A program made the position numbers and the translations under genes. The notes under the pieces were generated by a model that saw nothing but the letters and a program-made list of their open reading frames with translations, was not told the origin of the DNA and did not search any database. 64,000 bases of DNA from Candidatus Poribacteria bacterium (GTDB lineage Bacteria > Poribacteria > WGA-4E > WGA-3G): contig JAPPII010000092.1 in assembly GCA_028820845.1 (NCBI GenBank), positions 1 to 64,000 of the forward strand. The letters run 5' to 3'. Positions 1 to 64,000 of the stretch are shown piece after piece (position 1 is the first letter of the stretch; each line of letters opens with the position of its first letter).

Positions 1-197
1 CTGCCAGCAACTCAAATCACCCTCACTCAAATTTAACGCTGCGTAAGTCCTACTTATGTCTCCTTTTCTTTGTGAACTTATAGGATAACATAAGGATGGA
101 CACTTGCAACATAAATTCTATTTAGCACAAGTCGTTAAATTCAAAAAAGTCTATAGGTTATAGAGTATTAGTCAATTGAAAAGAATTTCTTTCTAAA
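1..197. other. Leader region upstream of the first propeller gene
   Basis: AT-rich stretch without a convincing reading frame. I see no clear -35/-10 pair and only a weak purine stretch ahead of the ATG at 198, so the expression signal of the first gene is not resolved. Confidence 0.3.
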
Positions 198-3100
198 ATG
201 AGGAGTCGCGTTTTGAAGTTAAAATGGCTCGTATTGCTTTTCGCTATTGGTTGGATAGGTCTTGGTACACAAGGAAACATGAGTTATGGGCAGATATACT
301 GGACACACCAACCCTACAATGCTCCAGACGAGATCTGGCGTGCTGATCTTGATGGCACAAACGTCAAACACATCATCACAGCCGAATCGACATCCGGCTA
401 TATTGTAGAGTTAGATATAGGGGGCGGCAAGATATATTGGATATCCTGGGGCAACAACGGTAACAGCTCTAAGATCTGGCGTGCCGATCTCGATGGCACA
501 AACGCCGAAACCCTCATCACAACTGGACAGCATATAGTAAACGATATAGAGTTAGATGTAGGGGGCGGCAAGATATACTGGCTAACCCTGCCCCTCCATA
601 TGCCATATAAGATCTGGCGTGCTGATCTTGATGGCACAAACGCTGAACACCTCATCACATTTGAATCATCTGGCCCAAATGATATAAAATTAGATGTAGT
701 ATGGGGTAAGATGTACATGATAGGTGATAACTACATCCATCGTGCTGACCTTGATGGTGAAAATTTCGAGAGGGTCTTCAGAATAGACAGTGGCATTAGG
801 AAGCTAGAGAATATAGAGTTAGATATGGTTGGTAGCAAGATATATTGGACATCACATTTTCTCCACGGTTATAAGATCTGGCGTGCTGATCTTGATGGCA
901 CAAACGCTGAACACCTCATCACAGCCACATCGTCTTCCTCAAGAGATATTATAGAGTTAGATGTGAGTGGTGGCCGGATGTACTGGAGAGACGACCCCCT
1001 TGGCCCTTCCGCCTTTATCTGGCGTGCTGATCTTGATGGCACAAACGCCGAACACCTCATCACAACCGGAGTGGAGTACTCGAAGTGTTTTGCTCTTGAT
1101 GTTTCTTCTGCACCGACATCACCAATAGTAAGGATCTCCGGTCAATCGCACTGGGTATCCAGTGCTTTCGATGTGACAGTGGCATTCAGCAAGGACGTTA
1201 CGGGATTTAGTAAGAATGACATCACTGTTGATAACGGTACTGTGTCGAACTTCACAGGCTCCGGCGCGACTTACACAGCGAGAATCACACCGACCTCCGG
1301 GTTTGAGGGCAAGTTGACAATAAATGTGCTGTCAGGCGTTGCTCAAGATACAGATGGCAACAGTAACTACGCATCTGCACTCTCCTACGTCAAAGAAGTT
1401 GCCCTTGGAGTTCCACAGATATACTATATAGTAGGGCATGGTCATAGAATTCAGCGTATTAATCTTGATGGCACAACACAAAACCTCGGCACACAGAAAA
1501 TAAGGAAGCTAAATGGTATAGCGTTAGATATGAAGAATGGCAAGATGTACTTGACAGAAGAGGGCAGAACACACTGGCACCGATACGATACACCTCCTAA
1601 GATATGGCGTGCCGATCTTGATGGCAGAAACGTCGAAGACCTCGTCACAAATGGATTGGAGTTCCCAAACGATATAAAGTTAGATATAGAGAATGGCAAG
1701 ATGTATTGGATAGACATAGATAAAATCCTGCGTGCCGATCTTGATGGATCAAATGTCGAAACCCTCATCATAATGCCGTGGCAGACATCACGGAGTGTAG
1801 CAAGAGGGTATATAGCGTTGGACGTAGCGGGTAACAAGATGTACTGGACAAACATAGGAACGACGGACAAAGGAACGGACGATATTCCGCCTAAGATCCT
1901 GCGTGCTAATCTCAATGGTTCAAATGTCGAAGATCTCATCATGACCGGATTGGAACGGCCAACAAATATAGAGTTAGATGTAGAGGGTGGCAAGATTTAT
2001 TGGATAGAGGAGTTGTGGCGAGACTCTAAGATCCTGCGTGCTGATATTGATGGTACAAATGCCGAAACCCTCGTCACAGTAGGCTATCTAAAAGAAATAG
2101 CGTTAGATGTAGGTAATGGCAAGGTATATTGGATGAGGGGCCCGGAGAGCGGGGGAGCGGTGGTCGACTCTTCAGTTAAAATCGGTCGTGCGAATCTCGA
2201 TGGATCAAATATTCAAGAACCTCTCACAACGATACCTAATGTGTTTGTACGGGGAATCGCCCTTGGCATACCTTTACAAACCGAAGTGTTGATTCCTGCA
2301 TCCCAGCACCCCGTGGTGTATTGGGTAGAGGCAAACGCAGGCAGGCTTAACCGACTCGTCGGGAACAAAGTAGAAAACTTTCTGCCAAGCGTCCAGAATG
2401 TGATCAGCCTCACTGTAGATGCAGTGGATAACAAAATCTACTGGACAGAGCAGACTGCTAAGAATAAAGGAAGCATCAAACGCGCAAATTTGGATGGTTC
2501 AAATGTTCAGGGCCTTGTCACATTAAATAGTATTCCCAATAGCATTTCCGTTGACACAACGCGAGGCAAACTCTATTGGACGAACTCGCGTGGTCACATT
2601 CAGCAATCGAATCGCAGTGGCAAGCAAATCAGAAACCTCGTCCAAAACCTGGATTCTCCAGATCATATCGTCGTAGACACTGTAGATGCGAAGTTGTATT
2701 GGACAGAAGCATCGGGGCGGATTCGGCGCGCAAACCTCAACGGTAAAAGTATCCAGAATATCGCCAGTAACTTGGGAACGATAAATGGTATCGCTATCTC
2801 AGACAACAAAATTTATTATGGGACCACAAGAATCGGCGCAAGTAGCGGAAGCATTGGACGTGCGAATTTCAATGGTTCAAGCGCACTTCCGATCATTAAT
2901 CTGCGGAGCATTCTTTCTGGCATTGCCATTGATTCCGCGAGTAATAAGTTGTACTGGACAGAGTCTGATGGACATATGTGGCGCGCAAACCTTAACGGTA
3001 AGAATATACAGCAGGTTGTTTCAGATTTACCATCGCCCACGCGCCTCGTTTTGAGAATCTCAAGGGCAACGACTGCCTCTGCCCCTATGAATAATTCACC

Positions 3101-3407
3101 CACACCAATTCCCGAGGCAACACACCTGCTTGCGAATTACCCGAATCCCTTCAATCCAGAAACATGGATACCCTATCAGTTAGCAGAACCGAGCGATGTG
3201 AAAATCATTATCTATGATACGCGTGGGGTTGTTGTTCGGAGGTTGGTGTTAGGACATCAACCCGCTGGCACCTACACAAGTAGAACTCGCGCAGCGTATT
3301 GGGACGGCCGCAACGCTTTTGGTGAACGTGTGGCGAGCGGTATCTATTTCTACCAACTCCAGACGGACAATATTTCGTCTCTGCGAAAAATGCTTATCCT
3401 GAAGTAG
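198..3407 (+). CDS. Secreted YWTD/DUF5050-type beta-propeller protein with Ig-like domain and C-terminal sorting-type tail
   Basis: Probably an exported, surface or extracellular protein; the ligand is unknown. The 1069-residue product begins with a signal peptide (hydrophobic stretch about residues 10-24). Three blocks of YWTD-like propeller blades follow at roughly 30-305, 405-680 and 690-965, each blade carrying KIYW and RADLDGTN motifs. A bacterial Ig-like domain sits at about 310-400. The last ~80 residues hold the FlgD-Ig-like tail with NYPNPFNPETWIPYQL and end in a SLRKMLILK-type strand, as in type IX-like cargo tails. Several blades are almost identical in DNA, so they expanded recently. 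The same tail occurs in the WD40 proteins at 38.8-45.2 kb. A repeated terminator-like hairpin follows. Fold and export are well supported; function is unknown. Confidence 0.85.
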   Translation: MRSRVLKLKWLVLLFAIGWIGLGTQGNMSYGQIYWTHQPYNAPDEIWRADLDGTNVKHIITAESTSGYIVELDIGGGKIYWISWGNNGNSSKIWRADLDGTNAETLITTGQHIVNDIELDVGGGKIYWLTLPLHMPYKIWRADLDGTNAEHLITFESSGPNDIKLDVVWGKMYMIGDNYIHRADLDGENFERVFRIDSGIRKLENIELDMVGSKIYWTSHFLHGYKIWRADLDGTNAEHLITATSSSSRDIIELDVSGGRMYWRDDPLGPSAFIWRADLDGTNAEHLITTGVEYSKCFALDVSSAPTSPIVRISGQSHWVSSAFDVTVAFSKDVTGFSKNDITVDNGTVSNFTGSGATYTARITPTSGFEGKLTINVLSGVAQDTDGNSNYASALSYVKEVALGVPQIYYIVGHGHRIQRINLDGTTQNLGTQKIRKLNGIALDMKNGKMYLTEEGRTHWHRYDTPPKIWRADLDGRNVEDLVTNGLEFPNDIKLDIENGKMYWIDIDKILRADLDGSNVETLIIMPWQTSRSVARGYIALDVAGNKMYWTNIGTTDKGTDDIPPKILRANLNGSNVEDLIMTGLERPTNIELDVEGGKIYWIEELWRDSKILRADIDGTNAETLVTVGYLKEIALDVGNGKVYWMRGPESGGAVVDSSVKIGRANLDGSNIQEPLTTIPNVFVRGIALGIPLQTEVLIPASQHPVVYWVEANAGRLNRLVGNKVENFLPSVQNVISLTVDAVDNKIYWTEQTAKNKGSIKRANLDGSNVQGLVTLNSIPNSISVDTTRGKLYWTNSRGHIQQSNRSGKQIRNLVQNLDSPDHIVVDTVDAKLYWTEASGRIRRANLNGKSIQNIASNLGTINGIAISDNKIYYGTTRIGASSGSIGRANFNGSSALPIINLRSILSGIAIDSASNKLYWTESDGHMWRANLNGKNIQQVVSDLPSPTRLVLRISRATTASAPMNNSPTPIPEATHLLANYPNPFNPETWIPYQLAEPSDVKIIIYDTRGVVVRRLVLGHQPAGTYTSRTRAAYWDGRNAFGERVASGIYFYQLQTDNISSLRKMLILK

Positions 3408-3437
3408 GTCGCACATTGGGTTTTATCATTTCTGTTC

Positions 3438-3479
3438 GGCGAGGATGGCTTCGGCTTTGTGCCTCGCCTATCTTTTTTT
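3438..3479 (+). terminator. Rho-independent terminator, copy 1 of a repeated hairpin
   Basis: GGCGAGG at 3438-3444 pairs with CCTCGCC at 3462-3468 and is followed by a T-rich run at 3471-3479, just after the propeller gene. The same 31 bp (3438-3468) recur exactly at 9369-9399. Confidence 0.75.
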
Positions 3480-3516
3480 AAGTGTTTTCTCGTGCCTAAA
3501 ACCTCCAGAAAACCTG

Positions 3517-3545
3517 TTGATAAAAAATAAAGGATTTGTTAAAAT
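3517..3545 (+). promoter_or_regulatory. Predicted sigma-70 promoter for the Uma2-like gene
   Basis: TTGATA (3517-3522), a 17-bp spacer and TAAAAT (3540-3545) lie about 80 bp ahead of the ATG at 3624. The preceding hairpin terminator makes a new promoter necessary here. Confidence 0.6.
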
Positions 3546-3623
3546 TACAGAAAACATTGACGAATGTTCACAGTCTTATGCAAGTAAAGAACTTCCTACC
3601 TTGATACAAAGAGGGAAAAGATC

Positions 3624-4445
3624 ATGGCTACCCTAAACGACTTTCAACTCAAACAAAGAAAATATATGCCCGTCTTTCCAAACGCCAGCGGGAAACCGAC
3701 CGGTCATATCGAAGGATACCCTTCTGAGGATGAAGAACCCATGCCAGCAGGTGAATTTCATGGGATGCAGATGCAAAGTTTATTTGACCAATTCTTGCGA
3801 TACTTTCAAGCACACCCGCATATCCATGTCAGCATGGACAATTTCGTCTACTACCGTGAGGGGGATATCAGAAAGGTCGTTGCTCCCGATGTCTATGTCG
3901 TTTTAGGTGCCGCGAAACTTCCGTTGCGAAGGAGTTTTTATACTTGGGCAGAAGGCACCGTGCCTACAGCCGTTTTTGAGTTCCTTTCGGATGCAACAGC
4001 GTCCGAGGATCGAGATGAAAAGATTGGGATATATCTCCGTGATATAGGGGTTGCGGAGTATTTTATTCATCAACCCGATATGAATCGTCCTGTAGAGTTT
4101 CGTGGGTGGCGGCGGGATGCCGTAGGGAACATCGTTGAGATTGAGCCGGATGAGGCAGGCGGTTTGTTCAGTGCGTCGTTGAATCTATATTTTCAGTGGG
4201 AGCTTCAGGAGGCATGGGAGCTGCGGCTTTTACGTCCGTACTTACCGGATGGCACCCCGATTACGACTTCTATGGAAGAGCATCACCTTCGGGTCGAAGC
4301 AGAAAAACGGCGCGACGAAGCTGAAGAACGGCGCGACGAAGCTGAAAGGCTCGCCGCTGAAGAGGCACAACGCCGACAAGAAGCTGAAGTCGAGTTGGAA
4401 CGGCTCCGTGCCCAGCTCGCTAACCAGCAAGATAGCGATCTCTAA
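3624..4445 (+). CDS. Uma2 family (DUF820) nuclease-like protein with C-terminal coiled coil
   Basis: Member of the Uma2/DUF820 group, which has a PD-(D/E)XK nuclease fold; the biological role of the family is poorly known. PD in VAPDVYVV (about residue 89), FEFLSD (about 116) and the DRDEKIGIYL segment match the family core, followed by the usual GVAEYFIHQPD strand. The last ~55 residues (about 215-270) are a charged coiled coil built from RRDEAEE-type units encoded by near-perfect tandem DNA repeats at about 4295-4350. GAGGGAAAAG before the ATG serves as ribosome binding site. The gene has its own predicted promoter at 3517. Family assignment is good; nuclease activity is unproven. Confidence 0.8.
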   Translation: MATLNDFQLKQRKYMPVFPNASGKPTGHIEGYPSEDEEPMPAGEFHGMQMQSLFDQFLRYFQAHPHIHVSMDNFVYYREGDIRKVVAPDVYVVLGAAKLPLRRSFYTWAEGTVPTAVFEFLSDATASEDRDEKIGIYLRDIGVAEYFIHQPDMNRPVEFRGWRRDAVGNIVEIEPDEAGGLFSASLNLYFQWELQEAWELRLLRPYLPDGTPITTSMEEHHLRVEAEKRRDEAEERRDEAERLAAEEAQRRQEAEVELERLRAQLANQQDSDL

Positions 4446-4568
4446 TTGAGAATAAGCGTTTCAATCCTTTAAATCCAATGTTACAACCATTCTTATATGC
4501 GTTGCTTACGACAAAAACACGATACTTTCCCATTCCTCACTGCAGGTGGGAGATAAGGAGTTAACTTT

Positions 4569-5771
4569 ATGAGCAACAACGGACGCATCATAACCCCAGA
4601 ACTTGAAGAGATGGAAGTCTACGGTGAAACGCGGGTCGGTTGGGATGAGAACACACCCGTCAACGAAACCGTCGACGCAGAGGGAAACCTTTTTCCCGGC
4701 GAAAGAGGATTTGGTGTCGCAGACCCTGCCTCGCCGAAACGTCGAGTCTACGACGACCCAGAAGTCGAGGCACTCCGAGAAAAACTACAGGCACACAATG
4801 GCATCCGCGGACTCGAAATCTGCGAGCCTCACGAAACGAAGAAAATCGCTCGCATCTTCCATCGCGACGGTTTTTGCGTCGTCAAAGACCTTCTCAACGC
4901 TGAGCAGCTCGCGCGTTGGAGAGCCGGATGTGCCGAAGCATTGCGTGATATTCTCTCTATACCAGGACCCGGAAATAGAAAGTACACAACCGAAACCAGC
5001 CGCCTACCACACCGCTATAGCTACGGCACCTCCTCCGCTTCAAGACAGATGCTACATCACTCCGCATGGGCAAGTATGATTGATCTGCCGACAACAACAC
5101 CGATTGTCACAGAAATTTTCGGCTCTTCAGATTACCGAGTTTGGGGTTCAGGCGGCGACCTCTGTCTTCCGGGTGCAGTAGAGTATCAACACCTGCATCC
5201 CGATGGTAGAGACTCACAACACCTCTCTGAAGCACGCATTAGACAAGCCGAATTAGTCGGTGCCCAACTCCATAGGGACGACAAAGGCAATCTTGATGTC
5301 CCGTCACAAAAGATGATTATGGAGATGACCCCGCCGACTGTCACTATTAACTTTGTGATGTGCGACCTGACGTGGGAAAACGGTCCGATTCGTCAGATTC
5401 CGGGGACACATACGCTGCAGCAGAATCCACCACCACCGGGTGACGAACCCGATTGGATGAAACATTCCACGCTTGTTGGCGCGACTGCGGGTTCTGGTGT
5501 ATTCCGAGATAACCGCGCATGGCACGGTGCAACGCCGAATCTTTCAAGGGAAGTTCGCGCACTTCCGAACGTCGAGTATGCAGCACCGTGGCGCACACAG
5601 CACGGTTTTAGTCGGATTATGCCGCACGAAATCTGGGAAACGCTAACACCACATGCTCAGAAATTGTGTGAATGGATCAAGGCAGACCCAGGGGTCTGGC
5701 CCCCCGGTGCCGGTATTATGCATCCACTTGCAAGCAAACGCGCAGAAGCAAAGAAACAAAGCAGTTCGTAG
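4569..5771 (+). CDS. Phytanoyl-CoA dioxygenase (PhyH) family Fe(II)/2OG oxygenase
   Basis: Predicted non-haem Fe(II)/2-oxoglutarate oxygenase; the substrate is unknown. The iron triad can be read as H210-x-D212 (in QHLHPDGRD) and H319 (in RAWHGATP), with R327 or R330 as the 2OG-binding arginine. PGTH at about 278-281 is typical of the family. At 400 residues it is longer than the common ~280, with an extra N-terminal segment of about 90 residues. AAGGAG precedes the ATG. It is first in a four-gene operon with a 13-bp gap to the next gene; alternation with Gfo/Idh enzymes suggests stepwise oxidation of a small polar substrate or osmolyte (inference). Confidence 0.8.
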   Translation: MSNNGRIITPELEEMEVYGETRVGWDENTPVNETVDAEGNLFPGERGFGVADPASPKRRVYDDPEVEALREKLQAHNGIRGLEICEPHETKKIARIFHRDGFCVVKDLLNAEQLARWRAGCAEALRDILSIPGPGNRKYTTETSRLPHRYSYGTSSASRQMLHHSAWASMIDLPTTTPIVTEIFGSSDYRVWGSGGDLCLPGAVEYQHLHPDGRDSQHLSEARIRQAELVGAQLHRDDKGNLDVPSQKMIMEMTPPTVTINFVMCDLTWENGPIRQIPGTHTLQQNPPPPGDEPDWMKHSTLVGATAGSGVFRDNRAWHGATPNLSREVRALPNVEYAAPWRTQHGFSRIMPHEIWETLTPHAQKLCEWIKADPGVWPPGAGIMHPLASKRAEAKKQSSS

Positions 5772-5784
5772 AAGGAGACAGAAT

Positions 5785-6819
5785 ATGTTAAACTGGGGCG
5801 TTATGGGTGCAGGCGGCATCGCCTATGTCTTCTGCAACGGAATGCGGTTTACAGATTCGGGACAAATTCTCGCCGTTGCGAGCCGGACCCAATCGCGTAT
5901 AGATAGACTCGTCAACGATTACAATATCCCACGCCAATACAACGACTACGACGGTTTGTTGACGGATGACGATATTGACGCTGTCTATATTGCAACCATC
6001 CACCCACTTCATGAGGAGTGGGCGATAAAGTGTGCGGAAGCCGGAAAACACCTGCTCGTCGAGAAACCGATTAGCATGAACCGCGCTGAAGCCGCAGCAA
6101 TGGTAGACGCGGCACGTGAAAATGACGTGTTTCTCATGGAAGCCTTTATGTATCGCTGTCATCCACAGATAGCAAAAGTTGTTGAACTCATACAAGATGG
6201 CGCGATCGGCGAGGTCCTTGTCATCCGTTCAATATTCGGTTACCGATCGAATTTTAACCCGCAAAGCCGAATATTCAACCGAGAAATGGGCGGTGGGGGT
6301 ATCCTTGACATCGGGTGTTACACTGCTTCAATGACTCGGAAAATGGCGGGTGCTGCTGAAAACAAACTCTTCCTGAATCCAGTTGAGGTAAAAGGAAACG
6401 GTAAGATTGGACCTACAGGTGTTGATCATATCGCAGCGGCAACGCTCAAGTTTGAAAACGGTATTATAGGCGAAATAATTGCTGCCGTTGAGTGCAGCGT
6501 CGGCAGTAGTGTTTTTATCTACGGTTCAGAAGGTTCAATCACTATCCCAAGTCCTTGGTTGCCATCCTCGCCTTGTCGGCATGCCAGAGAACCCCTGCCA
6601 CTCGATACAGTCTTCCCATCAACAAAAATCATCATTGAATCTCAGCAAAATCGGGAAGATATTACGGTTGATGTAGATCGGGACCTCTTTACCTATGAAG
6701 CGGATACAGTCGCGAACCATATTGCGGATCGCCAAGCACCCGCGATGTCTTGGGATGACACGCTCGGTAATATGCAGCTGCTCGAGGCTTGGCTTGCTGA
6801 GGTGGGGGTTGTTCATTGA
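5785..6819 (+). CDS. Gfo/Idh/MocA family NAD(P)-dependent oxidoreductase
   Basis: Soluble dehydrogenase of the Gfo/Idh/MocA family, which commonly acts on sugars or cyclitols. The N-terminal Rossmann loop reads GAGGIA, the conserved EKP motif appears as LLVEKPISMN, and EAFMYR follows, as in dihydrodiol/xylose dehydrogenase-like members. The ATG at 5785, directly after GAAGGAGACA, is chosen over an in-frame upstream codon at 5653 that would overlap the PhyH gene and add 44 residues unlike the family; the result is 344 residues, normal size. Second gene of the operon. Confidence 0.88.
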   Translation: MLNWGVMGAGGIAYVFCNGMRFTDSGQILAVASRTQSRIDRLVNDYNIPRQYNDYDGLLTDDDIDAVYIATIHPLHEEWAIKCAEAGKHLLVEKPISMNRAEAAAMVDAARENDVFLMEAFMYRCHPQIAKVVELIQDGAIGEVLVIRSIFGYRSNFNPQSRIFNREMGGGGILDIGCYTASMTRKMAGAAENKLFLNPVEVKGNGKIGPTGVDHIAAATLKFENGIIGEIIAAVECSVGSSVFIYGSEGSITIPSPWLPSSPCRHAREPLPLDTVFPSTKIIIESQQNREDITVDVDRDLFTYEADTVANHIADRQAPAMSWDDTLGNMQLLEAWLAEVGVVH

Positions 6820-6865
6820 TACGTGTGCAAATGTAAGATTTTAAATTATTCAGGAGTCATTACCG

Positions 6866-8092
6866 ATGGTAAAGGACGAAATTTTTCAGGAACGTGTCGT
6901 GCGTGTTGAGAAGTCCTCAGCGCATTTTACACTCCTTCGTAACGCCACTGGAGAATTCCTCGGTGTATCTGACACCAACGAACCTTCAGTCTATGATTAT
7001 GTTGACGATAAGGCAATATGGAAACAAGTTGAAGGCAAGAACACTTATCGTCACGTCGTTACGGAGATTCAACTTGAAACAGAAGCCGCTGACGTTGAAA
7101 ACGGCTGCTACCTTCGTCACCAAGGCAATCTACTTGCAAGCGACGGTAGTGTCGCGAGTGAGGGTAGTGTGTTCTCTGCTGGACATGGGCCTGCCCACTT
7201 ACCCTCCGAATATCTCGAATCATTCAAAGAAAACGGTTGGGTTTGCCTGCCGTCAATCGTTGCCCCTGATATTCTTGAAGAGTTGGAACGTGTGAGCTGC
7301 ACGGGTCGCTGGGAAGCGGAAACATACCAGCGAAGTGTCCCACCGTTGAACGAGACCGCCGCAGTCGCTAAAATCATTACAGAGCCGGTCTCCTTGTGGC
7401 TGATGCGCCAATATATGAAAACGCATGAAATCCGCCTTGGGCATTCACCGGGTTTCGCGATACTCGCGCCAGACGACGGCAAACGGAACGTGCAAGGTTG
7501 GCATTCAGATTTCCCTTACCTCTGGGGCATTGCTGGGAGTGAAGCTGTTAACCGTATACCGGTTCACCAAGTCGATGGTTTGGTTATGGGAGTCCAGCGC
7601 AATCTTTGTGTCTCAGAATTTCGCAAGGAAAATGGGGCAACCTGTTTCAAACTTGGATCCCATACACTCGGTCAAGGTCCTCCGATAGAGTGGATAAATG
7701 GAAACACCTCCAGACAGGATGGATTTCGTGAGAGCAAAGGGTTGCCATACACCGGACCGGAAGCCGATGTCATTGAAGCACCACCAGGTAGCTACATCGT
7801 CTACGACTCTCGGATTTGGCACCGCGCCGGTGTGAATCGAACCGAACGTAAACGTGCCGCGATCCTGCAGGCGGTAATCCCGATGTTTATCATGCCGTTC
7901 ATGGATACCAGCCGTCCGTATAAAGATTTTATCCACAGTCCGCTCGCAGATGAATTGACGGAACTGGAGCGGAAGGAACTTGAGGCAGTTATGGTCAATA
8001 AGATGGTCGGTCCAGCCGGACATCTGGCAATCACCGTTGACGAGGAATTAACTGACAGAATTGGTGGACACTCGTACGCGCGAAGGAGATAG
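6866..8092 (+). CDS. Phytanoyl-CoA dioxygenase (PhyH) family Fe(II)/2OG oxygenase
   Basis: Second PhyH-type oxygenase of the operon, 408 residues. The iron ligands are H213-x-D215 (in GWHSDFPY) and H319 (in SRIWHRAGV); R328 or R330 is the likely 2OG-binding arginine. About 110 residues precede the core and resemble no domain that I recognise. AGGAG lies at the right distance before the ATG at 6866. Its sequence is only distantly related to the oxygenase at 4569, so the two probably act on different substrates or positions. It ends 5 bp before the next gene, indicating translational coupling. Confidence 0.8.
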   Translation: MVKDEIFQERVVRVEKSSAHFTLLRNATGEFLGVSDTNEPSVYDYVDDKAIWKQVEGKNTYRHVVTEIQLETEAADVENGCYLRHQGNLLASDGSVASEGSVFSAGHGPAHLPSEYLESFKENGWVCLPSIVAPDILEELERVSCTGRWEAETYQRSVPPLNETAAVAKIITEPVSLWLMRQYMKTHEIRLGHSPGFAILAPDDGKRNVQGWHSDFPYLWGIAGSEAVNRIPVHQVDGLVMGVQRNLCVSEFRKENGATCFKLGSHTLGQGPPIEWINGNTSRQDGFRESKGLPYTGPEADVIEAPPGSYIVYDSRIWHRAGVNRTERKRAAILQAVIPMFIMPFMDTSRPYKDFIHSPLADELTELERKELEAVMVNKMVGPAGHLAITVDEELTDRIGGHSYARRR

Positions 8093-8097
8093 ATTGA

Positions 8098-9315
8098 ATG
8101 CGAAAAGCCAAGATTGCATCTGTAGGTTGCGGTTGGGTAGCAAAACGTTGGCATCTACCAACAATCGCCGAGTTAACAAAAAGAGAGGATTTAGATTACA
8201 TCGCTGTGTGTGATGTGGATGCGGAAGTCGCTCGCGAGGCGGGTGAGACGTATGGTCTCCCATATTATACAGATGTCGAGGAAATGCTTGATAAACACAG
8301 CGACATAGATGTGGTAGACATCTGTACCGGTGATTATGAACACCATTCGGTGGCAAGAAGAGCCGCTGAGCGTAAGATGCACCCAATCGTCGAAAAACCG
8401 ATGGCGCCTACCCTTGCCTGCTGCGATATGATAATAGATAGCTGCAGGAAAAACGGGGTACATTTTGAAGTCGCTGAAAACTACTTCCGAATGCCGGGGG
8501 ACCGCATCATCATAAAGTTGATTCAAGAAGGTGTACTTGGCGACATCAAGCGCGTCCACTTTATCGAACCCTTTGGTCGTAGACCGTTTGTGCAGGGTGC
8601 GGGCAAGCCGCGCGGTATAGAATCCCCTATATCTACATTCACTTCCCACTCTGGTGTCTGTATTGATATGGGTGTCCATCGGATGTCTCAAATCCGGTTC
8701 TATGCCCAAAGCGAACCGAAAACAATCGTCGGTACCACGAAGCAGTTCGCTCCGGGTCCCGATAAAGTGTATGAAGATTGGGGACACGCCCTGATTGAAT
8801 TTGAGAGTGGGGCAGTTGGGGTCTATGAGACCTCTCAGGTTGGGGAGGAGACAATCAAGTACAGACAGATTATGGGAACGAAAGGCGTAATTACCGATAC
8901 CGACTATTGGACATCAGACTTCCCACTACGTGCCCTCGTCAATGGTGAAATGAAAGACATTCCGATTGAGACAGAACGACATGAAGTCGATGGCGTGGAT
9001 GTCCTCTCCAGAATCGTTGTCCATACCGATCCACAGATTGTCTACGAGAATCCGTTTAGAACCTACGCGATAGACGATTGGAACGTCGGAACCGCTGAGG
9101 AAATCATGACCATTGCGCAGGCAGCACTCACAGGGGAGCCGCCGGAATATGGCATCGGTGGTCGGAAAGATGTGGAGATGTGTATCGCACACTACGAATC
9201 TTCACGTACAGGAATGACCCCTATTTCACTGCCTATAACGGAAACAACGGGATATGAGCAGATGGTTCACGACGAATTTCGCCAGAAATTCGGTTACGCC
9301 CTTGAAGACAAGTAG
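8098..9315 (+). CDS. Gfo/Idh/MocA family oxidoreductase
   Basis: Predicted NAD(P)-dependent dehydrogenase, 405 residues. The nucleotide-binding loop is SVGCGWVAKRWH near the N-terminus and the EKP motif is PIVEKPMAPT at about residue 100. VCIDMGVHRM in the middle holds the family's substrate-site histidine. AAGGAG at 8083-8088 fixes the ATG at 8098. Last gene of the PhyH/Gfo operon; the hairpin at 9369-9399 follows. Substrate not predictable from sequence. Confidence 0.88.
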   Translation: MRKAKIASVGCGWVAKRWHLPTIAELTKREDLDYIAVCDVDAEVAREAGETYGLPYYTDVEEMLDKHSDIDVVDICTGDYEHHSVARRAAERKMHPIVEKPMAPTLACCDMIIDSCRKNGVHFEVAENYFRMPGDRIIIKLIQEGVLGDIKRVHFIEPFGRRPFVQGAGKPRGIESPISTFTSHSGVCIDMGVHRMSQIRFYAQSEPKTIVGTTKQFAPGPDKVYEDWGHALIEFESGAVGVYETSQVGEETIKYRQIMGTKGVITDTDYWTSDFPLRALVNGEMKDIPIETERHEVDGVDVLSRIVVHTDPQIVYENPFRTYAIDDWNVGTAEEIMTIAQAALTGEPPEYGIGGRKDVEMCIAHYESSRTGMTPISLPITETTGYEQMVHDEFRQKFGYALEDK

Positions 9316-9368
9316 CGACGCGCTTCGTCCAATAGCGATGCCTTCCTAACCATACCAGATACATGTTT

Positions 9369-9399
9369 GGCGAGGATGGCTTCGGCTTTGTGCCTCGCC
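9369..9399. repeat. 31-bp hairpin repeat, copy 2
   Basis: Exact copy of 3438-3468 (GGCGAGG...CCTCGCC), placed 54 bp after the last gene of the PhyH/Gfo operon. It is followed by CTCTACTCC rather than a T tract, so termination would be weaker than at copy 1. Confidence 0.8.
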
Positions 9400-9401
9400 C
9401 T

Positions 9402-9647
9402 CTACTCCAATCCTTTAGGTGCCAATTCCCCAATGGAACTTTCCAGAATATCAGACGCTTCGGCGGGAATATGCCCAGCCGTTGGCGGGAGCGGCGTATC
9501 AAAGAAATAATCAGGCTCGGTTTTCTGCAGCCGCCAAGTTTCGCGTATTTCTCGCCACGCCCCAAAAAGCGTGCACAGTTCAAGCATATCCTCAACAAAC
9601 AGATGATACAATTTTTTCAAAAGGGTTTTCACGAAACTTTTTTCCAT
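9402..9647 (-). CDS. Small hypothetical protein (possible gene)
   Basis: An 81-residue minus-strand frame with plausible composition (KSFVKTLLKKLYHLFVEDM near the start). It has no recognisable domain and no clear ribosome binding site, and stops beside the hairpin at 9369-9399. It could be a relic or a non-coding frame. Listed because the stretch is otherwise empty and the composition is not that of a typical antisense shadow. Confidence 0.3.
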   Translation of the reverse strand: MEKSFVKTLLKKLYHLFVEDMLELCTLFGAWREIRETWRLQKTEPDYFFDTPLPPTAGHIPAEASDILESSIGELAPKGLE

Positions 9648-9651
9648 TTAT

Positions 9652-9680
9652 TTGACACCCACGTATTTCTGTGGTATAAT
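9652..9680 (+). promoter_or_regulatory. Consensus sigma-70 promoter for the iron operon
   Basis: Exact TTGACA (9652-9657), 17-bp spacer, exact TATAAT (9675-9680). The transcript would start near 9687, giving an ~80-nt leader before the multicopper oxidase gene. I see no Fur-box-like palindrome over it. Confidence 0.75.
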
Positions 9681-9766
9681 TAAGTCCAAATTTAACCCAT
9701 AGCGGTTTTCCATGAGGAGCATACGAAGATAGTTTCAGGTTTGTTTTAATATCTTCTATTTTGAAA

Positions 9767-10864
9767 ATGAGTCTCAAGTTCACAAAATCACCCTCGTTTA
9801 CAACACGGCCCCACTGGCTACGTTTCCTTTCACTCCTAACCTCTTACAAACTCATTGCATTCACGAGTGTCCTGTTGTTCTATTGCACCACTTTCGTCGA
9901 AGCCACAACACGGGAATATTGGATTGCTGCGGAGAAAGTCGAATGGAATTACGCACCGAGCGGAGAAAACCTTATCAGACCTGCGATGGGATTAGACGTT
10001 TGGGGCAAGGCACTCGTCTATGAAAAATACCGCTACATTCAGTATACCGATGACACCTACACGACCCAAGTCGAACAACCTGTATGGATGGGTATCCTCG
10101 GTCCGCAACTCCATGCCGTCGAAGGCGACAGCGTGAAGGTGCATTTCCTCAACCGCGCCGATAAACCCCTCAGTATCCATGTCCACGGACTACAATACGA
10201 TGAAGACAACGAAGGCGCAGATATGAAAGGGTCCGGTGCTGCTGTGCAACCCGGTAGCACATTTACCTATCACTGGGAAGCAGATAGCGACGCTGCACCG
10301 GGACCGAACGATCCTTCCTCTATTGTCTGGCTTTACCATTCACACGTTGATGCTGTTACCGAAGTCTACGACGGCTTAATCGGAACTATCGTTGTCACGA
10401 AAAAAGGAATGGAACGCTCCATAGACGACCCGCGCCCTAAGGATATCGACAAAGCCTTCACGACATTATTTCTTGTCTTTGACGAAAACGGTCGTAAAAT
10501 CGTCAAAAATGGACAGCGTGAGGAATACGAATCCACTGAGGAAGCCGAAGAGGGAAACCTCAAACACGCTATAAACGGCTTTATCTTTGGCAATTTACAA
10601 GGTTTGGAAGTTGAACAAGGCGACAAGGTACGTTGGTACCTTATTGGGTTAGGCACTGAAGTTGATATGCACACCGCACATTGGCACGGGCAAACCGTGC
10701 TGAATGCCGGAAAACGCGCCGACGTTGTAGAACTACTGCCGGGTAGCATGGTTACAGTTGATATGACAGCGAAAACACCCGGCAACTGGCTCTACCACTG
10801 CCATGTAGCCGATCACATTACAGCAGGCATGAACACGCGCTGGCGCGTCGTACCGAAGCGTTAA
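9767..10864 (+). CDS. Secreted ceruloplasmin-like multicopper oxidase, possible ferroxidase
   Basis: Exported copper oxidase, 365 residues from the ATG at 9767 (a TTG lies two codons upstream). A hydrophobic segment at about 28-46 is a signal peptide or anchor. The mature start TREYWIAAEKVEWNYAPSG resembles ceruloplasmin/hephaestin domains. All four copper motifs are present: IHVHGL, LYHSHVD, AHWHGQ and the C-terminal YHCHVADHITAGM, whose Cys, His and Met complete the type 1 and trinuclear sites. Length fits a two-domain enzyme. It is the first gene after a consensus promoter and is followed by ferric-iron ABC components, so Fe(II) oxidation is the likely role (inference). No good Shine-Dalgarno sequence is seen. 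Confidence 0.8.
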   Translation: MSLKFTKSPSFTTRPHWLRFLSLLTSYKLIAFTSVLLFYCTTFVEATTREYWIAAEKVEWNYAPSGENLIRPAMGLDVWGKALVYEKYRYIQYTDDTYTTQVEQPVWMGILGPQLHAVEGDSVKVHFLNRADKPLSIHVHGLQYDEDNEGADMKGSGAAVQPGSTFTYHWEADSDAAPGPNDPSSIVWLYHSHVDAVTEVYDGLIGTIVVTKKGMERSIDDPRPKDIDKAFTTLFLVFDENGRKIVKNGQREEYESTEEAEEGNLKHAINGFIFGNLQGLEVEQGDKVRWYLIGLGTEVDMHTAHWHGQTVLNAGKRADVVELLPGSMVTVDMTAKTPGNWLYHCHVADHITAGMNTRWRVVPKR

Positions 10865-10970
10865 GCGTTCAACTGTCCAGTGAGTCCGAACTTATTGCCA
10901 ATACATTTGACTAAAAGTACAGCATCTCTGATTTCTATAGATGCTCTATCTACTTATAAAAGGAGATACA

Positions 10971-11996
10971 ATGTTTAAGAACCATTTTAGTTTATTCAAG
11001 CACGTTTTACCGGTTTTGCTGGTACTCACCTTTGTCGGACCCGTTGTTGCGTCGAATCACGCTGATGAAACATTGACGATCTACTCTGGACGCAGTAAAA
11101 GCCTCGTTGAACCGATCATCAAGCAGTTTCAGGAAGCAACCGGTATCCAAGTGAAGGCGAATTATGGGGGAACAACGCAGTTAGCCGCTGCACTCCTAAC
11201 AGAAGGCGGCAAAAGTCCTGCAGCCCTCTTTTGGGCACAAGATGCCGGTGCGCTCGGTGCGGTTAGTAAAAAGGAAATGTTTGAAAAACTCCCGGAAGCT
11301 ATACTCATGAAGGTCCCTTCGAGCTTTCGCGACGCTGAGGGTTTTTGGGTTGCTACAAGTGGCAGAGCACGCGTTCTCGCCTATTCCTCAGAGCGCGTCA
11401 AAATGAAAGAACTTCCAGAAAGCATTTTCGACTTAACACAACCTATGTGGAAAGGTAGAGTCGGTTGGGCACCAACGAACGCTTCTTTCCAAGCCTTTGT
11501 CACTTCCCTGCGCGTACAAGTCGGTGAAGAAAAGACAAAAGAATGGTTGCTCGGTATGAAAGCAAATGGAGTAAAAAAATACGCGAAGAATACACCCATC
11601 ATAGAGGCACTCGCTGCGGGTGAAATTGACGCAGGTTTGCCGAATCACTACTACCTGCTCCGATTTAAGAAAACGGACGCAAATTATCCAGTCGCACAAA
11701 CCTTCTTTAAGGCAAGCGATCCGGGAAATCTCGTCAACATTGCTGGGGTCGGCGTGTTAAAGACTGCCGAGAACAAGAAAGCCGCCCTGAAGTTTGTAGA
11801 ATTCTTGTTATCTATCAAAGCACAGCAGTACTTTACGAGTGATGTTTTTGAGTATCCTGTTACGGAAGGTGTAACCCAAAACGAAAATCTCGTGCCGTTA
11901 TCCGAACTGATCAAAGTGGCTCCGGTATTTAACCTCAATGATATCGATGATCTTGACGGTACAGTTAAACTTCTGCAAGCAGTTGAGATTCTATAA
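10971..11996 (+). CDS. FbpA/FutA-like ferric iron-binding protein of an ABC transporter
   Basis: Periplasmic or surface binding protein, 341 residues. A signal peptide spans residues 1-28, ending near PVVASNHA. The mature start TLTIYSGRSKSLVEPIIKQF and NYGGTTQLAAALL are family hallmarks. The tyrosine pair in LPNHYYLLRF matches the iron-coordinating tyrosines of FbpA/FutA proteins. AAAAGGAGATACA directly precedes the ATG at 10971, preferred over an in-frame ATG 30 bp upstream. It lies between the multicopper oxidase and the permease, consistent with Fe(III) capture. Confidence 0.85.
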   Translation: MFKNHFSLFKHVLPVLLVLTFVGPVVASNHADETLTIYSGRSKSLVEPIIKQFQEATGIQVKANYGGTTQLAAALLTEGGKSPAALFWAQDAGALGAVSKKEMFEKLPEAILMKVPSSFRDAEGFWVATSGRARVLAYSSERVKMKELPESIFDLTQPMWKGRVGWAPTNASFQAFVTSLRVQVGEEKTKEWLLGMKANGVKKYAKNTPIIEALAAGEIDAGLPNHYYLLRFKKTDANYPVAQTFFKASDPGNLVNIAGVGVLKTAENKKAALKFVEFLLSIKAQQYFTSDVFEYPVTEGVTQNENLVPLSELIKVAPVFNLNDIDDLDGTVKLLQAVEIL

Positions 11997-12031
11997 ATTC
12001 ACAACCGATCGGGAGATCAAGGCTACGGAAA

Positions 12032-13630
12032 TTGAATGCCAAGGCACAAACACTAAGTACGCACCGATACTTCTTCATTCCCGCTGTTGTCGTCGGGATC
12101 GGTGGACTTATCCCGTTAGGTTATCTGCTCATCAAAGCGTTCTCAGCGGAAGGCACAGCTCTTTTGGAGATTGTCTTCCGCTGGCGGAACGCAAGACTCT
12201 TCCTTAACACGCTCCTTCTGACCTTGGGCGTTCTCGTCCTGAACTTACTAATAGCGACACCCGCCGCATGGTTAACGAGTCGGACCCGCCTGAAAGGCAA
12301 ACCTATCTTCACAGTGCTAAGTGTGCTACCGCTCGCAATTCCCGGCTATGTAATGGCTTACGCGCTACTGGCACTCGGCGGAAACATAGGTATCGTTGCA
12401 CAGTTATTCGGCGTTAGTATCCCACGTCTGAGCGGTTACTGGGGCGCGCTCCTTGCGCTCAGTGCCTATACAAGCCCATACCTTTTTTTGAATCTACGCA
12501 CAGCCTTACTCGGGCTTGATCCAAGTCTCGAAGAATCCGCTCGAAACCTCGGTTATCGGTATCCTGAGGTTTTTTGGCATATTATCCTTCCGCAATTGCG
12601 TCCCGCCTTTTATGCCAGCGGTCTACTTATCAGTCTACATGTACTCGGCGACTTCGGGGTTGTATCGCTGATGCGCTATGAAACCTTTAGTTATGCGCTC
12701 TACATTGAATACACCCTCTCCTTTGAACATACTTATGCGGCGTGGCTCGCGCTGATGCTCCTAACCTTCACAGGATGCCTTCTCTATTTTGAAACGAAGT
12801 TGCTGAAACGAGTGACACTCCACCGTGCTGGACGCGGGACTTCTCGGCAATCCTCTCTGATTTCACTCGGTATGTGGCGCGTTCCAGCGTATTCCTACCT
12901 CTGCCTGCTCGCAGTCATAACCGTGATTATCCCTGCAGGTGCTGTGTCTTTTTGGATCTGCGCGCCGCTTGCAAACGCATTTTCAGAAGTCAGAGGGTTC
13001 GATGCCTCCGCCTTGCAAGGTCTTGTAGAAGCATTGACGGGTTCACTCTCCGTTGCAATACCGACGGGTGTTCTGTGTGCGATGCTGGCAGTGCCGTTGG
13101 CTTATATCGAGGTCCGACACCCCTCGCGAACGTCAAATATGTTGGCGCGTGCCGCCTACATAGTTTATGCCATACCGCCGCTTGCGTTCGCCTTATCGCT
13201 CATCCTTTTCGTTCTAAACACTGCGCCTTTTATTTATAAGACGTTACCCGTGCTAATCTACGCCTGCACACTACATTTCTTGGCAGAAGCCATTGGACCC
13301 GTCAGAAGTTCGCTCTATCAAAGTTCACCACACTTAGAAGAAGCCGCTCGCTCCCTCGGCTACCCACCCCTTCAAGCATTTCTCAGAGCACTTTTACCGA
13401 TGCTGTTCCGCAGTATGCTAACAGCGACTGCTTTGGTTTTTCTCGCAACAATGAAAGAATTACCGTTTACATTTCTCTTATCGCCACCCGGATATGAGTC
13501 CCTCGCTCTCAATGTCTGGAGTTACACATCAGAAGCCATGTTTGCTGAAGCCGCACCGTATGCCCTCGCGATTTTAATCTTTTCTGGAATATTTGTCGGA
13601 TTAATCATCCGCCATGAAGGTCAGACATAA
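12032..13630 (+). CDS. FbpB/AfuB-like ferric iron ABC transporter permease (fused double permease)
   Basis: Inner-membrane permease, 532 residues with about 12 membrane segments in two halves. Each half has an EAA loop that would contact the ATPase: EESARNLGYRYPEVFWHIIL and LEEAARSLGYPPLQAFLRAL. The start used is TTG at 12032; an ATG at 12036 is out of frame, and GGGAG lies somewhat far upstream, so the exact start is uncertain. It follows the binding protein by 35 bp. The matching FbpC ATPase is not in the window and must be encoded elsewhere or shared. Confidence 0.85.
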   Translation: MNAKAQTLSTHRYFFIPAVVVGIGGLIPLGYLLIKAFSAEGTALLEIVFRWRNARLFLNTLLLTLGVLVLNLLIATPAAWLTSRTRLKGKPIFTVLSVLPLAIPGYVMAYALLALGGNIGIVAQLFGVSIPRLSGYWGALLALSAYTSPYLFLNLRTALLGLDPSLEESARNLGYRYPEVFWHIILPQLRPAFYASGLLISLHVLGDFGVVSLMRYETFSYALYIEYTLSFEHTYAAWLALMLLTFTGCLLYFETKLLKRVTLHRAGRGTSRQSSLISLGMWRVPAYSYLCLLAVITVIIPAGAVSFWICAPLANAFSEVRGFDASALQGLVEALTGSLSVAIPTGVLCAMLAVPLAYIEVRHPSRTSNMLARAAYIVYAIPPLAFALSLILFVLNTAPFIYKTLPVLIYACTLHFLAEAIGPVRSSLYQSSPHLEEAARSLGYPPLQAFLRALLPMLFRSMLTATALVFLATMKELPFTFLLSPPGYESLALNVWSYTSEAMFAEAAPYALAILIFSGIFVGLIIRHEGQT

Positions 13631-13658
13631 AGCCCATCTACAATAGGAGAAACAAATT

Positions 13659-14099
13659 ATGACACCTCAAAAGAAAATTCCCAATATCGTTTTTGTATTC
13701 GCTTTGTTTGCATGCACCATCCTCGGTTGTCTGCCTATGGCGACACAAAATATAGTTCGCGTTGATGGTGGTATAACAGAAGTCTATGAAATATCGGAAA
13801 GCGGTCTCGGTTCAATTCAGAAGTGGATACTTCCAGAAAGACGCGCGATCAGTCGTATTGAAATCTACTTCGACCCGATTGAACCTTTAAAGAATATGAC
13901 CGTCTATGCTCGGATGGGTGAAGATAAGTGGCGGATCGTTAAAGCCTTCAAAACACCCATCCGAAAATCGCCCCATATCATCCGCACACCTCTTGTTACC
14001 GATGGCATCCGTATAGTTCTGTCATCATCGATGGGCAATATAGACCGGATACGCCTCTACGGATCCGCACCAGAAACAGCGTCCGAAAATACCTTTTAA
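13659..14099 (+). CDS. Small predicted lipoprotein of unknown function
   Basis: 146 residues with a lipobox (TILGC, Cys about residue 24) after a hydrophobic stretch, so a membrane-anchored lipoprotein is likely. The mature part has beta-rich segments such as SRIEIYFDPIEPLKNMTVYA, which may be a carbohydrate-binding or discoidin-like sandwich (weak guess). TAGGAG precedes the ATG. It starts 28 bp after the iron permease and may belong to that operon, or to the DUF4956/CotH group that follows. Confidence 0.7.
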   Translation: MTPQKKIPNIVFVFALFACTILGCLPMATQNIVRVDGGITEVYEISESGLGSIQKWILPERRAISRIEIYFDPIEPLKNMTVYARMGEDKWRIVKAFKTPIRKSPHIIRTPLVTDGIRIVLSSSMGNIDRIRLYGSAPETASENTF

Positions 14100-14188
14100 C
14101 GCGCTTTATTGCACAATCCTCCAACATTTTCTTCACAAGTTTGTCAAAGTATGATAGACTACCATAAATTCTCAATTAGCGGACAGGA

Positions 14189-14848
14189 ATGAACATACTA
14201 TCTGATTTTCTAACTTTTCCACCACTCATAACGATGGGGACCGACGCACTTAGGTTACTCCTCGCGTTTGTGCTTGGTGTTTTTATTGTTAACATCTACC
14301 GATGGACACACGCTGGGATCCCACAGAAATCGTTTACAGACACACTCATTATTTTGTGTATGCTGATTTCAGTTGTGATGGTGATCATCGGCGATAGTAT
14401 CGCCCGGGCGTTTAGCTTGGTCGGGGCGTTATCTATTATTCGGTTTCGTACCGCCATCCAAGACCCACGCGACATTGGCTTTGTTTTCTACGCGTTAGCT
14501 GTTGGAATGGCGATTGGTGCTGGAAACCCATCCGTAGCAGTTTTGGCAGCATTTCTCATCGGTATCATTATACTCGGCATATACCACTGGCATGAAAATT
14601 TTAGCAACGATAACGAGTTTAGCCTCGAGTTCTGCCTACCACCCGAACCGAGTTTTAAGACCGTTTATCGCCCCGTCTTTGATAGACACCTGATTTACGA
14701 ACGTCTGATTGAGAAACGGATAAGGAAAAGCGGTGTCGTCGAGTTGAACTACCGGGTTAAATTGGAAACGCCGCAAGACTGGCTCGTTTTTTTTAACGAA
14801 TTATCAAACATCGAAAGCGTGACAGATGTGAAACTGGACAAAGAATAG
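14189..14848 (+). CDS. DUF4956 family membrane protein
   Basis: 219 residues. The first half has about four membrane helices with the conserved loop FSLVGALSIIRFRTAIQDP, diagnostic of DUF4956 and related in pattern to MgtC-like proteins. The second half is a soluble cytoplasmic domain with no known fold that I can name. DUF4956 genes are often found beside CotH-kinase and VTC-domain genes; here a CotH gene follows 68 bp downstream. Molecular function of the family is not established. Confidence 0.8.
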   Translation: MNILSDFLTFPPLITMGTDALRLLLAFVLGVFIVNIYRWTHAGIPQKSFTDTLIILCMLISVVMVIIGDSIARAFSLVGALSIIRFRTAIQDPRDIGFVFYALAVGMAIGAGNPSVAVLAAFLIGIIILGIYHWHENFSNDNEFSLEFCLPPEPSFKTVYRPVFDRHLIYERLIEKRIRKSGVVELNYRVKLETPQDWLVFFNELSNIESVTDVKLDKE

Positions 14849-14916
14849 ACACAGAGGAGCTTGGAAACGCAAACTTCTCTATAGCAGATAGGTCTCAGAC
14901 TCAAAAGGAAAATACA

Positions 14917-17367
14917 ATGAAACAACTTAAATCAATTGCACTGATTGTGCTAATAGCCATTGGTTGGATAATATCCGCAGATGCCCAAGATGACCAGAAA
15001 ACACCTAAACTTTCAGATGAACAGAAACGATTCGACCACAATGGCGACGGACAACTGAGTGAAGAAGAAGAAGCAGTCATGCTCCGAGTTACAAGCGTAG
15101 AAGCATTCACAGGGAACAAACTTAGCCATGAAGAGATTGAAAGGATTCAAAGGAATATGGCACCCGACAGAACCCCTGACTTTGGTGGAATGCCAGGCTT
15201 TGGGGGTGGTGGGGGACGCCGGGGACCGAGACCGCCTGAGAAACTGGTAGCACAATTCGATAAAGATGAAGATGGAAAATTGACCGGAACTGAGCGACAG
15301 GTCGCCTTGGATACGCGAGGCGGTGGGAATGTTACACTACTCAACGAATCAACCCTAAAAGAGAGCGTCCAGAACGATATGCAAAGCAGCTTGACTTCCG
15401 CGCCGGAAGATTCGCCGTCACTTTACGATGCCTACACACTTCGTACCCTCTATCTCCGGTTTCATCATGAAGATTGGTACCAACAGATGAACGCGTTTTA
15501 CCGTACAGACATTGAAGTACCAGCCGAACTGATTGTTGATGGAAAGGTGTATCCGGAGGTCGGTGTCCACTTCCGAGGCAGCTCCTCATATTTTACGGTT
15601 AACTCAGAGAAAAAATCCTTTAATATTGCCGTCGATTATGCTGAAGATGGACAACGTCTCTACGGCTACAAGACTCTCAACCTACTCAATGGACACGTTG
15701 ATGCCTCCTTCCTCCGCGAAGTCCTTTTCAACCGAATTGCGCACGACTATATTCCGGCAATGAAAACAAACCTCGTGAAACTCGTGATCAACGGTGAAAA
15801 TTGGGGTGTTTATATCAATCTTCAACAATACAACAAAGACTTTCTCGCCGAATGGTTTGGCACAAGAGATGGCATCCGTTGGAAAATAGGTCCCGGGGGC
15901 GGTGGCGCACTGACCTATAGCGGTGATAGTCCTGAAAGATATCAAGAAGCGTATCAACTCAAAACCAGCAATGTTGAAAACCCTTGGGAAGATCTCATTA
16001 GACTCTGCAAAATGCTTGATGAAACAACACCTGATGCAGAACTTGTAGAAAACCTTCCGTCCTTGCTTAACATCGATCAGGTCCTATGGCAACTTGCTGT
16101 CTCAAATGTCTTTATGGATGACGACAGTTACATCCACAAAGGCGGCGACTATACCATCTATCAAGATGTCAACGACAGATTTCACCTTGTACCGCACGAC
16201 AACAATGAAAGTATGAGATTTGCTCGTTCACGTGGACGTGGCGGCGGTCCCGGTGGCGGTTGGTCGTGGGGCGAATTAACAAATGGAATGGTATCTCCGG
16301 TCACACATCAAAACAATCGGGCGCGACCCCTTATTAAACGACTGCTCTCTAATCCACAATGGCGTGCCCGTTACCTTGCACACGTCCGTACCGTCGTAAA
16401 TGAATGGCTCGATTGGGAAGTGCTTGGTCCCATCGTCAACGAATATATGGAACTCATTGATGCGGAAGTCCAGCAAGATGATAAAAAACTTTACGGATAC
16501 GACGAATTCAAAAATGGCGCACCTGAAGACCTTAGGGATTTTGTGAACCGTCGCCGCGAGTATCTGTTGAAGCATCCAGAACTGGACAGGCCAACCCCGA
16601 AAATTCTCTCTGTTAATATTGAATCCGAAACGGATTCTATACAGAGCACCCTTGTGTTAGTTAAAGCGACGCTTGATGAATCGGTTGCGGTCGATTCTGT
16701 TATGTTATATTATAGTACCGAACGTTATGTTGTTTTCAACGAGATCCCGATGACAAAGCGCGGCGGTCGTTACGTTGGAAACATCCCTGCTTTTCCACCA
16801 GGAACAACGGTTTACTATTATGTTGAAGCAAATGCGGTGAAAACACACGGTACGACTGATTTTTCACCGGCGCGCGCAGAACCTAACGCCGCACAGTATC
16901 GGGTCAGTGCCTCTGTCGCAAAAGAGTCACCTATCGTTATCAATGAACTAATGGCAGCCAACACGAAGAGCCTCACAGACCCGCAAGGACAATACGAAGA
17001 TTGGCTCGAGTTGCATAACCTCACCAATGATACAGTGGACCTCTCTGGAATGTACCTAACAGATAAAATAGACAACCTGAGAAAATGGGCATTTCCAGAG
17101 AATACAACGATTCCAGGACGAGGCTATCTCCTTGTATGGTTAGATGAAAACGGTAAAGCCAAAACGGGGCTACACGCCAATTTTAAACTGTCCCGTAACG
17201 GTGAGACCGTAGCACTCGTTGATACCGATGCACGTGGAAATCAAGTACTTGACAGTGTGACGTTTGAAAAACAGGAGAGAGATGTTGCCATCGGCAGATG
17301 GCCAAATGGCAGTGGGGAACTTAGACATGTCCAAACCACACCCGGTAAAGAAAACACGCTTCACTAA
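14917..17367 (+). CDS. Secreted CotH-kinase family protein with EF-hands and lamin-tail domain
   Basis: 816 residues, exported (signal peptide about 1-22, IVLIAIGWIISADAQ). Two EF-hand-like calcium loops lie near the N-terminus (DHNGDGQLSEEE, DKDEDGKLTGTE) with a Gly/Pro-rich linker between. The CotH domain covers about 160-560; its likely catalytic segments are FMDDDSYIHKGGDY and FHLVPHDNNESM, matching the atypical protein-kinase-fold family related to spore-coat CotH. A beta-sandwich linker (about 560-660) and a lamin-tail domain (about 670-810, with IVINELMAANTKS and YEDWLELHN) complete it. A secreted protein or glycan kinase or ligase-like role is possible. GGAAAATACA before the ATG is a weak ribosome binding site. 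Confidence 0.85.
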   Translation: MKQLKSIALIVLIAIGWIISADAQDDQKTPKLSDEQKRFDHNGDGQLSEEEEAVMLRVTSVEAFTGNKLSHEEIERIQRNMAPDRTPDFGGMPGFGGGGGRRGPRPPEKLVAQFDKDEDGKLTGTERQVALDTRGGGNVTLLNESTLKESVQNDMQSSLTSAPEDSPSLYDAYTLRTLYLRFHHEDWYQQMNAFYRTDIEVPAELIVDGKVYPEVGVHFRGSSSYFTVNSEKKSFNIAVDYAEDGQRLYGYKTLNLLNGHVDASFLREVLFNRIAHDYIPAMKTNLVKLVINGENWGVYINLQQYNKDFLAEWFGTRDGIRWKIGPGGGGALTYSGDSPERYQEAYQLKTSNVENPWEDLIRLCKMLDETTPDAELVENLPSLLNIDQVLWQLAVSNVFMDDDSYIHKGGDYTIYQDVNDRFHLVPHDNNESMRFARSRGRGGGPGGGWSWGELTNGMVSPVTHQNNRARPLIKRLLSNPQWRARYLAHVRTVVNEWLDWEVLGPIVNEYMELIDAEVQQDDKKLYGYDEFKNGAPEDLRDFVNRRREYLLKHPELDRPTPKILSVNIESETDSIQSTLVLVKATLDESVAVDSVMLYYSTERYVVFNEIPMTKRGGRYVGNIPAFPPGTTVYYYVEANAVKTHGTTDFSPARAEPNAAQYRVSASVAKESPIVINELMAANTKSLTDPQGQYEDWLELHNLTNDTVDLSGMYLTDKIDNLRKWAFPENTTIPGRGYLLVWLDENGKAKTGLHANFKLSRNGETVALVDTDARGNQVLDSVTFEKQERDVAIGRWPNGSGELRHVQTTPGKENTLH

Positions 17368-17518
17368 AAAACGAACCTTTTGTTCGCTGCTATGTCTAAT
17401 CCAATAACAGAGCAATTAGGTTTTGCCTACATCGCGAAAAGATTAAGGCTATTGAAGAATTCAATCGTTTAAATTGAAGAGGAGCATTTTCTTTACCCTT
17501 GTTGTTTGGAGAAAAAAT

Positions 17519-18142
17519 ATGTCCGTTGCAACAGTCTTTTCAGCTACTATGGAAAATTATTCGGAGATGGGCAATACAGAAGAATTAGATCGCGCGCAGG
17601 AACATGAACTTGTCTTGCGCTGCCAAAAAGGCGATGTTGATGCCATGGGAACCCTCATTACGCGTTATCAACATTGGGTCTATAACATTGCTTACGGCAT
17701 ACTTGGGCATCACCAAGATGCAGAGGATGTCGCCCAAGATGCGTTCCTCTCCGTATGGGAAAACATCGGAAAATTCGAGTTCCGTTCCCAATTTTCTACA
17801 TGGCTCTACCGTATCGTGAAAAACAAGTGTTTTAATCATATTGATCAGTACCAACGCCGGAAAACTGATCCCATGGAAATTGACGACTCACAGCCATGGG
17901 TCCCTCTTGATTCAGCAACACCGGAAGACGAGGCACTACGGTCAGAAGAAAAAGATATTGTGCATAAGGCACTCGCGAAACTCAAAGATAGTTATAGAGA
18001 GATACTCGTGCTAAGGGAGCTGCGAGAACTCTCTTATGAAGAAATATCCGAAATTCTCGGCTGCACGCTTGGACGGGTCAAATCTCGCTTACACGAAGCC
18101 CGAAAAGCACTCAAAACAGAACTGGAGCGAGTCGTGTGGTAG
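17519..18142 (+). CDS. ECF-type RNA polymerase sigma factor
   Basis: 207 residues. Region 2 is clear (DAEDVAQDAFLSVWENI, then FSTWLYRIVKNKCFNHID) and region 4 carries the helix-turn-helix LSYEEISEILGCTLGRVKSR. The ATG at 17519 after TTTGGAGAA is preferred to a TTG at 17474. It is directly followed by a zinc-finger anti-sigma gene and an RseB-like gene, so it probably answers an envelope signal. The regulon cannot be read from the window. Confidence 0.92.
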   Translation: MSVATVFSATMENYSEMGNTEELDRAQEHELVLRCQKGDVDAMGTLITRYQHWVYNIAYGILGHHQDAEDVAQDAFLSVWENIGKFEFRSQFSTWLYRIVKNKCFNHIDQYQRRKTDPMEIDDSQPWVPLDSATPEDEALRSEEKDIVHKALAKLKDSYREILVLRELRELSYEEISEILGCTLGRVKSRLHEARKALKTELERVVW

Positions 18143-18176
18143 TTATTTCTGCTTACCACTATCCTCGATTGAAAAT

Positions 18177-18926
18177 ATGAACCATCGTCAAATTCAAAAC
18201 GCATTATCTGCTTACTTAGACAACGAATTAAGCGCAAGCGTGCGAAAGCAGGTCGAAGCACATCTCCGCACTTGCGACGAATGTTCTGATATGCTCGCAG
18301 TGTTCCGAGAAAATAGCACTAAAATCAGAGACTTCGTTCATCCCGCACCACCTATCAAGGAGATGGTGATGGCGAGGATACACGAACAACTCCAAGATGA
18401 ATTGTCAGCCTATTTAGACAATGAATTAACACCAGACACGCGAACGCGGATTGCAGCACATCTCCGCACCTGCGACGAATGTTCCGACATGCTCGCAGCA
18501 TTTCAGCAGAATCGTGAGCAGATCAAAAGACTTGAACACCGCGCCCCTGCTTCAATCCAGCACGCAGTCATGGCACAGATACGCCAACAGGCGGCACAAG
18601 CAAACGTAGAGAAACCTACTCGCACCTTACAATTACCAGATGTTGGGCAGTGGCTGTCGGATATGGGACGCTGGTTCTTGCGTCCTGTTACTGCCGGGGC
18701 GACTGGTATTCTGACACTTGCCCTGATTTTGGGAGCACTTTACTTTTTTCCAACTGCTCCTCAATATGAAGAGACGCTCGACTTCTACTATGGGCTTCAC
18801 GCGGAACAATTAACAGATTATCCATTGAACTTAAACGGCAGTAGCCTGCAACCTGAGGAACCCGTGGAATCAAATGGTGATGATGAACTATTTCTTAACC
18901 TCTATCTGGAGAATGTAGGGAATTAA
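18177..18926 (+). CDS. Membrane anti-sigma factor with two tandem zf-HC2 zinc-finger domains
   Basis: 249 residues from the ATG at 18177. Two zinc-binding modules are visible: H28-x3-C32-x2-C35 and the same motif 66 residues later (H94, C98, C101), both reading HLRTCDECSDML. They come from a 198-bp DNA duplication that is still close to identical around 18261 and 18459. One membrane segment lies at about 174-196. The C-terminus is short and would face the periplasm. It follows the ECF sigma gene by 34 bp and should bind and restrain it. Most family members have one finger, so this one could sequester sigma differently or bind two partners. Confidence 0.88.
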   Translation: MNHRQIQNALSAYLDNELSASVRKQVEAHLRTCDECSDMLAVFRENSTKIRDFVHPAPPIKEMVMARIHEQLQDELSAYLDNELTPDTRTRIAAHLRTCDECSDMLAAFQQNREQIKRLEHRAPASIQHAVMAQIRQQAAQANVEKPTRTLQLPDVGQWLSDMGRWFLRPVTAGATGILTLALILGALYFFPTAPQYEETLDFYYGLHAEQLTDYPLNLNGSSLQPEEPVESNGDDELFLNLYLENVGN

Positions 18927-18958
18927 ATTTCCCCAGCAGGTAACCGACAGGTGAACCG

Positions 18959-20053
18959 ATGCGAATCCATAAATATCTAATGTTTCATAAGGACTTCCGA
19001 ATTAAGTTATATCCTTTGTGTGGTTTAATTTTAGCCTTGTTGCTGGGCATATCAGACTACCTTTTTGCTGACATCAGCACGCTTGAACGTATCGCTGAAG
19101 CCGAGCGTGACGTCAGTTATGTAGGTATCCGTTTGAAAACGTTCATTTCGTCAAGAGGCACGCGTACTTTTGAAGAGTATGTCATTCACAAACCGGGAGA
19201 TACTTCGTATAGGAAGTTAGTCTCTGAAGTCGGTGGGCGTCAGTCGCTTGGTGCCACCCAAGACAGAACAGAAGGACGGAGAGACGATAGGCGCAGAGGT
19301 CGCGATGAGAACAATAGAGATGATCGTAGAAGGGAGCAAGAACGAAACAGGTGGCGGCAGGTCAAAAGCCCATTTCCCAAAAAAGAGATTCAACTCATAG
19401 CTAAAAACTATAATCTCAAACACAGTCCTGCGGATGAAAAGATCGCCGATTATGACATAGATATTCTCATTATTAGCCCGAAATTTGCCGACAGGCCGAC
19501 AAAACATATTTTCTTTGCGCGCGATAACGGTGTTATTTTGCGGGTAGAAGATTTGGACGCTGAAGGTGTTCTTCGGGAAATGTCCGTTTATACCCGAATT
19601 AGTTTTAATCCTGAAACCGTGGAACGCAAGTGGAAAAAGTTTCAAGAAGAAATACAGCCGGAACCACAGCGAAGCTACTCAATTTCATTAACCGAAGCAG
19701 AAAAGATCCTCGAAACTGAACCCATTCAGCCAGCATACTTACCGCCCGGGTTTCAGCTGCAGGATATTCACAACATAAAAGGCAGAAAGAATACAATCCA
19801 CCTGATTTATACGGATGGTTTGTTGGGTTTCTCCATATTTGAAACGACAGAGCACCAAAGGCACCGCGGCAGTAGGCGCGGGGAAGAATTAGAAGTCATT
19901 GATGGTACACCTGTGCACAAACGCCAGCGTGGACCAACGAATGCCTGCAGTTGGACCAGTGCCGATATTCACTTCTTCCTATTCGGTGCCATGCCCGCTG
20001 CTGAAATGAAGAAAGTAGTGAAATCCATTATTCACACAGCAAATAAAAAGTAA
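18959..20053 (+). CDS. Periplasmic RseB/LolA-like regulatory protein
   Basis: 364 residues with an N-terminal hydrophobic export segment (about 20-38). The N-terminal part resembles the LolA/RseB fold (VSYVGIRLKTFIS...FEEYVIHKPG), and the C-terminal part with YLPPGFQLQDI and a final small domain resembles the second RseB/DUF4367 domain. An Arg/Asp-rich low-complexity insert lies at about 103-130. Third gene of a sigma / anti-sigma / RseB-like set, so it probably senses lipids or envelope state and modulates the anti-sigma factor (inference). Confidence 0.72.
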   Translation: MRIHKYLMFHKDFRIKLYPLCGLILALLLGISDYLFADISTLERIAEAERDVSYVGIRLKTFISSRGTRTFEEYVIHKPGDTSYRKLVSEVGGRQSLGATQDRTEGRRDDRRRGRDENNRDDRRREQERNRWRQVKSPFPKKEIQLIAKNYNLKHSPADEKIADYDIDILIISPKFADRPTKHIFFARDNGVILRVEDLDAEGVLREMSVYTRISFNPETVERKWKKFQEEIQPEPQRSYSISLTEAEKILETEPIQPAYLPPGFQLQDIHNIKGRKNTIHLIYTDGLLGFSIFETTEHQRHRGSRRGEELEVIDGTPVHKRQRGPTNACSWTSADIHFFLFGAMPAAEMKKVVKSIIHTANKK

Positions 20054-20063
20054 GGAGAAGACT

Positions 20064-20873
20064 ATGCAGATATGCAATGCCCTTATGTTGGGTATCATTG
20101 TGACCGGACTATTGTCTATTAACAACGCAGGAGCAGACAGCACAAAGGCTGAACTTGAAGCATCACCGCGCCATGGCGAATGGGTGAAAGTCACAACCGC
20201 CGACGAACGTGTAGTCAATACCTTTGTCGTTTACCCAGAAGTGAAAGAACCCGCAACAGCCATCATCGTTATCCATGAAATTTTTGGACTCACCGATTGG
20301 ATTCGGCTCGTCGCCGACAGACTCGCTGCAGAAGGGTTTGTCGCAATCTGTCCTGACTTGCTTTCGGGGATGGGACCTGACGGTGGCGGTACTGAGAGTT
20401 TTGAATCCGGTGATGATGTCCGACGGACTATTCGAGAACTCTCACCCTCTCAAGTCACATCCGATCTGGATGCCATTCAGAAATACGCCCGTGATTTACC
20501 CTCAACCAACGAAAAGGTTGCAGTCTCTGGATTCTGTTGGGGCGGTGGACAAACCTTCAGCTACGCCGTCCATTCCGATACAATCGCTGCTGGATTTGTG
20601 TTCTATGGTCGTGCTGCAGCCGCGGAAGATGTCCCTAAAATATCTGCACCGATATACGGCTTCTACGGTGAAAGTGACAACCGCATCAATGCCACAATTG
20701 ATGAAACCAAAGCCGCTGCCGATGCTGCAAACGTCACCTACGAACCTGTCATTTATGAAGGTGTTGGACACGCTTTCTTGAGACGCGGCATGGCAGAAGA
20801 TGCAAATAACGCACAGAAAGCCGCCACCAAAGCCGCATGGGAACGATGGGTATCGCTTCTGAAAGGATTATAG
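20064..20873 (+). CDS. Exported dienelactone hydrolase family protein
   Basis: 269-residue alpha/beta hydrolase with a signal peptide (LMLGIIVTGLLSINNAGA). The Cys nucleophile sits in SGFCWGGG, the acid in GESDNRIN and the His in EGVGHAFLR, giving the Cys-Asp-His triad of dienelactone hydrolases. AAGGAGAAG precedes the ATG, 10 bp after the RseB-like gene, so it may be co-transcribed with the sigma set. Substrate unknown. Confidence 0.88.
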   Translation: MQICNALMLGIIVTGLLSINNAGADSTKAELEASPRHGEWVKVTTADERVVNTFVVYPEVKEPATAIIVIHEIFGLTDWIRLVADRLAAEGFVAICPDLLSGMGPDGGGTESFESGDDVRRTIRELSPSQVTSDLDAIQKYARDLPSTNEKVAVSGFCWGGGQTFSYAVHSDTIAAGFVFYGRAAAAEDVPKISAPIYGFYGESDNRINATIDETKAAADAANVTYEPVIYEGVGHAFLRRGMAEDANNAQKAATKAAWERWVSLLKGL

Positions 20874-20955
20874 CCTATCCTTCTTCTAATCCCAGAAAAA
20901 AAGTGTGGCAAAATCGCCTCTGATTTGTTAAAATATATGTAGGCAAAAGAAACAA

Positions 20956-21318
20956 ATGCGAGAGGTTTTCTGGGTTGGCGATTCTAAGAAACGTCTCTTA
21001 GAATTCCCAGACGGCGTGCAGCAAGAAATTGGCTATACATTGGAAGGTGTGCAGTCGGGCATAACCCCGCATAAAGCTAAACCTTTGAAAGGGTTTTCAG
21101 GAGTATATGAAATTGTAAGCAGTTACGCTCGGGATACCTACCGAGCGGTTTACGTCGTGAATCTGGGAAATCTGATTTATGTTCTGCACTGCTTTCAGAA
21201 GAAGTCCACACGCGGCATACAGACTCCTAAGAGAGAAATCGATCTTATCCGTAGACGCTTAAATGCAGCAAGAACGCTTGCACAAAAGGAGAGAGAAAAT
21301 GACCGAAGAAAAAATTGA
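20956..21318 (+). CDS. HigB/Gp49-like toxin (RelE superfamily)
   Basis: 120 residues matching phage-derived Gp49-like/HigB toxins: VFWVGDSKKRLLEFP at the start, KPLKGFSGVYEI in the middle and TYRAVYVVNLGNLIYVLHCFQKK at the core, ending with a basic RRRLNAAR helix. Such toxins cleave mRNA on the ribosome. The order toxin before antitoxin is typical of HigBA. TAAAAT at 20929-20934 is a possible -10 element with a poor -35. Confidence 0.85.
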   Translation: MREVFWVGDSKKRLLEFPDGVQQEIGYTLEGVQSGITPHKAKPLKGFSGVYEIVSSYARDTYRAVYVVNLGNLIYVLHCFQKKSTRGIQTPKREIDLIRRRLNAARTLAQKERENDRRKN

Positions 21319-21634
21319 GGTTGAAAAAAGCAGCGGCAATATATTCCAAGATTTAGAATTTCCTAACCCAGAAGAATACCGTACAAAAGCTCGTCTTTCC
21401 TTAATAATTAATAGTATTCTAACCCAAAGCGGACTCACGCGAGACGCTGCTGCCAAATTTTTGGAACTCAGCGAACCAGAAATCACTGCCCTCCTAGATG
21501 GCAGGCTTGACGACTTTTCGATTGAATCCCTATTTTTACTAATCAGAAAACTGGATTGTGAGGTTAAAATTGTTGTCAATGGCACACCTGCGTACAATCC
21601 CGCCACAGAGATTAACATCTCCATGCCCTTCTAA
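21299..21634 (+). CDS. HigA-like antitoxin (XRE family)
   Basis: 111 residues with a helix-turn-helix: LTRDAAAKFLELSEPEITALL at about 44-64, followed by a dimerisation segment (LLIRKLDCEVKIVV). Start ATG 21299 with AAAGGAGAGAG upstream; it overlaps the toxin gene by 20 bp, so the two are translationally coupled. Expected to neutralise the toxin and repress the pair. Confidence 0.85.
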   Translation: MTEEKIEVEKSSGNIFQDLEFPNPEEYRTKARLSLIINSILTQSGLTRDAAAKFLELSEPEITALLDGRLDDFSIESLFLLIRKLDCEVKIVVNGTPAYNPATEINISMPF

Positions 21635-21925
21635 CCAATTCTTGGCGACAATTGAAAAGAGAACTGCAGTGGACATCAGGGTGGACGCTCAGAGCTATTT
21701 AGTTTTAAGAGTTAAGTTTACTTATGTAAAGTCTTCCCGTTTCTGGATGCCCGAATTTATTCGGGATGGCACACCTTTCCCAAATAAGTTCGGGCTTCCG
21801 CACCTAAATTATTGGAAAACTGAATGGCCCTGGTGGACGCTATAACAACTTGACAGATTGAGAAGTGTGAACAAGCAACGAAATAATAAGGAATATGACA
21901 ACACGTCTCTGATGGAGGTGATCTA
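21635..21925. other. Intergenic region with a palindromic element
   Basis: AT-rich stretch after the HigBA pair. It contains the 55-bp double-hairpin element (21745-21799), bracketed by 10-bp direct repeats GGTGGACGCT at 21680-21689 and 21832-21841. A plus-strand frame of 95 codons here looks non-coding. Confidence 0.5.
21745..21799. repeat. 55-bp double-hairpin palindromic element, copy 1
   Basis: Arms of 21 bp (GGATGCCCG... and ...CGGGCTTCC), themselves small inverted repeats, surround a core with GGCACACCTTTCCC. The element at 58840-58894 has the same length, the same layout and matching arm ends. Confidence 0.7.
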
Positions 21926-22291
21926 ATGAAAAGAGAAATGGAAGCGTATCTTGTTTTATTACATCTTGTTTCGCGGGGATGGGCGACTCTTCCCGATATA
22001 AAAAAGATTTTAGGGTGGAAAGAACAAGGTTTTCGGCAGGGACACGCCACAAAGATTCTTGCACATATCAATCATAAATTGATTCAGTTGTCAGAGGAAT
22101 GGGAAGAACCCATACCTCGCATCAATGCTTTTATATTCTATAAAGATGGCACCTGTACGGATTATATCCGTGATAACATTTTTGAGGGTAAACAACCATC
22201 CCCCCGCCAAGTTGCGGAATATGCCAAAGCGATTGCCACTTATGAAGACTGGCAGAAGGTCATCAAAGCATTTCGGGACGATGCTTTTTAA
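21926..22291 (+). CDS. Hypothetical protein, possibly cut by an in-frame stop
   Basis: 121 residues without a domain that I recognise; the N-terminal part may be helical and DNA-binding (WATLPDIKKILGWKEQGFRQ). GGAGGTGAT before the ATG is a strong ribosome binding site. The same frame stays open for 34 more protein-like codons after the TAA at 22289 (reading SLADEWQQRQHENA onward), up to a TGA at 22394. The stop may therefore be a nonsense mutation or sequence error next to a T5 run. It lies just ahead of a GIY-YIG gene. Confidence 0.55.
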   Translation: MKREMEAYLVLLHLVSRGWATLPDIKKILGWKEQGFRQGHATKILAHINHKLIQLSEEWEEPIPRINAFIFYKDGTCTDYIRDNIFEGKQPSPRQVAEYAKAIATYEDWQKVIKAFRDDAF

Positions 22292-22370
22292 TCTCTCGCC
22301 GACGAATGGCAGCAACGGCAGCACGAAAACGCAAACACGCAGAACGGACAAACACACTGGAGACTTTACC

Positions 22371-22775
22371 TTGAAAAACAGAAGAACTTTCGATGAAGTG
22401 TCTTACGAGGAGTTAGACCCTGAAGCATTAGAAGAATATGTTATCTATTTTCACAAATTGCCCGCGGGCAATGTCATTAAAATCGGAATCTCAAAGATCG
22501 CCAATGGCAACTACCACAAACGGATCAAAGAGGCGCAGCGGTATTTCGTCGAGGATGTTGAATGTTTGGGCATCGAACTCTGTGCATCCAAAGAAGAAGC
22601 AAAAAACCAGGAGACGCAACTCAAAAGAGCGTTCGGTCTGGCGCGTCCGAAGTCGGAGTTGATCCACGACACTGCTGAGGTGCGCGCCTACATTCAAAAA
22701 AATTGCTCGGTAGATGTCGATTATATCACAGAGATGAGTCACATCGCGGAGTTAAAACGAAACAGAAGCCGATAA
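22371..22775 (+). CDS. GIY-YIG nuclease family protein (T5orf172-like)
   Basis: 134 residues from TTG 22371, which has TGGAGA 8 bp upstream. The core reads EYVIYFHKLPAGNVIKIGIS, the modified GIY-YIG signature of the T5orf172/MUG113 group, followed by an Arg-containing helix (HKRIKEAQRYFVED) and LKRAFGLARPKSE. An alternative start at ATG 22281 would overlap the preceding frame. Members occur in phages and accessory regions; the target is unknown. Confidence 0.65.
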   Translation: MKNRRTFDEVSYEELDPEALEEYVIYFHKLPAGNVIKIGISKIANGNYHKRIKEAQRYFVEDVECLGIELCASKEEAKNQETQLKRAFGLARPKSELIHDTAEVRAYIQKNCSVDVDYITEMSHIAELKRNRSR

Positions 22776-22982
22776 AATGCGTCAGGCATTGCGGCCGGTG
22801 GCGATGTGTAGCTATTCTGTGATTGCGGCGGCTCCCGCATCGGCGACCTGCGTGGTGAGTCTCTTGTGTCCCAACAGTTTGCATATCATCTTTTGCACCG
22901 TAGGCTTACACGCCCGCCCCCTAAACCGCAAATAATAACAACTTGCCTAAATAGGCATGTACACCTAAGAGGAGAAACACTA

Positions 22983-23396
22983 ATGAAGTTTTTTTGGGCA
23001 ATCTTACCCCTTGTCGGTTTCCTATCGGTTCCTTTACCTATAGCAGCCGAAATATCACAAACAGAAATTGCCACAATAGAGGCACAAGCACGCCGTGATG
23101 CCGAAATAGAAGGCGATGAAAAGTTTTGGGCACTTGCCACTTTTGCAGGAAACGCCTTTTTAGGACCTTATTTTTCGGTTCCCGCGCTCGGTGGTGCTTA
23201 CTATTATCAACCCGACCCACCTGCACATCGTTTTATTGACAATCCGACACTGCTGCACAAAGAGATTTACACGTCCACCTACAAATCTGTCTACAGACGT
23301 TCAGCCATCAGAGGCGTGATTATTGGCGCGCTCGGTGGTGCAGCACTCTACTATTACCGACGCCAGTATGGGTTTAACTTCTTTTATACCTGGTAG
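22983..23396 (+). CDS. Small secreted or membrane protein of unknown function
   Basis: 137 residues. Signal peptide at 1-22 (ending PIAAE), a short charged stretch, then a hydrophobic hairpin (FAGNAFLGPYFSVPALGGAYYY) and a C-terminal glycine-rich membrane segment (GVIIGALGGAALYYYRRQ). AGAGGAGAAA sets the ATG at 22983. The layout resembles small membrane proteins with a glycine zipper; no family assigned. Confidence 0.65.
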   Translation: MKFFWAILPLVGFLSVPLPIAAEISQTEIATIEAQARRDAEIEGDEKFWALATFAGNAFLGPYFSVPALGGAYYYQPDPPAHRFIDNPTLLHKEIYTSTYKSVYRRSAIRGVIIGALGGAALYYYRRQYGFNFFYTW

Positions 23397-23503
23397 ATGA
23401 TGGGCATCTCTTACAACTGAGTTTCAAACCTCGCTCACAACGATCGGAAAAACCCATATAGGAAAATAGGTGTCAAATCTATGTTTCGCCTTGTCTGCCC
23501 GCA

Positions 23504-23532
23504 AGCGGTGGACTGGAAATCCACCGCTTTTT
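23504..23532 (+). terminator. Rho-independent terminator
   Basis: AGCGGTGGA (23504-23512) pairs perfectly with TCCACCGCT (23520-23528), followed by TTTTT. It closes the unit ending with the small secreted protein, and the SDR gene starts 35 bp later. Confidence 0.88.
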
Positions 23533-23566
23533 ACTGCTCGTTTTGAATGGCTATAAAGGAACACAC

Positions 23567-24331
23567 ATGGCAAATCGACTCAAGAATAAAATCGCAATCA
23601 TAACAGGCGCAGCAAGAGGCATCGGGGCGAAAAGTGCTGAACTTTTTGCAGGTGAAGGGGCAGCTGTCGCTATCTGGGACGTGAACGGCGAACGTGGCGA
23701 AGAAACCGCGCGGCAAATCCAGACAACCGGCGGAACAGCAATCTTCTGCGCGTGCGATGTAACCGATGCCGAACAGATTGAAAATGCTGTTGCACAGGTC
23801 ACTTCCGAACTCGGTAATCCAAACGTTTTGTTTAACAACGCCGGTATCGCCGTCGTCGGCGAATTAGAAGAAATCTCTGAAGCAGACTGGGATCGACAAT
23901 ACGCCGTTAACGTGAAAAGTATATACCTTGTCTCTCGTGCAATAATTCCCTTGATGCGAGAAGCCGGTGGCGGTTCTATTATCAACATGGCGAGCGAATC
24001 GGCGTATGTTGGGTTCCCGATGCACCCTGCCTACACCTCCTCCAAAGCCGCCGTGGTGCATCTCTCCCGCAGCATGGCGGTTCGGTATGCCGAAGACAAC
24101 ATCCGAGTCAACAGTCTCTGTCCCGGCACAATTAACACCGAACTCTACCAAGAATTCCTATCAAAGCAACCCGACCCGGAAACCATCAAGAAAGAAATTA
24201 AAGAGATGCATCCGTTGGGTATCGGAGAACCAGAAGACATCGCTTGGGCAGCGGTCTATTTAGCCTCCGATGAATCCAGATACATGACGGGCGCCCCGAT
24301 GCTCGTCGAGGGCGGTATCCTGTCGCTCTAA
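23567..24331 (+). CDS. Short-chain dehydrogenase/reductase (SDR) family oxidoreductase
   Basis: 254 residues, classical SDR. TGAARGIG is the cofactor loop, NNAG the structural motif, and S...YTSSK (in SAYVGFPMHPAYTSSKAAV) the catalytic Ser-Tyr-Lys. A C-terminal MTGAPMLVEGG ends the Rossmann domain. The ATG at 23567 with AAAGGAA is preferred over one 24 bp upstream. FabG-like by sequence; the true substrate is unknown. Confidence 0.93.
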   Translation: MANRLKNKIAIITGAARGIGAKSAELFAGEGAAVAIWDVNGERGEETARQIQTTGGTAIFCACDVTDAEQIENAVAQVTSELGNPNVLFNNAGIAVVGELEEISEADWDRQYAVNVKSIYLVSRAIIPLMREAGGGSIINMASESAYVGFPMHPAYTSSKAAVVHLSRSMAVRYAEDNIRVNSLCPGTINTELYQEFLSKQPDPETIKKEIKEMHPLGIGEPEDIAWAAVYLASDESRYMTGAPMLVEGGILSL

Positions 24332-24692
24332 AAGTCTTTTGTAGCGTAAACTGTTAGTTTGCGCAGAATAAGGCACAAACTCTTACTGAAAGGTAAGTTT
24401 CCGCCACAAACCCTCCTTATCGAACTCACATTTTATTTTATTTTCCAACTTTCTGCAAAATTAAGCAACCTTTTCGACCTTAACTCGCGTCATATATATT
24501 ACAAAATGCTTCGTTTGGTGTTGAGAGATAGCAGGATTGTGGCGTTGAGATTCTTGCACAAATTTGTGCATTTGTCGTTATTGTTGCCCTATTTGGTGCA
24601 GCTTTTTCCTAAAACCTACCCAATCTCACATTCAATCAACTACTAATCGGATTGGCACATAAATTGCCTCACGCAAATCAAAGGAGTTTTCA
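24332..24692. other. Intergenic region with dispersed palindromes
   Basis: Contains a GTAGC...ACAAA palindromic element (24337-24410) and a perfect 16-bp palindrome TGCACAAATTTGTGCA at 24555-24570. The remainder is AT-rich and no gene is evident. Confidence 0.5.
24337..24410. repeat. Dispersed palindromic element (TTTGTAGC/GCACAAAC family), copy 1
   Basis: Starts TTTTGTAGCGTAAAC, contains GGCACAAACT and a hairpin AAACTCTTAC...GTAAGTTT, and ends CCACAAA. Related in order and wording to 25965-26029. Confidence 0.55.
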
Positions 24693-25952
24693 ATGCAAAA
24701 ACGATTGTACACAATAGGGTTGGCTGTATGCCTGCTGTCAAGTTGGATAGTACCCATCGCTCACACAGCAGAACTCAAAATTGAAAAGACCTTAACCCAA
24801 GCAGACGGTTTGGCCTCTGATATTGTCCTCACTATTTTTGAAGACACCCGCGGCACGATATGGTTCGGAACGACCGAGGGGCTTACCCGTTATGATGGAG
24901 AAAATTTCCAAACCTTCACAACAGAAGATGGTTTAGCACAAAACACAATCGGGCTTATCTTTGAAGACCGGCAAGGCACCCTCTGGTTCGCGGACGGTAT
25001 GCTCTCAAGTTTTCTGGATAGAGGCAAGCCGATGGATATGTCCTACATGGCAATGCCGCTGAGTGAGCTCGCTAAAGAGATTGACAGTGAACTCGCTACG
25101 GAGATTAACAACGAAACCCCGACAGAAACAGAGGCACCTGCTCCATTAAGAGGGGTGAGTCGCTATGATGGACAGGCGTTTCAGATTTTTACGACGGATG
25201 ACGGCCTCCTCCGCGATACCGTTAAGGATATATTTGAGGACAAAACGGGAACGCTTTGGTTGGCGACGTTTTCGGGTATGAATTACTACGATGGCGAAAA
25301 ATTCTATCCTCTTATGATACACGGTCCCATAGGCATGGATATATTACCCGATTGGTGGAGTCAGGTCACGGCAGTTGCACAGGATACAGCAGGCAATTTT
25401 TGGTTCGGCAGTACTGCTGGGATTACCTACTATAATACCGAAACGTCCCTTTTCCGTTATTTTGGTGTTGATGCGGATTTTGCCCCTTTTGAAGAGATGG
25501 CGAAGGCGAGAAGCGCAAACATAACAGATTTGCAGTTCGATGCCAAGGAAAACCTCTGGATGAGTCGAGAAGGCGGTGGTGAGGAAAACAGTGGCATTCG
25601 CAGATACGACGGGAAAGAGTTGGTCACTTTCCCGCTCAGTGAAGCACTTCCTATGAACAGCGTTGATAATATCATGCTGGATAGCAAGGGAAACCTTTGG
25701 TTTGCTGGTGTTAAGAACCTACCATCAGCAATAAATGAAACCGAAGACGGTGTGAGTATGGTCTTTCCCGAAATTAGTGGTGGTATAAGTGTCTATAACG
25801 GTGAAACGTTCCAAAACTTTAACACAGATGACGGTCTGCCGAGCAATCGGGTCTGGTCGGTATTTGAGGACAGCAGCGGTAAACTCTGGTTCGCTACGGA
25901 TGCTGGTGCCGCAGTCGGGGTGTATCTCCCCTCTCAGAACTCAGGTAATTGA
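24693..25952 (+). CDS. Secreted two-component-regulator-propeller (Reg_prop) protein
   Basis: 419 residues with a signal peptide (about 1-26). At least six Reg_prop blades can be seen, each with an FEDTRGTIWFGT-type strand, followed by RYDGENFQTFTTEDGL. In most bacteria these blades form the sensor half of hybrid histidine kinases; here no kinase or membrane segment follows, so this is a free-standing propeller. A start region with AAAGGAG precedes the ATG. Confidence 0.82.
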   Translation: MQKRLYTIGLAVCLLSSWIVPIAHTAELKIEKTLTQADGLASDIVLTIFEDTRGTIWFGTTEGLTRYDGENFQTFTTEDGLAQNTIGLIFEDRQGTLWFADGMLSSFLDRGKPMDMSYMAMPLSELAKEIDSELATEINNETPTETEAPAPLRGVSRYDGQAFQIFTTDDGLLRDTVKDIFEDKTGTLWLATFSGMNYYDGEKFYPLMIHGPIGMDILPDWWSQVTAVAQDTAGNFWFGSTAGITYYNTETSLFRYFGVDADFAPFEEMAKARSANITDLQFDAKENLWMSREGGGEENSGIRRYDGKELVTFPLSEALPMNSVDNIMLDSKGNLWFAGVKNLPSAINETEDGVSMVFPEISGGISVYNGETFQNFNTDDGLPSNRVWSVFEDSSGKLWFATDAGAAVGVYLPSQNSGN

Positions 25953-25964
25953 CCTAAGTTGCCA

Positions 25965-26029
25965 TTTTTGTAGCATAATCTTTTAGATTGTGCGTGTAAG
26001 GGCACAAACTGGAAAGTTTGTGCTACAAA
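25965..26029. repeat. Dispersed palindromic element (TTTGTAGC/GCACAAAC family), copy 2
   Basis: TTTGTAGCATAATC at the left is inverted against GTTTGTGCTACAAA at the right, with an inner hairpin GCACAAACT-GGA-AAGTTTGTGC. The right end runs straight into AAAGGAGAC, the ribosome binding site of the next gene. Confidence 0.7.
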
Positions 26030-26042
26030 GGAGACAAAACAG

Positions 26043-29000
26043 ATGAAAAAGATGCTTCAACACATCACATGCTATTTCATAGCGATCCTCTTCGGAACTT
26101 CCTTACTGTTAACCGGTTGTGTAAAAAAGGAAATTACGCGTCAAGCGGATTGGGGAACCCATTTCACGGACATCCACTTTGCCGATGCCAAACACGGCTG
26201 GATTGTGGGGCACCAAGGCTGGATTCTCCATACGGCTGACGGGGGGATAAATTGGGAAAAACAGACGGTCAATACGACTGAAGACTTCAAATCGGTATAT
26301 TTCACAAATCTCCGTAACGGTTGGGCAGTTGGTGACAAGGGGTTAATCGCGATTACGGACGATGGCGGACGACATTGGACAGTCCAAAAAACTGAGATTT
26401 CTATGCTATTTTTGGATGTCTTTTTTTATGATTCAAAGATCGGTTGGATTGCCGGACAAGATGGGATGTTCTACACAGAAAACGGTGGAAAAACATGGCA
26501 ACATCAGGATGTGAGTGAGTTTCAAGTTAAGGGCGTTTTCTTTGTAGATAAAGAGCGCGGATGGACAGTCGGTGACTACGACCGAATCTTTGTTACCACT
26601 GACAGCAGTGATACATGGCGGAGACAAGAGAACCTCGTTAAGACAGATACCACAACGACAGTCTGCAACCTTCACACCGTATTTTTTATCAGCCCTTATG
26701 AGGGATGGTGTGGTGGCACAGATGGCACGGTTTTTTATACCAACAACGGTGGTACAGAATGGAGAAACCAGGTGAGTAAACTGCCGCCGATTTATGGACA
26801 TGTCCGTCCCATTGTAAACAATTTCCATTTCCGCAGCGAGGATGACGGTCTCATGGTCGCACAAGGTGGATTTATTAATCGGACAGAGGACGGCGGAGAC
26901 AATTGGCAACTCGTAGAGAGCCCTACAAAGAACGATCTGATGGGGGTTCAGTTCACAAGTCGTAAACAGGCGTGGGCAGTCGGTATGAACGGAACGCTCT
27001 TGCACTCAGAAGATGGCGGTATCACGTGGGAAATGAAAAGTGGCACGACAGCGGATGCGCTGCAGAGCGTGGCGTTCGCGGATGCAAACCGGGCGGTTGC
27101 CGTCGGAGAGAAAGGCACAATCACAACAACTGATGACAGTGGCAAAACATGGACGGATATAGAGATGGACACATGGCATCGTATCCGGAATCTATCTTTC
27201 GCCACCGATAAGGAAGGCTGGGCAGTTGGGGACGGCGGACTCATCCTCCACACAACCGATGCAGGTCAAACGTGGGAACGGCAAACCAGCGGTTGGTGGT
27301 ATACCTTGAACGCCCTTCATTTCATTAATCCTCAGAAGGGATGGATCGTTGGGGACTTAGGCACTGTGCTTCACACCGCGGACGGCGGCAAGACGTGGGT
27401 ACAACAGACACCGCGCTATTTCCACGAAATGATTAAAGGCATCTTTTTCCTCAATGAGCAAGAAGGCTGGGTGGTCGGATGGCCGGGTATTATTTTTCAT
27501 ACAACAGATAGCGGTCGGACGTGGAAACGGCAGAATAGCAAGAGTTACAACGAACTCTACGCTGCTTATTTTATTGACCGACATACCGGCTGGGTCGTCG
27601 GACAACTCGGTGAGATTCTACATACACTCGACGGCGGAAAAACGTGGAAATTCCAACGGAGTGGGACACAGGCAAATCTAAACAAGGTCTATTTTGCCGA
27701 TGAAAACCACGGGTTAGTCGTTGGAGATGAAGGAGTCATTTTGACCACTATCAATGGGGGTGTGACGTGGGAGTTGCAGAACAGTGGCACGTCTAACGAT
27801 CTCTATAGCTTCTCGCTCTCTCCTGAAGGCATCCTCGCTGTCGGTGAAAACGGTGTTGCGATGCGTTATGCTGTGGATACGGAGAAGTTTATTGTTGAAT
27901 TGCCACCTGCTGCTGAAGAAGTCGCAGCAGCATTAGAAGCACAACCCGTAGAACCTGTTGAATATCATTGGGAAATTATCCAATCAGGTGCCTTACAGAC
28001 CTATTTCACCGATACTTATTTTCTCTCTGCGCTGCGCGGCTGGACGGTCGGACATGGCGGTGTTATTTTAAATACGACAGATGGTGGCAAAACGTGGCAT
28101 CCACAACGCAGCGGCGTAACGGAAGACCTGCAGTGTATCGTCTTCATTGATGAGAAACACGGCTGGATCGGGGGCAATAGTGTACTCCTGCGAACCGAGA
28201 ATGGCGGTGAGACATGGGAGGTAATTCGTGAAGGGTTGGAAACTATCTACTATATCGGTGCGATGCACTTCATTAATCCGAAAGTGGGCTGGCTCGGTGC
28301 GAATAACGGGCAAACGCTTCACACAAGAGATGGCGGCAAAACCTTCCGATTGCAGAAAACAGGGCTTGGGTATCCACCTATCGACGGCTTACACTTTATC
28401 AACCCCAAAGAAGGGTGGGCAGTAACACCACGCATGATGAGAAGCGGAAGTTACCTGCTGCATACCGTAGACGGTGGGGATCACTGGGAGGTCCAAGCCA
28501 GGACAAATCAGTATGGTGTCGGTATTCATTTTATGAATGAGACCGCCGGTTGGGTGGTACTGGCGAATGGTGCATCACTTCTCACAACAGATGGCGGCAC
28601 GACATGGAAACAGACACTGTCCAAAATGTCCGGTGGCACTCGACTCCATGCCGTAAAATTCCGGAATCATACGGAAGCTTGGGGCATCGCGAATGACAAG
28701 ACACTTCTCATGACACACAACCAAGGCAAGCATTGGGAGGTAATAAATGACTCGCTCGGTAATCAACGCGCAACCCTTGACGATGAAAGCTGGGTGCATC
28801 AAATGGCAAAAGAACAATTTCTCCCTGCTTTCAACGTGACAAACGCTCACATCCTTGAGGATGGAAAGGGGTGGATCGTCGGTGCGATGATGTCAGCACC
28901 CCGCACGACCGATGACTTCGTTATCGATGCCGACGAGCAAGTGCAAGATACGATAGGCCAGATTTATAGCACAACAGATTTCGGAGAAAACTGGCACCAC

Positions 29001-29870
29001 CAACTCGGCAAACAGCGGAATACCCTCCGCGATGTGTTATTTCTCGATGAGCAACACGGTTGGATTGCCGGGGATAACGGTGATTTATTTTTAACTGAAG
29101 ATGGCGGACAGACATGGCAACATTTAGAGAGTGGGACCACGCAACGTATCGTCGATGTCCACTTCACCAGCCTTGAACCGAAATGGGGATGGCTGATGCT
29201 CCGAGATGCAACATTACTCTACACGCAAGACGGATCACAATGGACGGCACAAAACAAGCAAGAACGACTCCCACACGAGGAATTCTTTGCCATAAATGAT
29301 GTCGCATTCGGTAACTTTTCTGAAGGTTGGGCTGTCGGAGAGCGTGGCGATATTATACACAATCCAGACGGAGGTACCACTTGGGCACGGCAGCGCACCT
29401 CAACCAGTAAACCCCTCACGAGCGTTGATATGAAATTCGCACCCCTCGGTTGGGCGGTTGGCACAAATGGTGTTACCCAACGCACTGTCAACGGTGGCGA
29501 ATATTGGAAGTTCCACGAAACCCACACCGGTTCCGATCTGAAGGCAGTGTCGTTCATTACGAAACGAAAGGGATGGGCAGCCGGACGCGGTGGAATTATC
29601 CTATCTACCACCGACGGGGGTTTCACGTGGACATCACAAGCAAGTGGTGTGAACCAAAGCCTTTACGACATCTTGGCACTCTCTGAACAAGAAATCTACG
29701 CCGTTGGTGCTACTGGAACTATCATCCACTCGACAGATGGCGGGGAAACGTGGGAACAGGAGCATACTGGGATTAATGACAACCTGTATGCAGTCACGCG
29801 GGTCAAAGGCAGCGATACGCTTTGGGCAGTTGGACAGTTGGGCGTTGTCCTGCGCCGTCCTAAGCGTTGA
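26043..29870 (+). CDS. Large lipoprotein with YCF48/BNR-type propeller repeats
   Basis: 1275 residues. The N-terminal lipobox LLLTGC (about residue 26) makes it a lipoprotein. The rest consists of some 25 YCF48-like BNR blades of about 45 residues, each with a DDGGRTW-type loop and a GWAVGDxG-type strand (ILHTADGGKTW, GWIVGDLGTVL). A charged and Ala-rich linker at about 620-645 splits two propeller groups. YCF48/Hcf136 proteins aid photosystem II assembly in phototrophs, but this wider BNR group occurs in many bacteria as secreted proteins of unknown role. AAAGGAGAC from a palindromic repeat serves as ribosome binding site. Confidence 0.85.
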   Translation: MKKMLQHITCYFIAILFGTSLLLTGCVKKEITRQADWGTHFTDIHFADAKHGWIVGHQGWILHTADGGINWEKQTVNTTEDFKSVYFTNLRNGWAVGDKGLIAITDDGGRHWTVQKTEISMLFLDVFFYDSKIGWIAGQDGMFYTENGGKTWQHQDVSEFQVKGVFFVDKERGWTVGDYDRIFVTTDSSDTWRRQENLVKTDTTTTVCNLHTVFFISPYEGWCGGTDGTVFYTNNGGTEWRNQVSKLPPIYGHVRPIVNNFHFRSEDDGLMVAQGGFINRTEDGGDNWQLVESPTKNDLMGVQFTSRKQAWAVGMNGTLLHSEDGGITWEMKSGTTADALQSVAFADANRAVAVGEKGTITTTDDSGKTWTDIEMDTWHRIRNLSFATDKEGWAVGDGGLILHTTDAGQTWERQTSGWWYTLNALHFINPQKGWIVGDLGTVLHTADGGKTWVQQTPRYFHEMIKGIFFLNEQEGWVVGWPGIIFHTTDSGRTWKRQNSKSYNELYAAYFIDRHTGWVVGQLGEILHTLDGGKTWKFQRSGTQANLNKVYFADENHGLVVGDEGVILTTINGGVTWELQNSGTSNDLYSFSLSPEGILAVGENGVAMRYAVDTEKFIVELPPAAEEVAAALEAQPVEPVEYHWEIIQSGALQTYFTDTYFLSALRGWTVGHGGVILNTTDGGKTWHPQRSGVTEDLQCIVFIDEKHGWIGGNSVLLRTENGGETWEVIREGLETIYYIGAMHFINPKVGWLGANNGQTLHTRDGGKTFRLQKTGLGYPPIDGLHFINPKEGWAVTPRMMRSGSYLLHTVDGGDHWEVQARTNQYGVGIHFMNETAGWVVLANGASLLTTDGGTTWKQTLSKMSGGTRLHAVKFRNHTEAWGIANDKTLLMTHNQGKHWEVINDSLGNQRATLDDESWVHQMAKEQFLPAFNVTNAHILEDGKGWIVGAMMSAPRTTDDFVIDADEQVQDTIGQIYSTTDFGENWHHQLGKQRNTLRDVLFLDEQHGWIAGDNGDLFLTEDGGQTWQHLESGTTQRIVDVHFTSLEPKWGWLMLRDATLLYTQDGSQWTAQNKQERLPHEEFFAINDVAFGNFSEGWAVGERGDIIHNPDGGTTWARQRTSTSKPLTSVDMKFAPLGWAVGTNGVTQRTVNGGEYWKFHETHTGSDLKAVSFITKRKGWAAGRGGIILSTTDGGFTWTSQASGVNQSLYDILALSEQEIYAVGATGTIIHSTDGGETWEQEHTGINDNLYAVTRVKGSDTLWAVGQLGVVLRRPKR

Positions 29871-29902
29871 TGGACCTTTGTTTATCTTATAATCGTTTAA
29901 AT

Positions 29903-29951
29903 ATCGTGCGGAGGCGTATAAAACACACATAGCTCTCCGCACGATTTTTTG
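29903..29951 (+). terminator. Rho-independent terminator of the YCF48-like gene
   Basis: ATCGTGCGGAG (29903-29913) pairs with CTCCGCACGAT (29935-29945), followed by TTTTTTG. The loop is about 20 nt. Confidence 0.88.
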
Positions 29952-30007
29952 TTTTATGCACCCTTTTCGATCTCAAATCGTATCATTGAACTCATAGCGA
30001 GTAAGGG

Positions 30008-30457
30008 TTATGGATCGTTGAAAGTTATACGAAAGTTAATCATAGCATATGCGAGATGACGGAACCCGAGACGGGTCTCTTTGAGTTTATCATAACTCAA
30101 GGCGAGTCGCCTATAAGTGTCCTGCCATCCGAAAGTTCGCTCGACTTTATAGCGGTCTTTGTATATCTCCTCGTCAAACCACCGGAACTTACGGGCAATG
30201 ACGATAGGTTCCTTAGCATTGCGGCGGTTGGGATAGATCACAGGTTTCATTCCGTGTTCTCTAATCAACGGGTGATTCGCCTTAGAATCAAAAGCAGAAT
30301 CAAGCGTCAGTGCAGAACCACACAGAACTATACCCATGCGTTGACTAAAGGCGATTATATGGCTAAAGGCTTCCGGCAAAATCGTTGTATCATGCTCATT
30401 GACGGGTCTGATCGTTATCGGTCCTATGATGAACCCGTGATTATCGGTGATCGTCAA
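30008..30457 (-). CDS. IS5-family transposase, C-terminal half (OrfB)
   Basis: 149 residues with the second Asp in LTLDSAFDSKAN and the catalytic Glu in YKVERTFGWQDTYRRL, typical of IS5-type DDE transposases. Its frame lies at -1 relative to OrfA and overlaps its stop; a nominal TTG start is at 30457. The A5G run (AAAAAG) just upstream allows -1 slippage, giving an OrfAB fusion. Intact to the stop. Confidence 0.88.
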   Translation of the reverse strand: MTITDNHGFIIGPITIRPVNEHDTTILPEAFSHIIAFSQRMGIVLCGSALTLDSAFDSKANHPLIREHGMKPVIYPNRRNAKEPIVIARKFRWFDEEIYKDRYKVERTFGWQDTYRRLALSYDKLKETRLGFRHLAYAMINFRITFNDP

Positions 30458-30879
30458 CTCTTTTTCACCTTTCTGGTGTTTGTGTCCGGAGTATCCGATA
30501 CCCTCCCCCCTTTTTTCACAACGGTATTGGATCCATCTCCGTGAAGGCGCGTCGTATCAAGTTGATCGGTATCCAGCAAATCGATGACAGATGCTTGAAA
30601 AAGGTTCTCATAAGAACCATCTTTTGACCAGCGATTATGCCATTTATAGACGTTCGACCAATGGATTTCATTCCGCCGGCTGCGGAGTTGGTTCCATTGA
30701 ATGCCGGTATGCAAAACATAGAGAATATCGTTGAATAGCTTGTAGAAAGAAAGTTTCGGCTTTCGCCCTTTGATGCGTTTCTTCAGATGTGGAAAGATAT
30801 AACGATTAAAATCCTTACGCGAGACTTGCTTCCGAATACCGTTGTATCTCGGGGTTTCCTGTTGAGTTTCAGCTGTCAT
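30454..30879 (-). CDS. IS5-family transposase, N-terminal half (OrfA)
   Basis: 141 residues from ATG 30879, preceded by GGAAAGGTG. Contains the helical IS5 N-terminal domain (GIQWNQLRSRRNEIHWSNVY) and the first catalytic Asp in LHGDGSNTVVKKGG. It stops with TGA at 30454-30456, directly after the slippery AAAAAG; full transposase needs a -1 shift into OrfB. Confidence 0.88.
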   Translation of the reverse strand: MTAETQQETPRYNGIRKQVSRKDFNRYIFPHLKKRIKGRKPKLSFYKLFNDILYVLHTGIQWNQLRSRRNEIHWSNVYKWHNRWSKDGSYENLFQASVIDLLDTDQLDTTRLHGDGSNTVVKKGGRVSDTPDTNTRKVKKS

Positions 30880-30997
30880 CAGAGCACCTTTCCTAAAGTC
30901 AATGGATATCAAAACAAGAATAAAGGAACCTAAAGTATCGCCTTTTCTTCTACTATTTTACTACATTTCTATGTTTTACTCAATATGACTTCTTATA

Positions 30998-33280
30998 TTG
31001 CTGCTCGGTGCAAGCAACCAGTATCTTACTCGTTTTCAGAAGCCGTACAGTTTTGAAGCACAATCTGAACCTACTATTGAAATCATTGACACACCCATCG
31101 TTCTGGATATTCCGGCAAAACCAGCTGTACGAAATCAAACTGGTCGAACTGCTGCCGCTGGTAAAAGCAGCGGGACCGGCACACAAGTTTCCACAACTAC
31201 TACAACATCTGGTATATTGGACGACTCCGCCAAGTTTTCTACTTCGCAGTGGACGCAGGGAAGCGCACCACCAGGGGGGCACGTACACGGTATCTTCGCT
31301 ACATCTGAAGGGACCGTCTATGCTGTTGCTCCCACAGGAATATACAGATTAAGAACAGATACTACGGCGTGGACACGCATCAACACGGATATTCCAATTG
31401 GGCCATCGCTAATGCCGATGGCAGAACATGGTGGCATCCTTTACATAGTATCCACCGATGAAGTATTTACGTCGGGTGATAAGGGTGAAACGTGGCATAC
31501 CATGGGTACCAGACCCAACGGAGAAGCTGTTGGTCTCATCGTCATTGAGGCACACGCGCGCAGCTCGCAAGTCCATTCCACGATGTATCTCGCGCTTAGA
31601 GATGAAGGGATTTATCGATCTACAGACGGTGGAATACATTGGGACTCATTTAACGATGGTTTGGCAAATCAAAAAATTTCCACAATCGCTGCTGTGGAAA
31701 AAACAGTGTTTGCGGGTACAGCGCGCGGTCTCTATTGTCTCGATGCAGGCACTTGGAAAAAGTTGCCCGTAGAGACATCAAGAGCTATCTACTCTTTGGC
31801 AGTGTCTAAAAATAATCTCTATGTTGGGACAGGTCCCTATCTGTTGGGGTTCACGCCAATAACGGTAGCACAAGACGTGCCGAAAATTGAGTCGTATGCA
31901 CTCAAGATTTTTCATTCGGCTGACTTGGGAGCATCGTGGGCGGAAATAACACCGAGTTATAAAACTTACTACAAGCCGGTGATACCCTCTGGCATAATGG
32001 TTTCGGCTGTTGGTGAAATGCTTTTAGCGTCAACTGCCCGCCACCGATATCGTTCAACAGATAACGGACAAACCTGGACGGAACTTCCAGGGGATACGGA
32101 TATGTATATGATTAATAGCCTTCCAATTGCAGCCGTAAACGAGACGACATTTTACGAAGCTGGTCCCTTCGGCATTCATCGCACAACTGATGGTGGAAAG
32201 CGATGGCGCCTACTTATGGATGGGATGCTGGGAACAAGACTAAAGGATTTAGTTGCGTTCAACAACAGATTATACGCCCATACTGGCTATGCGGTGTATC
32301 AATCAACCGACGAAGGTGGGTCTTGGAAAAAACTCCCAATTGCCGAGGGGTCTTTTGGAAAGGTGACGACAATTACAACGGAATCATCAAAACGGTACAG
32401 TGCTCGTATCTCTCACTCCTTTAATTCAAAATTGATAGTTGATGACAACAATCTTTACTTTCTTTCATATACTATGGATAACAACTTGCGAATTTTCGGC
32501 TTGTCTACAGACGGCAATAGACTCAGTCCAGTTCAGAGCATACCGATTGCTGATGATGAGACATTACGCCGTCCGTTACGGACGCGTAGCGAGGCAGCGA
32601 AAGAGCCTTACTTATCTGAAGGTTCTGAAAAAGAGTATCAATCAATCGTGTCAATCATTCCACCTCCTGCACGTAGAAAGGACAGTAAAGCCACAACAAT
32701 TGTAGTTTGTAGTGATGTGTTCTATGCCGAATACGGACGTAGGCTTTTTAAGCGGAGACTTGGTGATCTGGAATGGACAAACACGGGATTAACAGATAGA
32801 AGCCAACGGTCTTATGAAGACTTAAGTAAGGAGCTCAAATTAGCAGTTTTGGGAAAAACCATCTACGTCGGGAAACGCGACGGTAAACTATTCCAGTCGC
32901 TTGATGGCGGGAGCAGCTGGAGAGATGTTACGCCCAACCTACCACTTGACTTTGCCCATTTCAAGGAGATAACCCTTGTCGGTTCAACAGTTTACGTCGC
33001 AACAGACGCGGGGGTCTTGAGTTCAGAAACCGGCGTACACTGGCGCGTGCTAACCAATAGTACTGGAGGGCATCCTATCATAGACAGGTTCGCTGTGGAT
33101 GGTCCCACGATCTATGGTGTTGGCAATAAAGGAGCCTATCGCTTAGATGCGGGTAACCAATGGAAACAAGTTTCTTCAGAAACACTCGGTGAAGCTGCTG
33201 CACTCGCCGTCATCAATGATAAACTGTATAGTGCTATCAAAGATCGCGGGATATTTCACATTTCACTTGCAGCAGAATAG
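30998..33280 (+). CDS. BNR/sortilin-like propeller protein, probably cut at the 5' end
   Basis: About 760 residues from TTG 30998. The body has BNR-like blades (YRSTDNGQTWTELPG, HRTTDGGKRWRLLM, FQSLDGGSSWRDVTP). The frame is open from 30989 and begins in the middle of a hydrophobic run (LLILLLGASNQ) with no Met and no ribosome binding site, immediately beyond the insertion sequence. This suggests a lost N-terminal part that included the start of a membrane segment. A TGA at 30986-30988 blocks the frame upstream. Residues after the membrane remnant (about 35-70) are Thr/Ser/Gly-rich linker. Whether the remnant is expressed is doubtful. Confidence 0.7.
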   Translation: MLLGASNQYLTRFQKPYSFEAQSEPTIEIIDTPIVLDIPAKPAVRNQTGRTAAAGKSSGTGTQVSTTTTTSGILDDSAKFSTSQWTQGSAPPGGHVHGIFATSEGTVYAVAPTGIYRLRTDTTAWTRINTDIPIGPSLMPMAEHGGILYIVSTDEVFTSGDKGETWHTMGTRPNGEAVGLIVIEAHARSSQVHSTMYLALRDEGIYRSTDGGIHWDSFNDGLANQKISTIAAVEKTVFAGTARGLYCLDAGTWKKLPVETSRAIYSLAVSKNNLYVGTGPYLLGFTPITVAQDVPKIESYALKIFHSADLGASWAEITPSYKTYYKPVIPSGIMVSAVGEMLLASTARHRYRSTDNGQTWTELPGDTDMYMINSLPIAAVNETTFYEAGPFGIHRTTDGGKRWRLLMDGMLGTRLKDLVAFNNRLYAHTGYAVYQSTDEGGSWKKLPIAEGSFGKVTTITTESSKRYSARISHSFNSKLIVDDNNLYFLSYTMDNNLRIFGLSTDGNRLSPVQSIPIADDETLRRPLRTRSEAAKEPYLSEGSEKEYQSIVSIIPPPARRKDSKATTIVVCSDVFYAEYGRRLFKRRLGDLEWTNTGLTDRSQRSYEDLSKELKLAVLGKTIYVGKRDGKLFQSLDGGSSWRDVTPNLPLDFAHFKEITLVGSTVYVATDAGVLSSETGVHWRVLTNSTGGHPIIDRFAVDGPTIYGVGNKGAYRLDAGNQWKQVSSETLGEAAALAVINDKLYSAIKDRGIFHISLAAE

Positions 33281-33405
33281 ACAACACCACATCGGGGAAC
33301 AAACTGCGCCTTTGGTTCGTAGGAACTTCTCGTGCATCTGACAACAATATAGGGCAGATGCAAGAATCCGCCCTACACGATTTAAAGATTTTGAAAGCGT
33401 TAGTA

Positions 33406-34341
33406 CTACAGCGCGTGGTCTTCGGGGCGGACACCGCGTGTAAACGTACCAAAACCGAAAAACGTCGGTGCGTAATCGCCAACATAATCGACAACGCTTC
33501 TGTCAGGGATTGCGTCCTCCAGCCCCATACACCAATAACACCCATTGACAAGGAGACGGCGCAGTCCTTCGCTCTCTAAATCGACCGAGGCACCCATCGT
33601 TGTGCCGAGAACGCGTGAGGCATTGCCTGCGTCTCCCGTGTAGGTCTTTATCCACACCATCGGCATCGTGACGGTATCCGGTTTCGGTGGGTCTGTTGGC
33701 ACCATACCGACCAGCACCTGTCCGTGGATAAGCACGTGGGCATCGCCTGTTAAATCATTAATGCCGTAGACATCGGACGGACCCCAAACATCGTCAACGC
33801 CTTTGAGAATCGGATGATCTTTCATCGCTGCGTCAATCACGCCGCGTGCACTCTCTTTACCGTGATGTCCGTGATGATTAACCCACGTCTCACCGAGCAC
33901 TTGCCTGCCGTAGCCACCCTCAAATTCCTTGCTGTCAAAACTATATTTTGCGTATGGGCTATTGAGGTTACGGCTATAACTGAAGGCATGCGTCGCTGTC
34001 CGGAGTCCCATCACAGGTTTCCCAGCGTTGGTATAGTCAACGATATACTTCATCTGTTCATCGGGCAGTTCACGGAAACGCGTGAACAGGATCATCATAT
34101 CTGCGGATTCCAAGTGATGAAGTCCCGGGATATTCGTTTGGTTTTCTGGATCGATCTCGCCTGTCTCAGGATCGATAGCAAACAGCACTGTGCATGTAAA
34201 CCCGTGGTGTGTGGCTAACACTTTGCCCAACATCGGCAACGCCTCTTCAGAGCGATACTCTTCGTCGCCACTGACGAGCACAATATGCTTGCCCTTTCCA
34301 GGTCCCTCGTTTCCTTCGTAAACAACCCATTCATTTTTCAT
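33406..34341 (-). CDS. ThuA-like domain protein (class I glutamine-amidotransferase fold)
   Basis: 311 residues, ATG at 34341. Family features: HIVLVSGDEEYRSEEALPML at the start, then DMMILFTRFRELPDEQMKYI and GKPVMGLRTATHAF at the position of the amidotransferase nucleophile elbow, where no Cys is present. ThuA proteins are linked to disaccharide use, often alongside Gfo/Idh enzymes, but their reaction is not well known. It stands alone on the minus strand, convergent with the BNR gene and divergent from the PhyH gene at 34593. Confidence 0.82.
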   Translation of the reverse strand: MKNEWVVYEGNEGPGKGKHIVLVSGDEEYRSEEALPMLGKVLATHHGFTCTVLFAIDPETGEIDPENQTNIPGLHHLESADMMILFTRFRELPDEQMKYIVDYTNAGKPVMGLRTATHAFSYSRNLNSPYAKYSFDSKEFEGGYGRQVLGETWVNHHGHHGKESARGVIDAAMKDHPILKGVDDVWGPSDVYGINDLTGDAHVLIHGQVLVGMVPTDPPKPDTVTMPMVWIKTYTGDAGNASRVLGTTMGASVDLESEGLRRLLVNGCYWCMGLEDAIPDRSVVDYVGDYAPTFFGFGTFTRGVRPEDHAL

Positions 34342-34435
34342 CAAAAGTTAAACTCCATAACATAAGATTTTGAATAAGTATAACAGATTTTCTTGAGAAA
34401 GTCACCCTGAATCTTTTTTATTAAGTTGTCTGAAC

Positions 34436-34490
34436 GGAATTTTTTCGCTTGTGAGATAAGACGCACAAACTGACAGTTTATGCTACAACT
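34436..34490. repeat. Partial dispersed palindromic element (GCACAAAC family), copy 3
   Basis: Contains CGCACAAACTGACAGTTTATGCTACAA, similar in order to the right half of the element at 25965-26029; the left half (TTTTTCGCTTGTGAG) is diverged. It lies between the divergent ThuA-like and PhyH genes. Confidence 0.45.
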
Positions 34491-34502
34491 ATAGAAAAAA
34501 CT

Positions 34503-34531
34503 TTGACAAATACCGGAAGTTACCATAAAAT
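34503..34531 (+). promoter_or_regulatory. Predicted sigma-70 promoter of the PhyH/aspartate kinase operon
   Basis: TTGACA (34503-34508), 17-bp spacer, TAAAAT (34526-34531), about 60 bp ahead of the ATG at 34593. Confidence 0.7.
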
Positions 34532-34592
34532 TATAAAAACAGGCTAAAAACACTATCGGAAACGGACTGGCAACCTGCGGGAGAATACGTCC

Positions 34593-35312
34593 ATGCATTT
34601 AACCTCTCAACAGCGAGATCATTACAGAGAACAAGGTTTCGTGGTAATTCCACATCTTTTTAGTACAGCCACAGTAACGCTGATGCGCGATCACTATATG
34701 AAACGCCGCGCCGAAGGTCCAAAACCCGGCGACACAGGTGGCACCACCGACCACGCTGACGATCCGAATCATCAATTCCCGCGCATGATTAATATGCACA
34801 ACTGGGATGAACTAACCCAAGAATGGGCAGCGGATACCAATCTACTTGCCGTTACAGAACAGTTGATTGATGATACACCCGTGCTATTGCAAACGATGCT
34901 CTATTTTAAACCGCCCGGTGCCCGAGGTCAGGCACTACACCAAGATGAACAATATATCACGATAAATCCGATTATCGGCGTTTGGGTAGCCTTAGATACA
35001 TCGGACGATGCTGTTGGACGTATGGTGCTGGTTCCACGTTCCCATCAACATGGACTGTTATCTGTTGAAGCGGCAGACACTGCTATTTCGTTCACAAATG
35101 TACAAGCCGTTAAACCGGCAAATTCCGAAGAATTGGGAATTGACATGTCCCCCGGTGACACGCTCTTCTTCCATGGCAAGGTCATTCACGGTTCCTATAT
35201 GAATAAAACACACGACCGGTGGCGGCGAAGTTTTATCTGTCACTATATGGGTGAGAATTCACAACGGTTCGAGCCAGCCGAAGGAACGCACGTCTCACAT
35301 CTTAAAAAATAG
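34593..35312 (+). CDS. Phytanoyl-CoA dioxygenase (PhyH) family Fe(II)/2OG oxygenase
   Basis: 239 residues. Iron ligands H116-x-D118 (LHQDEQYI) and H199 (KVIHGSYM), with R211 or R212 for 2-oxoglutarate; PRSHQHG is the usual loop after the core strand. It starts RDHYREQGFVVIPHLFS, a standard PhyH N-terminus, so this is a compact complete enzyme. First gene of an operon with aspartate kinase 32 bp downstream. Substrate unknown. Confidence 0.85.
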   Translation: MHLTSQQRDHYREQGFVVIPHLFSTATVTLMRDHYMKRRAEGPKPGDTGGTTDHADDPNHQFPRMINMHNWDELTQEWAADTNLLAVTEQLIDDTPVLLQTMLYFKPPGARGQALHQDEQYITINPIIGVWVALDTSDDAVGRMVLVPRSHQHGLLSVEAADTAISFTNVQAVKPANSEELGIDMSPGDTLFFHGKVIHGSYMNKTHDRWRRSFICHYMGENSQRFEPAEGTHVSHLKK

Positions 35313-35344
35313 TACCAAAAAATAATAAAATTGGAGGAACTGGA

Positions 35345-36697
35345 TTGTTAAAAGTATCAAAGTTTGGCGGGAGTTCCCTTGCTTCGGCGGAGCAAGTGCG
35401 TCAGGTTTGTGACATCATCACCGCCGACCCGGAGCGCCGCCTCATCGTCGTCTCTGCCCCCGGAAAACGCCATAGCGAAGACATCAAAGTAACCGATCTG
35501 CTTATCGCTGCTGCATCAGAACGGCTCACAGGAAAAATTGGTGCCTCGGAATGTGCCGAAGTGATTGAACGCTACCGCAGCATCGCTTCAGGATTAGAGC
35601 TGCCACCCGAAGTTATTGAACCCATTGCCCGTGATCTGACAGAACGTCTGGAAAAAAGCACAACTGACGCGAACCTCTATATGGATACAATGAAGGCAGG
35701 GGGTGAAGACAACTGTGCCCGGCTCATCGCACAAGCATTACAAGCACGCGGTGTAGAGGCACACTATGTCAGTCCAAAAGATGCCGGTTTAATGCTATCC
35801 GATGAACCCGGTAATGCTCAAGTTCTACCTGAAGCATATAATCGCTTACGGGACCTGAACGATTACCCAGGTATCACTATTTTTCCAGGTTTCTTCGGCT
35901 ACTCGAAGCAAGGGAACATTGTTACCTTCTCGCGTGGCGGTTCAGACATCACGGGTGCTATTCTCGCCAGTGCCGTTCGTGCAGAGGTCTACGAGAATTT
36001 TACCGATGTCGATTCTGTGTTTGCAGCGAATCCGTCTATCGTTAAAGATCCAGCACCGATTGCGGAGTTAACCTATCGTGAGATGCGTGAACTCTCTTAC
36101 GCTGGATTTTCTGTGTTCCATGACGAGGCACTCGAACCCGTCTATCGAGCACAGGTCCCTGTTCACATTCGTAACACAAATAACCCGAAAGCGCAAGGCA
36201 CGCTAATTGTTCCAAACCGTGCGTCAACGGATATTCCTGTCGTGGGTATCGCAGCAATGGATAGCGTTTGCTGTATCTATCTCAGTAAATATCTAATGAA
36301 CCGCCAAATCGGCTTCGGTCGGCGGTTGCTGCAGATCTTGGAAACCGAAGGCATCTCTTTTGAACATGTCCCCTCCGGCATAGACAATATGTCGGTTATC
36401 ATCCGCGAAGAAAACCTCTCGGCACAGAAGGAGGAAAGGATTGTTGAACAGATTCGGCAGACCCTCGCGCCTGAAGATGTCTTTGTAGAACGCCGACTAT
36501 CGCTTATTATGGTTGTTGGAGAAGGCATGCGACACACTGTCGGTATCGCTTCGCGCGCCACACACGCCTTAGCCAGCGCACAAGTCAATATCGAAATGAT
36601 TAATCAAGGTTCCAACGAAGTCAGTATGATGTTCGGCATAAAATCCGAAGATATGGAGACCGCTGTTAAAGCACTCTATGCCGAATTTTTCGCCTAA
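35345..36697 (+). CDS. lysC: Aspartate kinase
   Basis: 450 residues. Catalyses ATP-dependent phosphorylation of aspartate, the first step toward lysine, threonine, methionine and diaminopimelate. The N-terminal KFGGSS, the central FSRGGSDITGAIL and ENFTDVDSVFAANP motifs mark the kinase domain. Two ACT domains at the C-terminus (about 300-450, with VGIASRATHALASAQVNIEM) indicate feedback control. Start is TTG with GGAGGAAC upstream. It lies between PhyH-type oxygenases, an unusual setting for a housekeeping gene. Confidence 0.92.
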   Translation: MLKVSKFGGSSLASAEQVRQVCDIITADPERRLIVVSAPGKRHSEDIKVTDLLIAAASERLTGKIGASECAEVIERYRSIASGLELPPEVIEPIARDLTERLEKSTTDANLYMDTMKAGGEDNCARLIAQALQARGVEAHYVSPKDAGLMLSDEPGNAQVLPEAYNRLRDLNDYPGITIFPGFFGYSKQGNIVTFSRGGSDITGAILASAVRAEVYENFTDVDSVFAANPSIVKDPAPIAELTYREMRELSYAGFSVFHDEALEPVYRAQVPVHIRNTNNPKAQGTLIVPNRASTDIPVVGIAAMDSVCCIYLSKYLMNRQIGFGRRLLQILETEGISFEHVPSGIDNMSVIIREENLSAQKEERIVEQIRQTLAPEDVFVERRLSLIMVVGEGMRHTVGIASRATHALASAQVNIEMINQGSNEVSMMFGIKSEDMETAVKALYAEFFA

Positions 36698-36709
36698 AGG
36701 AATACTATT

Positions 36710-37549
36710 ATGGAAATCACCGTGCGACCTGAAGAATTAGCAGCAGGAAAACTGACAGACGCACACGTTGAACAAGCCGTCCAGGCAATTCATGTTGATG
36801 GTTACGTTATCTTGGAGAATGTCGTTAACCATGAACACTTGGACATTCTACGTGAGCGGATGGATGCCGATTCACAAATCTTAATTAATGAAGAAAAATG
36901 GGGTGGGGCAGGTAGACTCGTAGGACATCTCCAACAGGGGCCGCCCCCTTACGCGCCCTACATCTTCAAGGACATCGTCGCGAACCCCTACGTTGTGCAA
37001 GTGACCAAGGAACTCCTCGGTCAGGGTGTCTATAATAATTTTTACAACGGAAATACCAACTCCCCCGGTAGCACAACGCAGCCGCTCCACAGAGACGGCG
37101 CACACCTGTGGCCAGATCAAGAAGTAGCACACCCGACAGCAGAGGTTGTCGTTAACATCTCACCGCAAGATACAACAGAGGAGAACGGAAGTGTTGAAAT
37201 CTGGCCCGGCTCACATCTGGCGGTCAGTGGTAAACGCATAGCGGAAGAGGAAGAGGAAGCGCGCCGGAAAATCTGTCCGCCTATCCGTGGCAGTGCGAAG
37301 AAGGGAAGTGCCCTCATTCGAGATATGCGACTCTGGCATCGAGGCGTTCCGAATCCGTCTGATAAACCGCGCCACATGATAGCGATGATTCACCGCGTCT
37401 CTTGGCTCGGATCCAACCGCCGACTGAAGTATAATACCGGATGCGAAGCCGCCTTTGAAGACAGCGATCTCGACCATAATGCTGAGTTCCTTGACTTCGC
37501 GAAAAATAAAATAGATGATTACGATTATCTCTTCAATCCGCGTTTTTGA
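36710..37549 (+). CDS. Phytanoyl-CoA dioxygenase (PhyH) family Fe(II)/2OG oxygenase
   Basis: 279 residues. Iron ligands H127-x-D129 (PLHRDGAHLW) and H210 (RLWHRGVPN), with R221 in DKPRHM for 2-oxoglutarate. ENGSVEIWPGSHL is the conserved strand-loop. It starts 12 bp after aspartate kinase and ends 20 bp before the next oxygenase, so the four genes are probably one transcript. Substrate not known. Confidence 0.87.
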   Translation: MEITVRPEELAAGKLTDAHVEQAVQAIHVDGYVILENVVNHEHLDILRERMDADSQILINEEKWGGAGRLVGHLQQGPPPYAPYIFKDIVANPYVVQVTKELLGQGVYNNFYNGNTNSPGSTTQPLHRDGAHLWPDQEVAHPTAEVVVNISPQDTTEENGSVEIWPGSHLAVSGKRIAEEEEEARRKICPPIRGSAKKGSALIRDMRLWHRGVPNPSDKPRHMIAMIHRVSWLGSNRRLKYNTGCEAAFEDSDLDHNAEFLDFAKNKIDDYDYLFNPRF

Positions 37550-37569
37550 CGATTGCCACGGAGGTTCCC

Positions 37570-38406
37570 ATGAGCACGCAAAACAATTGGCTCCCAGCGG
37601 AGCCTGATCTTGAAACGGTTGGCAAAGCGTATAGCAACCCGATTCATTCACTCTCTCAAGCGGAAATGCCCGCCATTATTCTGCGGAACGCCTATTCGCC
37701 CGAACAGTGCAACGGACTCATTAATCGGTTCACAAACATGGGCTTGATGCGCGACGAAGCCGATATCAACTCCGTTGATAGACGCACCCGTATCGACATC
37801 GGCACGAGCCTCGGGAACCGCGGTAGCGATAAAGCGAAATTTTTGGCACACGCCAAAGCGACGCATCACCTCTTTAAATTCCTATTCGATGGATTTGAGA
37901 ATCCGGTCGACTTGATTTACGACTCCCTTGACACACTTTCCCCCAGACAAGAGGTGAAGGTCGCGCGTGAACCTGACGGCTCGCGCTATGGTCCGGCGAT
38001 CTTCCGTGTCCACTACGAAACCCATAGCTACAAACCACATATCGATCACGTCAAATACCGTGAGAATCGCACTGACTACCAAGTCTATCGCTTCGAGCAT
38101 CAGTTTGCAGGCGTGCTATGTGTCCAAAATGCCGATGAAAACGGAAAAGGCACACAAGCCATCTTACACCGATGTCTCTGGTCTGAGGAGATCCAACCCT
38201 ACATCGCCGAAGAAACGTTTGATAGGTACGCTGCTGAAAATGGGATAGAAAACTATCAGGTCAATCTCCAACAAGGCGACCTCTACTTTTTCAACACGCG
38301 CTGTATCCACGAAGTACCACCCGTTCAAGGGACACGCGCCCGCATCGTCTTGGCAGTCTTTATCGGATATTCTCCCGAAGATGACGAAATATTCGTCTGG
38401 TCGTAA
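37570..38406 (+). CDS. 2OG-Fe(II) oxygenase, prolyl-hydroxylase-like
   Basis: 278 residues. Iron ligands H157-I-D159 (YKPHIDHVK) and H247 (TRCIHEVPP), with R256 or R258 (GTRARIVLAV) for 2-oxoglutarate. The presence of Asp159 argues for hydroxylation rather than halogenation. GGAGG at 37563 region fixes the ATG at 37570 over an upstream in-frame codon. Last gene of the operon; acting on a free amino acid or derivative would fit the neighbouring aspartate kinase (inference). Confidence 0.78.
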   Translation: MSTQNNWLPAEPDLETVGKAYSNPIHSLSQAEMPAIILRNAYSPEQCNGLINRFTNMGLMRDEADINSVDRRTRIDIGTSLGNRGSDKAKFLAHAKATHHLFKFLFDGFENPVDLIYDSLDTLSPRQEVKVAREPDGSRYGPAIFRVHYETHSYKPHIDHVKYRENRTDYQVYRFEHQFAGVLCVQNADENGKGTQAILHRCLWSEEIQPYIAEETFDRYAAENGIENYQVNLQQGDLYFFNTRCIHEVPPVQGTRARIVLAVFIGYSPEDDEIFVWS

Positions 38407-38803
38407 ATCCCACCTCTCTCTTTCGGACAACCCTATATGTGCTGGCGAGGTTTCCTAACCTCGTCAGTGCTTTCGGACAACCCTATGTCCCTGTATATGC
38501 TGGCGAGGTTTTGCGGCGTACTCGCCTAAATGCGACGGGCATTTCTAACCTCGTCAGTACTTCACCCATCCGATATAGTCGACTTTATATGTCCAAATTC
38601 TGAACACTTTTGGGCAGACCCTGCACAATCTGGGGCAGTAGTGGAAGATTGGATGGTAGGTAGTTTGGATGGCTTCGGCTTCCACATCCCTACTTTCCAT
38701 GCCTCCACCCTTCCATCTGATCATATCTCGCCCCTCAAAGCGCGCAATTGGCACGATATTTGCTATAGGCTATACATAACGCGTCAGACAGGAGGTCAAA
38801 CCC
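38407..38803. other. Intergenic region with tandem and nested hairpins
   Basis: Two copies of a unit beginning CTTTCGGACAACCCTAT (38420 and 38470), each followed by a GCTGGCGAGGTT...AACCTCGTCAGT hairpin. The rest, to the AGGAGG at 38790, has an open plus frame that looks non-coding; it contains GGATGGCTTCGGCTT (38667-38681), also found inside the hairpin repeat at 3438 and 9369. Confidence 0.55.
38420..38560. repeat. Tandem hairpin repeat, second copy with an insert
   Basis: Copy 1: 38420-38469, hairpin 38441-38468. Copy 2: 38470-38559, with the same 17-bp lead but about 33 bp more in the loop, starting TTGCGGCGTACTCG, which itself can form a small hairpin with GCGACGGGCA. It lies after the oxygenase operon and may terminate it. 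Confidence 0.65.
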
Positions 38804-41800
38804 GTGAAGTACTCCATCTTTCTCTTCTATACGCTAACAATTGCTGCAATTCTATGTGTATCCCCCCCTTACGTTTACGAACCGTTGCCGCGAATCCGTA
38901 CAGCACGCAGGTAGCATTACCGGAAGGTGCCAAAGCACGATTTGGCAAGGGTAGCATCAACGCAATAGCTTATGCGCTCGATGGCACCCGCCTCGCCGTT
39001 TCAAGCACTCTCGGTATCTGGATATATGACCCCCACAGCGGGGAAGAATTGGAAGTGTTCGTCGCGCGCAATGCGGATGCTGCTGTCATGCAAACCGCAC
39101 CCGTGAGCATAGGGGACATCGCCTTCAGTCCAAATGGGCAGACACTCGCAAGCGCGGGGTACGACAGCGTTGTGCGTTTATGGGATGCTGTAACCGGGGA
39201 GCAGAAAGCAATATTCACTGGACACGAACGGAGTGCCCTTCAGATAGCCTTCAGTCCAGATGGGCAGACGCTCGCAAGTGGCGGTGGATATTGGGACCCA
39301 ACCGTGCGTCTATGGGACATCAGCAGCGGACGGCAAAAGGCAATACTCACTGGACACGAGTCAGCTATCACCAGCCTTGCGTTCAGTCCAGATGGACAGA
39401 CCCTCGCAAGTGCGAGCAACGGAAATGAACACAAAACGATCCGTTTGTGGGATACTGCCAGCAAACAGCAAACAGCAATACTCACCGCACATAACGCCCC
39501 TGTGTATAGTCTTACGTTCAGTCCAGATAGTCGTATCCTCATAAGTGGGGAGGGATATGAGCGTAGGACTGTCCGCCTATGGGATGTTAGCAGTCTTCAG
39601 AAGAAGCAGACACTCCCGGGGCATCAAGGAAACGTCTATAGCGTCGTTTTCAGTCCAGATGGTAGAACCCTCGCAAGCGGCGATAGCGATGGTTACGTGT
39701 TCCTGTGGGATACAGTCAATTGGGAACAGAAAGCTTCCATCGCACACACAACCGATGTCCAACACATTGCCTTCAGTCCAGACGGTAGGACACTCGCTAT
39801 CGCTAACTCGGCAGAGGTGTATTTATGGGATGTCATTAAAGAGATTCCCATAAGACGACTTACCAAGCGTCTCGATGCACCGCTGTCAGTCACCTTCAGT
39901 CCTGATGGACACACCCTTGCAAGCGGCAGCCGTGATGGGAGCGTTCAGCTCTGGAATGTTCGCAAGCAGCAACTCATCACCTCCTTGCCTGCACCACCGC
40001 TGCTCAGATACGGATCCTGGGGATGGCACCCCTGGCGCGTCGAGAGTGTCGCATTTAGTCCGAACGGTAAAGTCCTCGCAACTGTCGGGTATGAGCAGAT
40101 ATACCTATGGGAACGCGTGCCACAACAAGCGGGGCTACAAACTTCTTCCACTGTGCTGTGGTGCCAAAAAGCGATACTTACTGGGCACACAAGCTATATT
40201 CACAGCATTGCCTTTAGCCCCGATGGAAATCTAATCGCCAGTGGAAGTGCTGACCGAACCGTGCGGCTTTTTGATGTTAAGAGCGGTCAACACAAACGCG
40301 CCCTGATAGGGCACGTCGGGACTATTTTTAGCGTTGCGTTCAGTCCCGACGGCAAAACCCTCGCAAGTGGTGGTTTTGACGACACTGCCCGATTGTGGAA
40401 CACTGTTACAGGTGAAAACATAAAAATTCTGGCGACAGATACCTGGGTTATGAATGTTGCATTCAGTCCTGACGGACAGACGCTCGCAAGTGGTGGGAGC
40501 TGGCGGGACAAAAACGTAACACTGTGGGATGTTAGCACAGGTACGCGTAAAACTACCTTTGCACATGCAGTAGAACTGAGATCAATCGTCTTCAGTCCAG
40601 ATGGCAGCACCCTCGCGGGCGGCGGTTACGACGGCACTATACTGCTATGGGATATGCACACGGAAACACTGAAACGGACGCTCCGCGGGCATACTGAATC
40701 AATTACGAGCATGGCATTCAGTCCGAATGGTCGCACATTCGCAAGTGGAAGTTATGATAGCACTGTGGTCCTATGGGAGTTTGAACCTACGGTAGAGATA
40801 ATACCAACTACATACGCAGATAATGGCGCAGGGGTGAACGTCCAAGACATAGATTTCGTTGAACCGCCTTTCAGACAGGATATGACACAATGGCATCTGC
40901 CTGAAGGGGCGAAAGCGCGCTTTGGAAAGGGCGGAATATCCGGGAACATCACCTTTTCACCTGATGGCACACAGTTGGTTGTTCCAACGTCGATCGGCCT
41001 CTGGATATACGACGCGGACACGAACAAGGCATTAAAACTTTATACCGAACATTCTCATTGGATTGGACGGGTTGCGTTCAGTCCAGATGGCAAGACGCTT
41101 GTAGGTAGTCGGGCCTGGGGGGATACCAAGGTGTATTTGTGGGACGCTAACACGGGTGAGCACAAAGCTACCCTCGCTGGACATGCAGATGACGTGACGA
41201 ATATTACTTTTAGTCCGGATGGTCGCACAATCATCAGTAGTAGTGAAGATGGCTCTCTATTCTTATGGGATGCTGTTACAGGTATGCCCTTCGCCACGTT
41301 CGGCGGGAATGAAGACGGTCGGATGCAGGCACTCGCTATCAGTCCAAATGGAGAGATGCTCGCCAGCGGCGGATGGGCAGACCCCTTGCAGTTATGGAAT
41401 ATTAACACTCGGCAAACCGTTGCTACCCTTGAAAGCCATAGATTTTCTGTCGATGCAGTCGTTTTTAGTCCGGACGGTCGCACACTCGCCAGTGGAGGTT
41501 ACGACGCGACAATCCGTTTGTGGGGCGTTGAAAGCCACACCCTCAAAGCCGAGCTCAGCGGTCCAACACGGCGGGTCTGGATCCTCGCTTTTAGTCCTGA
41601 CGGGCAAACTCTCGCCAGTAGCAGTGATGACGGCACTGTATTTTTGTGGGATGTCGGTAGTTACACCCTCAAAGCCACGCTCACAGGCCATACCCGTCCA
41701 ACCACGAGTATCGCCTTCAGTCCGAATGGTCTCACACTCGCCAGCGCAAGTCAAGACGGTACCATCCGACTCTGGGATGGAATAAATGGTGACCATCGAG

Positions 41801-43092
41801 CTACGATTGCTGGGCATGCTGTAGATATCTCCAGCCTCGCGTTCAGTCCTGACGGGCAAACCCTCGCAACCAGCGGTTGGGATAGCGTCGTGCAATTATG
41901 GGATATAGCAGTTCCCGCCCCTCTCAAAGCGATTCGCACTGGACACTCAGAAGGCGTTGAATCCATCGCCTTCAGTCCGAACGGGCAAACCCTCGCCAGT
42001 GGCGGCAGTAGTGGCTGGGCAGACAATAAGGTGTTCTTATGGGATATAGCCGGCACAGTCGCACCGCGATCATCGGAACTCGAATGCCAATTTCCTGTGT
42101 TAAGCAATCACACAGCTGCTTACTTGCATCATATTTCAACGGTGAGTGCGGTTGCCTTTAGTCCAGACGGAAAAACACTCGCGGTCAGCGAAGAATACGA
42201 AAATAACAGAGTCATTCTGTTAGATGTTGCGACCGGTGTGCCCGAAGCGGTGCTTGCTACCCCACGGACGAACAACTCAGACGGTGTCGCCTGCATTGCA
42301 TTCAGTCCAGACGGAAAAACACTCGCGATTGGGTATTACAGGAACCTACGACTGTGGGATGTCCCGACCGCAACACTCACAGCAACACTGGAAGGACATT
42401 TACATTGGATTTCCGATGTTGCGTTCAGTCCAGATGGAAACCTACTTGTTAGCAGTAGTTACCGGGATCCAGTACGGGTATGGGATGTTGCCAGTGCTAC
42501 AGAAATTGCAGCACTCAATGGACATAAAGATGGCGCGCAGAGCGTTGCGTTCAGTCCCAACGGCAAAACGCTTGCAATTGGTGGCACTTATACGGAAGGC
42601 ACGGTGCGGTTATGGGATGTTCCCAATGTCAGACATAAAGCCACACTCACAGGACATACGGACGGCGTAAACGACCTTGCATTCAGTCCAGATGGCAGAA
42701 CCCTTGCCAGTGGTGGCGGAGACGGAACCGTTCTCTTGTGGGAACTACCCGCTGAACCTGAAACGCTGGGTGCACCACCCCAAACGTTGCGAACCGCTAA
42801 ACAGCCATCTCTGCTGCAAAACTACCCCAATCCGTTCAACCCGGAGACGTGGATACCCTATCAATTGGCAAAACCTGCGGACGTTACCGTGTCCATCTAT
42901 GCCGCTGATGGGAAACTGGTGCGGACGTTAGCATTCGGACAGCAAGCAGCCGGTATCTATGAATCCCGAGACCGTGCGGCATATTGGGACGGGAAAAATG
43001 AACTTGCGGAACCGGTATCGAGTGGCGTTTATTTTTACACATTGTCTGCAGGACAATTTACCGCCACACGGAGAATGGTGATACAGAAATAG
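38804..43092 (+). CDS. Very large WD40 propeller protein with sorting-type tail; signal peptide in another frame
   Basis: The main frame encodes about 1400 residues with more than 25 WD40 blades (FSPDGQTLASGG, TVRLWD) and ends in the NYPNPFNPETWIPYQL tail and a TATRRMVIQK strand. A second LPEGAKARFGKG start module at about 40.9 kb shows it is two propeller units fused. No start exists in the main frame that gives export, but a GTG at 38804 with AGGAGG 8 bp upstream opens a perfect signal peptide (KYSIFLFYTLTIAAILCVS) in the +1 frame. The two frames meet at a C7 run (38862-38868); one extra C or a -1 slip (C-CCC-CCT) joins them. Either a sequence error, phase variation or frameshift; expected to be exported if joined. 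Confidence 0.8.
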
Positions 43093-43185
43093 TGGTCAGA
43101 ACCTGGATTTTTATGATTTTCAGACGTGCCATGATAGCGGGTTATCCTATAAATCACAGTTCAGACGACTTAGGAGGCTAACACC

Positions 43186-45183
43186 ATGAGAATGATGCAA
43201 TTTTCCATTGTAGTCCTACTCCTCGTTTCGACGCTACTTTTATCGAATGCCTCCGCCGAAGATTATACACGGTGGCATTTACCGAAAGAGGCGAAAGCAC
43301 GCATCGGGAAAGGTCACGTTTCGGGAAATATCGCCTTTTCGCCGGATAATAAACTGCTCGGTGTTCCGAGTACTATCGGAACTTGGATTTATGACACCGA
43401 AACGGGTGAAGCACTGCATCTGTTCACTGGACACATAGATAGCATCAATGCTATCGCCTTCAGCCCGGACGGAAAAATACTCGCAAGTGGTGGGAATCAT
43501 GAGGACAAAACAATACAGTTATGGGATGTCCAAACGGGAACGCACATAGCAGCACTACACGGACATGCCAAGAGTGTCAGTTGTATCGTCTTCAGTCCGG
43601 ATGGACAGACACTCGTCAGTGCCGACTGGGGAGAAGATGCGGCTATATATCTCTGGAATGTTGCGACCGGTGCGTTGAAATCAACACTGACTGGATATTC
43701 TCAAGGGGTGAGTAGTGTCGCTTTCAGGCCCGATGGCACGCTCCTTATCAATGGGAATAACGATTCGATATGTGTATGGAATCCGATAAACGGCACGCAC
43801 ACGACAGCATTAGCACCTACAATAGGGGTTGGATATGTTACCTTCAGCGCGGATGGCTCACAATTCGCCGGGAGCCGCGGCAGCGATGTCTTAATTTGGG
43901 ATACCGTCAGCCTACATCAGAAACTAAAGATTACCGGACATCTCCCCGTCATCACCGCTATCGCCTTTAGCCCTGACAGCCGGACGCTTGCAAGTGGTGG
44001 TTGGGATCATAAGGTGCGACTCTGGGATATTGCCACTGTCACCAGCAGATCGGTGCTCCTTGGACATACAAGCGGGATCGCATCGCTCGCTTTCAGTCCG
44101 GATGGAAAAACACTCGCAAGTAGTGGAAGTTGGACCGACCTCACAATCCGACTCTGGGACACGGCGACTGGCACACAGGAAACGACACTGGTTGGGCAGA
44201 GACACAGGGTTGCAAGCCTCGCATTCAGTCCAGATGGTAGCACACTTGCCAGTGCAAGTGATGACCAAAGCGTCTGTCTCTGGGATGTTACAACTGGCTA
44301 TCACCAAGCAACGCTGAGTTGGCAAAATACAAACAGTCCTTCAAACTTGGCGTTCAGTCCCGACGGACAAACACTCGCAATTGGAGGCCGGGCAGGGATA
44401 CGGTTATGGGACATCACCAGCAGACCTTACAAAATCAAATGGAGTACCAGTAGTACATCTGCTGAAAGTTTTGCCTTGAGTCCAGATGGACGGATGCTCG
44501 CCAGTGGAAAGAAAGACGGGACAGTCCTGCTGTGGGATGCGATCAATGGAGATGTGAAGACGGTGCTTCGGGGCCATACAGAATGGGTCGGTAGTATTGC
44601 CTTCAGCCCGAATGGAAAAACACTCGCAAGTACGGGGTGGCATAAGGACAAAACAATTCACTTATGGGATGTCGTCACGGGCTCACATAAATTGACACTC
44701 ACAGGACATACGGAGCGCATTACACGGCTTGCCTTCAGCCCGAATGGAAAAACGCTCGCGAGTGCAAGTAACGACGGCACGATATTGCTCTGGGAATTTC
44801 CGCTGGCGCAGCTAACGGCGGGAGCACCCTCGTTCCTGACAAAGGATACCAATAACAATCATACGTTGAACGCTGTGTTGCAGAATTACCCAAACCCATT
44901 CAATCCAGAGACATGGATTCCCTATCAACTCTCGGAACCCGCTGAAGTTACCGTGCGTATCTACACGGCAAATGGCACCTTGATTCGGACTTTAGCCGTT
45001 GGACACCAACCTGCTGGTATCCACACACATCAGGGAGATGCCGTCTATTGGGATGGAAAAAACGAGTTCGGTGAACCTGTCGCAAGCGGTGTCTATTTCT
45101 ATACATTGTCCACGGAGTCCACACGCGACTCCGTTACTGCTGGTGATTTCACCGCTACCCGGAAGATGTTGATACAGAAATAG
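43186..45183 (+). CDS. Secreted WD40 propeller protein with C-terminal sorting-type tail
   Basis: 665 residues. Signal peptide at 1-24 (IVVLLLVSTLLLSNASA). About 12 WD40 blades follow, each with FSPDGKTLASG and RLWD. The N-terminal module HLPKEAKARIGKG matches the start of both halves of the preceding giant protein. The tail (about 570-665) has NYPNPFNPETWIPYQL and ends TATRKMLIQK. TTAGGAGG is a strong ribosome binding site. An intact, half-size paralogue of its neighbour; likely exported by the same route. Confidence 0.88.
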   Translation: MRMMQFSIVVLLLVSTLLLSNASAEDYTRWHLPKEAKARIGKGHVSGNIAFSPDNKLLGVPSTIGTWIYDTETGEALHLFTGHIDSINAIAFSPDGKILASGGNHEDKTIQLWDVQTGTHIAALHGHAKSVSCIVFSPDGQTLVSADWGEDAAIYLWNVATGALKSTLTGYSQGVSSVAFRPDGTLLINGNNDSICVWNPINGTHTTALAPTIGVGYVTFSADGSQFAGSRGSDVLIWDTVSLHQKLKITGHLPVITAIAFSPDSRTLASGGWDHKVRLWDIATVTSRSVLLGHTSGIASLAFSPDGKTLASSGSWTDLTIRLWDTATGTQETTLVGQRHRVASLAFSPDGSTLASASDDQSVCLWDVTTGYHQATLSWQNTNSPSNLAFSPDGQTLAIGGRAGIRLWDITSRPYKIKWSTSSTSAESFALSPDGRMLASGKKDGTVLLWDAINGDVKTVLRGHTEWVGSIAFSPNGKTLASTGWHKDKTIHLWDVVTGSHKLTLTGHTERITRLAFSPNGKTLASASNDGTILLWEFPLAQLTAGAPSFLTKDTNNNHTLNAVLQNYPNPFNPETWIPYQLSEPAEVTVRIYTANGTLIRTLAVGHQPAGIHTHQGDAVYWDGKNEFGEPVASGVYFYTLSTESTRDSVTAGDFTATRKMLIQK

Positions 45184-45224
45184 GAAACTGAGATACTGAA
45201 TGCCTAACTTCTAACAATCTGTGT

Positions 45225-45253
45225 TTGACTTTCACGCGACAATGTGATATACT
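45225..45253 (+). promoter_or_regulatory. Predicted sigma-70 promoter of the PorV/PorQ-like gene
   Basis: TTGACT (45225-45230), 17-bp spacer, TATACT (45248-45253), 30 bp ahead of the ATG at 45284. The gene can be transcribed independently of the WD40 genes. Confidence 0.7.
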
Positions 45254-45283
45254 AAATTTGGACTTTATCATTGGGAAGGAAAA

Positions 45284-46258
45284 ATGAGACATCTTAATAA
45301 ATACCAGAGACGTGTGTGCTGCAAGAGATATTGCCTGTTTACCTATACCCTCATCGCAATTCTTACCCTCATATCTCTGCCCATAGCAGCTGATAGCACA
45401 GACATCCACGAAAACGCAGGCACCCGCGCCATGACATTCCTCAAAATCGGGGTCGGCGCCGAGGCAATGAGCATGGGGGAATCGCAAGTCGCTGCGACCG
45501 ATGACCTCTACGCATCATACTGGAATCCTGCCGGACTCACGAGACTCCAAAAGCCACAACTTGCACTTATGCATAACGAGTGGTTCGCCGGAATCAACCA
45601 CGAATTTGTCGGGTTTGCACTTCCAATTGGGAGTATTGGCACCGTCGGCTTCAGTTCAAGTTACCTATCTTTCGGTGAGCTACAAGGACGCGACCGAGAG
45701 GGGAACGAGACGACTATCTTCCGACCCTACGATTTGGCGTTGATCCTCTCGTATGCCCGCAGTTTCGGGGATAATCTCGCCTTTGGGACGAATGCGAAAT
45801 TCTTACGCGAACAGATCGCTGACGAAACCGGAACCGGTATCGCTTTCGATTTCGGAGTGTTATACACCTTTCCCGGCACGCCGCTCGCTTTGGGCTTCAA
45901 CGCACAGCACCTCGGACCGAGAGTGAAGTTCATCGAGGAGGCTTTTGGGCTTCCTGTTACTTTTAGGTTCGGTGGTGCCTACAAACTCTGGAACGACGCG
46001 TTCACCCTAACCACTGATATTATCCGTCCCTCCGATAACGATATCGAGATAGGTATCGGTGCGGGTTATACCATCGGCAATATCTTGCAACTCCGCACTG
46101 GCTATAAATATAAAATCGGCGGCAACGATTTGGGAGCGATTTCTGGACTTGCTAGCGGTTTTGGATTAACGCTTCGGCAGTTCCAGATTGATTACGCACT
46201 TGTCCCCTTCGGTGTCCTCGGATTAACCCACCGCTTCTCCTTAGTCGCTAACTTTTAG
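45284..46258 (+). CDS. PorV/PorQ-like outer-membrane protein
   Basis: 324 residues. Signal segment at about 18-38, then ATRAMTFLKIGVGAEAMSMGE-type start and YASYWNPAGLTRL, the signature of the PorV/PorQ (UPF0164) beta-barrel family. Alternating strands run to the end, which finishes THRFSLVANF with a terminal Phe as in outer-membrane barrels. PorV shuttles type A cargo in type IX secretion and PorQ is an associated partner. Position right after two proteins with type-A-like tails supports a cargo link (inference). No other type IX genes are in the window. Confidence 0.82.
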   Translation: MRHLNKYQRRVCCKRYCLFTYTLIAILTLISLPIAADSTDIHENAGTRAMTFLKIGVGAEAMSMGESQVAATDDLYASYWNPAGLTRLQKPQLALMHNEWFAGINHEFVGFALPIGSIGTVGFSSSYLSFGELQGRDREGNETTIFRPYDLALILSYARSFGDNLAFGTNAKFLREQIADETGTGIAFDFGVLYTFPGTPLALGFNAQHLGPRVKFIEEAFGLPVTFRFGGAYKLWNDAFTLTTDIIRPSDNDIEIGIGAGYTIGNILQLRTGYKYKIGGNDLGAISGLASGFGLTLRQFQIDYALVPFGVLGLTHRFSLVANF

Positions 46259-46947
46259 CCAGACGCAGCCTGAATAAACGCTTCAAATAATTTGCGTCTG
46301 TGTTCACGAAATTCTTCCGTTCTAATCATCCGTTCAGGGTGGTATTGCACACCCAATACAAAGTCCTTTGACGGGTTTTCCATAGCCTCAATAACCCCAT
46401 CTGCAGATCTCGCCGTAACAATAAAACCTTCGCCAATTTCGTCTACCGCTTGGTGGTGTGCGGAATTGACTTTATCTCCTCTTTTTTCTACAAGTTTGCA
46501 TAACCGACTGTTAGATTCAATCTCAATCTCGTGTTCGGAATCCTCACTACTATTTTTTGCTGGATGCGTCAAAGGGTCTGTAAGTTGAGAAGGAACGTCT
46601 TGATACAGGCTTCCCCGCATTGCGACACTCATGACTTGAATCCCGCGGCAAATACCGAAGACAGGTAGATTCGCTTCTATTGCTTCTCGACATAGCGGTA
46701 ATTCCAGCCCGTCTCGCGCTTCATCAACGAATTTAAGCTTAGGATGACACGCCTGATCGAAAAACTTCGGATGGATATCGCCACCCCCTGTTAGTAAAAG
46801 TCCATCAATATCAGCAAATTCAGAATCTGGAACGTCAGGGTATAAAATGCGAGATTCACCCCCGAATTCTTCAATAGCACGGGTGTAATTTTTAGCAGTG
46901 CCTGTTATAATCTCGGAACTAAATGTAATTCCAATAATAGGTGCCAT
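46255..46947 (-). CDS. Gamma-glutamyl-gamma-aminobutyrate hydrolase-like class I amidotransferase (peptidase C26)
   Basis: 230 residues. Nucleophile C100 in FGICRGIQVM, with the His and Glu in VQYHPERM near the C-terminus, complete the class I triad. LLLTGGGDIHP is typical of PuuD-like members that hydrolyse gamma-glutamyl compounds. GGAGG precedes the ATG at 46947. It converges on the PorV-like gene with a 4-bp overlap of the two stops. Confidence 0.85.
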   Translation of the reverse strand: MAPIIGITFSSEIITGTAKNYTRAIEEFGGESRILYPDVPDSEFADIDGLLLTGGGDIHPKFFDQACHPKLKFVDEARDGLELPLCREAIEANLPVFGICRGIQVMSVAMRGSLYQDVPSQLTDPLTHPAKNSSEDSEHEIEIESNSRLCKLVEKRGDKVNSAHHQAVDEIGEGFIVTARSADGVIEAMENPSKDFVLGVQYHPERMIRTEEFREHRRKLFEAFIQAASG

Positions 46948-47038
46948 AGTCGAAATCCTCCTTTTGAGTCGTGATAGACTTCATAAATTGTACCCCATCT
47001 TGAAAGCAAATAACAAATCAATCTAAATCTCTTAGTTC

Positions 47039-47101
47039 GTAGTAGGGCAATTCATTGCCCGTTCATAGCATTTTACGACGTGCGATAAATCGCACTACTA
47101 C
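47039..47101. repeat. Paired-hairpin repeat with GTAGTAGGGC/GCACTACTAC ends
   Basis: 63 bp with near-inverted ends and two inner hairpins: GGGCAA-TTCA-TTGCCC (47045-47060) and TGCGA-TAAA-TCGCA. The left half recurs at 48036-48067. Confidence 0.7.
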
Positions 47102-47142
47102 AAACATCCTGTCTCACTATCGTAATCATGCAAATCCTGATT

Positions 47143-47184
47143 CTGACAACCACTAATCGCCAATTGCCAACCGCTGACCGCTAA
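47143..47184. repeat. 7-bp degenerate tandem repeat array (A)
   Basis: Units read ctgacaa, ccactaa, tcgccaa, ttgccaa, ccgctga, ccgctaa: six heptamers in register. Confidence 0.7.
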
Positions 47185-47234
47185 CAACTATTTGCATTAT
47201 CTAACGATGCATGGTATAATTTATGATAATATTT

Positions 47235-47996
47235 ATGTTACATCGTGAAGTTAGCAAAACAGCGTTATCTATTATAGAGGACGGCGCGCCGATGCTCACG
47301 TGCTGTTACGGTGACCTTGAACGTCCGACCTATTTCCATCCGCTCTATGCGTCGAATGGGCAGGTCGTAACAGAGGATGCGGACAACCGGGCACAGTATC
47401 CACCAGGGATCTGTTTTACACTCGGAACCGTCAACGGTGAGCAGCGAGCAGCGTATGAACGGAAACCGACGCTTGCGGAATCCGCGGAAGAATTCGCAAT
47501 TGTCACAACGTATGGTGCCCCAGAATCGCTTCTGATAGAGACGTTCACGACAAAAGTCCATCTCCGTCAAATCGAAGTTCAAGTGTTGGACATAGAAGTC
47601 TCACTACACGCACCGACGACTTCACTCGATATTGCGGGTAACACGGGACTCACGTGTCGGGCTGTTGAGATGGAATACCGCAAAGCCTTGGATGCAGACG
47701 GGCGACTTGGTGAGTCGGAAGTCAACGGAAATAAATCGGCGTGGGGAACGCTTTCAGGTATTACGACTGCTGAGCAAAACGCCGTCGGTATCGCTATCTT
47801 TCCGCATCCTACAAATGGAGAAACGACATTTTTTGCTGACGATCTCTCTTATGGGTTTCTGTTCGCAGAGGCAACACCTTTCACAGTGGAGGTCGGTGCA
47901 ACACGGATTTTGAAATACCGAATGCTTGCGTACATCGGTGATCTCTTTACCTTTGATGTCTGGCAGTACCACGAGGATTATACTAATGGTCGGTAG
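47235..47996 (+). CDS. DUF6807 (PmoA-like) family protein
   Basis: About 253 residues from ATG 47235 (another in-frame ATG is 12 bp upstream). RPTYFHPLYASNGQVVTEDA and the later beta-strand pattern fit DUF6807, a mostly beta family found beside Gfo/Idh genes and often misnamed PmoA; it is unrelated to true methane monooxygenase. No signal peptide. The last codons and the stop lie inside a 7-bp repeat array (47985-48019). TATAAT at 47215 is only 15 bp upstream of this ATG, so either the leader is very short or that box is not the promoter. Confidence 0.55.
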   Translation: MLHREVSKTALSIIEDGAPMLTCCYGDLERPTYFHPLYASNGQVVTEDADNRAQYPPGICFTLGTVNGEQRAAYERKPTLAESAEEFAIVTTYGAPESLLIETFTTKVHLRQIEVQVLDIEVSLHAPTTSLDIAGNTGLTCRAVEMEYRKALDADGRLGESEVNGNKSAWGTLSGITTAEQNAVGIAIFPHPTNGETTFFADDLSYGFLFAEATPFTVEVGATRILKYRMLAYIGDLFTFDVWQYHEDYTNGR

Positions 47997-48019
47997 TCGG
48001 CTATCAGCTGTCAGTAATT
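47985..48019. repeat. 7-bp degenerate tandem repeat array (B)
   Basis: Units taatggt, cggtagt, cggctat, cagctgt, cagtaat. The stop codon of the DUF6807-like gene (47994-47996) falls inside the array. Confidence 0.6.
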
Positions 48020-48035
48020 GAGGTTTTCTGGTTTG

Positions 48036-48067
48036 TAGTAGGGAAACCATTCATTGCCCGTTCACTA
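48036..48067. repeat. Partial copy of the GTAGTAGGG element
   Basis: GTAGTAGGGAAACC and then TTCATTGCCCGTTCA match the left half of 47039-47101. It ends about 12 bp before the miaB start. Confidence 0.6.
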
Positions 48068-48078
48068 TATGAAAGTCT

Positions 48079-49503
48079 ATGAAAGACCAAACGCTTTTCC
48101 CACTGTATAATAAAGATAAGCCAGCAGGTAATCCGCTGCAAGCACCCCAGGCGGGAATGCCTTCGCATGCCCGGCGCGTTTACATCGAAACCTATGGGTG
48201 CCAGATGAACGTCAGTGATAGCGAACTCATGGCGGGTATCTTGACACAAAGCGGACACCAGACCGTGCCACATCTCGACGATGCCGATGTCGTCCTTGTC
48301 AATACCTGTGCGATACGGGAAAACGCTGAAACCAAAGTTATCAATCGACTTGTGCAGCTCAACCACCGTAAACGCCGTCAACCCGACCTTATTATCGGTG
48401 TGTGTGGCTGTATGGCGCAGCATCTCCGGGATAAACTTCTTGACGCAGCACCTTATGTTGACCTCGTAATGGGACCTGATGCCTATCGGGATCTACCCGT
48501 GGCACTCGATTCTCTGGCGCGTGGCGTTGAATCTCACGTTTCCCTTACAGACCGAGACCCGTTTGTTGGATTACGGTTGGACAAAAGCGAGGATTACGCC
48601 GACATCGCCCCCATCCGAAAAGAGGGAATCCGCGCATGGCTCACGATCCAACGCGGGTGCGATAAGATGTGCACCTTCTGCATCGTCCCCTTCGTCCGCG
48701 GCAGAGAGCGGAGCCTCCCCTTAAAACTCCTCGTTGAGGATGTCGAAAAACTTGTGGACCAAGGCTTCAAAGAGGTCGTTCTGCTCGGTCAGACGGTTAA
48801 CTCCTACCGCGACAACGATGCCGATTTCGGAGACCTTCTCTATGCTGTCGGTGATGTCAACGGATTGGAACGCGTGCGGTTTACCTCTCCACACCCTGCA
48901 GATGCAACTGACAGTATGATTGATGCAATGGCAAGTTCTTCAAGCGTCTGTAAACACCTGCATCTCCCACTCCAATCCGGATCAACCGAAGTCCTGGAGC
49001 GGATGCGGCGCACCTACACGGCTGAGGAATACCGTAACCTCGTCGCCAAACTTCGCGAACGTATTCCTGATATCGCTATCACAACCGATATTATCGTCGG
49101 TTTCTGTGGTGAGACCGAAGATGAGTTTATGGAGACGTACAAGATGATGGCGGACATCCGCTACGATTCAGCATTCATGTTCAAGTATTCCGAACGCGAA
49201 GGAACACTTGCACACAAAGCATTCCCTGACGATGTGCCGGAAACGGTAAAAGGTGAACGGCTTAAACGGATTATCGAACTCCAGGAAAACATTTCCGCAG
49301 AAATCAATCGTGACACCGTTGGTGATACCGTCGCTGTGCTTATAGAGGGTGAATCACGGCGGGATGCGGATAAATACCACGGAAAAACCGATGGCTTCAA
49401 AACTGCTGTATTTCCGAAGGTTCCCGATACCAAAATCGGCGATGTCGTCAACGTTCGTGTTGACACGACAACGGCACATACTTTGATTGGACAGACTGTT
49501 TGA
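48079..49503 (+). CDS. miaB: tRNA-2-methylthio-N6-dimethylallyladenosine synthase
   Basis: 474 residues. Radical SAM methylthiotransferase that modifies A37 of tRNAs reading UNN codons. The N-terminal UPF0004 domain has its three cluster cysteines (YGCQMN, NTCAIREN, GVCGCM). The radical SAM motif is CDKMCTFC in QRGCDKMCTFCIVPFVRGRE. A C-terminal TRAM-like domain follows (about 405-474). Full family length, all key residues present. No clear Shine-Dalgarno before the ATG. Confidence 0.95.
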   Translation: MKDQTLFPLYNKDKPAGNPLQAPQAGMPSHARRVYIETYGCQMNVSDSELMAGILTQSGHQTVPHLDDADVVLVNTCAIRENAETKVINRLVQLNHRKRRQPDLIIGVCGCMAQHLRDKLLDAAPYVDLVMGPDAYRDLPVALDSLARGVESHVSLTDRDPFVGLRLDKSEDYADIAPIRKEGIRAWLTIQRGCDKMCTFCIVPFVRGRERSLPLKLLVEDVEKLVDQGFKEVVLLGQTVNSYRDNDADFGDLLYAVGDVNGLERVRFTSPHPADATDSMIDAMASSSSVCKHLHLPLQSGSTEVLERMRRTYTAEEYRNLVAKLRERIPDIAITTDIIVGFCGETEDEFMETYKMMADIRYDSAFMFKYSEREGTLAHKAFPDDVPETVKGERLKRIIELQENISAEINRDTVGDTVAVLIEGESRRDADKYHGKTDGFKTAVFPKVPDTKIGDVVNVRVDTTTAHTLIGQTV

Positions 49504-49518
49504 TGGATGCCAACACCT

Positions 49519-49549
49519 GTAGGAGGGGTTTGTAACCCCGACTCCCTAT
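49519..49549. repeat. GTAGG-type hairpin
   Basis: GTAGGAGGGGTT-TGT-AACCCCGACTCCCTA forms a stem (GGGGTT/AACCCC, flanked by further pairing) between miaB and map. No T tract follows, so it is more likely a dispersed repeat than a terminator. Confidence 0.55.
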
Positions 49550-49592
49550 GGAGCGCTGGTGGAAATGTCTAAATAATCCTGAGTCTACTATA

Positions 49593-50378
49593 ATGGACAA
49601 ACTTAGAATCAAAAGCAAAATTGAAATCGAAAAAATGAAACAGAGCGGGAAAGCCGCTGCGACTATCCTCAAACGCATTGGGGAAGCGATTGCTCCAGGT
49701 GTATCGACTGCTGAGCTGGAACGCATTTCACAGGATACAATCGCTGAAGTCAATGCCATATCTTCCTTCTTAGGCTATCAACCTCCGGAACACGAACCTT
49801 ACCCCGCCACAATATGTACCTCTATCAACGATGTCGTTATCCACGGGATTCCACACGAGAGTCATATTCTCAAAGACGGCGACATCATCGGAATTGATAC
49901 GGCTGTCAGTATCGACAGCTACCATGGCGACAACGCATACACCTTTCCCGTTGGAGACATCTCACCATCAGCCGCGCGTCTATTGAAAGTGACACGGCGT
50001 TCTCTCTACGATGCGATTACCGAAGCGAAACCCGGAAACCGTGTCGGCGACATCTCTTCCAAATTACAGCAAGGCGCGGAATCCCAAGGTTTCTCCGTAC
50101 TCCAGAATTTTTCTGGGCACGGCATCGGACGGAGCCTCCATGAAGCACCAGAGGTCCCTTGCATGGGAGTCGCGGGGCGCGGCTTACGCCTCAGACCGGG
50201 GATGGTCCTCGCAATTGAGACAATGGTTAACGTCGGGCTACCCGATGTCCAGATACTCACAGACGGATGGACGGTTACAACAGTAGACGGAAGCCTCTCG
50301 GCACTCTTTGAGCATACCGTGGCGATACTCTCGGACGGACCCGAAATTTTAACAGGAAGCGAATTGTGGGAAACCTAA
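49593..50378 (+). CDS. map: Type I methionine aminopeptidase
   Basis: 261 residues. Removes N-terminal Met from new proteins. The metal ligands are visible: the two Asp in GIDTAVSIDSYHGDNAY, His in SGHGIGRSLHEAP, Glu in LAIETMVN and Glu in LFEHTVAIL. The ATG at 49593 gives the usual length; the upstream in-frame ATG at 49548 adds 15 unlikely residues overlapping a hairpin repeat. The end overlaps the ccmC-like gene by 13 bp. Confidence 0.95.
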   Translation: MDKLRIKSKIEIEKMKQSGKAAATILKRIGEAIAPGVSTAELERISQDTIAEVNAISSFLGYQPPEHEPYPATICTSINDVVIHGIPHESHILKDGDIIGIDTAVSIDSYHGDNAYTFPVGDISPSAARLLKVTRRSLYDAITEAKPGNRVGDISSKLQQGAESQGFSVLQNFSGHGIGRSLHEAPEVPCMGVAGRGLRLRPGMVLAIETMVNVGLPDVQILTDGWTVTTVDGSLSALFEHTVAILSDGPEILTGSELWET

Positions 50379-51046
50379 GTACAAGAATTATTGCCATCAT
50401 CACTGCACTCCTTATTTTCATCTCTCTCTATCTCATCTTCGGCTATGCACGAATTGAAGGCACGATGCTTGAGGTTCAGAAAATCTTCTACTACCACGTC
50501 TCTGCCGCGCTGACAGTTTTTGTGGCGTTTGGTGTCAACTGCGTCTTCAGTATCAAATACCTCATCCAACGCAAACCCAATGACGACCTACTTGCAGTTG
50601 CTGCTGCCGAACTCGGCATTGTCTTTTGCACAATTGCCCTCCTCTCTGGACCGATCTGGGCAAGATACGCATGGAATACATGGTGGAATTGGGAGGCACG
50701 CCTCACAAGCACGCTTGTGCTCTGGCTGATGTATATCGGCTATTTTATTCTCCGATCCGCTCTCGAAGGAGATAAACGCAGAATCTATGCTGCGGTTCTT
50801 GGCATTATCGCCTATCTGGATGTGCCGATTGTCTATTACGCTGTGGATATCTGGCAGGGGGGATTGCACCCCGATCGTGGGACGAAGTGGAGCCTCGAAG
50901 CAACGATGCGGCATACATGGATGGTAGCATTGCTCGCACTTATTCTGCTATTTACCTTCTTACTTATCGTGAGGTATCGCATGAAAAAGGCGCAGGCGCG
51001 TTATGAAGCTATACAACAGCAACACCTCACGGAGGCATCATCATGA
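50366..51046 (+). CDS. ccmC: Cytochrome c assembly protein CcmC-like haem exporter subunit
   Basis: 226 residues with about six membrane helices. The haem-handling Trp-rich loop reads NTWWNWEARLTSTLVLWLMY, close to the CcmC/CcsA WWxWD motif with Glu in place of Asp. His in KIFYYHVSAAL and MRHTWMVAL are the likely axial ligands. GTG start overlapping map by 13 bp. CcmA, CcmB, CcmE and CcmF are not in the window. Confidence 0.85.
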   Translation: MGNLSTRIIAIITALLIFISLYLIFGYARIEGTMLEVQKIFYYHVSAALTVFVAFGVNCVFSIKYLIQRKPNDDLLAVAAAELGIVFCTIALLSGPIWARYAWNTWWNWEARLTSTLVLWLMYIGYFILRSALEGDKRRIYAAVLGIIAYLDVPIVYYAVDIWQGGLHPDRGTKWSLEATMRHTWMVALLALILLFTFLLIVRYRMKKAQARYEAIQQQHLTEASS

Positions 51047-51381
51047 AAATAGCGGTTTTAGTAAGCTTTTTAGCGGTTTTGATAATCTTCTTTTTTGTAA
51101 CGCAGGTACCAATCACCCTGACAGCCAACGAAGTCGCAAAGGCTGTTTCAGAAGCCACCTCCGAGTCTGGTGTGTCTGTAGACGAAGACGTACTGGAAAA
51201 GGCAGTGCAGTTATCCGTTGCGAAACTCGAAAAAGGACAAAGCAGACGACTGAAATATCTCGCCTCCGCATATCTCGTTATCTGGTTGGTATTCGTCCTC
51301 TATGTCTTGCAACTTGATCGGCAACAGCAGGAACTCGACAAACGCCTCGCCCAACTCGAACAAGACTCTGAAGGTATCTAA
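51043..51381 (+). CDS. CcmD-like small membrane protein
   Basis: 112 residues with two membrane helices: residues about 4-22 and about 77-95. The C-terminal helix and tail (YLVIWLVFVLYVLQLDRQQQ, then a coiled-coil stretch) match the short CcmD family that follows CcmC and helps release haem-CcmE. The extra N-terminal helix and periplasmic segment are not found in classic CcmD. Overlaps ccmC by 4 bp (ATGA) and the SRPBCC gene by 1 bp. Confidence 0.7.
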   Translation: MKIAVLVSFLAVLIIFFFVTQVPITLTANEVAKAVSEATSESGVSVDEDVLEKAVQLSVAKLEKGQSRRLKYLASAYLVIWLVFVLYVLQLDRQQQELDKRLAQLEQDSEGI

Positions 51382-51848
51382 TGAAAACGTTCCTTTTCAA
51401 AACACAACAGGTGCTTGAACAACCACTTGCAGAAGTTTTCGCATTCTTTTCTGATGCACATAACCTCGCCAAAATTACACCACCGTGGCTCCGCTTTGAA
51501 GTCCTAACCCCAGCACCAATCGAGATGTCACCAGGAACACGTATCGACTACCGGTTGAAACTTCGCGGCATTCCACTCCGCTGGCAGAGCGAGATTACGG
51601 AATGGAATCCTCCGTATATGTTTGCAGATGAACAACGCCGCGGTCCGTATCGGCTCTGGCGACACACCCATACCTTCAACGAGACAGAAAATGGAGTGGT
51701 CGTAGGTGATTCAGTCGAATACGCCGTCTGGGGCAATCAGATCGTTGACAAATTTTTTGTGCGTCCAGATATAGAGAAAATCTTTGCTTATCGCTCGGAA
51801 CAGCTGGAGAGGATCTTCGACAAGACCAACGCTTCATCCGGAAAATAG
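51381..51848 (+). CDS. SRPBCC (START-like) family protein
   Basis: 155 residues, cytosolic. The pattern LEQPLAEVFAFFSDAHNLAK, LKLRGIPLRWQSEI and MFADEQRRGPYRLWRHTHTF is typical of the COG4276-type SRPBCC group, which has a hydrophobic ligand cavity but no defined reaction. The stop of the CcmD-like gene overlaps its ATG, so it is translationally coupled. Convergent overlap of 15 bp with the transglycosylase gene. Confidence 0.85.
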   Translation: MKTFLFKTQQVLEQPLAEVFAFFSDAHNLAKITPPWLRFEVLTPAPIEMSPGTRIDYRLKLRGIPLRWQSEITEWNPPYMFADEQRRGPYRLWRHTHTFNETENGVVVGDSVEYAVWGNQIVDKFFVRPDIEKIFAYRSEQLERIFDKTNASSGK

Positions 51849-52508
51849 AAATCTACCGTACAGACAGATTCTGCCATAGTAATGCATCACCCGTTCCACA
51901 TAAGCCCGCGTCCTATTCGCACCCTCAAAATAGCCGTGTGGTGGTATACCGCTTTCCCACACTTCTTCATGTATATCCACATGCTGTTGCGTCAGTTGAC
52001 TGAGTGCTATGCTCACAGGAGCCCACAGAGATGGGTCCGCACCATCACGATGACGGACGAGTGCCTGCGCGTCGCGAACCCGTCCTAGTCCTCCGTTGTA
52101 ACTCGCTAATACCAATCGGTCTCGATCCTCGTCAGGACTCTCAGGAAAGGCATGATATAACGTATGCAGATAGCGCGCTGCACCCGCAATGTTTTGTTCC
52201 GCATCAAATGGGTCTTCGACACCGAGTTCTTCTGCAGTCGTTGGCATCAGTTGTGTCAATCCGAGTGCACCCACTGAACTCACCGCCTTTTCGTTGAACC
52301 CAGATTCCTGCACAATCAGCGCACAAACCAGCCGAGCGTCCAACGATTCTTTGACGGCATATTTCTGGATCAGTCCCTTGTATTCAAAAATTTTTGGTGT
52401 AAGCGCGAGCAGACGCACGTCAGGGGGGAAACCGTTGATAATCCCACTGATTAGGAAAATCACAATAAACGTTGCAATAATGAGAAGAACTGTCCGTTTG
52501 CGAATCAT
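51834..52508 (-). CDS. Membrane-anchored lytic transglycosylase (SLT domain)
   Basis: 224 residues. One N-terminal membrane helix (about 6-26), then the SLT domain: catalytic Glu68 in ALIVQESGFN, GALGLTQLMPTTAEELG and NIAGAARYLHTLY. It cleaves the peptidoglycan glycan strand. The ATG at 52508 lies a few bases from a 7-bp repeat array that replaces any normal leader. Confidence 0.9.
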   Translation of the reverse strand: MIRKRTVLLIIATFIVIFLISGIINGFPPDVRLLALTPKIFEYKGLIQKYAVKESLDARLVCALIVQESGFNEKAVSSVGALGLTQLMPTTAEELGVEDPFDAEQNIAGAARYLHTLYHAFPESPDEDRDRLVLASYNGGLGRVRDAQALVRHRDGADPSLWAPVSIALSQLTQQHVDIHEEVWESGIPPHGYFEGANRTRAYVERVMHYYGRICLYGRFLFSG

Positions 52509-52510
52509 TT

Positions 52511-52545
52511 TTGGCTAATGGCTTTTGGCTAATGGAAACCTTTGG
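52511..52545. repeat. 7-bp degenerate tandem repeat array (C)
   Basis: Units ttggcta, atggctt, ttggcta, atggaaa, cctttgg, directly upstream of the transglycosylase start on the minus strand. Confidence 0.6.
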
Positions 52546-52592
52546 CAAGGAAAAGAGTCGTTCCGTGACGCTCGCGTCTTTGCCAATCGCCC

Positions 52593-54197
52593 TTAAAAAA
52601 GATAACCTATATCAAATATAAACCTATGCGCTTGATCCGTTTGCCCCTTGTGGTGTTCGGCATTTTGCGTGTACTGCCATCCGTAAGAGAGTGAAGCGTT
52701 CCATCCGTTTAGCGGACGATAAGAGAATGTTCCTCCGATTTCTGTCGTCCGAGCAACAACCCCCGTAGGAAACGAGAGTGCTTCGTAATCCTCACCGTAA
52801 AACCGATCGGCAACTGTTCCTTCTCCGTGTCGCGTCAACACCGTCCCGATTTCTGCCTTCGTGGAAACAGTGAACTGATAGGACGCTGAAAATCGAAACA
52901 CATCCGAATCCGTGCCAATCGGGTGTCCGATGACATAACCGAAGTGCGTGAACTGGTTATCAGGCACAAGATGCGTGTATGCCCATCGATTGACGCGCGC
53001 ATATTCGCTATGAATGCCGAAATGCCGTTTTAACTGTCGCGGATACCACGTCCCCCCTAAAAGCCACGCGACCGCATGCGGATCGTTTGAAGTTCGTACG
53101 TACTGAATATCGTCAATAAGCCATTCACCGTAGAGCCGTACACCGTCAATCGGACGGATCGCAGCATCAAAGGCGAACATGAGATTATCATCGGCTTTGG
53201 CATGATATTGTAGCGCGTAATAAAAGGTAACCGGATTCGCGTATTCCCACTCCACCGTCTGCGCATCACCACCGTAAAGCACCCACTCAGCGACACCGAT
53301 TTCCACGCGGTCGTTGAGTTGATAGTCGAGTCGATGTCCGCTCATATAGCGTTTCGCCAGATACCGTTTTTCACCATCGTCGTACCACGTTGAATTCAGT
53401 TGCGTGGTGAAGGCTGTTGCTTTAAACTTTTTTCCGAGTCTACCTGTGAGCCGAATCTGGTCAAACGGAGGTGAGTTATCCGAGATACCAACCGTTTTGA
53501 AGGGACTAGCACCCCAGAAAAGCCAATCTCTACCCACGAGCAGGTCGAGGTGTGCGCTGTTTATTTGTAGGTAACTTCTTTTGAAATCTATGATATACCC
53601 GCGTGCACGGTGCCACGGATCGAAACGTTGTTCAGCGGTTTTTGCGTCAAGCGAACGACTTTCAAAGTTCTGTCCCTCAAATTCAGAATAAAGCACTAAG
53701 CGTGGCGCAGCCCTTCTGTCAACTTTGCCGATTGTATATTGAAACGCGCTTTCAATTGCGGGTGCTATTTTTTTTTCTGTTGCTCGCAATTGGGAGAGCG
53801 CGTTTATCGCCAGTCCATAGTCACCTGCAATTTCGGATCGAAATTCCCGTTTCAGTTTTTCAAGGAGTTTCCTATCAATTGCCGATACGACAACCTCACC
53901 TGCTTGAATCCTTGATTCCGCCTGCGCTATAATCTCTGTTATTTCTGCCCGTGAGAGCAGTGCTGTTTGCCGGTGAAACCCACCTGTTATCCCGTTAGTT
54001 TCTAATTTCGCAAGTGCTTCGGTAATCCATCCGTCGAAGTTGAGTGGAACATCGGGAGCACCATAAGCACAGTTTACAATGAACAGGAACGCAAGGCAAA
54101 TGGCTGTTGGCTGTTGGCAAATAGCGATTGGTTTCCATAAGCCATAGACCATAAGCCATAGACCATAAGCCATAGACCATAGACTACTGACCACCAT
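52593..54197 (-). CDS. Capsule assembly Wzi family outer-membrane protein
   Basis: 534 residues from ATG 54197, chosen because GGAGGCAGTGG sits just upstream; two further in-frame starts lie beyond it. Most of the protein is alternating beta strands of a Wzi-like barrel, with HRARGYIIDFKRSYLQI, LLVGRDWLFWGAS and a final FIFDIGYLF ending in Phe. Wzi proteins hold capsule polysaccharide at the outer membrane. The signal peptide is unusual: about residues 5-32 (SSLWSMAYGLWLMVYGLW and beyond) are translated from a 7-bp repeat array. The mature part probably starts near APDVPLNFDGW. Confidence 0.75.
   Translation of the reverse strand: MVVSSLWSMAYGLWLMVYGLWKPIAICQQPTAICLAFLFIVNCAYGAPDVPLNFDGWITEALAKLETNGITGGFHRQTALLSRAEITEIIAQAESRIQAGEVVVSAIDRKLLEKLKREFRSEIAGDYGLAINALSQLRATEKKIAPAIESAFQYTIGKVDRRAAPRLVLYSEFEGQNFESRSLDAKTAEQRFDPWHRARGYIIDFKRSYLQINSAHLDLLVGRDWLFWGASPFKTVGISDNSPPFDQIRLTGRLGKKFKATAFTTQLNSTWYDDGEKRYLAKRYMSGHRLDYQLNDRVEIGVAEWVLYGGDAQTVEWEYANPVTFYYALQYHAKADDNLMFAFDAAIRPIDGVRLYGEWLIDDIQYVRTSNDPHAVAWLLGGTWYPRQLKRHFGIHSEYARVNRWAYTHLVPDNQFTHFGYVIGHPIGTDSDVFRFSASYQFTVSTKAEIGTVLTRHGEGTVADRFYGEDYEALSFPTGVVARTTEIGGTFSYRPLNGWNASLSYGWQYTQNAEHHKGQTDQAHRFIFDIGYLF
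54096..54193. repeat. 7-bp degenerate tandem repeat array (D)
   Basis: Fourteen units in register, including gcaaatg, gctgttg twice, gcaaata, gcgattg, then taagcca/tagacca three times and tagacta, ctgacca. It covers the NadE stop (54184-54186) and the signal-peptide codons of the Wzi-like gene. Confidence 0.85.
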
Positions 54198-56295
54198 CCA
54201 CTGCCTCCAATTTTTCAACATAGGCATCAATGCGGCGGAACTGCCATGTCCAGCGTGTGTTATACAGGAACTGCCGGAGGTCGAAGCGGTTGTCGTCCGG
54301 CGAATAAGATTCGGCGTGATAGGACGGGGTCAACGTTGTCATTTTGTGTCGATTGATAGAATAGTATCTGAAGAACCGTTTTACTTTTTCAGCGACTTCA
54401 CGCGGCGGCAAGTGGTCCCACTCCTGCACTAATTTCTCAAACATGCTAACGGGACCGCACTGCTCCATTTTTCGGAGCTGCCCGAAGCGACTCAATTCCG
54501 CGTAAGTCATTCCCATATCGTCTTCATCTGTCTGCGTGTAGGTTTCAGTTATCGGTTCGAGTTCCGCTGTCGGGGGTGCCTCTATAATTTCAGCAAGTGC
54601 GGAATAACCGAGCGCATCTTTTGCCCAATTCAGGAATCGACGCAAATCGTGTTTGCTAATACCACCGATCGGGTTGATGTCACCGCTACTGCAATCGTAT
54701 TTTGTCAGGTAACCGCGCAGTGCCTCGTCGACGTTCCCAGTCCCTAAAACAAGAAGTGTCCCTTGACGGTTTCGCGTCCACGGCATCATCTGTGCAAAGA
54801 GATAACTAATCACCATCCGCAATCTCGCCTGTATGTTTTGGAGGGCTTGGTTTTCTGTATATGTTCCGCCCTCGACCTTGAATCGGGGTGTCTTCTGCGT
54901 GATACGGGTAAAAAGCGATTGTAGGGCGTTAACAAGACCATCCATGTTGATATTCAGATGGGACGCGCCTATCTGTTCAGCGAGTTGCTTCGCACGCTTC
55001 TGCGTTTCACGGGAACTGTTCTTGGTCCCAATATAACACGTATACAACAAGCGATTCGCAAGCACACACGGATCCGTAAAAACATCCGGCGTTTCATCCT
55101 TCTCCAACCATCGTTCAACGTCCTTGATGACCGTTTCATCATTTTCACGGATCGCTTTAGCGACGAGTTGACACATCGAACCGACAAGCGTCGCAACCGC
55201 TCCGCTGTCCGCACCACCAGAAAGCGGAATGAAGTACCCCGCTGCCTCCGATCTACGCAGATAATCCCAAAGCCAACACGCTGGACCGAGAGCTATCTCT
55301 TCTTCTGGTTTGTGGTAACGCGGAACGATTGCAAAAGAAGATTGGACATCCATCCTTCCATCCTTCCATCCTTCCATTCCCACGTCAAAATCAATATCAA
55401 TCTGCGGCAGTGCCACCGTTTTGCTCGCTTGGACAGCACGACTCGCCTTCGTCCCCCGATAGGCGCGAACATCGTCAAGGTTCACCGTTGCCGTGATGAC
55501 CTCTACATCTTTGAGTGAGAATTGAGAGCCTTGCGCCAAGATTTCGCCATTTTGGGCAATCAGTGCGCATCCGTCAAAATAGAGTCGGCCCCCGTCGCAC
55601 CCCTGTTGGTTTGCATAGAGGTAGACTCCGCCGTTTTTCTCACTGGCATTTCGGATCAGCGCGATGCGAGTGTCCAATTTCCGCAATTCATGGTGAGAGC
55701 CTGACCCATTTGCGATAATCTCCACCCCGGCATTGCCGAAATGGATATGCGGACTCATCGGCACAAACAGCTCCTCACACGTCTCAGATGCCAAGAGTGT
55801 ATCACCCGTGGCAATCGCTGCGATACCGATGGGTACTTTCTGTTGTCCCGTAAGTTCGCGAATCTCGCGCGGTAGCGTGTAGCGTTCGGTTGTCCAACCG
55901 TGTTCCCATGCCGCAAACCACCGATGCTCCCGATAGTTACCATCGCTTGCCAAGAACATTTTTGGACGAATCAACAGCAACTTGCCATCTAACACAAAGA
56001 CCCGACAGTTATACCTGACATTTTTGTGCATGACCGGCATACCGATGTCGCAGAGAATGCCGTCTGTGTGTTTCCCTTTAAGGATATGTGCCAGCGATTC
56101 CCAACTGTGTTGGAGCGTGTCTAACTCCAGGAAATGGTCTTCACAAGAATATCCCGTAATCTCCAGTTCCGGTCCCAAGCGATACCGCGCCCCGCGCGCT
56201 TTCGCTATCTCGATGGATTCAATGATACGCGCAGTATTCCCCTCAAAGTCGAGGCTCCACTGGTTCAGGTTACACGTTGCAAGGACTGCTTTCAT
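54184..56295 (-). CDS. nadE: Glutamine-dependent NAD(+) synthetase
   Basis: 703 residues. Makes NAD from deamido-NAD, ATP and glutamine. The N-terminal nitrilase-type glutaminase has E45 (GPELEITG), K112 (IRPKMFLA) and C173 (SETCEELF). The synthetase domain has the ATP loop PLSGGADSGAV and a C-terminal insert as in long, eukaryote-like forms. Residues about 305-317, in the linker between domains, are encoded by an 8-bp tandem repeat. The last codons and stop fall in a 7-bp repeat array. It starts 4 bp after the TolB-like gene. Confidence 0.93.
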   Translation of the reverse strand: MKAVLATCNLNQWSLDFEGNTARIIESIEIAKARGARYRLGPELEITGYSCEDHFLELDTLQHSWESLAHILKGKHTDGILCDIGMPVMHKNVRYNCRVFVLDGKLLLIRPKMFLASDGNYREHRWFAAWEHGWTTERYTLPREIRELTGQQKVPIGIAAIATGDTLLASETCEELFVPMSPHIHFGNAGVEIIANGSGSHHELRKLDTRIALIRNASEKNGGVYLYANQQGCDGGRLYFDGCALIAQNGEILAQGSQFSLKDVEVITATVNLDDVRAYRGTKASRAVQASKTVALPQIDIDFDVGMEGWKDGRMDVQSSFAIVPRYHKPEEEIALGPACWLWDYLRRSEAAGYFIPLSGGADSGAVATLVGSMCQLVAKAIRENDETVIKDVERWLEKDETPDVFTDPCVLANRLLYTCYIGTKNSSRETQKRAKQLAEQIGASHLNINMDGLVNALQSLFTRITQKTPRFKVEGGTYTENQALQNIQARLRMVISYLFAQMMPWTRNRQGTLLVLGTGNVDEALRGYLTKYDCSSGDINPIGGISKHDLRRFLNWAKDALGYSALAEIIEAPPTAELEPITETYTQTDEDDMGMTYAELSRFGQLRKMEQCGPVSMFEKLVQEWDHLPPREVAEKVKRFFRYYSINRHKMTTLTPSYHAESYSPDDNRFDLRQFLYNTRWTWQFRRIDAYVEKLEAVDGGQ
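55346..55381. repeat. 8-bp tandem repeat inside nadE
   Basis: CCATCCTT repeated three times plus a variant (55350-55381), encoding an acidic Gly/Lys/Met stretch (EGWKDGRMD) in the interdomain linker. Related purine-rich repeats lie in the gene at 58960 (59801-59877). Confidence 0.75.
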
Positions 56296-56299
56296 CTTT

Positions 56300-57322
56300 T
56301 TAATTATTCGTTGCGGTTCGGACTTTCACGCGTCCCCAGACCGTTGTTAACAGATGGGGTTGTGGTGAGACCGGTAAAGAGAACACTGGATCGAACCAAT
56401 CCGCACTATAATTCCCACCTCTGTCCGTGAGTTGTTCCGATCTACCCCCGGCTAAAGCGACTTTGAAGAGTTGATCTTTTTCACCGGTTTCCCTCTGGTA
56501 AACAAGCGCATTACCCCGCGGTGCCAAAGCCGGACTCGATACATCCCCCTCCACTTTAATCTTACGCGGTTCTCCGTTCCGTTTGCGGTTCACAATATAG
56601 AGGCTCGTTGCATGCCCTCCAGGAGCCCGCGCCGGATCATTCGCGTCTATACCTGAAAAAACGAGTCTCGTACCATCGGGTGTCCAGACAGGGTCCAGCA
56701 GCAACACGAACCCTTCTGGTGTGATTTCCTCTTTTGCCTTGGTTCGTACATTAACAATCTCAATTCTCGGGTCGGCTATCTGTATGCCCCCAAATCTGTC
56801 ATTTATCGGTCGGAGCACCTCGGCGGACATAAAGGCGATTTCAGAACCATCGGGTGACCAATCAGGAAGCATACCGATTGCTATTCTTTTTTCATTCCGT
56901 CCGTCAATTGAGGCGGTGTAGATAGCGACCTCACCCCCATCGACCCGATAGTAAGCGATCCGTTCGCCATCGGGTGACCAGGCCGGATGCCGCCGCTCCA
57001 TTCTTTTGCGAAAAATAGGTTTAACGCTGTCGCCATCGGCATCCATCACATAGAGGTCTGAAACCTTCCCAGCGCGATCGGAGGCAAACAGAATCTGTCT
57101 ACCCGTCGGCGACCAGGCCGGTGAGTAATCGTTCCCGCGATGATGGGTTAAATTTGTCTGTCCACTGCCATCGGGATTCATAATGTAAATTTCAGAATTG
57201 CCATCCCGGTTTGATACAAACACAATCTTCTCTGTGGCAGGCATTTGTGCCGAAACTGGTATAATAGGCGCGAGAACGAACAGACCAAGCCCACAAACAA
57301 GAAAAAAACGGATAAATTTCAT
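56300..57322 (-). CDS. Secreted TolB-like (PD40) beta-propeller protein
   Basis: 340 residues with a signal peptide (about 1-25, ending VSAQM). Six PD40 blades follow, with [20 protein letters not shown] and repeated [12 protein letters not shown]-type strands. Resembles the C-terminal propeller of TolB without its N-terminal domain, so not a TolB orthologue. Immediately upstream of and probably co-transcribed with nadE. Its partner is unknown. Confidence 0.85.
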
Positions 57323-57461
57323 TGTAAATTCCTCCTAAACGCTGTGCGTCTGAGAATGCGTTGGGTTTCACTCGTTTTTTGGTGATTCAAGTTTCCCTAT
57401 CTGTCACACCAATTATCTGCTGTACGGTGTTTTCAGGAAGTTTCCACTCAACCCAATCTAC

Positions 57462-57496
57462 GTACTGACTGCTGACTGCTGATGGCTGACAGCCAC
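57462..57496. repeat. 7-bp degenerate tandem repeat array (E)
   Basis: Units gtactga, ctgctga, ctgctga, tggctga, cagccac, abutting the stop codon of the gene that ends at 57497. Confidence 0.7.
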
Positions 57497-58960
57497 TTAT
57501 GTTTTCTGCGGTTTCTTACGTGCCGCCGGAAATAGGATATTGTTCAAAATTAACCGATACCCCGGCGAGTGTTTGTGCAAATCGAGGTTCGTCGGGATTT
57601 TTCCTTCACCCACAAGGTGACGATAATCCTCTGGGTCGTGTCCACCGAGAAACGTCCAAGTGCCTTTCCCTAATTTACCGTGAATATATTTTGCGTAGTT
57701 TGTGCCTTCCACCTCTCCGAGAATCGTGACAGAGCCGCGAATCCTATCCATGTTAAACGATGTTGTCTGTCCGAGGTAGCCCGGCACAACGCTCACATGA
57801 TTTTGTGTGAGCATTGTTGGAATCGGATCGTGCTTTGCTGCGAACTCAAAAAGCTTAAAGTCCTCAACACCGCTCTGTGCATCCCTATCAGGTTTCGGGT
57901 TGTCTATATCCGAGAATTCGTATCGGTACGGATTCGTATAGAGTTTAAAATTCTCAAACGCCAAGGTCCGCTGAAAATCAAGGTGCGCCTCCGCATCTGT
58001 CTCAATCGGTGTTCCGTCTAATTCAGGTGCAACGATGTCGATGGCTCCGCCGCGTGTTGCCAATGCGATATCCAAGGTTTCAGGGGCAGAACACATTGCA
58101 AAGATGAACCCACCGTTGACAATATAGTCCGATATCATCTGTGCCGTCTGTCCCTTGTGCTGTGGGACGCGTCGGAATCCCGCCTCCGTAGCGGCTTGCT
58201 CAAACATCAACATCCGTTGTTGATACCAGACCTGCGTCGAAAACGAGGCGTGGAACTTGCCGTGCTGCCCCGTGAAGTCCTCGTGGTGCAGATGTAGCCA
58301 ATCATAGTCATCTGTCTCTAAAACACCGCTCTGCACCTCTTTATCCCAGATGACATCGTAGGGAATCTGTGCGTAGTCCAGTGCAATTTTAACAGCATCG
58401 TCCCATGGATCCCGATAAGGCGATGCCTCTGAGGGTGCGTATACCGCAATCTTCGGAGCCTTTTCCAATAGAATCTCGTCCATATTGCTGCCTTGAAGGA
58501 CAGATTCCTTGATGCTGCGATACGCGGCATTGTCCATCCGTTCAAAGCTGACTCCCATGAGCGCAGCACGCATTTGGACATCCGGGGAGTCCGGCAGCAC
58601 AAATGCGCCGCCACGATAGTTCAACCACCAGTAGCAACGGTACTCCCGTGGGACCTCCAATGCCCAGTATGTCAAGCCGTAAGCCTTCAGATGGTTCGTC
58701 TGTGCCCCGATGTCCATCGGTATCAGCAGCCATTGCGCGGCGGCGATGTTTGTACCGATAAGGAACAATAGGAGTATCAGGAGTATAGCATGGTGGATCT
58801 TAGAATTATTTATACACCTGATATTGGTAAAGTTTTTCCGGATGCCCCAACTTGTTGGGGAGAGCACACTTTTCCCGAACAAGTTCGGGCATCCAGATGT
58901 TCGCTTATTTCTATAATTCACTATAATTTTACGCTTTACCATAGTCCGAAACGTATTCAT
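57497..58960 (-). CDS. Exported protein of unknown function with an embedded palindromic element
   Basis: 487 residues. The conserved part begins after a hydrophobic segment (HHAILLILLLFLIGTNIAAA, about 56-75) with WLLIPMDIGAQTNHLKAYG; proteins with this start are sometimes labelled asparagine synthetase B, but no synthetase motif is seen, so I do not use that name. Its start ATG overlaps the upstream gene's TGA (TGATG), suggesting coupling. Codons about 22-45 between start and signal segment come from the 55-bp double-hairpin element (58840-58894), giving an unusually long n-region. A later start is not available in frame as ATG, GTG or TTG between the element and the hydrophobic segment. 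Confidence 0.65.
   Translation of the reverse strand: MNTFRTMVKRKIIVNYRNKRTSGCPNLFGKSVLSPTSWGIRKNFTNIRCINNSKIHHAILLILLLFLIGTNIAAAQWLLIPMDIGAQTNHLKAYGLTYWALEVPREYRCYWWLNYRGGAFVLPDSPDVQMRAALMGVSFERMDNAAYRSIKESVLQGSNMDEILLEKAPKIAVYAPSEASPYRDPWDDAVKIALDYAQIPYDVIWDKEVQSGVLETDDYDWLHLHHEDFTGQHGKFHASFSTQVWYQQRMLMFEQAATEAGFRRVPQHKGQTAQMISDYIVNGGFIFAMCSAPETLDIALATRGGAIDIVAPELDGTPIETDAEAHLDFQRTLAFENFKLYTNPYRYEFSDIDNPKPDRDAQSGVEDFKLFEFAAKHDPIPTMLTQNHVSVVPGYLGQTTSFNMDRIRGSVTILGEVEGTNYAKYIHGKLGKGTWTFLGGHDPEDYRHLVGEGKIPTNLDLHKHSPGYRLILNNILFPAARKKPQKT
58840..58894. repeat. 55-bp double-hairpin palindromic element, copy 2, inside a coding frame
   Basis: Arms GGATGCCCCAACTTGTTGGG and ...CGAACAAGTTCGGGCATCC are 21-bp inverted repeats and each folds on itself; the core has GAGCACACTTTTCCC. 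Matches 21745-21799 in length and layout. It encodes residues of the 57497-58960 product. Confidence 0.8.
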
Positions 58961-61689
58961 CAGTTTTTCCCTGGTGTGTTTATTTGTAAATTACCTGCGG
59001 CAGCTGCCGGTTCACGTCCAAATACGACGTGTCCATTGTGTATCAGTGCCGTCTCGGTAGTTTCTGGGTGGGTCGTATCAATTTTCCAAAGTTGCCCGTT
59101 GTTTTCGTAGATAATCCACCGTCCATCCGGTGGCACCCAGGCTGGATGCGAGCCGCCCCTTCGAGTCAACTGCTTTTCTGTCGGGACACCTTCACTTGAA
59201 TAGGTGACGAGCCAAACCTGTTGGTAATCGCCGACCTTTCGTGTGAACGCCAGTTGATTCGGATTCGCGGGCGACCATGTCGGTTCTATATCGTCTGTGT
59301 CTGGCGATATTACAATCGGCTCGACGCTCTGTGCGATTTGATCGAAGGCGTAGATGTTTCGTCTCTGTTGCCCATCCACAGGAATCGCTGCCTCCGGATT
59401 TTCGATGCTCCCTGCAGTAACATAAGTTAGCATCGTGCCGTCGCTATTCCAGGCAGGTGTGAAACTTTGCAGTGCTGTTGACGGCACAGTGAGCTCGGAG
59501 CCACTCGGAATATGCAGTATAACGACGCGACTTCGATCTCCGAACTCCGGACGTGTATAAGCAACGTATTGTGCATCGGGCGAGATCGCGACATCGTCCG
59601 CCATTTTTCGTCTATCGAAAAGCAGACCACCATCCGGCATTTCACGGTTCCGAATAATAACGTTCCCGTCCCTATCCTGATAAATGAGTGTCCCATCATT
59701 TGCAACAGTTGGATTGTCTCCAATACCTAATGGTGTACTGTTCCCATCAGGCGAGATCCCCCAAATCATGCCGTCGTAAGCGAAATAGATAAACAAAAGA
59801 TTGGAAGACTGGATGGTTGGAAGATTGAGACCTGCCTCCCTTTTTCCATCCTTCCCTCCGTCTTCCTTTTCAATCAGGATGCCCGCTTTGGGGGTAAAAC
59901 GTCCTGTATCACCCAGTTCCCACCCGGCCCCGTTTGCTTTCCAGACAAAACTGATCCCTTTTGTCCAGTAGTTCCATTCTTCGTTTAAACGTCCACCACG
60001 GGTGACACGAAAGATGTCTTCGGGTTCTCCATAACGTTTCCTAATTTCCCAGCGTCCACCGTCCTCAATTTCCGCCATATTTCCGTCTGCATCGATGTAA
60101 ATTGCGAGAACTGCAATGTCAATATGTGCTGTTGTTTCTCCAGGGAATACATGAACTGCTGTAGGTTCACCGCGGACGGGATGACGTGTGCCGTATATGC
60201 CAACGCCATCGGCGATACCGGTTTTCTGGTCGTTGTTTGCGTCCACGACTGCCATGACGTAATAGCTGCCCGGTAGCACATTGACTTGGTAACTGCCATC
60301 GCTTGAAACAGTAATCGGCATCGCAATCGGTGTACTGAAGTCAGGGGCGTAAGAGAGCGTCAGTATTCCCTGCTGGACAGTGTGTCCGTCCCATACGATA
60401 CGTCCGGCGATGCCGCCTTGTTCAATATGTGCTTCAATACTGGGTGGCGTGGCATGAAGCCGTCCATCGTCATCGTAGCGTGCACTTATCACGAGTTCAA
60501 TTTCTTGGGTTTCGCCTTCTACTAAGGTGAGTGCAGTTGGGGGCTGTGCCGTGATGTCTATTGTACCGTAGCCGCCTAAACCGTCCCCTTTACTATATCT
60601 ACCATTCTTATCCGCATCCAGATTAGCGATAACATAGTATTCATCCGGTGGGAGTGCTAAACGGAACGCACCCCCAGGCGCCGTTTCGCCACTGGCAACC
60701 GGAGCGACTAAGGCGGGGTCTGAATACACTTCAAGCCGTGCGGTTACATCCCCGGGCACCGGAGACACGATGCCTGTGAGCGTGCTGGTCGCTGCTTTTT
60801 GCGTCTTCTCACGAGTTTGATAGGTGGCAGTGATTGCGATTTCTATATTTTCAGTGAATTTGTTCACAGAAACCAAAACGGGCTGTGGGAAATTCCCACG
60901 TTTCCGCATATCCTCAACACCGTAGAAGCCAAAGTCGTCCCCTGTATCCAGTTTATTCGTCCTGTTGTTATCCACAATCGCCATCAGGTAGTATTTGCCC
61001 GGCGGTAGATTGAGCGTCCAGCTGCCAGCGTCTGTCACTCTGGCGATACCCGCACGATATTTCCACGATAAATCTGTATACGCAAGAATGAGTGCTTGTG
61101 AACCGGCTCGGAGCGATTTCGGATTTTCTGGTGCTTGGCGGACAAAACGCAGTGTCCCACTACACCCCGATGTCGCTTTGCGCAACTCCGTCTGGAATTG
61201 CTGGAGTTGGCTCGGTTCGTATTCGGATAGTGGAACGACCGTTGGTTTATTATCAATGTAGGTCGCTCGTGCGGTTATCGGGATCTCTAAACCCCGAATC
61301 TTTTCTCCGTCTTGGACTTCAATCTCCTGTTTGTTTTGATTCTCATTGCCCCAGTCGGTAATTCCGAACATACCCAAGCCATCACCTGTATCAAAGCTCC
61401 CAGATTTATCAACATCTACATAAGCAACGAGATAATAGCGTCCGGGTTCCACACGGAGTGTGAATTGTCCATCGCCGAGTTGCGGGATTCCACTAATATA
61501 AACCTGTTGGAGTGCTTCGTCCCGATAAACAGACACACTTGTATGCGACAAGTCTTGCCCTTTCCAGACGACTCTCCCTGCCAAGGTCGCCGTCATCCGT
61601 TTCGCCGTAGCGTCCTCCTGCGCTTGGCAGAAAGCCTCACCGGCAAATCCGATACTGATAACAAGTAGCAAAAGCGTCAAGCGTTTCAT
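58960..61689 (-). CDS. Secreted multi-repeat protein with PD40 propeller C-terminus
   Basis: 909 residues, signal peptide 1-23 (LLLLVISIGFAGEAFCQ). Four related domains of about 110 residues, each a beta-sandwich like a carboxypeptidase-regulatory or SdrD B-type domain, end with an acidic loop: DVDKSGSFDTGDGLGMFG, DNNRTNKLDTGDDFGFYG, DADKNGRYSKGDGLGGYG and DANNDQKTGIADGVGIYG. These loops look calcium-binding. The C-terminal ~300 residues are PD40 blades (PTWSPANPNQLAFTR). A purine-rich short-period repeat at 59801-59877 encodes a Gly/Lys/Glu-rich insert at about 604-629. GAAGGAACGG precedes the ATG. Confidence 0.75.
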   Translation of the reverse strand: MKRLTLLLLVISIGFAGEAFCQAQEDATAKRMTATLAGRVVWKGQDLSHTSVSVYRDEALQQVYISGIPQLGDGQFTLRVEPGRYYLVAYVDVDKSGSFDTGDGLGMFGITDWGNENQNKQEIEVQDGEKIRGLEIPITARATYIDNKPTVVPLSEYEPSQLQQFQTELRKATSGCSGTLRFVRQAPENPKSLRAGSQALILAYTDLSWKYRAGIARVTDAGSWTLNLPPGKYYLMAIVDNNRTNKLDTGDDFGFYGVEDMRKRGNFPQPVLVSVNKFTENIEIAITATYQTREKTQKAATSTLTGIVSPVPGDVTARLEVYSDPALVAPVASGETAPGGAFRLALPPDEYYVIANLDADKNGRYSKGDGLGGYGTIDITAQPPTALTLVEGETQEIELVISARYDDDGRLHATPPSIEAHIEQGGIAGRIVWDGHTVQQGILTLSYAPDFSTPIAMPITVSSDGSYQVNVLPGSYYVMAVVDANNDQKTGIADGVGIYGTRHPVRGEPTAVHVFPGETTAHIDIAVLAIYIDADGNMAEIEDGGRWEIRKRYGEPEDIFRVTRGGRLNEEWNYWTKGISFVWKANGAGWELGDTGRFTPKAGILIEKEDGGKDGKREAGLNLPTIQSSNLLFIYFAYDGMIWGISPDGNSTPLGIGDNPTVANDGTLIYQDRDGNVIIRNREMPDGGLLFDRRKMADDVAISPDAQYVAYTRPEFGDRSRVVILHIPSGSELTVPSTALQSFTPAWNSDGTMLTYVTAGSIENPEAAIPVDGQQRRNIYAFDQIAQSVEPIVISPDTDDIEPTWSPANPNQLAFTRKVGDYQQVWLVTYSSEGVPTEKQLTRRGGSHPAWVPPDGRWIIYENNGQLWKIDTTHPETTETALIHNGHVVFGREPAAAAGNLQINTPGKN
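59801..59877. repeat. Short-period purine/pyrimidine repeat inside a coding frame
   Basis: Begins with heptamer-like units (ggaagac, tggatgg, ttggaag) and ends with octamer-like ttccatcc, ttccctcc. Encodes EDGGKDGKREAG between the repeat domains and the propeller of the 909-residue protein. Confidence 0.6.
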
Positions 61690-61899
61690 TTCCGTTCCTT
61701 CATGCTGTTGTTTTGTTGTATTTGATCCTTAACAATATTAACACGTACCACGAATAATTTGCAAATAGAGATTCTCAGGGCAGATTCATTCAATTGTCCA
61801 CTTGTCTGAATGCATGTCGCATGAATCAGGATTTATAGGATTGAGGGACTGGTAGGATTGCTGTATAAATATGATGTTAACTTAACGGTATATTTTTTA

Positions 61900-61959
61900 G
61901 CAACACACGTTAAAAATGTTACACTAAATGTTACACCCGTGTAACATGTGATGTGTTGC
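61900..61959. promoter_or_regulatory. Cluster of TGTTACAC boxes within an inverted repeat
   Basis: Outer ends GCAACACA (61900-61907) and TGTGTTGC (61952-61959) are inverted. Inside lie TGTTACAC at 61917-61924 and 61929-61936, and its complement GTGTAACA at 61939-61946; another GTGTAACA is at 62052-62059. Likely binding sites for a regulator of the divergent genes (inference). Confidence 0.5.
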
Positions 61960-62256
61960 CTATGACGTTAGAGAACCCAGTCCCCGTAAGGGTTCGTTGA
62001 CGTTTAATTTCCGATTTTTTCTTGTGTGAAAAAAAACGAATTTGGCGAAAAGTGTAACATTTTGCAGGAGTGGGTTAATGGTGTTATTGACACATTCAGT
62101 CTTGAGAGATTCACGGCGTAGGTCCTCCTTTGAAGATAGAGATAATATATTATACTATATTTACTAACGGATGGCAAGTTAAAATGTGCTATAAACTCGG
62201 AGATAGGAATTGGCAGTAGTTTTAGTCTTTCTTTAATTTTAAACTTTACTATAAAT

Positions 62257-62286
62257 TTGACTTTCATCATTAATATATAGTATAAT
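62257..62286 (+). promoter_or_regulatory. Predicted sigma-70 promoter of the LamG-like gene
   Basis: TTGACT (62257-62262), 18-bp spacer, TATAAT (62281-62286). Transcription would start near 62293, giving an ~85-nt leader. Confidence 0.7.
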
Positions 62287-62293
62287 ATTTTTC

Positions 62294-62317
62294 ACATATC
62301 TACGCGCGTAGATATGT
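62294..62317. promoter_or_regulatory. Perfect 24-bp palindrome at the predicted transcription start
   Basis: ACATATCTACGC followed by its exact reverse complement, beginning about one base after the predicted start point. It can act as a repressor operator or as a hairpin at the 5' end of the transcript. Confidence 0.65.
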
Positions 62318-62378
62318 AATATGTTTTCCATTCTTGGAAAAATTTGCCCACAACACACGCTAATAGGAGACCTTAAGT

Positions 62379-63143
62379 ATGAAAATGAAAGGTTATTCCA
62401 TCTGTGCTGTTCTGCTGATGTTTTGTATGTCCCTGCCAGCAGTCGCACAGGATGCGCAAGCAGACAATCTACTCGGATGGTGGCTATTTGACAGTGAAAA
62501 GGACGAGATCGGTAACTGGAGCGATATAGACCTCCACGGTGCCGAACTCAAAGACGGGCAGCTAATTGTTGAGACAGGAAAATGGGCACACGCACTTGAA
62601 TACAGCGGCCCCGATATCGAAGAGAAGACTTTGATGACATGGGTCGCATTAGACAGTCTCGCCGCAACCAAAGGTTCGGCACTCACGTTAGATAAAGCCT
62701 CTGAAGACCAATTCAACGCCATCGTCTACGCCGAACGCCAACCGAATCAGTGGATGTCAGGCAGCAGTTGGTTCCACCGCACAGAGGACTTTCCAGACGC
62801 ACACAACGAAAAGAACGAAGGCGAAATGGTCTACTTAGCCTTCACTTATGAAGATAAGGGTGGGACTTACAAGATAACGGGTTACCGTAACGGTGAGAGC
62901 CTCGGTAGCTATGAAAAGGGTGAGATCAAAACCTGGCCCACAGATGATGCAGAAATTATCTGGGGTAAACGGCATACAAATGGGCTCGGCGGTCCCGGCG
63001 ATCTCAACGCACATATTGAGGAATCCCGTATTTACTCCGTTGCATTGACCGAAAATGAAGTTAACGAAATGGAAATCGGAACGCTTTCTGTTGATCCACA
63101 AGGCAAGCTCACAACGCGCTGGGCAAAACTTAAAGCGAAGTAG
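62379..63143 (+). CDS. Secreted LamG/concanavalin-like protein
   Basis: 254 residues, signal peptide 1-23 (AVLLMFCMSLPAVAQ). LLGWWLFDSEKDEIGNWSD followed by EYSGPDIEEKTLMTWVALDSL is the start of a LamG-type jelly roll; ESRIYSVALTENEVNEM is its final strand and helix. Such domains bind glycans or join larger adhesins. Ends with DPQGKLTTRWAKLKAK, a tail nearly shared with the next protein. Good ribosome binding site (AGGAGACC). Confidence 0.8.
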   Translation: MKMKGYSICAVLLMFCMSLPAVAQDAQADNLLGWWLFDSEKDEIGNWSDIDLHGAELKDGQLIVETGKWAHALEYSGPDIEEKTLMTWVALDSLAATKGSALTLDKASEDQFNAIVYAERQPNQWMSGSSWFHRTEDFPDAHNEKNEGEMVYLAFTYEDKGGTYKITGYRNGESLGSYEKGEIKTWPTDDAEIIWGKRHTNGLGGPGDLNAHIEESRIYSVALTENEVNEMEIGTLSVDPQGKLTTRWAKLKAK

Positions 63144-63153
63144 TTTTTGAAGC

Positions 63154-63184
63154 GTAGGGCAAGGTCCCCGGACCTTCGCCCTAC
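63154..63184. repeat. GTAGGGC hairpin after the LamG-like gene
   Basis: GTAGGGCAAGGTCC pairs with GGACCTTCGCCCTAC with one bulged base. No strong T tract, so the terminator role is uncertain; it resembles other GTAGG hairpins in the window. Confidence 0.65.
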
Positions 63185-63244
63185 TTTCGTATGGCGTATG
63201 TTACCGACAAACTTAGACTGACTCACCAAAACCCAGGGGGTGTT

Positions 63245-63952
63245 ATGAAACGTCGAATAACCCTCTTTCTGATATATATTGGTATTGGTCTCGTTTCTGT
63301 TGCTGCCGCCGAGCAGCAAACGTGGACATTCGACGACAATGCCGCAGATTGGACCCCTGCAAACGGTACGTGGGAAGTAGAAGACGGGGTCTATAAACAG
63401 ACAACGCGCTATGGTGAGGCGCAAAAAACGTTAGCAAATGGGGCAGAATGGACAGACCACACCGTAAAAGCAAAAGTCCGTATTGAGGCAGGACACTGGG
63501 CAGGGATCGTCTTTCGCGCACAAAATGAATTTGAATACTACGTCTATCTCATCTGTCCGAAGGAGAATAAATCTGAGTTGTGGAGACACCGCCGCAGCAC
63601 CGCTTTTAAAGACGGATTTGAAGGACGCGACGAGATTGAACACGATATCGCACCTATCGGACTGACACTCACCCGAAACGAATGGTTTATGCTCAGTGCA
63701 ACCCTTGAAGGCAGCCGAATCGCACTCGCTATTAATGGCATAGAGCAAGCCGTATTTTTTGATGACACGTATCCGCGCGGTAGAGTCGGGGTCTGGACAT
63801 GGGATACGCAAGCCAGTTTTGATGATGTCAGTGTCAACGGTGTGACAACAACGTCTCTCACGGCGGTCGAACCTAACGGAAAACTCGCAACATCGTGGGC
63901 GACACTAAAGCGAATCGCGGACCGCAAACCGCAAACCGCGAATAGCAGATAG
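63245..63952 (+). CDS. Secreted DUF1080/LamG-like protein
   Basis: 235 residues from ATG 63245, which follows CAGGGGGTG; an in-frame ATG at 63191 would add 18 non-signal residues. Signal peptide about 1-22. WTFDDNAADWTPANGTWEVEDGVYKQ and GIVFRAQNEFEYYVYLI match the DUF1080/3-keto-disaccharide hydrolase-like jelly roll, which can be catalytic or carbohydrate-binding; only the lectin-like fold is certain. The tail EPNGKLATSWATLKR resembles that of the preceding protein. The last ~14 codons and stop come from a 7-bp repeat array. Confidence 0.78.
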   Translation: MKRRITLFLIYIGIGLVSVAAAEQQTWTFDDNAADWTPANGTWEVEDGVYKQTTRYGEAQKTLANGAEWTDHTVKAKVRIEAGHWAGIVFRAQNEFEYYVYLICPKENKSELWRHRRSTAFKDGFEGRDEIEHDIAPIGLTLTRNEWFMLSATLEGSRIALAINGIEQAVFFDDTYPRGRVGVWTWDTQASFDDVSVNGVTTTSLTAVEPNGKLATSWATLKRIADRKPQTANSR

Positions 63953-63993
63953 CAAACAGCGAATCGCGAACAACGAATCGCGAACAACGAATA
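63910..63993. repeat. 7-bp degenerate tandem repeat array (F)
   Basis: Twelve units: gcgaatc, gcggacc, gcaaacc twice, gcgaata, gcagata, gcaaaca, gcgaatc, gcgaaca, acgaatc, gcgaaca, acgaata. Runs through the 3' end of the preceding gene to an AGGAGG at the window edge that may serve a gene outside. Confidence 0.85.
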
Positions 63994-64000
63994 CAGGAGG

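Follow-up and report, generated by a model that had tools for sequence, protein, structure and literature searches.

An IS630-Type MITE with REPIN Cargo Lies in Frame in the Predicted Signal Peptide of a Poribacteria Gene

How did a hairpin-forming element that also occurs between genes come to be translated near the N-terminus of a protein that is predicted to be exported? The question is raised by positions 58840–58894 of the window, the whole 64,000-nucleotide stretch of Candidatus Poribacteria DNA analyzed here. A preliminary description had reported a 55-bp double hairpin within the reading frame 57497–58960, with a second copy at 21745–21799, and had compared it to the protein-coding palindromes of Rickettsia. 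The element, its in-frame position and the second copy were all confirmed in the sequence. As a recurrent hairpin pair the 55-bp element stood; it proved, however, to be merely the core of a larger insertion, a 137-bp MITE of IS630 type.

A Recurrent Hairpin Pair

The 55 bp read GGATGCCCCAACTTGTTGGGG-AGAGCACACTTTT-CCCGAACAAGTTCGGGCATCC, an inverted pair of hairpins with no strand assigned, and encoded residues 23–41 of the host protein (GCPNLFGKSVLSPTSWGIR). The first REP arm (58840–58860, forward strand) was composed of GGATG and CCCCAA-CTTG-TTGGGG, and the second (58874–58894, reverse strand) of GGATG and CCCGAA-CTTG-TTCGGG. By the definition of PMC3116915 the pair is a REPIN, i.e., an inverted REP doublet, here the cargo at the core of the MITE. 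Folded as single-stranded DNA, the doublet formed one long hairpin, with a folding z-score of −7.3.

A 16-mer of the REP arm matched the window five times, where 0.58 matches were expected. In the genome that contains the window (G000, a draft assembly, probably metagenome-derived), 77 arms with three mismatches or fewer were found at 49 places, and none with a reversed control pattern, so that the genome-wide search proposed in the preliminary description did reveal recurrence. There were 26 doublets, with start-to-start distances of 33–35 or 40–41 and a single exception. Across 355 arms, the stem was kept through compensatory changes at three stem pairs; one pair was GC in 262 arms, CG in 59 and AT in 8, and another CG in 266 and TA in 81. 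The foot tag was GGATG, GGAAG or GGACG (GGA[TAC]G) in 331 of the 355 arms. With such a tag the 55-bp unit was not assigned to the GTAG class, GTAG being the REP tag described in PMC3733652, though its behavior was REP-like. Among 85 genomes of the phylum, 9 had the REP unit, eight of them from the genus of the window, and the 21-bp unit was also detected in genomes labelled Armatimonadetes, Nitrospira, Chloroflexi, and Desantisbacteria.

In G000 the unit was a short imperfect palindrome with many copies, nearly all outside convincing genes. Reading of the loci gave a convincing gene location at 1 of the 49 places, namely the window copy. A possible further in-frame copy, within a frame of 1026 aa (C17, C61), was dismissed, as it had no REP arm and its similarity was confined to the signal-peptide part. 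The ORFs lying over arms at L019, L309, and L317 had no Pfam match and were not accepted as genes, and the overlap with a helicase at L007 was discarded, since the first TTG fell in the element and the true start is likely later. Outside this genome, a doublet with long palindromic flanks (AGAATCTCAACGGAAGCCCGAA...) lay in frame mid-way through an 830-aa YfhO-like membrane protein (L232:624–3116, reverse strand) of a MAG labelled Nitrospira sp. Bin_21_1.

The Carrier MITE and Its Host Gene

The MITE, a member of the "C" family, occupied 58789–58925 on the reverse strand, in frame, with both target copies included in its 137 bp. Its left end (58904–58925, reverse strand) read TATAGTGAATTATAGAAATAAG, with a family consensus of TATGGTGAATTATAGAAATAAG, and its right end (58789–58810, reverse strand) AATAATTCTAAGATCCACCATG, with a consensus of TAATTCTAAAATCTACCATA. 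Both ends matched the C family, the left one at 27 of 30 positions, and right ends of this family occurred 31 times in G000 against one control match. Imperfect terminal inverted ends were common to the family, and full copies were flanked by TA at both sides; the window copy had TA at the left and TG, read as a decayed TA, at the right. The carrier is best seen as an IS630-type MITE because a relative, G012, contained a 910-bp IS630-type element (G012:C28) with a DDE_3 domain (112 bits), the same ends and flanking TA. IS630 elements of G000 itself were ruled out as the source, as none of its three DDE_3 loci had the MITE ends. Other C-family copies carried other hairpins as cargo, several of them GTAG-footed (GTAGGTGCGGTTTCTAACCGCACC, GTAGGGGCACCCCTTGTGGGTGCCC), and the same composite of MITE and REPIN was also intergenic in G012.

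The host gene (57497–58960, reverse strand) encoded 487 aa, predicted to be exported, with no NCBIfam match and no Pfam match even at E 5. Its start codon overlapped the stop (TGATG) of the upstream gene 58960–61689, and residues 23–41 were placed between this coupled start and the hydrophobic export segment, as had been described. The hydrophobic core of the signal peptide, AILLILLLFLIG (58754–58789, reverse strand), followed directly after the insert, and an AAA-Q cleavage site is expected near 58735/58736. Excision of 58789–58925 with one TA left gave MNTFRTMVKRKITILLILLLFLIGTNIAAAQWLL, a canonical signal peptide (MNTFRTMVKRKITILLILLLFLIGTNIAAAQ). The net insertion was 135 bp, or 45 codons, and two of the six reading frames through the insert were open throughout; an alternative left end at 58943 would make it 153 bp, also a multiple of three. 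The n-region, suspected earlier of being abnormally long, was indeed extended from 11 residues without the insert to about 57 with it, and was strongly basic, its net charge rising from +4 to +12.

Orthologues and Same-Species Comparison

An orthologue of the host gene was present in 40 of 40 relatives. In genus relatives, full-length orthologues could be aligned only from about residue 50–62, and the inserted residues were absent from all orthologues compared. The same-species genome G074 had no insert; its mature part was 99.3% identical to that of G000, with 8 synonymous and 1 non-synonymous codon differences, and 292 of 300 bases upstream were identical by position. The n-region of G074 was a different allele, MNTRHTQRFYILSRGLSTSFLVLLLFLIG (MNTRHTQRFYILSRG...), leaving no clean empty site within the species, and the pre-insertion sequence (MNTFRTMVKRKITILLILLLFLIG... 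uninterrupted) is thus reconstructed rather than observed. Comparison of window positions 58780–58960 with L293 (G074) showed wholly different n-region alleles, as if swapped by recombination.

Insertions in this n-region were seen again in two other species. The G012 orthologue had a reversed C-family MITE end and hairpin in frame in its n-region (MNTFRIVKFRINWTLQTGEVFQPRLPRAGRFLRLG...), and the G083 orthologue a reversed, hairpin-free copy of the same type, which supplied a new ATG, the only good one. Because orientation and positions in G012 and G083 differ from those in G000, the n-region received MITEs in at least two, and probably three, insertions. The n-region was the most variable part of the host protein, which fits a segment tolerant of insertions since it is cleaved off.

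Translated repeats of another kind were noted in orthologues of G016, G014, and G003 (L039, L042, L045), whose n-regions consisted of GGATGGAA-type tandem repeats (MEGRKDGRMEGRMEEWKDGRMEEWK). Within the window, TCCATCCT tandem repeats lay at 55341–55382, and a 14-bp tandem repeat, CCATAAGCCATAGA, at 54135–54190.

Origin of the Insertion and Alternative Explanations

Very probably, an IS630/Tc1-type MITE with REPIN cargo moved into the signal peptide and has stayed there as a near-neutral passenger. The non-autonomous element would have transposed into a TA between the n-region and the hydrophobic core, with an IS630-type transposase presumably acting in trans. The frame is kept because the net length is 135 bp, and the 45 added codons, falling in a frame that happens to be free of stops, would have left the gene open. 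The extra residues would extend the n-region only and be lost when the signal peptide is cleaved at the unchanged AAA-Q site; the mature protein would then be unaffected and the insertion could persist. Its location in a cleaved signal peptide is most likely the reason why it is tolerated.

That the 55 bp are ordinary coding sequence conserved among orthologues has practically no probability left: the open frame continues into conserved protein, but the residues occur in no orthologue, whereas their conservation in orthologues had been named beforehand as the finding that would overturn the insertion, and the DNA recurs outside genes. It is very improbable that a RAYT inserted the REPIN alone and that the flanking MITE ends are coincidental. 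RAYTs have been proposed elsewhere to mobilize REPINs (PMC3116915), and one flanked by the REP unit exists in G022; yet both MITE ends lay at the expected positions, excision restored a signal peptide, the same composite was found between genes in G012, and no orthologue was seen with the MITE ends at the site and without the REPIN. The suggested likeness to RPEs, in which a palindromic family would be adapted to coding sequences as in Rickettsia, likewise fared badly and is improbable. The insert is in frame with two of six frames open, the G012 orthologue likewise has a remnant with a hairpin within its translated frame, and the YfhO-like protein of an unrelated genome contains an in-frame doublet. 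Against this, only 1 of the 49 places in G000 was convincingly in a gene, the other overlapping ORFs either lacked a family match or shared with the element no more than a doubtful first start codon, and the inserted unit was a MITE from a family with TA sites; judging by the G000 loci, in-gene copies are probably no commoner than random insertion would make them.

Two further explanations concern the effect of the insert on its host. Extended signal-peptide regions affect export in autotransporters, and the lengthened, more basic n-region or an mRNA hairpin might alter export or translation here and be kept by selection. The growth of the n-region from 11 to about 57 residues with its gain in charge, the folding of the 5' mRNA of the host gene (z −4.8) and the uptake of MITEs by the same n-region in three species are in line with such a putative effect; it is nevertheless unlikely, as G074 of the same species does without the insert, the inserted residues are not conserved, and mere tolerance predicts the recurrence equally well. 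It is also rather unlikely that the start has shifted into the insert or that the gene is now silenced. The insert contains an in-frame TTG (codon 27) and GTG (codon 32), and the MITE of the same type in G083 supplies the only good ATG of that orthologue, but in the window the original ATG is intact and still overlaps the stop codon of the upstream gene, and no stop interrupts the reading frame. The mature part is apparently under purifying selection (dN/dS about 0.03–0.04), a value that is little informative on the time since insertion.

Relation to Known Systems

The insertion of the MITE with its REPIN neatly exemplifies a known phenomenon and introduces no new type of element. REPs are known from within genes (PMC3733652), and in-frame MITE fusions as such are described as not unusual (PMC10969869). 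A literature search for MITEs inserted in frame into signal peptides gave no example. The locus illustrates how, within one species of sponge-symbiont bacterium, mobile non-coding DNA has come to be translated, with an anatomy that shows why the insertion is probably tolerated: the segment should be cut off.

REPINs are REP doublets that form a hairpin and are thought to be mobilized by RAYT transposases (PMC3116915). The present elements resembled them in several ways: two REP units lay inverted across a short spacer whose length fell into fixed classes, they folded as a single long hairpin or a pair of small ones, their distribution was mostly extragenic and, in a relative (G022), copies of the unit formed an array around a RAYT. 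They differed in the tag, GGA[TAC]G here and GTAG there, and in being multiplied mainly as cargo of unrelated MITEs, with no matching RAYT found in G000. Like other IS630/Tc1-mariner MITEs, the carrier was short and non-autonomous, with imperfect inverted ends; copies of its family had TA at both sides, and an IS630 element of a relative had ends that matched. Its interior, in contrast, was a variable REP-type hairpin cargo and not a remnant of transposase genes. The RPEs of Rickettsia are palindromes of about 150 bp repeatedly found in frame in genes (Ogata 2000 and 2002, as cited in PMC10969869). Size, palindromy and in-frame insertion in a gene are shared with the present element, whereas the one convincing in-gene case among 49 places and the nature of the unit, a MITE from a family with TA sites, set it apart from RPEs as far as they are described in that citing account. 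The GTAG- and CGTC-tagged palindromic repeats are also small tagged hairpins, some reported inside genes (PMC3733652), and other cargo hairpins of the C-family MITE carried GTAG, but the 55-bp unit had the GGA[TAC]G tag.

Spread of the REPINs

The copy at 21745–21799 (no strand assigned) had been taken as the same element. Its 55-bp core was indeed common to both, but the surrounding MITEs were unrelated. It formed the REPIN core of an intergenic, 143-bp "A"-family MITE (21690–21832, forward strand; ends CAGAGCTATTTAGTTTT and AAAACTGAATGGCCCTG), bracketed by the 9-bp target duplication GTGGACGCT at 21681–21689 and 21833–21841. This family, 143 bp with 9-bp target duplications, was the backbone for most REPINs in G000, and a third backbone had ATTACCGAA ends. 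REPINs were the cargo of at least three distinct MITE backbones, a finding of relevance to the spread of REPs where their own transposase is missing.

A literature search on REP/RAYT elements in Poribacteria found nothing on topic; they are documented here. In G022, a 199-aa protein, flanked by six direct and one inverted REP units, passed the NCBIfam model REP_Tyr_transpos (NF047646) with 88.3 bits at a cut-off of 80, i.e., a RAYT gene flanked by the REP unit. Only one protein of G000 was related to it (C92:101802); at 34% identity and with no REP units nearby, it was rejected as a RAYT candidate. That no close homologue of the G022 RAYT was found in G000 suggests that the REPINs there may now spread as MITE cargo. 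It is conceivable, though we would put it somewhat below an even chance, that unrelated MITE families each took up the same REPIN, so that DDE transposons rather than RAYT spread REP hairpins, and that n-regions of signal peptides serve time and again as landing pads, turning such composites into translated protein.

The G022 locus (L149:700–1805) was a REPtron, RAYT plus REP array, adjoining an A-family MITE. A third nested element, which targets the hairpin tip, was a 45-bp unit, AATGTAATACAAGGAATGGATTTAGTCTATTCCCAGACTAAATCC, placed exactly at the REP hairpin apex (CCCGAACAAG^...^GGG), where it replaced TTC for a net gain of 42 bp; it was seen in several species (L018, L026, L029, L030, L302, L306 in G000, L090 in G012, and others).

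Follow-up and report, generated by a model that had tools for sequence, protein, structure and literature searches.

Introduction

Stabilising stem-loops at the 5' end of bacterial mRNAs are exemplified by E. coli ompA and papA and by the B. subtilis aprE leader. Palindromes over a transcription start are also familiar as repressor operators, in the LacI/TetR-type arrangement. Some mRNAs are known to be stabilised by a 5' hairpin (reviewed in PMC3997798), and PMC8794818 describes template switching as a process by which perfect hairpins can be made or mended in a single event. Literature listings on Poribacteria yielded nothing related on laminin G, riboswitches or leader RNAs, operator palindromes or miniature inverted repeats, and the main text of the single-cell genome study PMC3909097, in the part available, is silent on LamG, laminin, lectin and promoter.

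Here, we analysed a window of 64 kb, meaning the whole stretch of DNA under study, from the genome of a Candidatus Poribacteria sponge symbiont, with a focus on a perfect palindrome at the predicted transcription start of a gene for a secreted laminin G-like (LamG) protein. Like the ompA, papA and aprE stem-loops, it would place a stem at or near the start of the transcript, ahead of the ribosome site of a gene for an exported protein; unlike them, it is a predicted element, its sequence is unrelated, and most of its orthologues are without a strong stem. With LacI/TetR-type operators it shares dyad symmetry across the start of a strong promoter.

Promoter and leader of the LamG gene

Gene 1 (62379-63143, plus strand) encodes a secreted protein of 254 aa with a Laminin_G_3, concanavalin A-like fold (PF13385, E 1.6e-9); its signal peptide was judged by eye. 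Matches to it were found in 59 of the 60 relatives searched, often many per genome, and its named relatives are Candidatus Poribacteria bins. Two orthologous loci, L003 (G035) and L005 (G025), carry two LamG genes in tandem, the second of which has its own diverged version of the promoter and leader (L064, L065).

The promoter is made up of a -35 box TTGACT (62257-62262, plus strand) and, after 18 nt, a -10 box TATAAT (62281-62286, plus strand), so that 11 of 12 positions across 62257-62286 match the consensus. In the orthologues the -35 region reads TTTGACTTT, or TTTGCTTTT in one subclade. We compared 34 upstream regions of same-genus orthologues, the window's genome counted, and found TATAAT at the same position in 33; the sole orthologue without it (G028, L061) still has the leader itself. 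This set does not include the upstream regions of G013, G015, G060 and G061, the orthologues of G023 and G013 lie on truncated contigs, and the upstream part of G023 was taken from another contig. G060, a further genome of the window's species, gave no match to the region. Furthermore, the orthologues align well from the -35 box to the start codon and poorly further upstream. By this comparison the predicted promoter is real, as the initial annotation had claimed, and the alignment shows a conserved promoter together with a leader conserved in place.

The predicted 85-nt leader contains a Shine-Dalgarno-like AGGAG (62365-62369, plus strand), of which GGAG is invariant in all 27 aligned leaders. 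RNA folding predicts a second leader hairpin, TTTTCCA-TTCT-TGGAAAA (62324-62341, plus strand), downstream of the palindrome, and some other leaders of the window's close relatives (clade A, below) have a different second hairpin of the GGGGC..GCCCC type.

The palindrome at the predicted start site

The palindrome, ACATATCTACGCGCGTAGATATGT (62294-62317, plus strand), consists of two perfect 12-nt arms and is centred on CGCG. Its first base lies 8 nt past the -10 box, which is the expected position of the predicted +1. The arrangement is as first described, a promoter pair followed by a perfect 24-bp palindrome. The RNA transcribed from it is predicted to begin with a stem of 10 bp closed by a GCGC loop.

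This is the longest perfect palindrome of the 64 kb window, the runner-up measuring 16 bp. Among 100 dinucleotide-preserving shuffles of the window a longest arm of 12 nt was reached once, and when the surrounding 122 nt (69% A+T) were shuffled 5000 times, a 12-nt arm likewise came up once. No arms of at least 9 nt were found among 158,836 other bases of the same genome. Thus, the palindrome is unusual here, yet the shuffle rate makes one such element in a genome of 5.7 Mb no surprise, and it is its placement at +1 that makes it notable. Other promoters of the form TTTGAC..TATAAT in the same genome (28 distinct ones read, out of 54 other matches) show no perfect arm longer than 7 nt within their first 45 nt.

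The RNA fold of 62291-62390 has a free energy of -20.6 kcal/mol (z -2.9), and 2 of 200 shuffles were as low. For the first 45 nt of the window's predicted transcript the values are -12.0 kcal/mol and z -4.0, indicating that the stem is more stable than expected by chance.

Conservation of the start-site stem

Long perfect arms at +1 occur in only two of the 34 orthologues, the window's genome, with 12-nt arms, and G012. The latter has TTTACCGACATGTGTCGGTAAA, with 10-nt arms around a 2-nt centre, a different sequence with the same pairing at the same place. Upstream of the orthologues the perfect palindrome is thus largely not conserved, an outcome that the initial annotation had listed among those counting against its reading. 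Folds of the first 45 nt follow the same pattern, with z -4.0 for G000 and -4.2 for G012, while z is mostly near -0.5 across the orthologues. In the more divergent homologues L045 and L046, a hairpin of unrelated sequence stands at the same place (z -2.8 and -2.3).

The window's closest relatives form clade A, in which six leaders were counted (G000, G035, G022, G025, G012 and G029). This clade keeps the inner stem, as CTAC-N4-GTAG or in a variant form, and some outer pairs are changed on both sides. G025 has no clear stem. Of 59 cells for the 10 stem pairs, 78% are paired, compared with 30-44% when slid, and two-sided changes are found at 3 of the 10 pairs. The observed values were reached by 16 to 33 of 500 column shuffles; six sequences are a small sample, and this control leans toward the stem because the structure was supplied by one of them. 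Over all 27 aligned leaders, 53% of the cells of the +1 stem are paired, compared with 23-50% when slid.

A seventh close relative, G023, was omitted from the clade A count. In its leader (L130, G023:C74), a stretch that includes the right arm of the hairpin is duplicated in tandem.

A 5'-terminal stem-loop as the preferred explanation

Taken at a probability of about 0.5, our preferred explanation is that the LamG gene mRNA opens with the palindrome as a 5'-terminal stem-loop, located in a fast-evolving leader and perhaps perfected by template switching. RNA polymerase would start 7-9 nt past the -10 box, and the transcript would open with the 10-bp stem and its GCGC loop. It would protect the transcript against 5'-dependent decay and head an 85-nt leader that is probably mostly open at the ribosome site. 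The leader itself evolves fast: CTAC-N4-GTAG persists in close relatives, with two-sided changes in some outer pairs, and distant ones keep the right arm together with its potential pairing with CTGCCCGC. Both the formation of the hairpin and its stabilising effect on the mRNA are inferred.

The sequence changes while the pairing stays, as seen in G012, L045 and L046, which favours an RNA stem over a protein site. Furthermore, the relatives keep the promoter and mostly not the palindrome, which makes an RNA start more likely than a shared repressor site. Of the two functions that the initial annotation had offered, a 5' stabilising hairpin would fit better than a repressor operator.

Possible alternatives: a product of mutation or a private operator

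The alternative that survives best, though we consider it rather unlikely, is that the palindrome arose by mutation and does little or nothing, an imperfect leader hairpin having become perfect in this lineage through template switching or drift. It accounts for long perfect arms confined to two genomes, and for a hairpin quality that varies freely between close relatives. The tandem duplication of G023 falls into the same stretch, and we take it as a sign that the start-site stretch is prone to rearrangement. As with the template-switch hairpins of PMC8794818, a short inverted repeat is perfect in one lineage and imperfect in its relatives; unlike those hairpins, it has no demonstrable footprint of a single event, and both arms, not one, depart from the relatives' consensus. 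The recurrence of two-sided pair changes and the retention of the inner stem in most of clade A further weigh against a purely mutational origin.

Only slightly less plausible, and still improbable, is a private repressor operator, in which a dimeric regulator would bind the 24-bp dyad over +1 and block initiation of the LamG gene. A perfect dyad does span the start of a near-consensus promoter, and several close relatives share its core, CTAC-N4-GTAG. However, the outer half-sites differ among these close relatives, and in the larger clade the right half alone is constant. A search of the genome (5.7 Mb) for further copies returned this site only, as neither the 24-mer nor its 18-nt core has a second site at up to 3 mismatches, a result that is not decisive for a private operator. 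With the core unique at this threshold, no regulon shows. A Pfam scan of four neighbouring genes revealed no known regulator. The palindrome is thus unlike LacI/TetR-type operators in being unique in its genome, unconserved in sequence and without a regulator in the scanned neighbours, and the initial description of a classic repressor operator is not borne out.

The leader in the larger clade

In the larger clade of orthologues, the right arm GCGGGTAG is nearly invariant and the left arm variable, and the right arm is able to pair with CTGCCCGC about 35 nt downstream. Over the 27 aligned leaders, this long-range helix is paired in 204 of 240 cells, compared with 32-45% when slid. Its covariation is not in excess, as 476 of 500 column shuffles reach the observed number of two-sided pairs, and in clade A alone just 26 of 54 cells are paired. 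Being well paired without excess covariation and missing in the window's clade, the long-range helix was rejected as the main structure.

Whole-leader folding is weak, with a mean z of -0.89 and a median of -0.83 over 34 leaders, two of which are tandem second copies. A leader with an insertion (L012) was part of the 22-row alignment and left out of the 27-row alignment, while the divergent L020, L021 and L024 are in neither. A search with the leader model R1, which was built from 22 leaders of the clade other than the window's, gave one match each in 25 of 38 genus genomes, 22 of the 25 being the model's own members. None of the 38 genomes contained a second leader copy by this model, and 13 of them, including that of the window, gave no match; on the window's own leader, R1 scored 16.5 bits, which is below an 18.0-bit chance match in the same window. 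No Rfam family matched in the window at gathering score, and the interval 61680-62400 gave a chance-level match only (mir-287, E 0.15, 20.1 of 80 bits).

These data allow for two further explanations, both improbable. The first, a long shot, is that the leader acts as a lineage-specific cis-regulatory RNA whose fold was remodelled during evolution: one clade would pair both conserved arms with each other over about 35 nt, the window's clade would close each of them into a local hairpin, and one regulatory task would be carried out by two folds in sister lineages. Even less probable is a conditional leader of the attenuator or riboswitch type, in which the right arm would pair either with the left arm or with the downstream site nearer the ribosome site. 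The frequent GCGGGTAG-CTGCCCGC pairing in the larger clade speaks for such a switch, as does the fact that the +1 hairpin and the downstream pairing are mutually exclusive. The covariation at shuffle level, the missing long helix in the window's clade, the weak folding of the leaders and the lack of an Rfam family at gathering score all speak against it. Finally, a very early intrinsic terminator can practically be dismissed: a consensus scan flagged 62294-62317 as terminator-like, but only 3 G-C pairs were counted, the TTTT run starts at 62324, six bases past the stem rather than directly behind it (tail AATATGTTTT), the element would sit inside the transcript's first 25 nt, and the scan yields 5 such sites against a shuffle mean of 4.7.

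The downstream gene

Gene 2 (63245-63952, plus strand) encodes a secreted protein resembling 3-keto-disaccharide hydrolases (PF06439) and has its own Shine-Dalgarno sequence. Just 3' of the gene 1 stop codon, folding places a strong hairpin, GTAGGGCAAGGTCC..GGACCTTCGCCCTAC (63154-63184, plus strand), that is terminator-like with a weak T run. By pattern, a hairpin of this type (TAGGGCRAGG..CCTYGCCCTA) follows gene 1 in 24 of 30 orthologues, which makes control of gene 2 by the LamG promoter doubtful.

Gene neighbourhoods were compared in a set of 25 loci, from which two in Verrucomicrobia were set aside to leave 23 Poribacteria loci (L034-L056). With the paralogue L044 and three distant loci (L053, L055 and L056) excluded, 19 were counted, and among these gene 2 lies near gene 1 in 14 neighbourhoods (L034-L043, L045, L046, L051 and L054) and was not found by tblastn at 1e-10 in 5. 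Over all 23 loci, the same search did not find gene 2 at L044, L047-L050, L052, L053, L055 and L056; the sequence of L049 ends about 1.1 kb past gene 1. The promoter had initially been said to control a pair of lectin-fold genes. Both folds stand (PF13385 and PF06439), whereas joint control is uncertain because of the hairpin behind gene 1 and the neighbourhoods in which gene 2 was not found; shared control of genes 1 and 2 is possible. Glycan-responsive control, which the initial annotation had raised as a possibility, gains no support from the analysis.

Both proteins share a C-terminal motif similar to VEPQGKLATxWAxLK (63090-63143 and 63860-63952 in the window). Besides the Laminin_G_3 and 3-keto-disaccharide hydrolase types, the motif is found in a third family of about 340 aa, present at L034, L035, L039, L041-L043 and L054. 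It looks like a sorting or attachment tag.

A dispersed promoter-bearing repeat

Separate from the palindrome, a dispersed repeat that bears a promoter (61823-62194, minus strand) lies between the divergent genes, upstream of the LamG promoter. The query 61735-62240 matched 25 places in its own genome, itself counted, and gave matches in 35 of 38 genomes of the genus; most of them fall inside 61823-62194. In relatives the repeat is missing from this intergenic stretch, which, as cut for comparison, measures 235-472 nt there and 692 nt here. An upstream motif, AAACTTTACTATAAA, resembled the end of a repeat and was dropped because it has two exact copies in the genome. Furthermore, the repeat had no match in the phage collection searched for a phage origin, and no Rfam match at gathering score.

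The aligned copies of the repeat share the promoter TTGACA-N17-TATAAT, with TTGCCA in the window's own copy (minus strand, 62177-62149). The promoter is followed in the aligned copies by a block with AAAATGTTACAC and GTGTAACATTTTT, in which every position is pairable in at least 12 of 13 copies and two-sided changes are absent. A model of this block, R2, gave 43 matches in its own genome, including the 12 own-genome members of the model, and matched 35 of 38 genomes. The next called gene runs in the direction of the repeat promoter, 19-440 nt downstream, in the window and at 14 of 15 other own-genome copies, of which L175 and L176 are near-identical duplicates. Just past the promoter, the repeat of the window also contains a putative 36-aa reading frame (minus strand, 62114-62004) with a GTG start behind AAAGGAGG. 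The repeat may be a mobile or repeated module of promoter and leader (or attenuator).

Implications

The comparison of orthologues supports a promoter and a leader in front of a gene from an uncultured sponge symbiont whose product is a conserved, secreted protein with a lectin fold. It also shows that the hairpin at the start site turns over fast while the promoter stays put. The dispersed repeat upstream is more interesting than the palindrome itself. If its copies drive the adjacent genes, many genes of Poribacteria would be under one repeated control module, which may matter more than the start-site hairpin.
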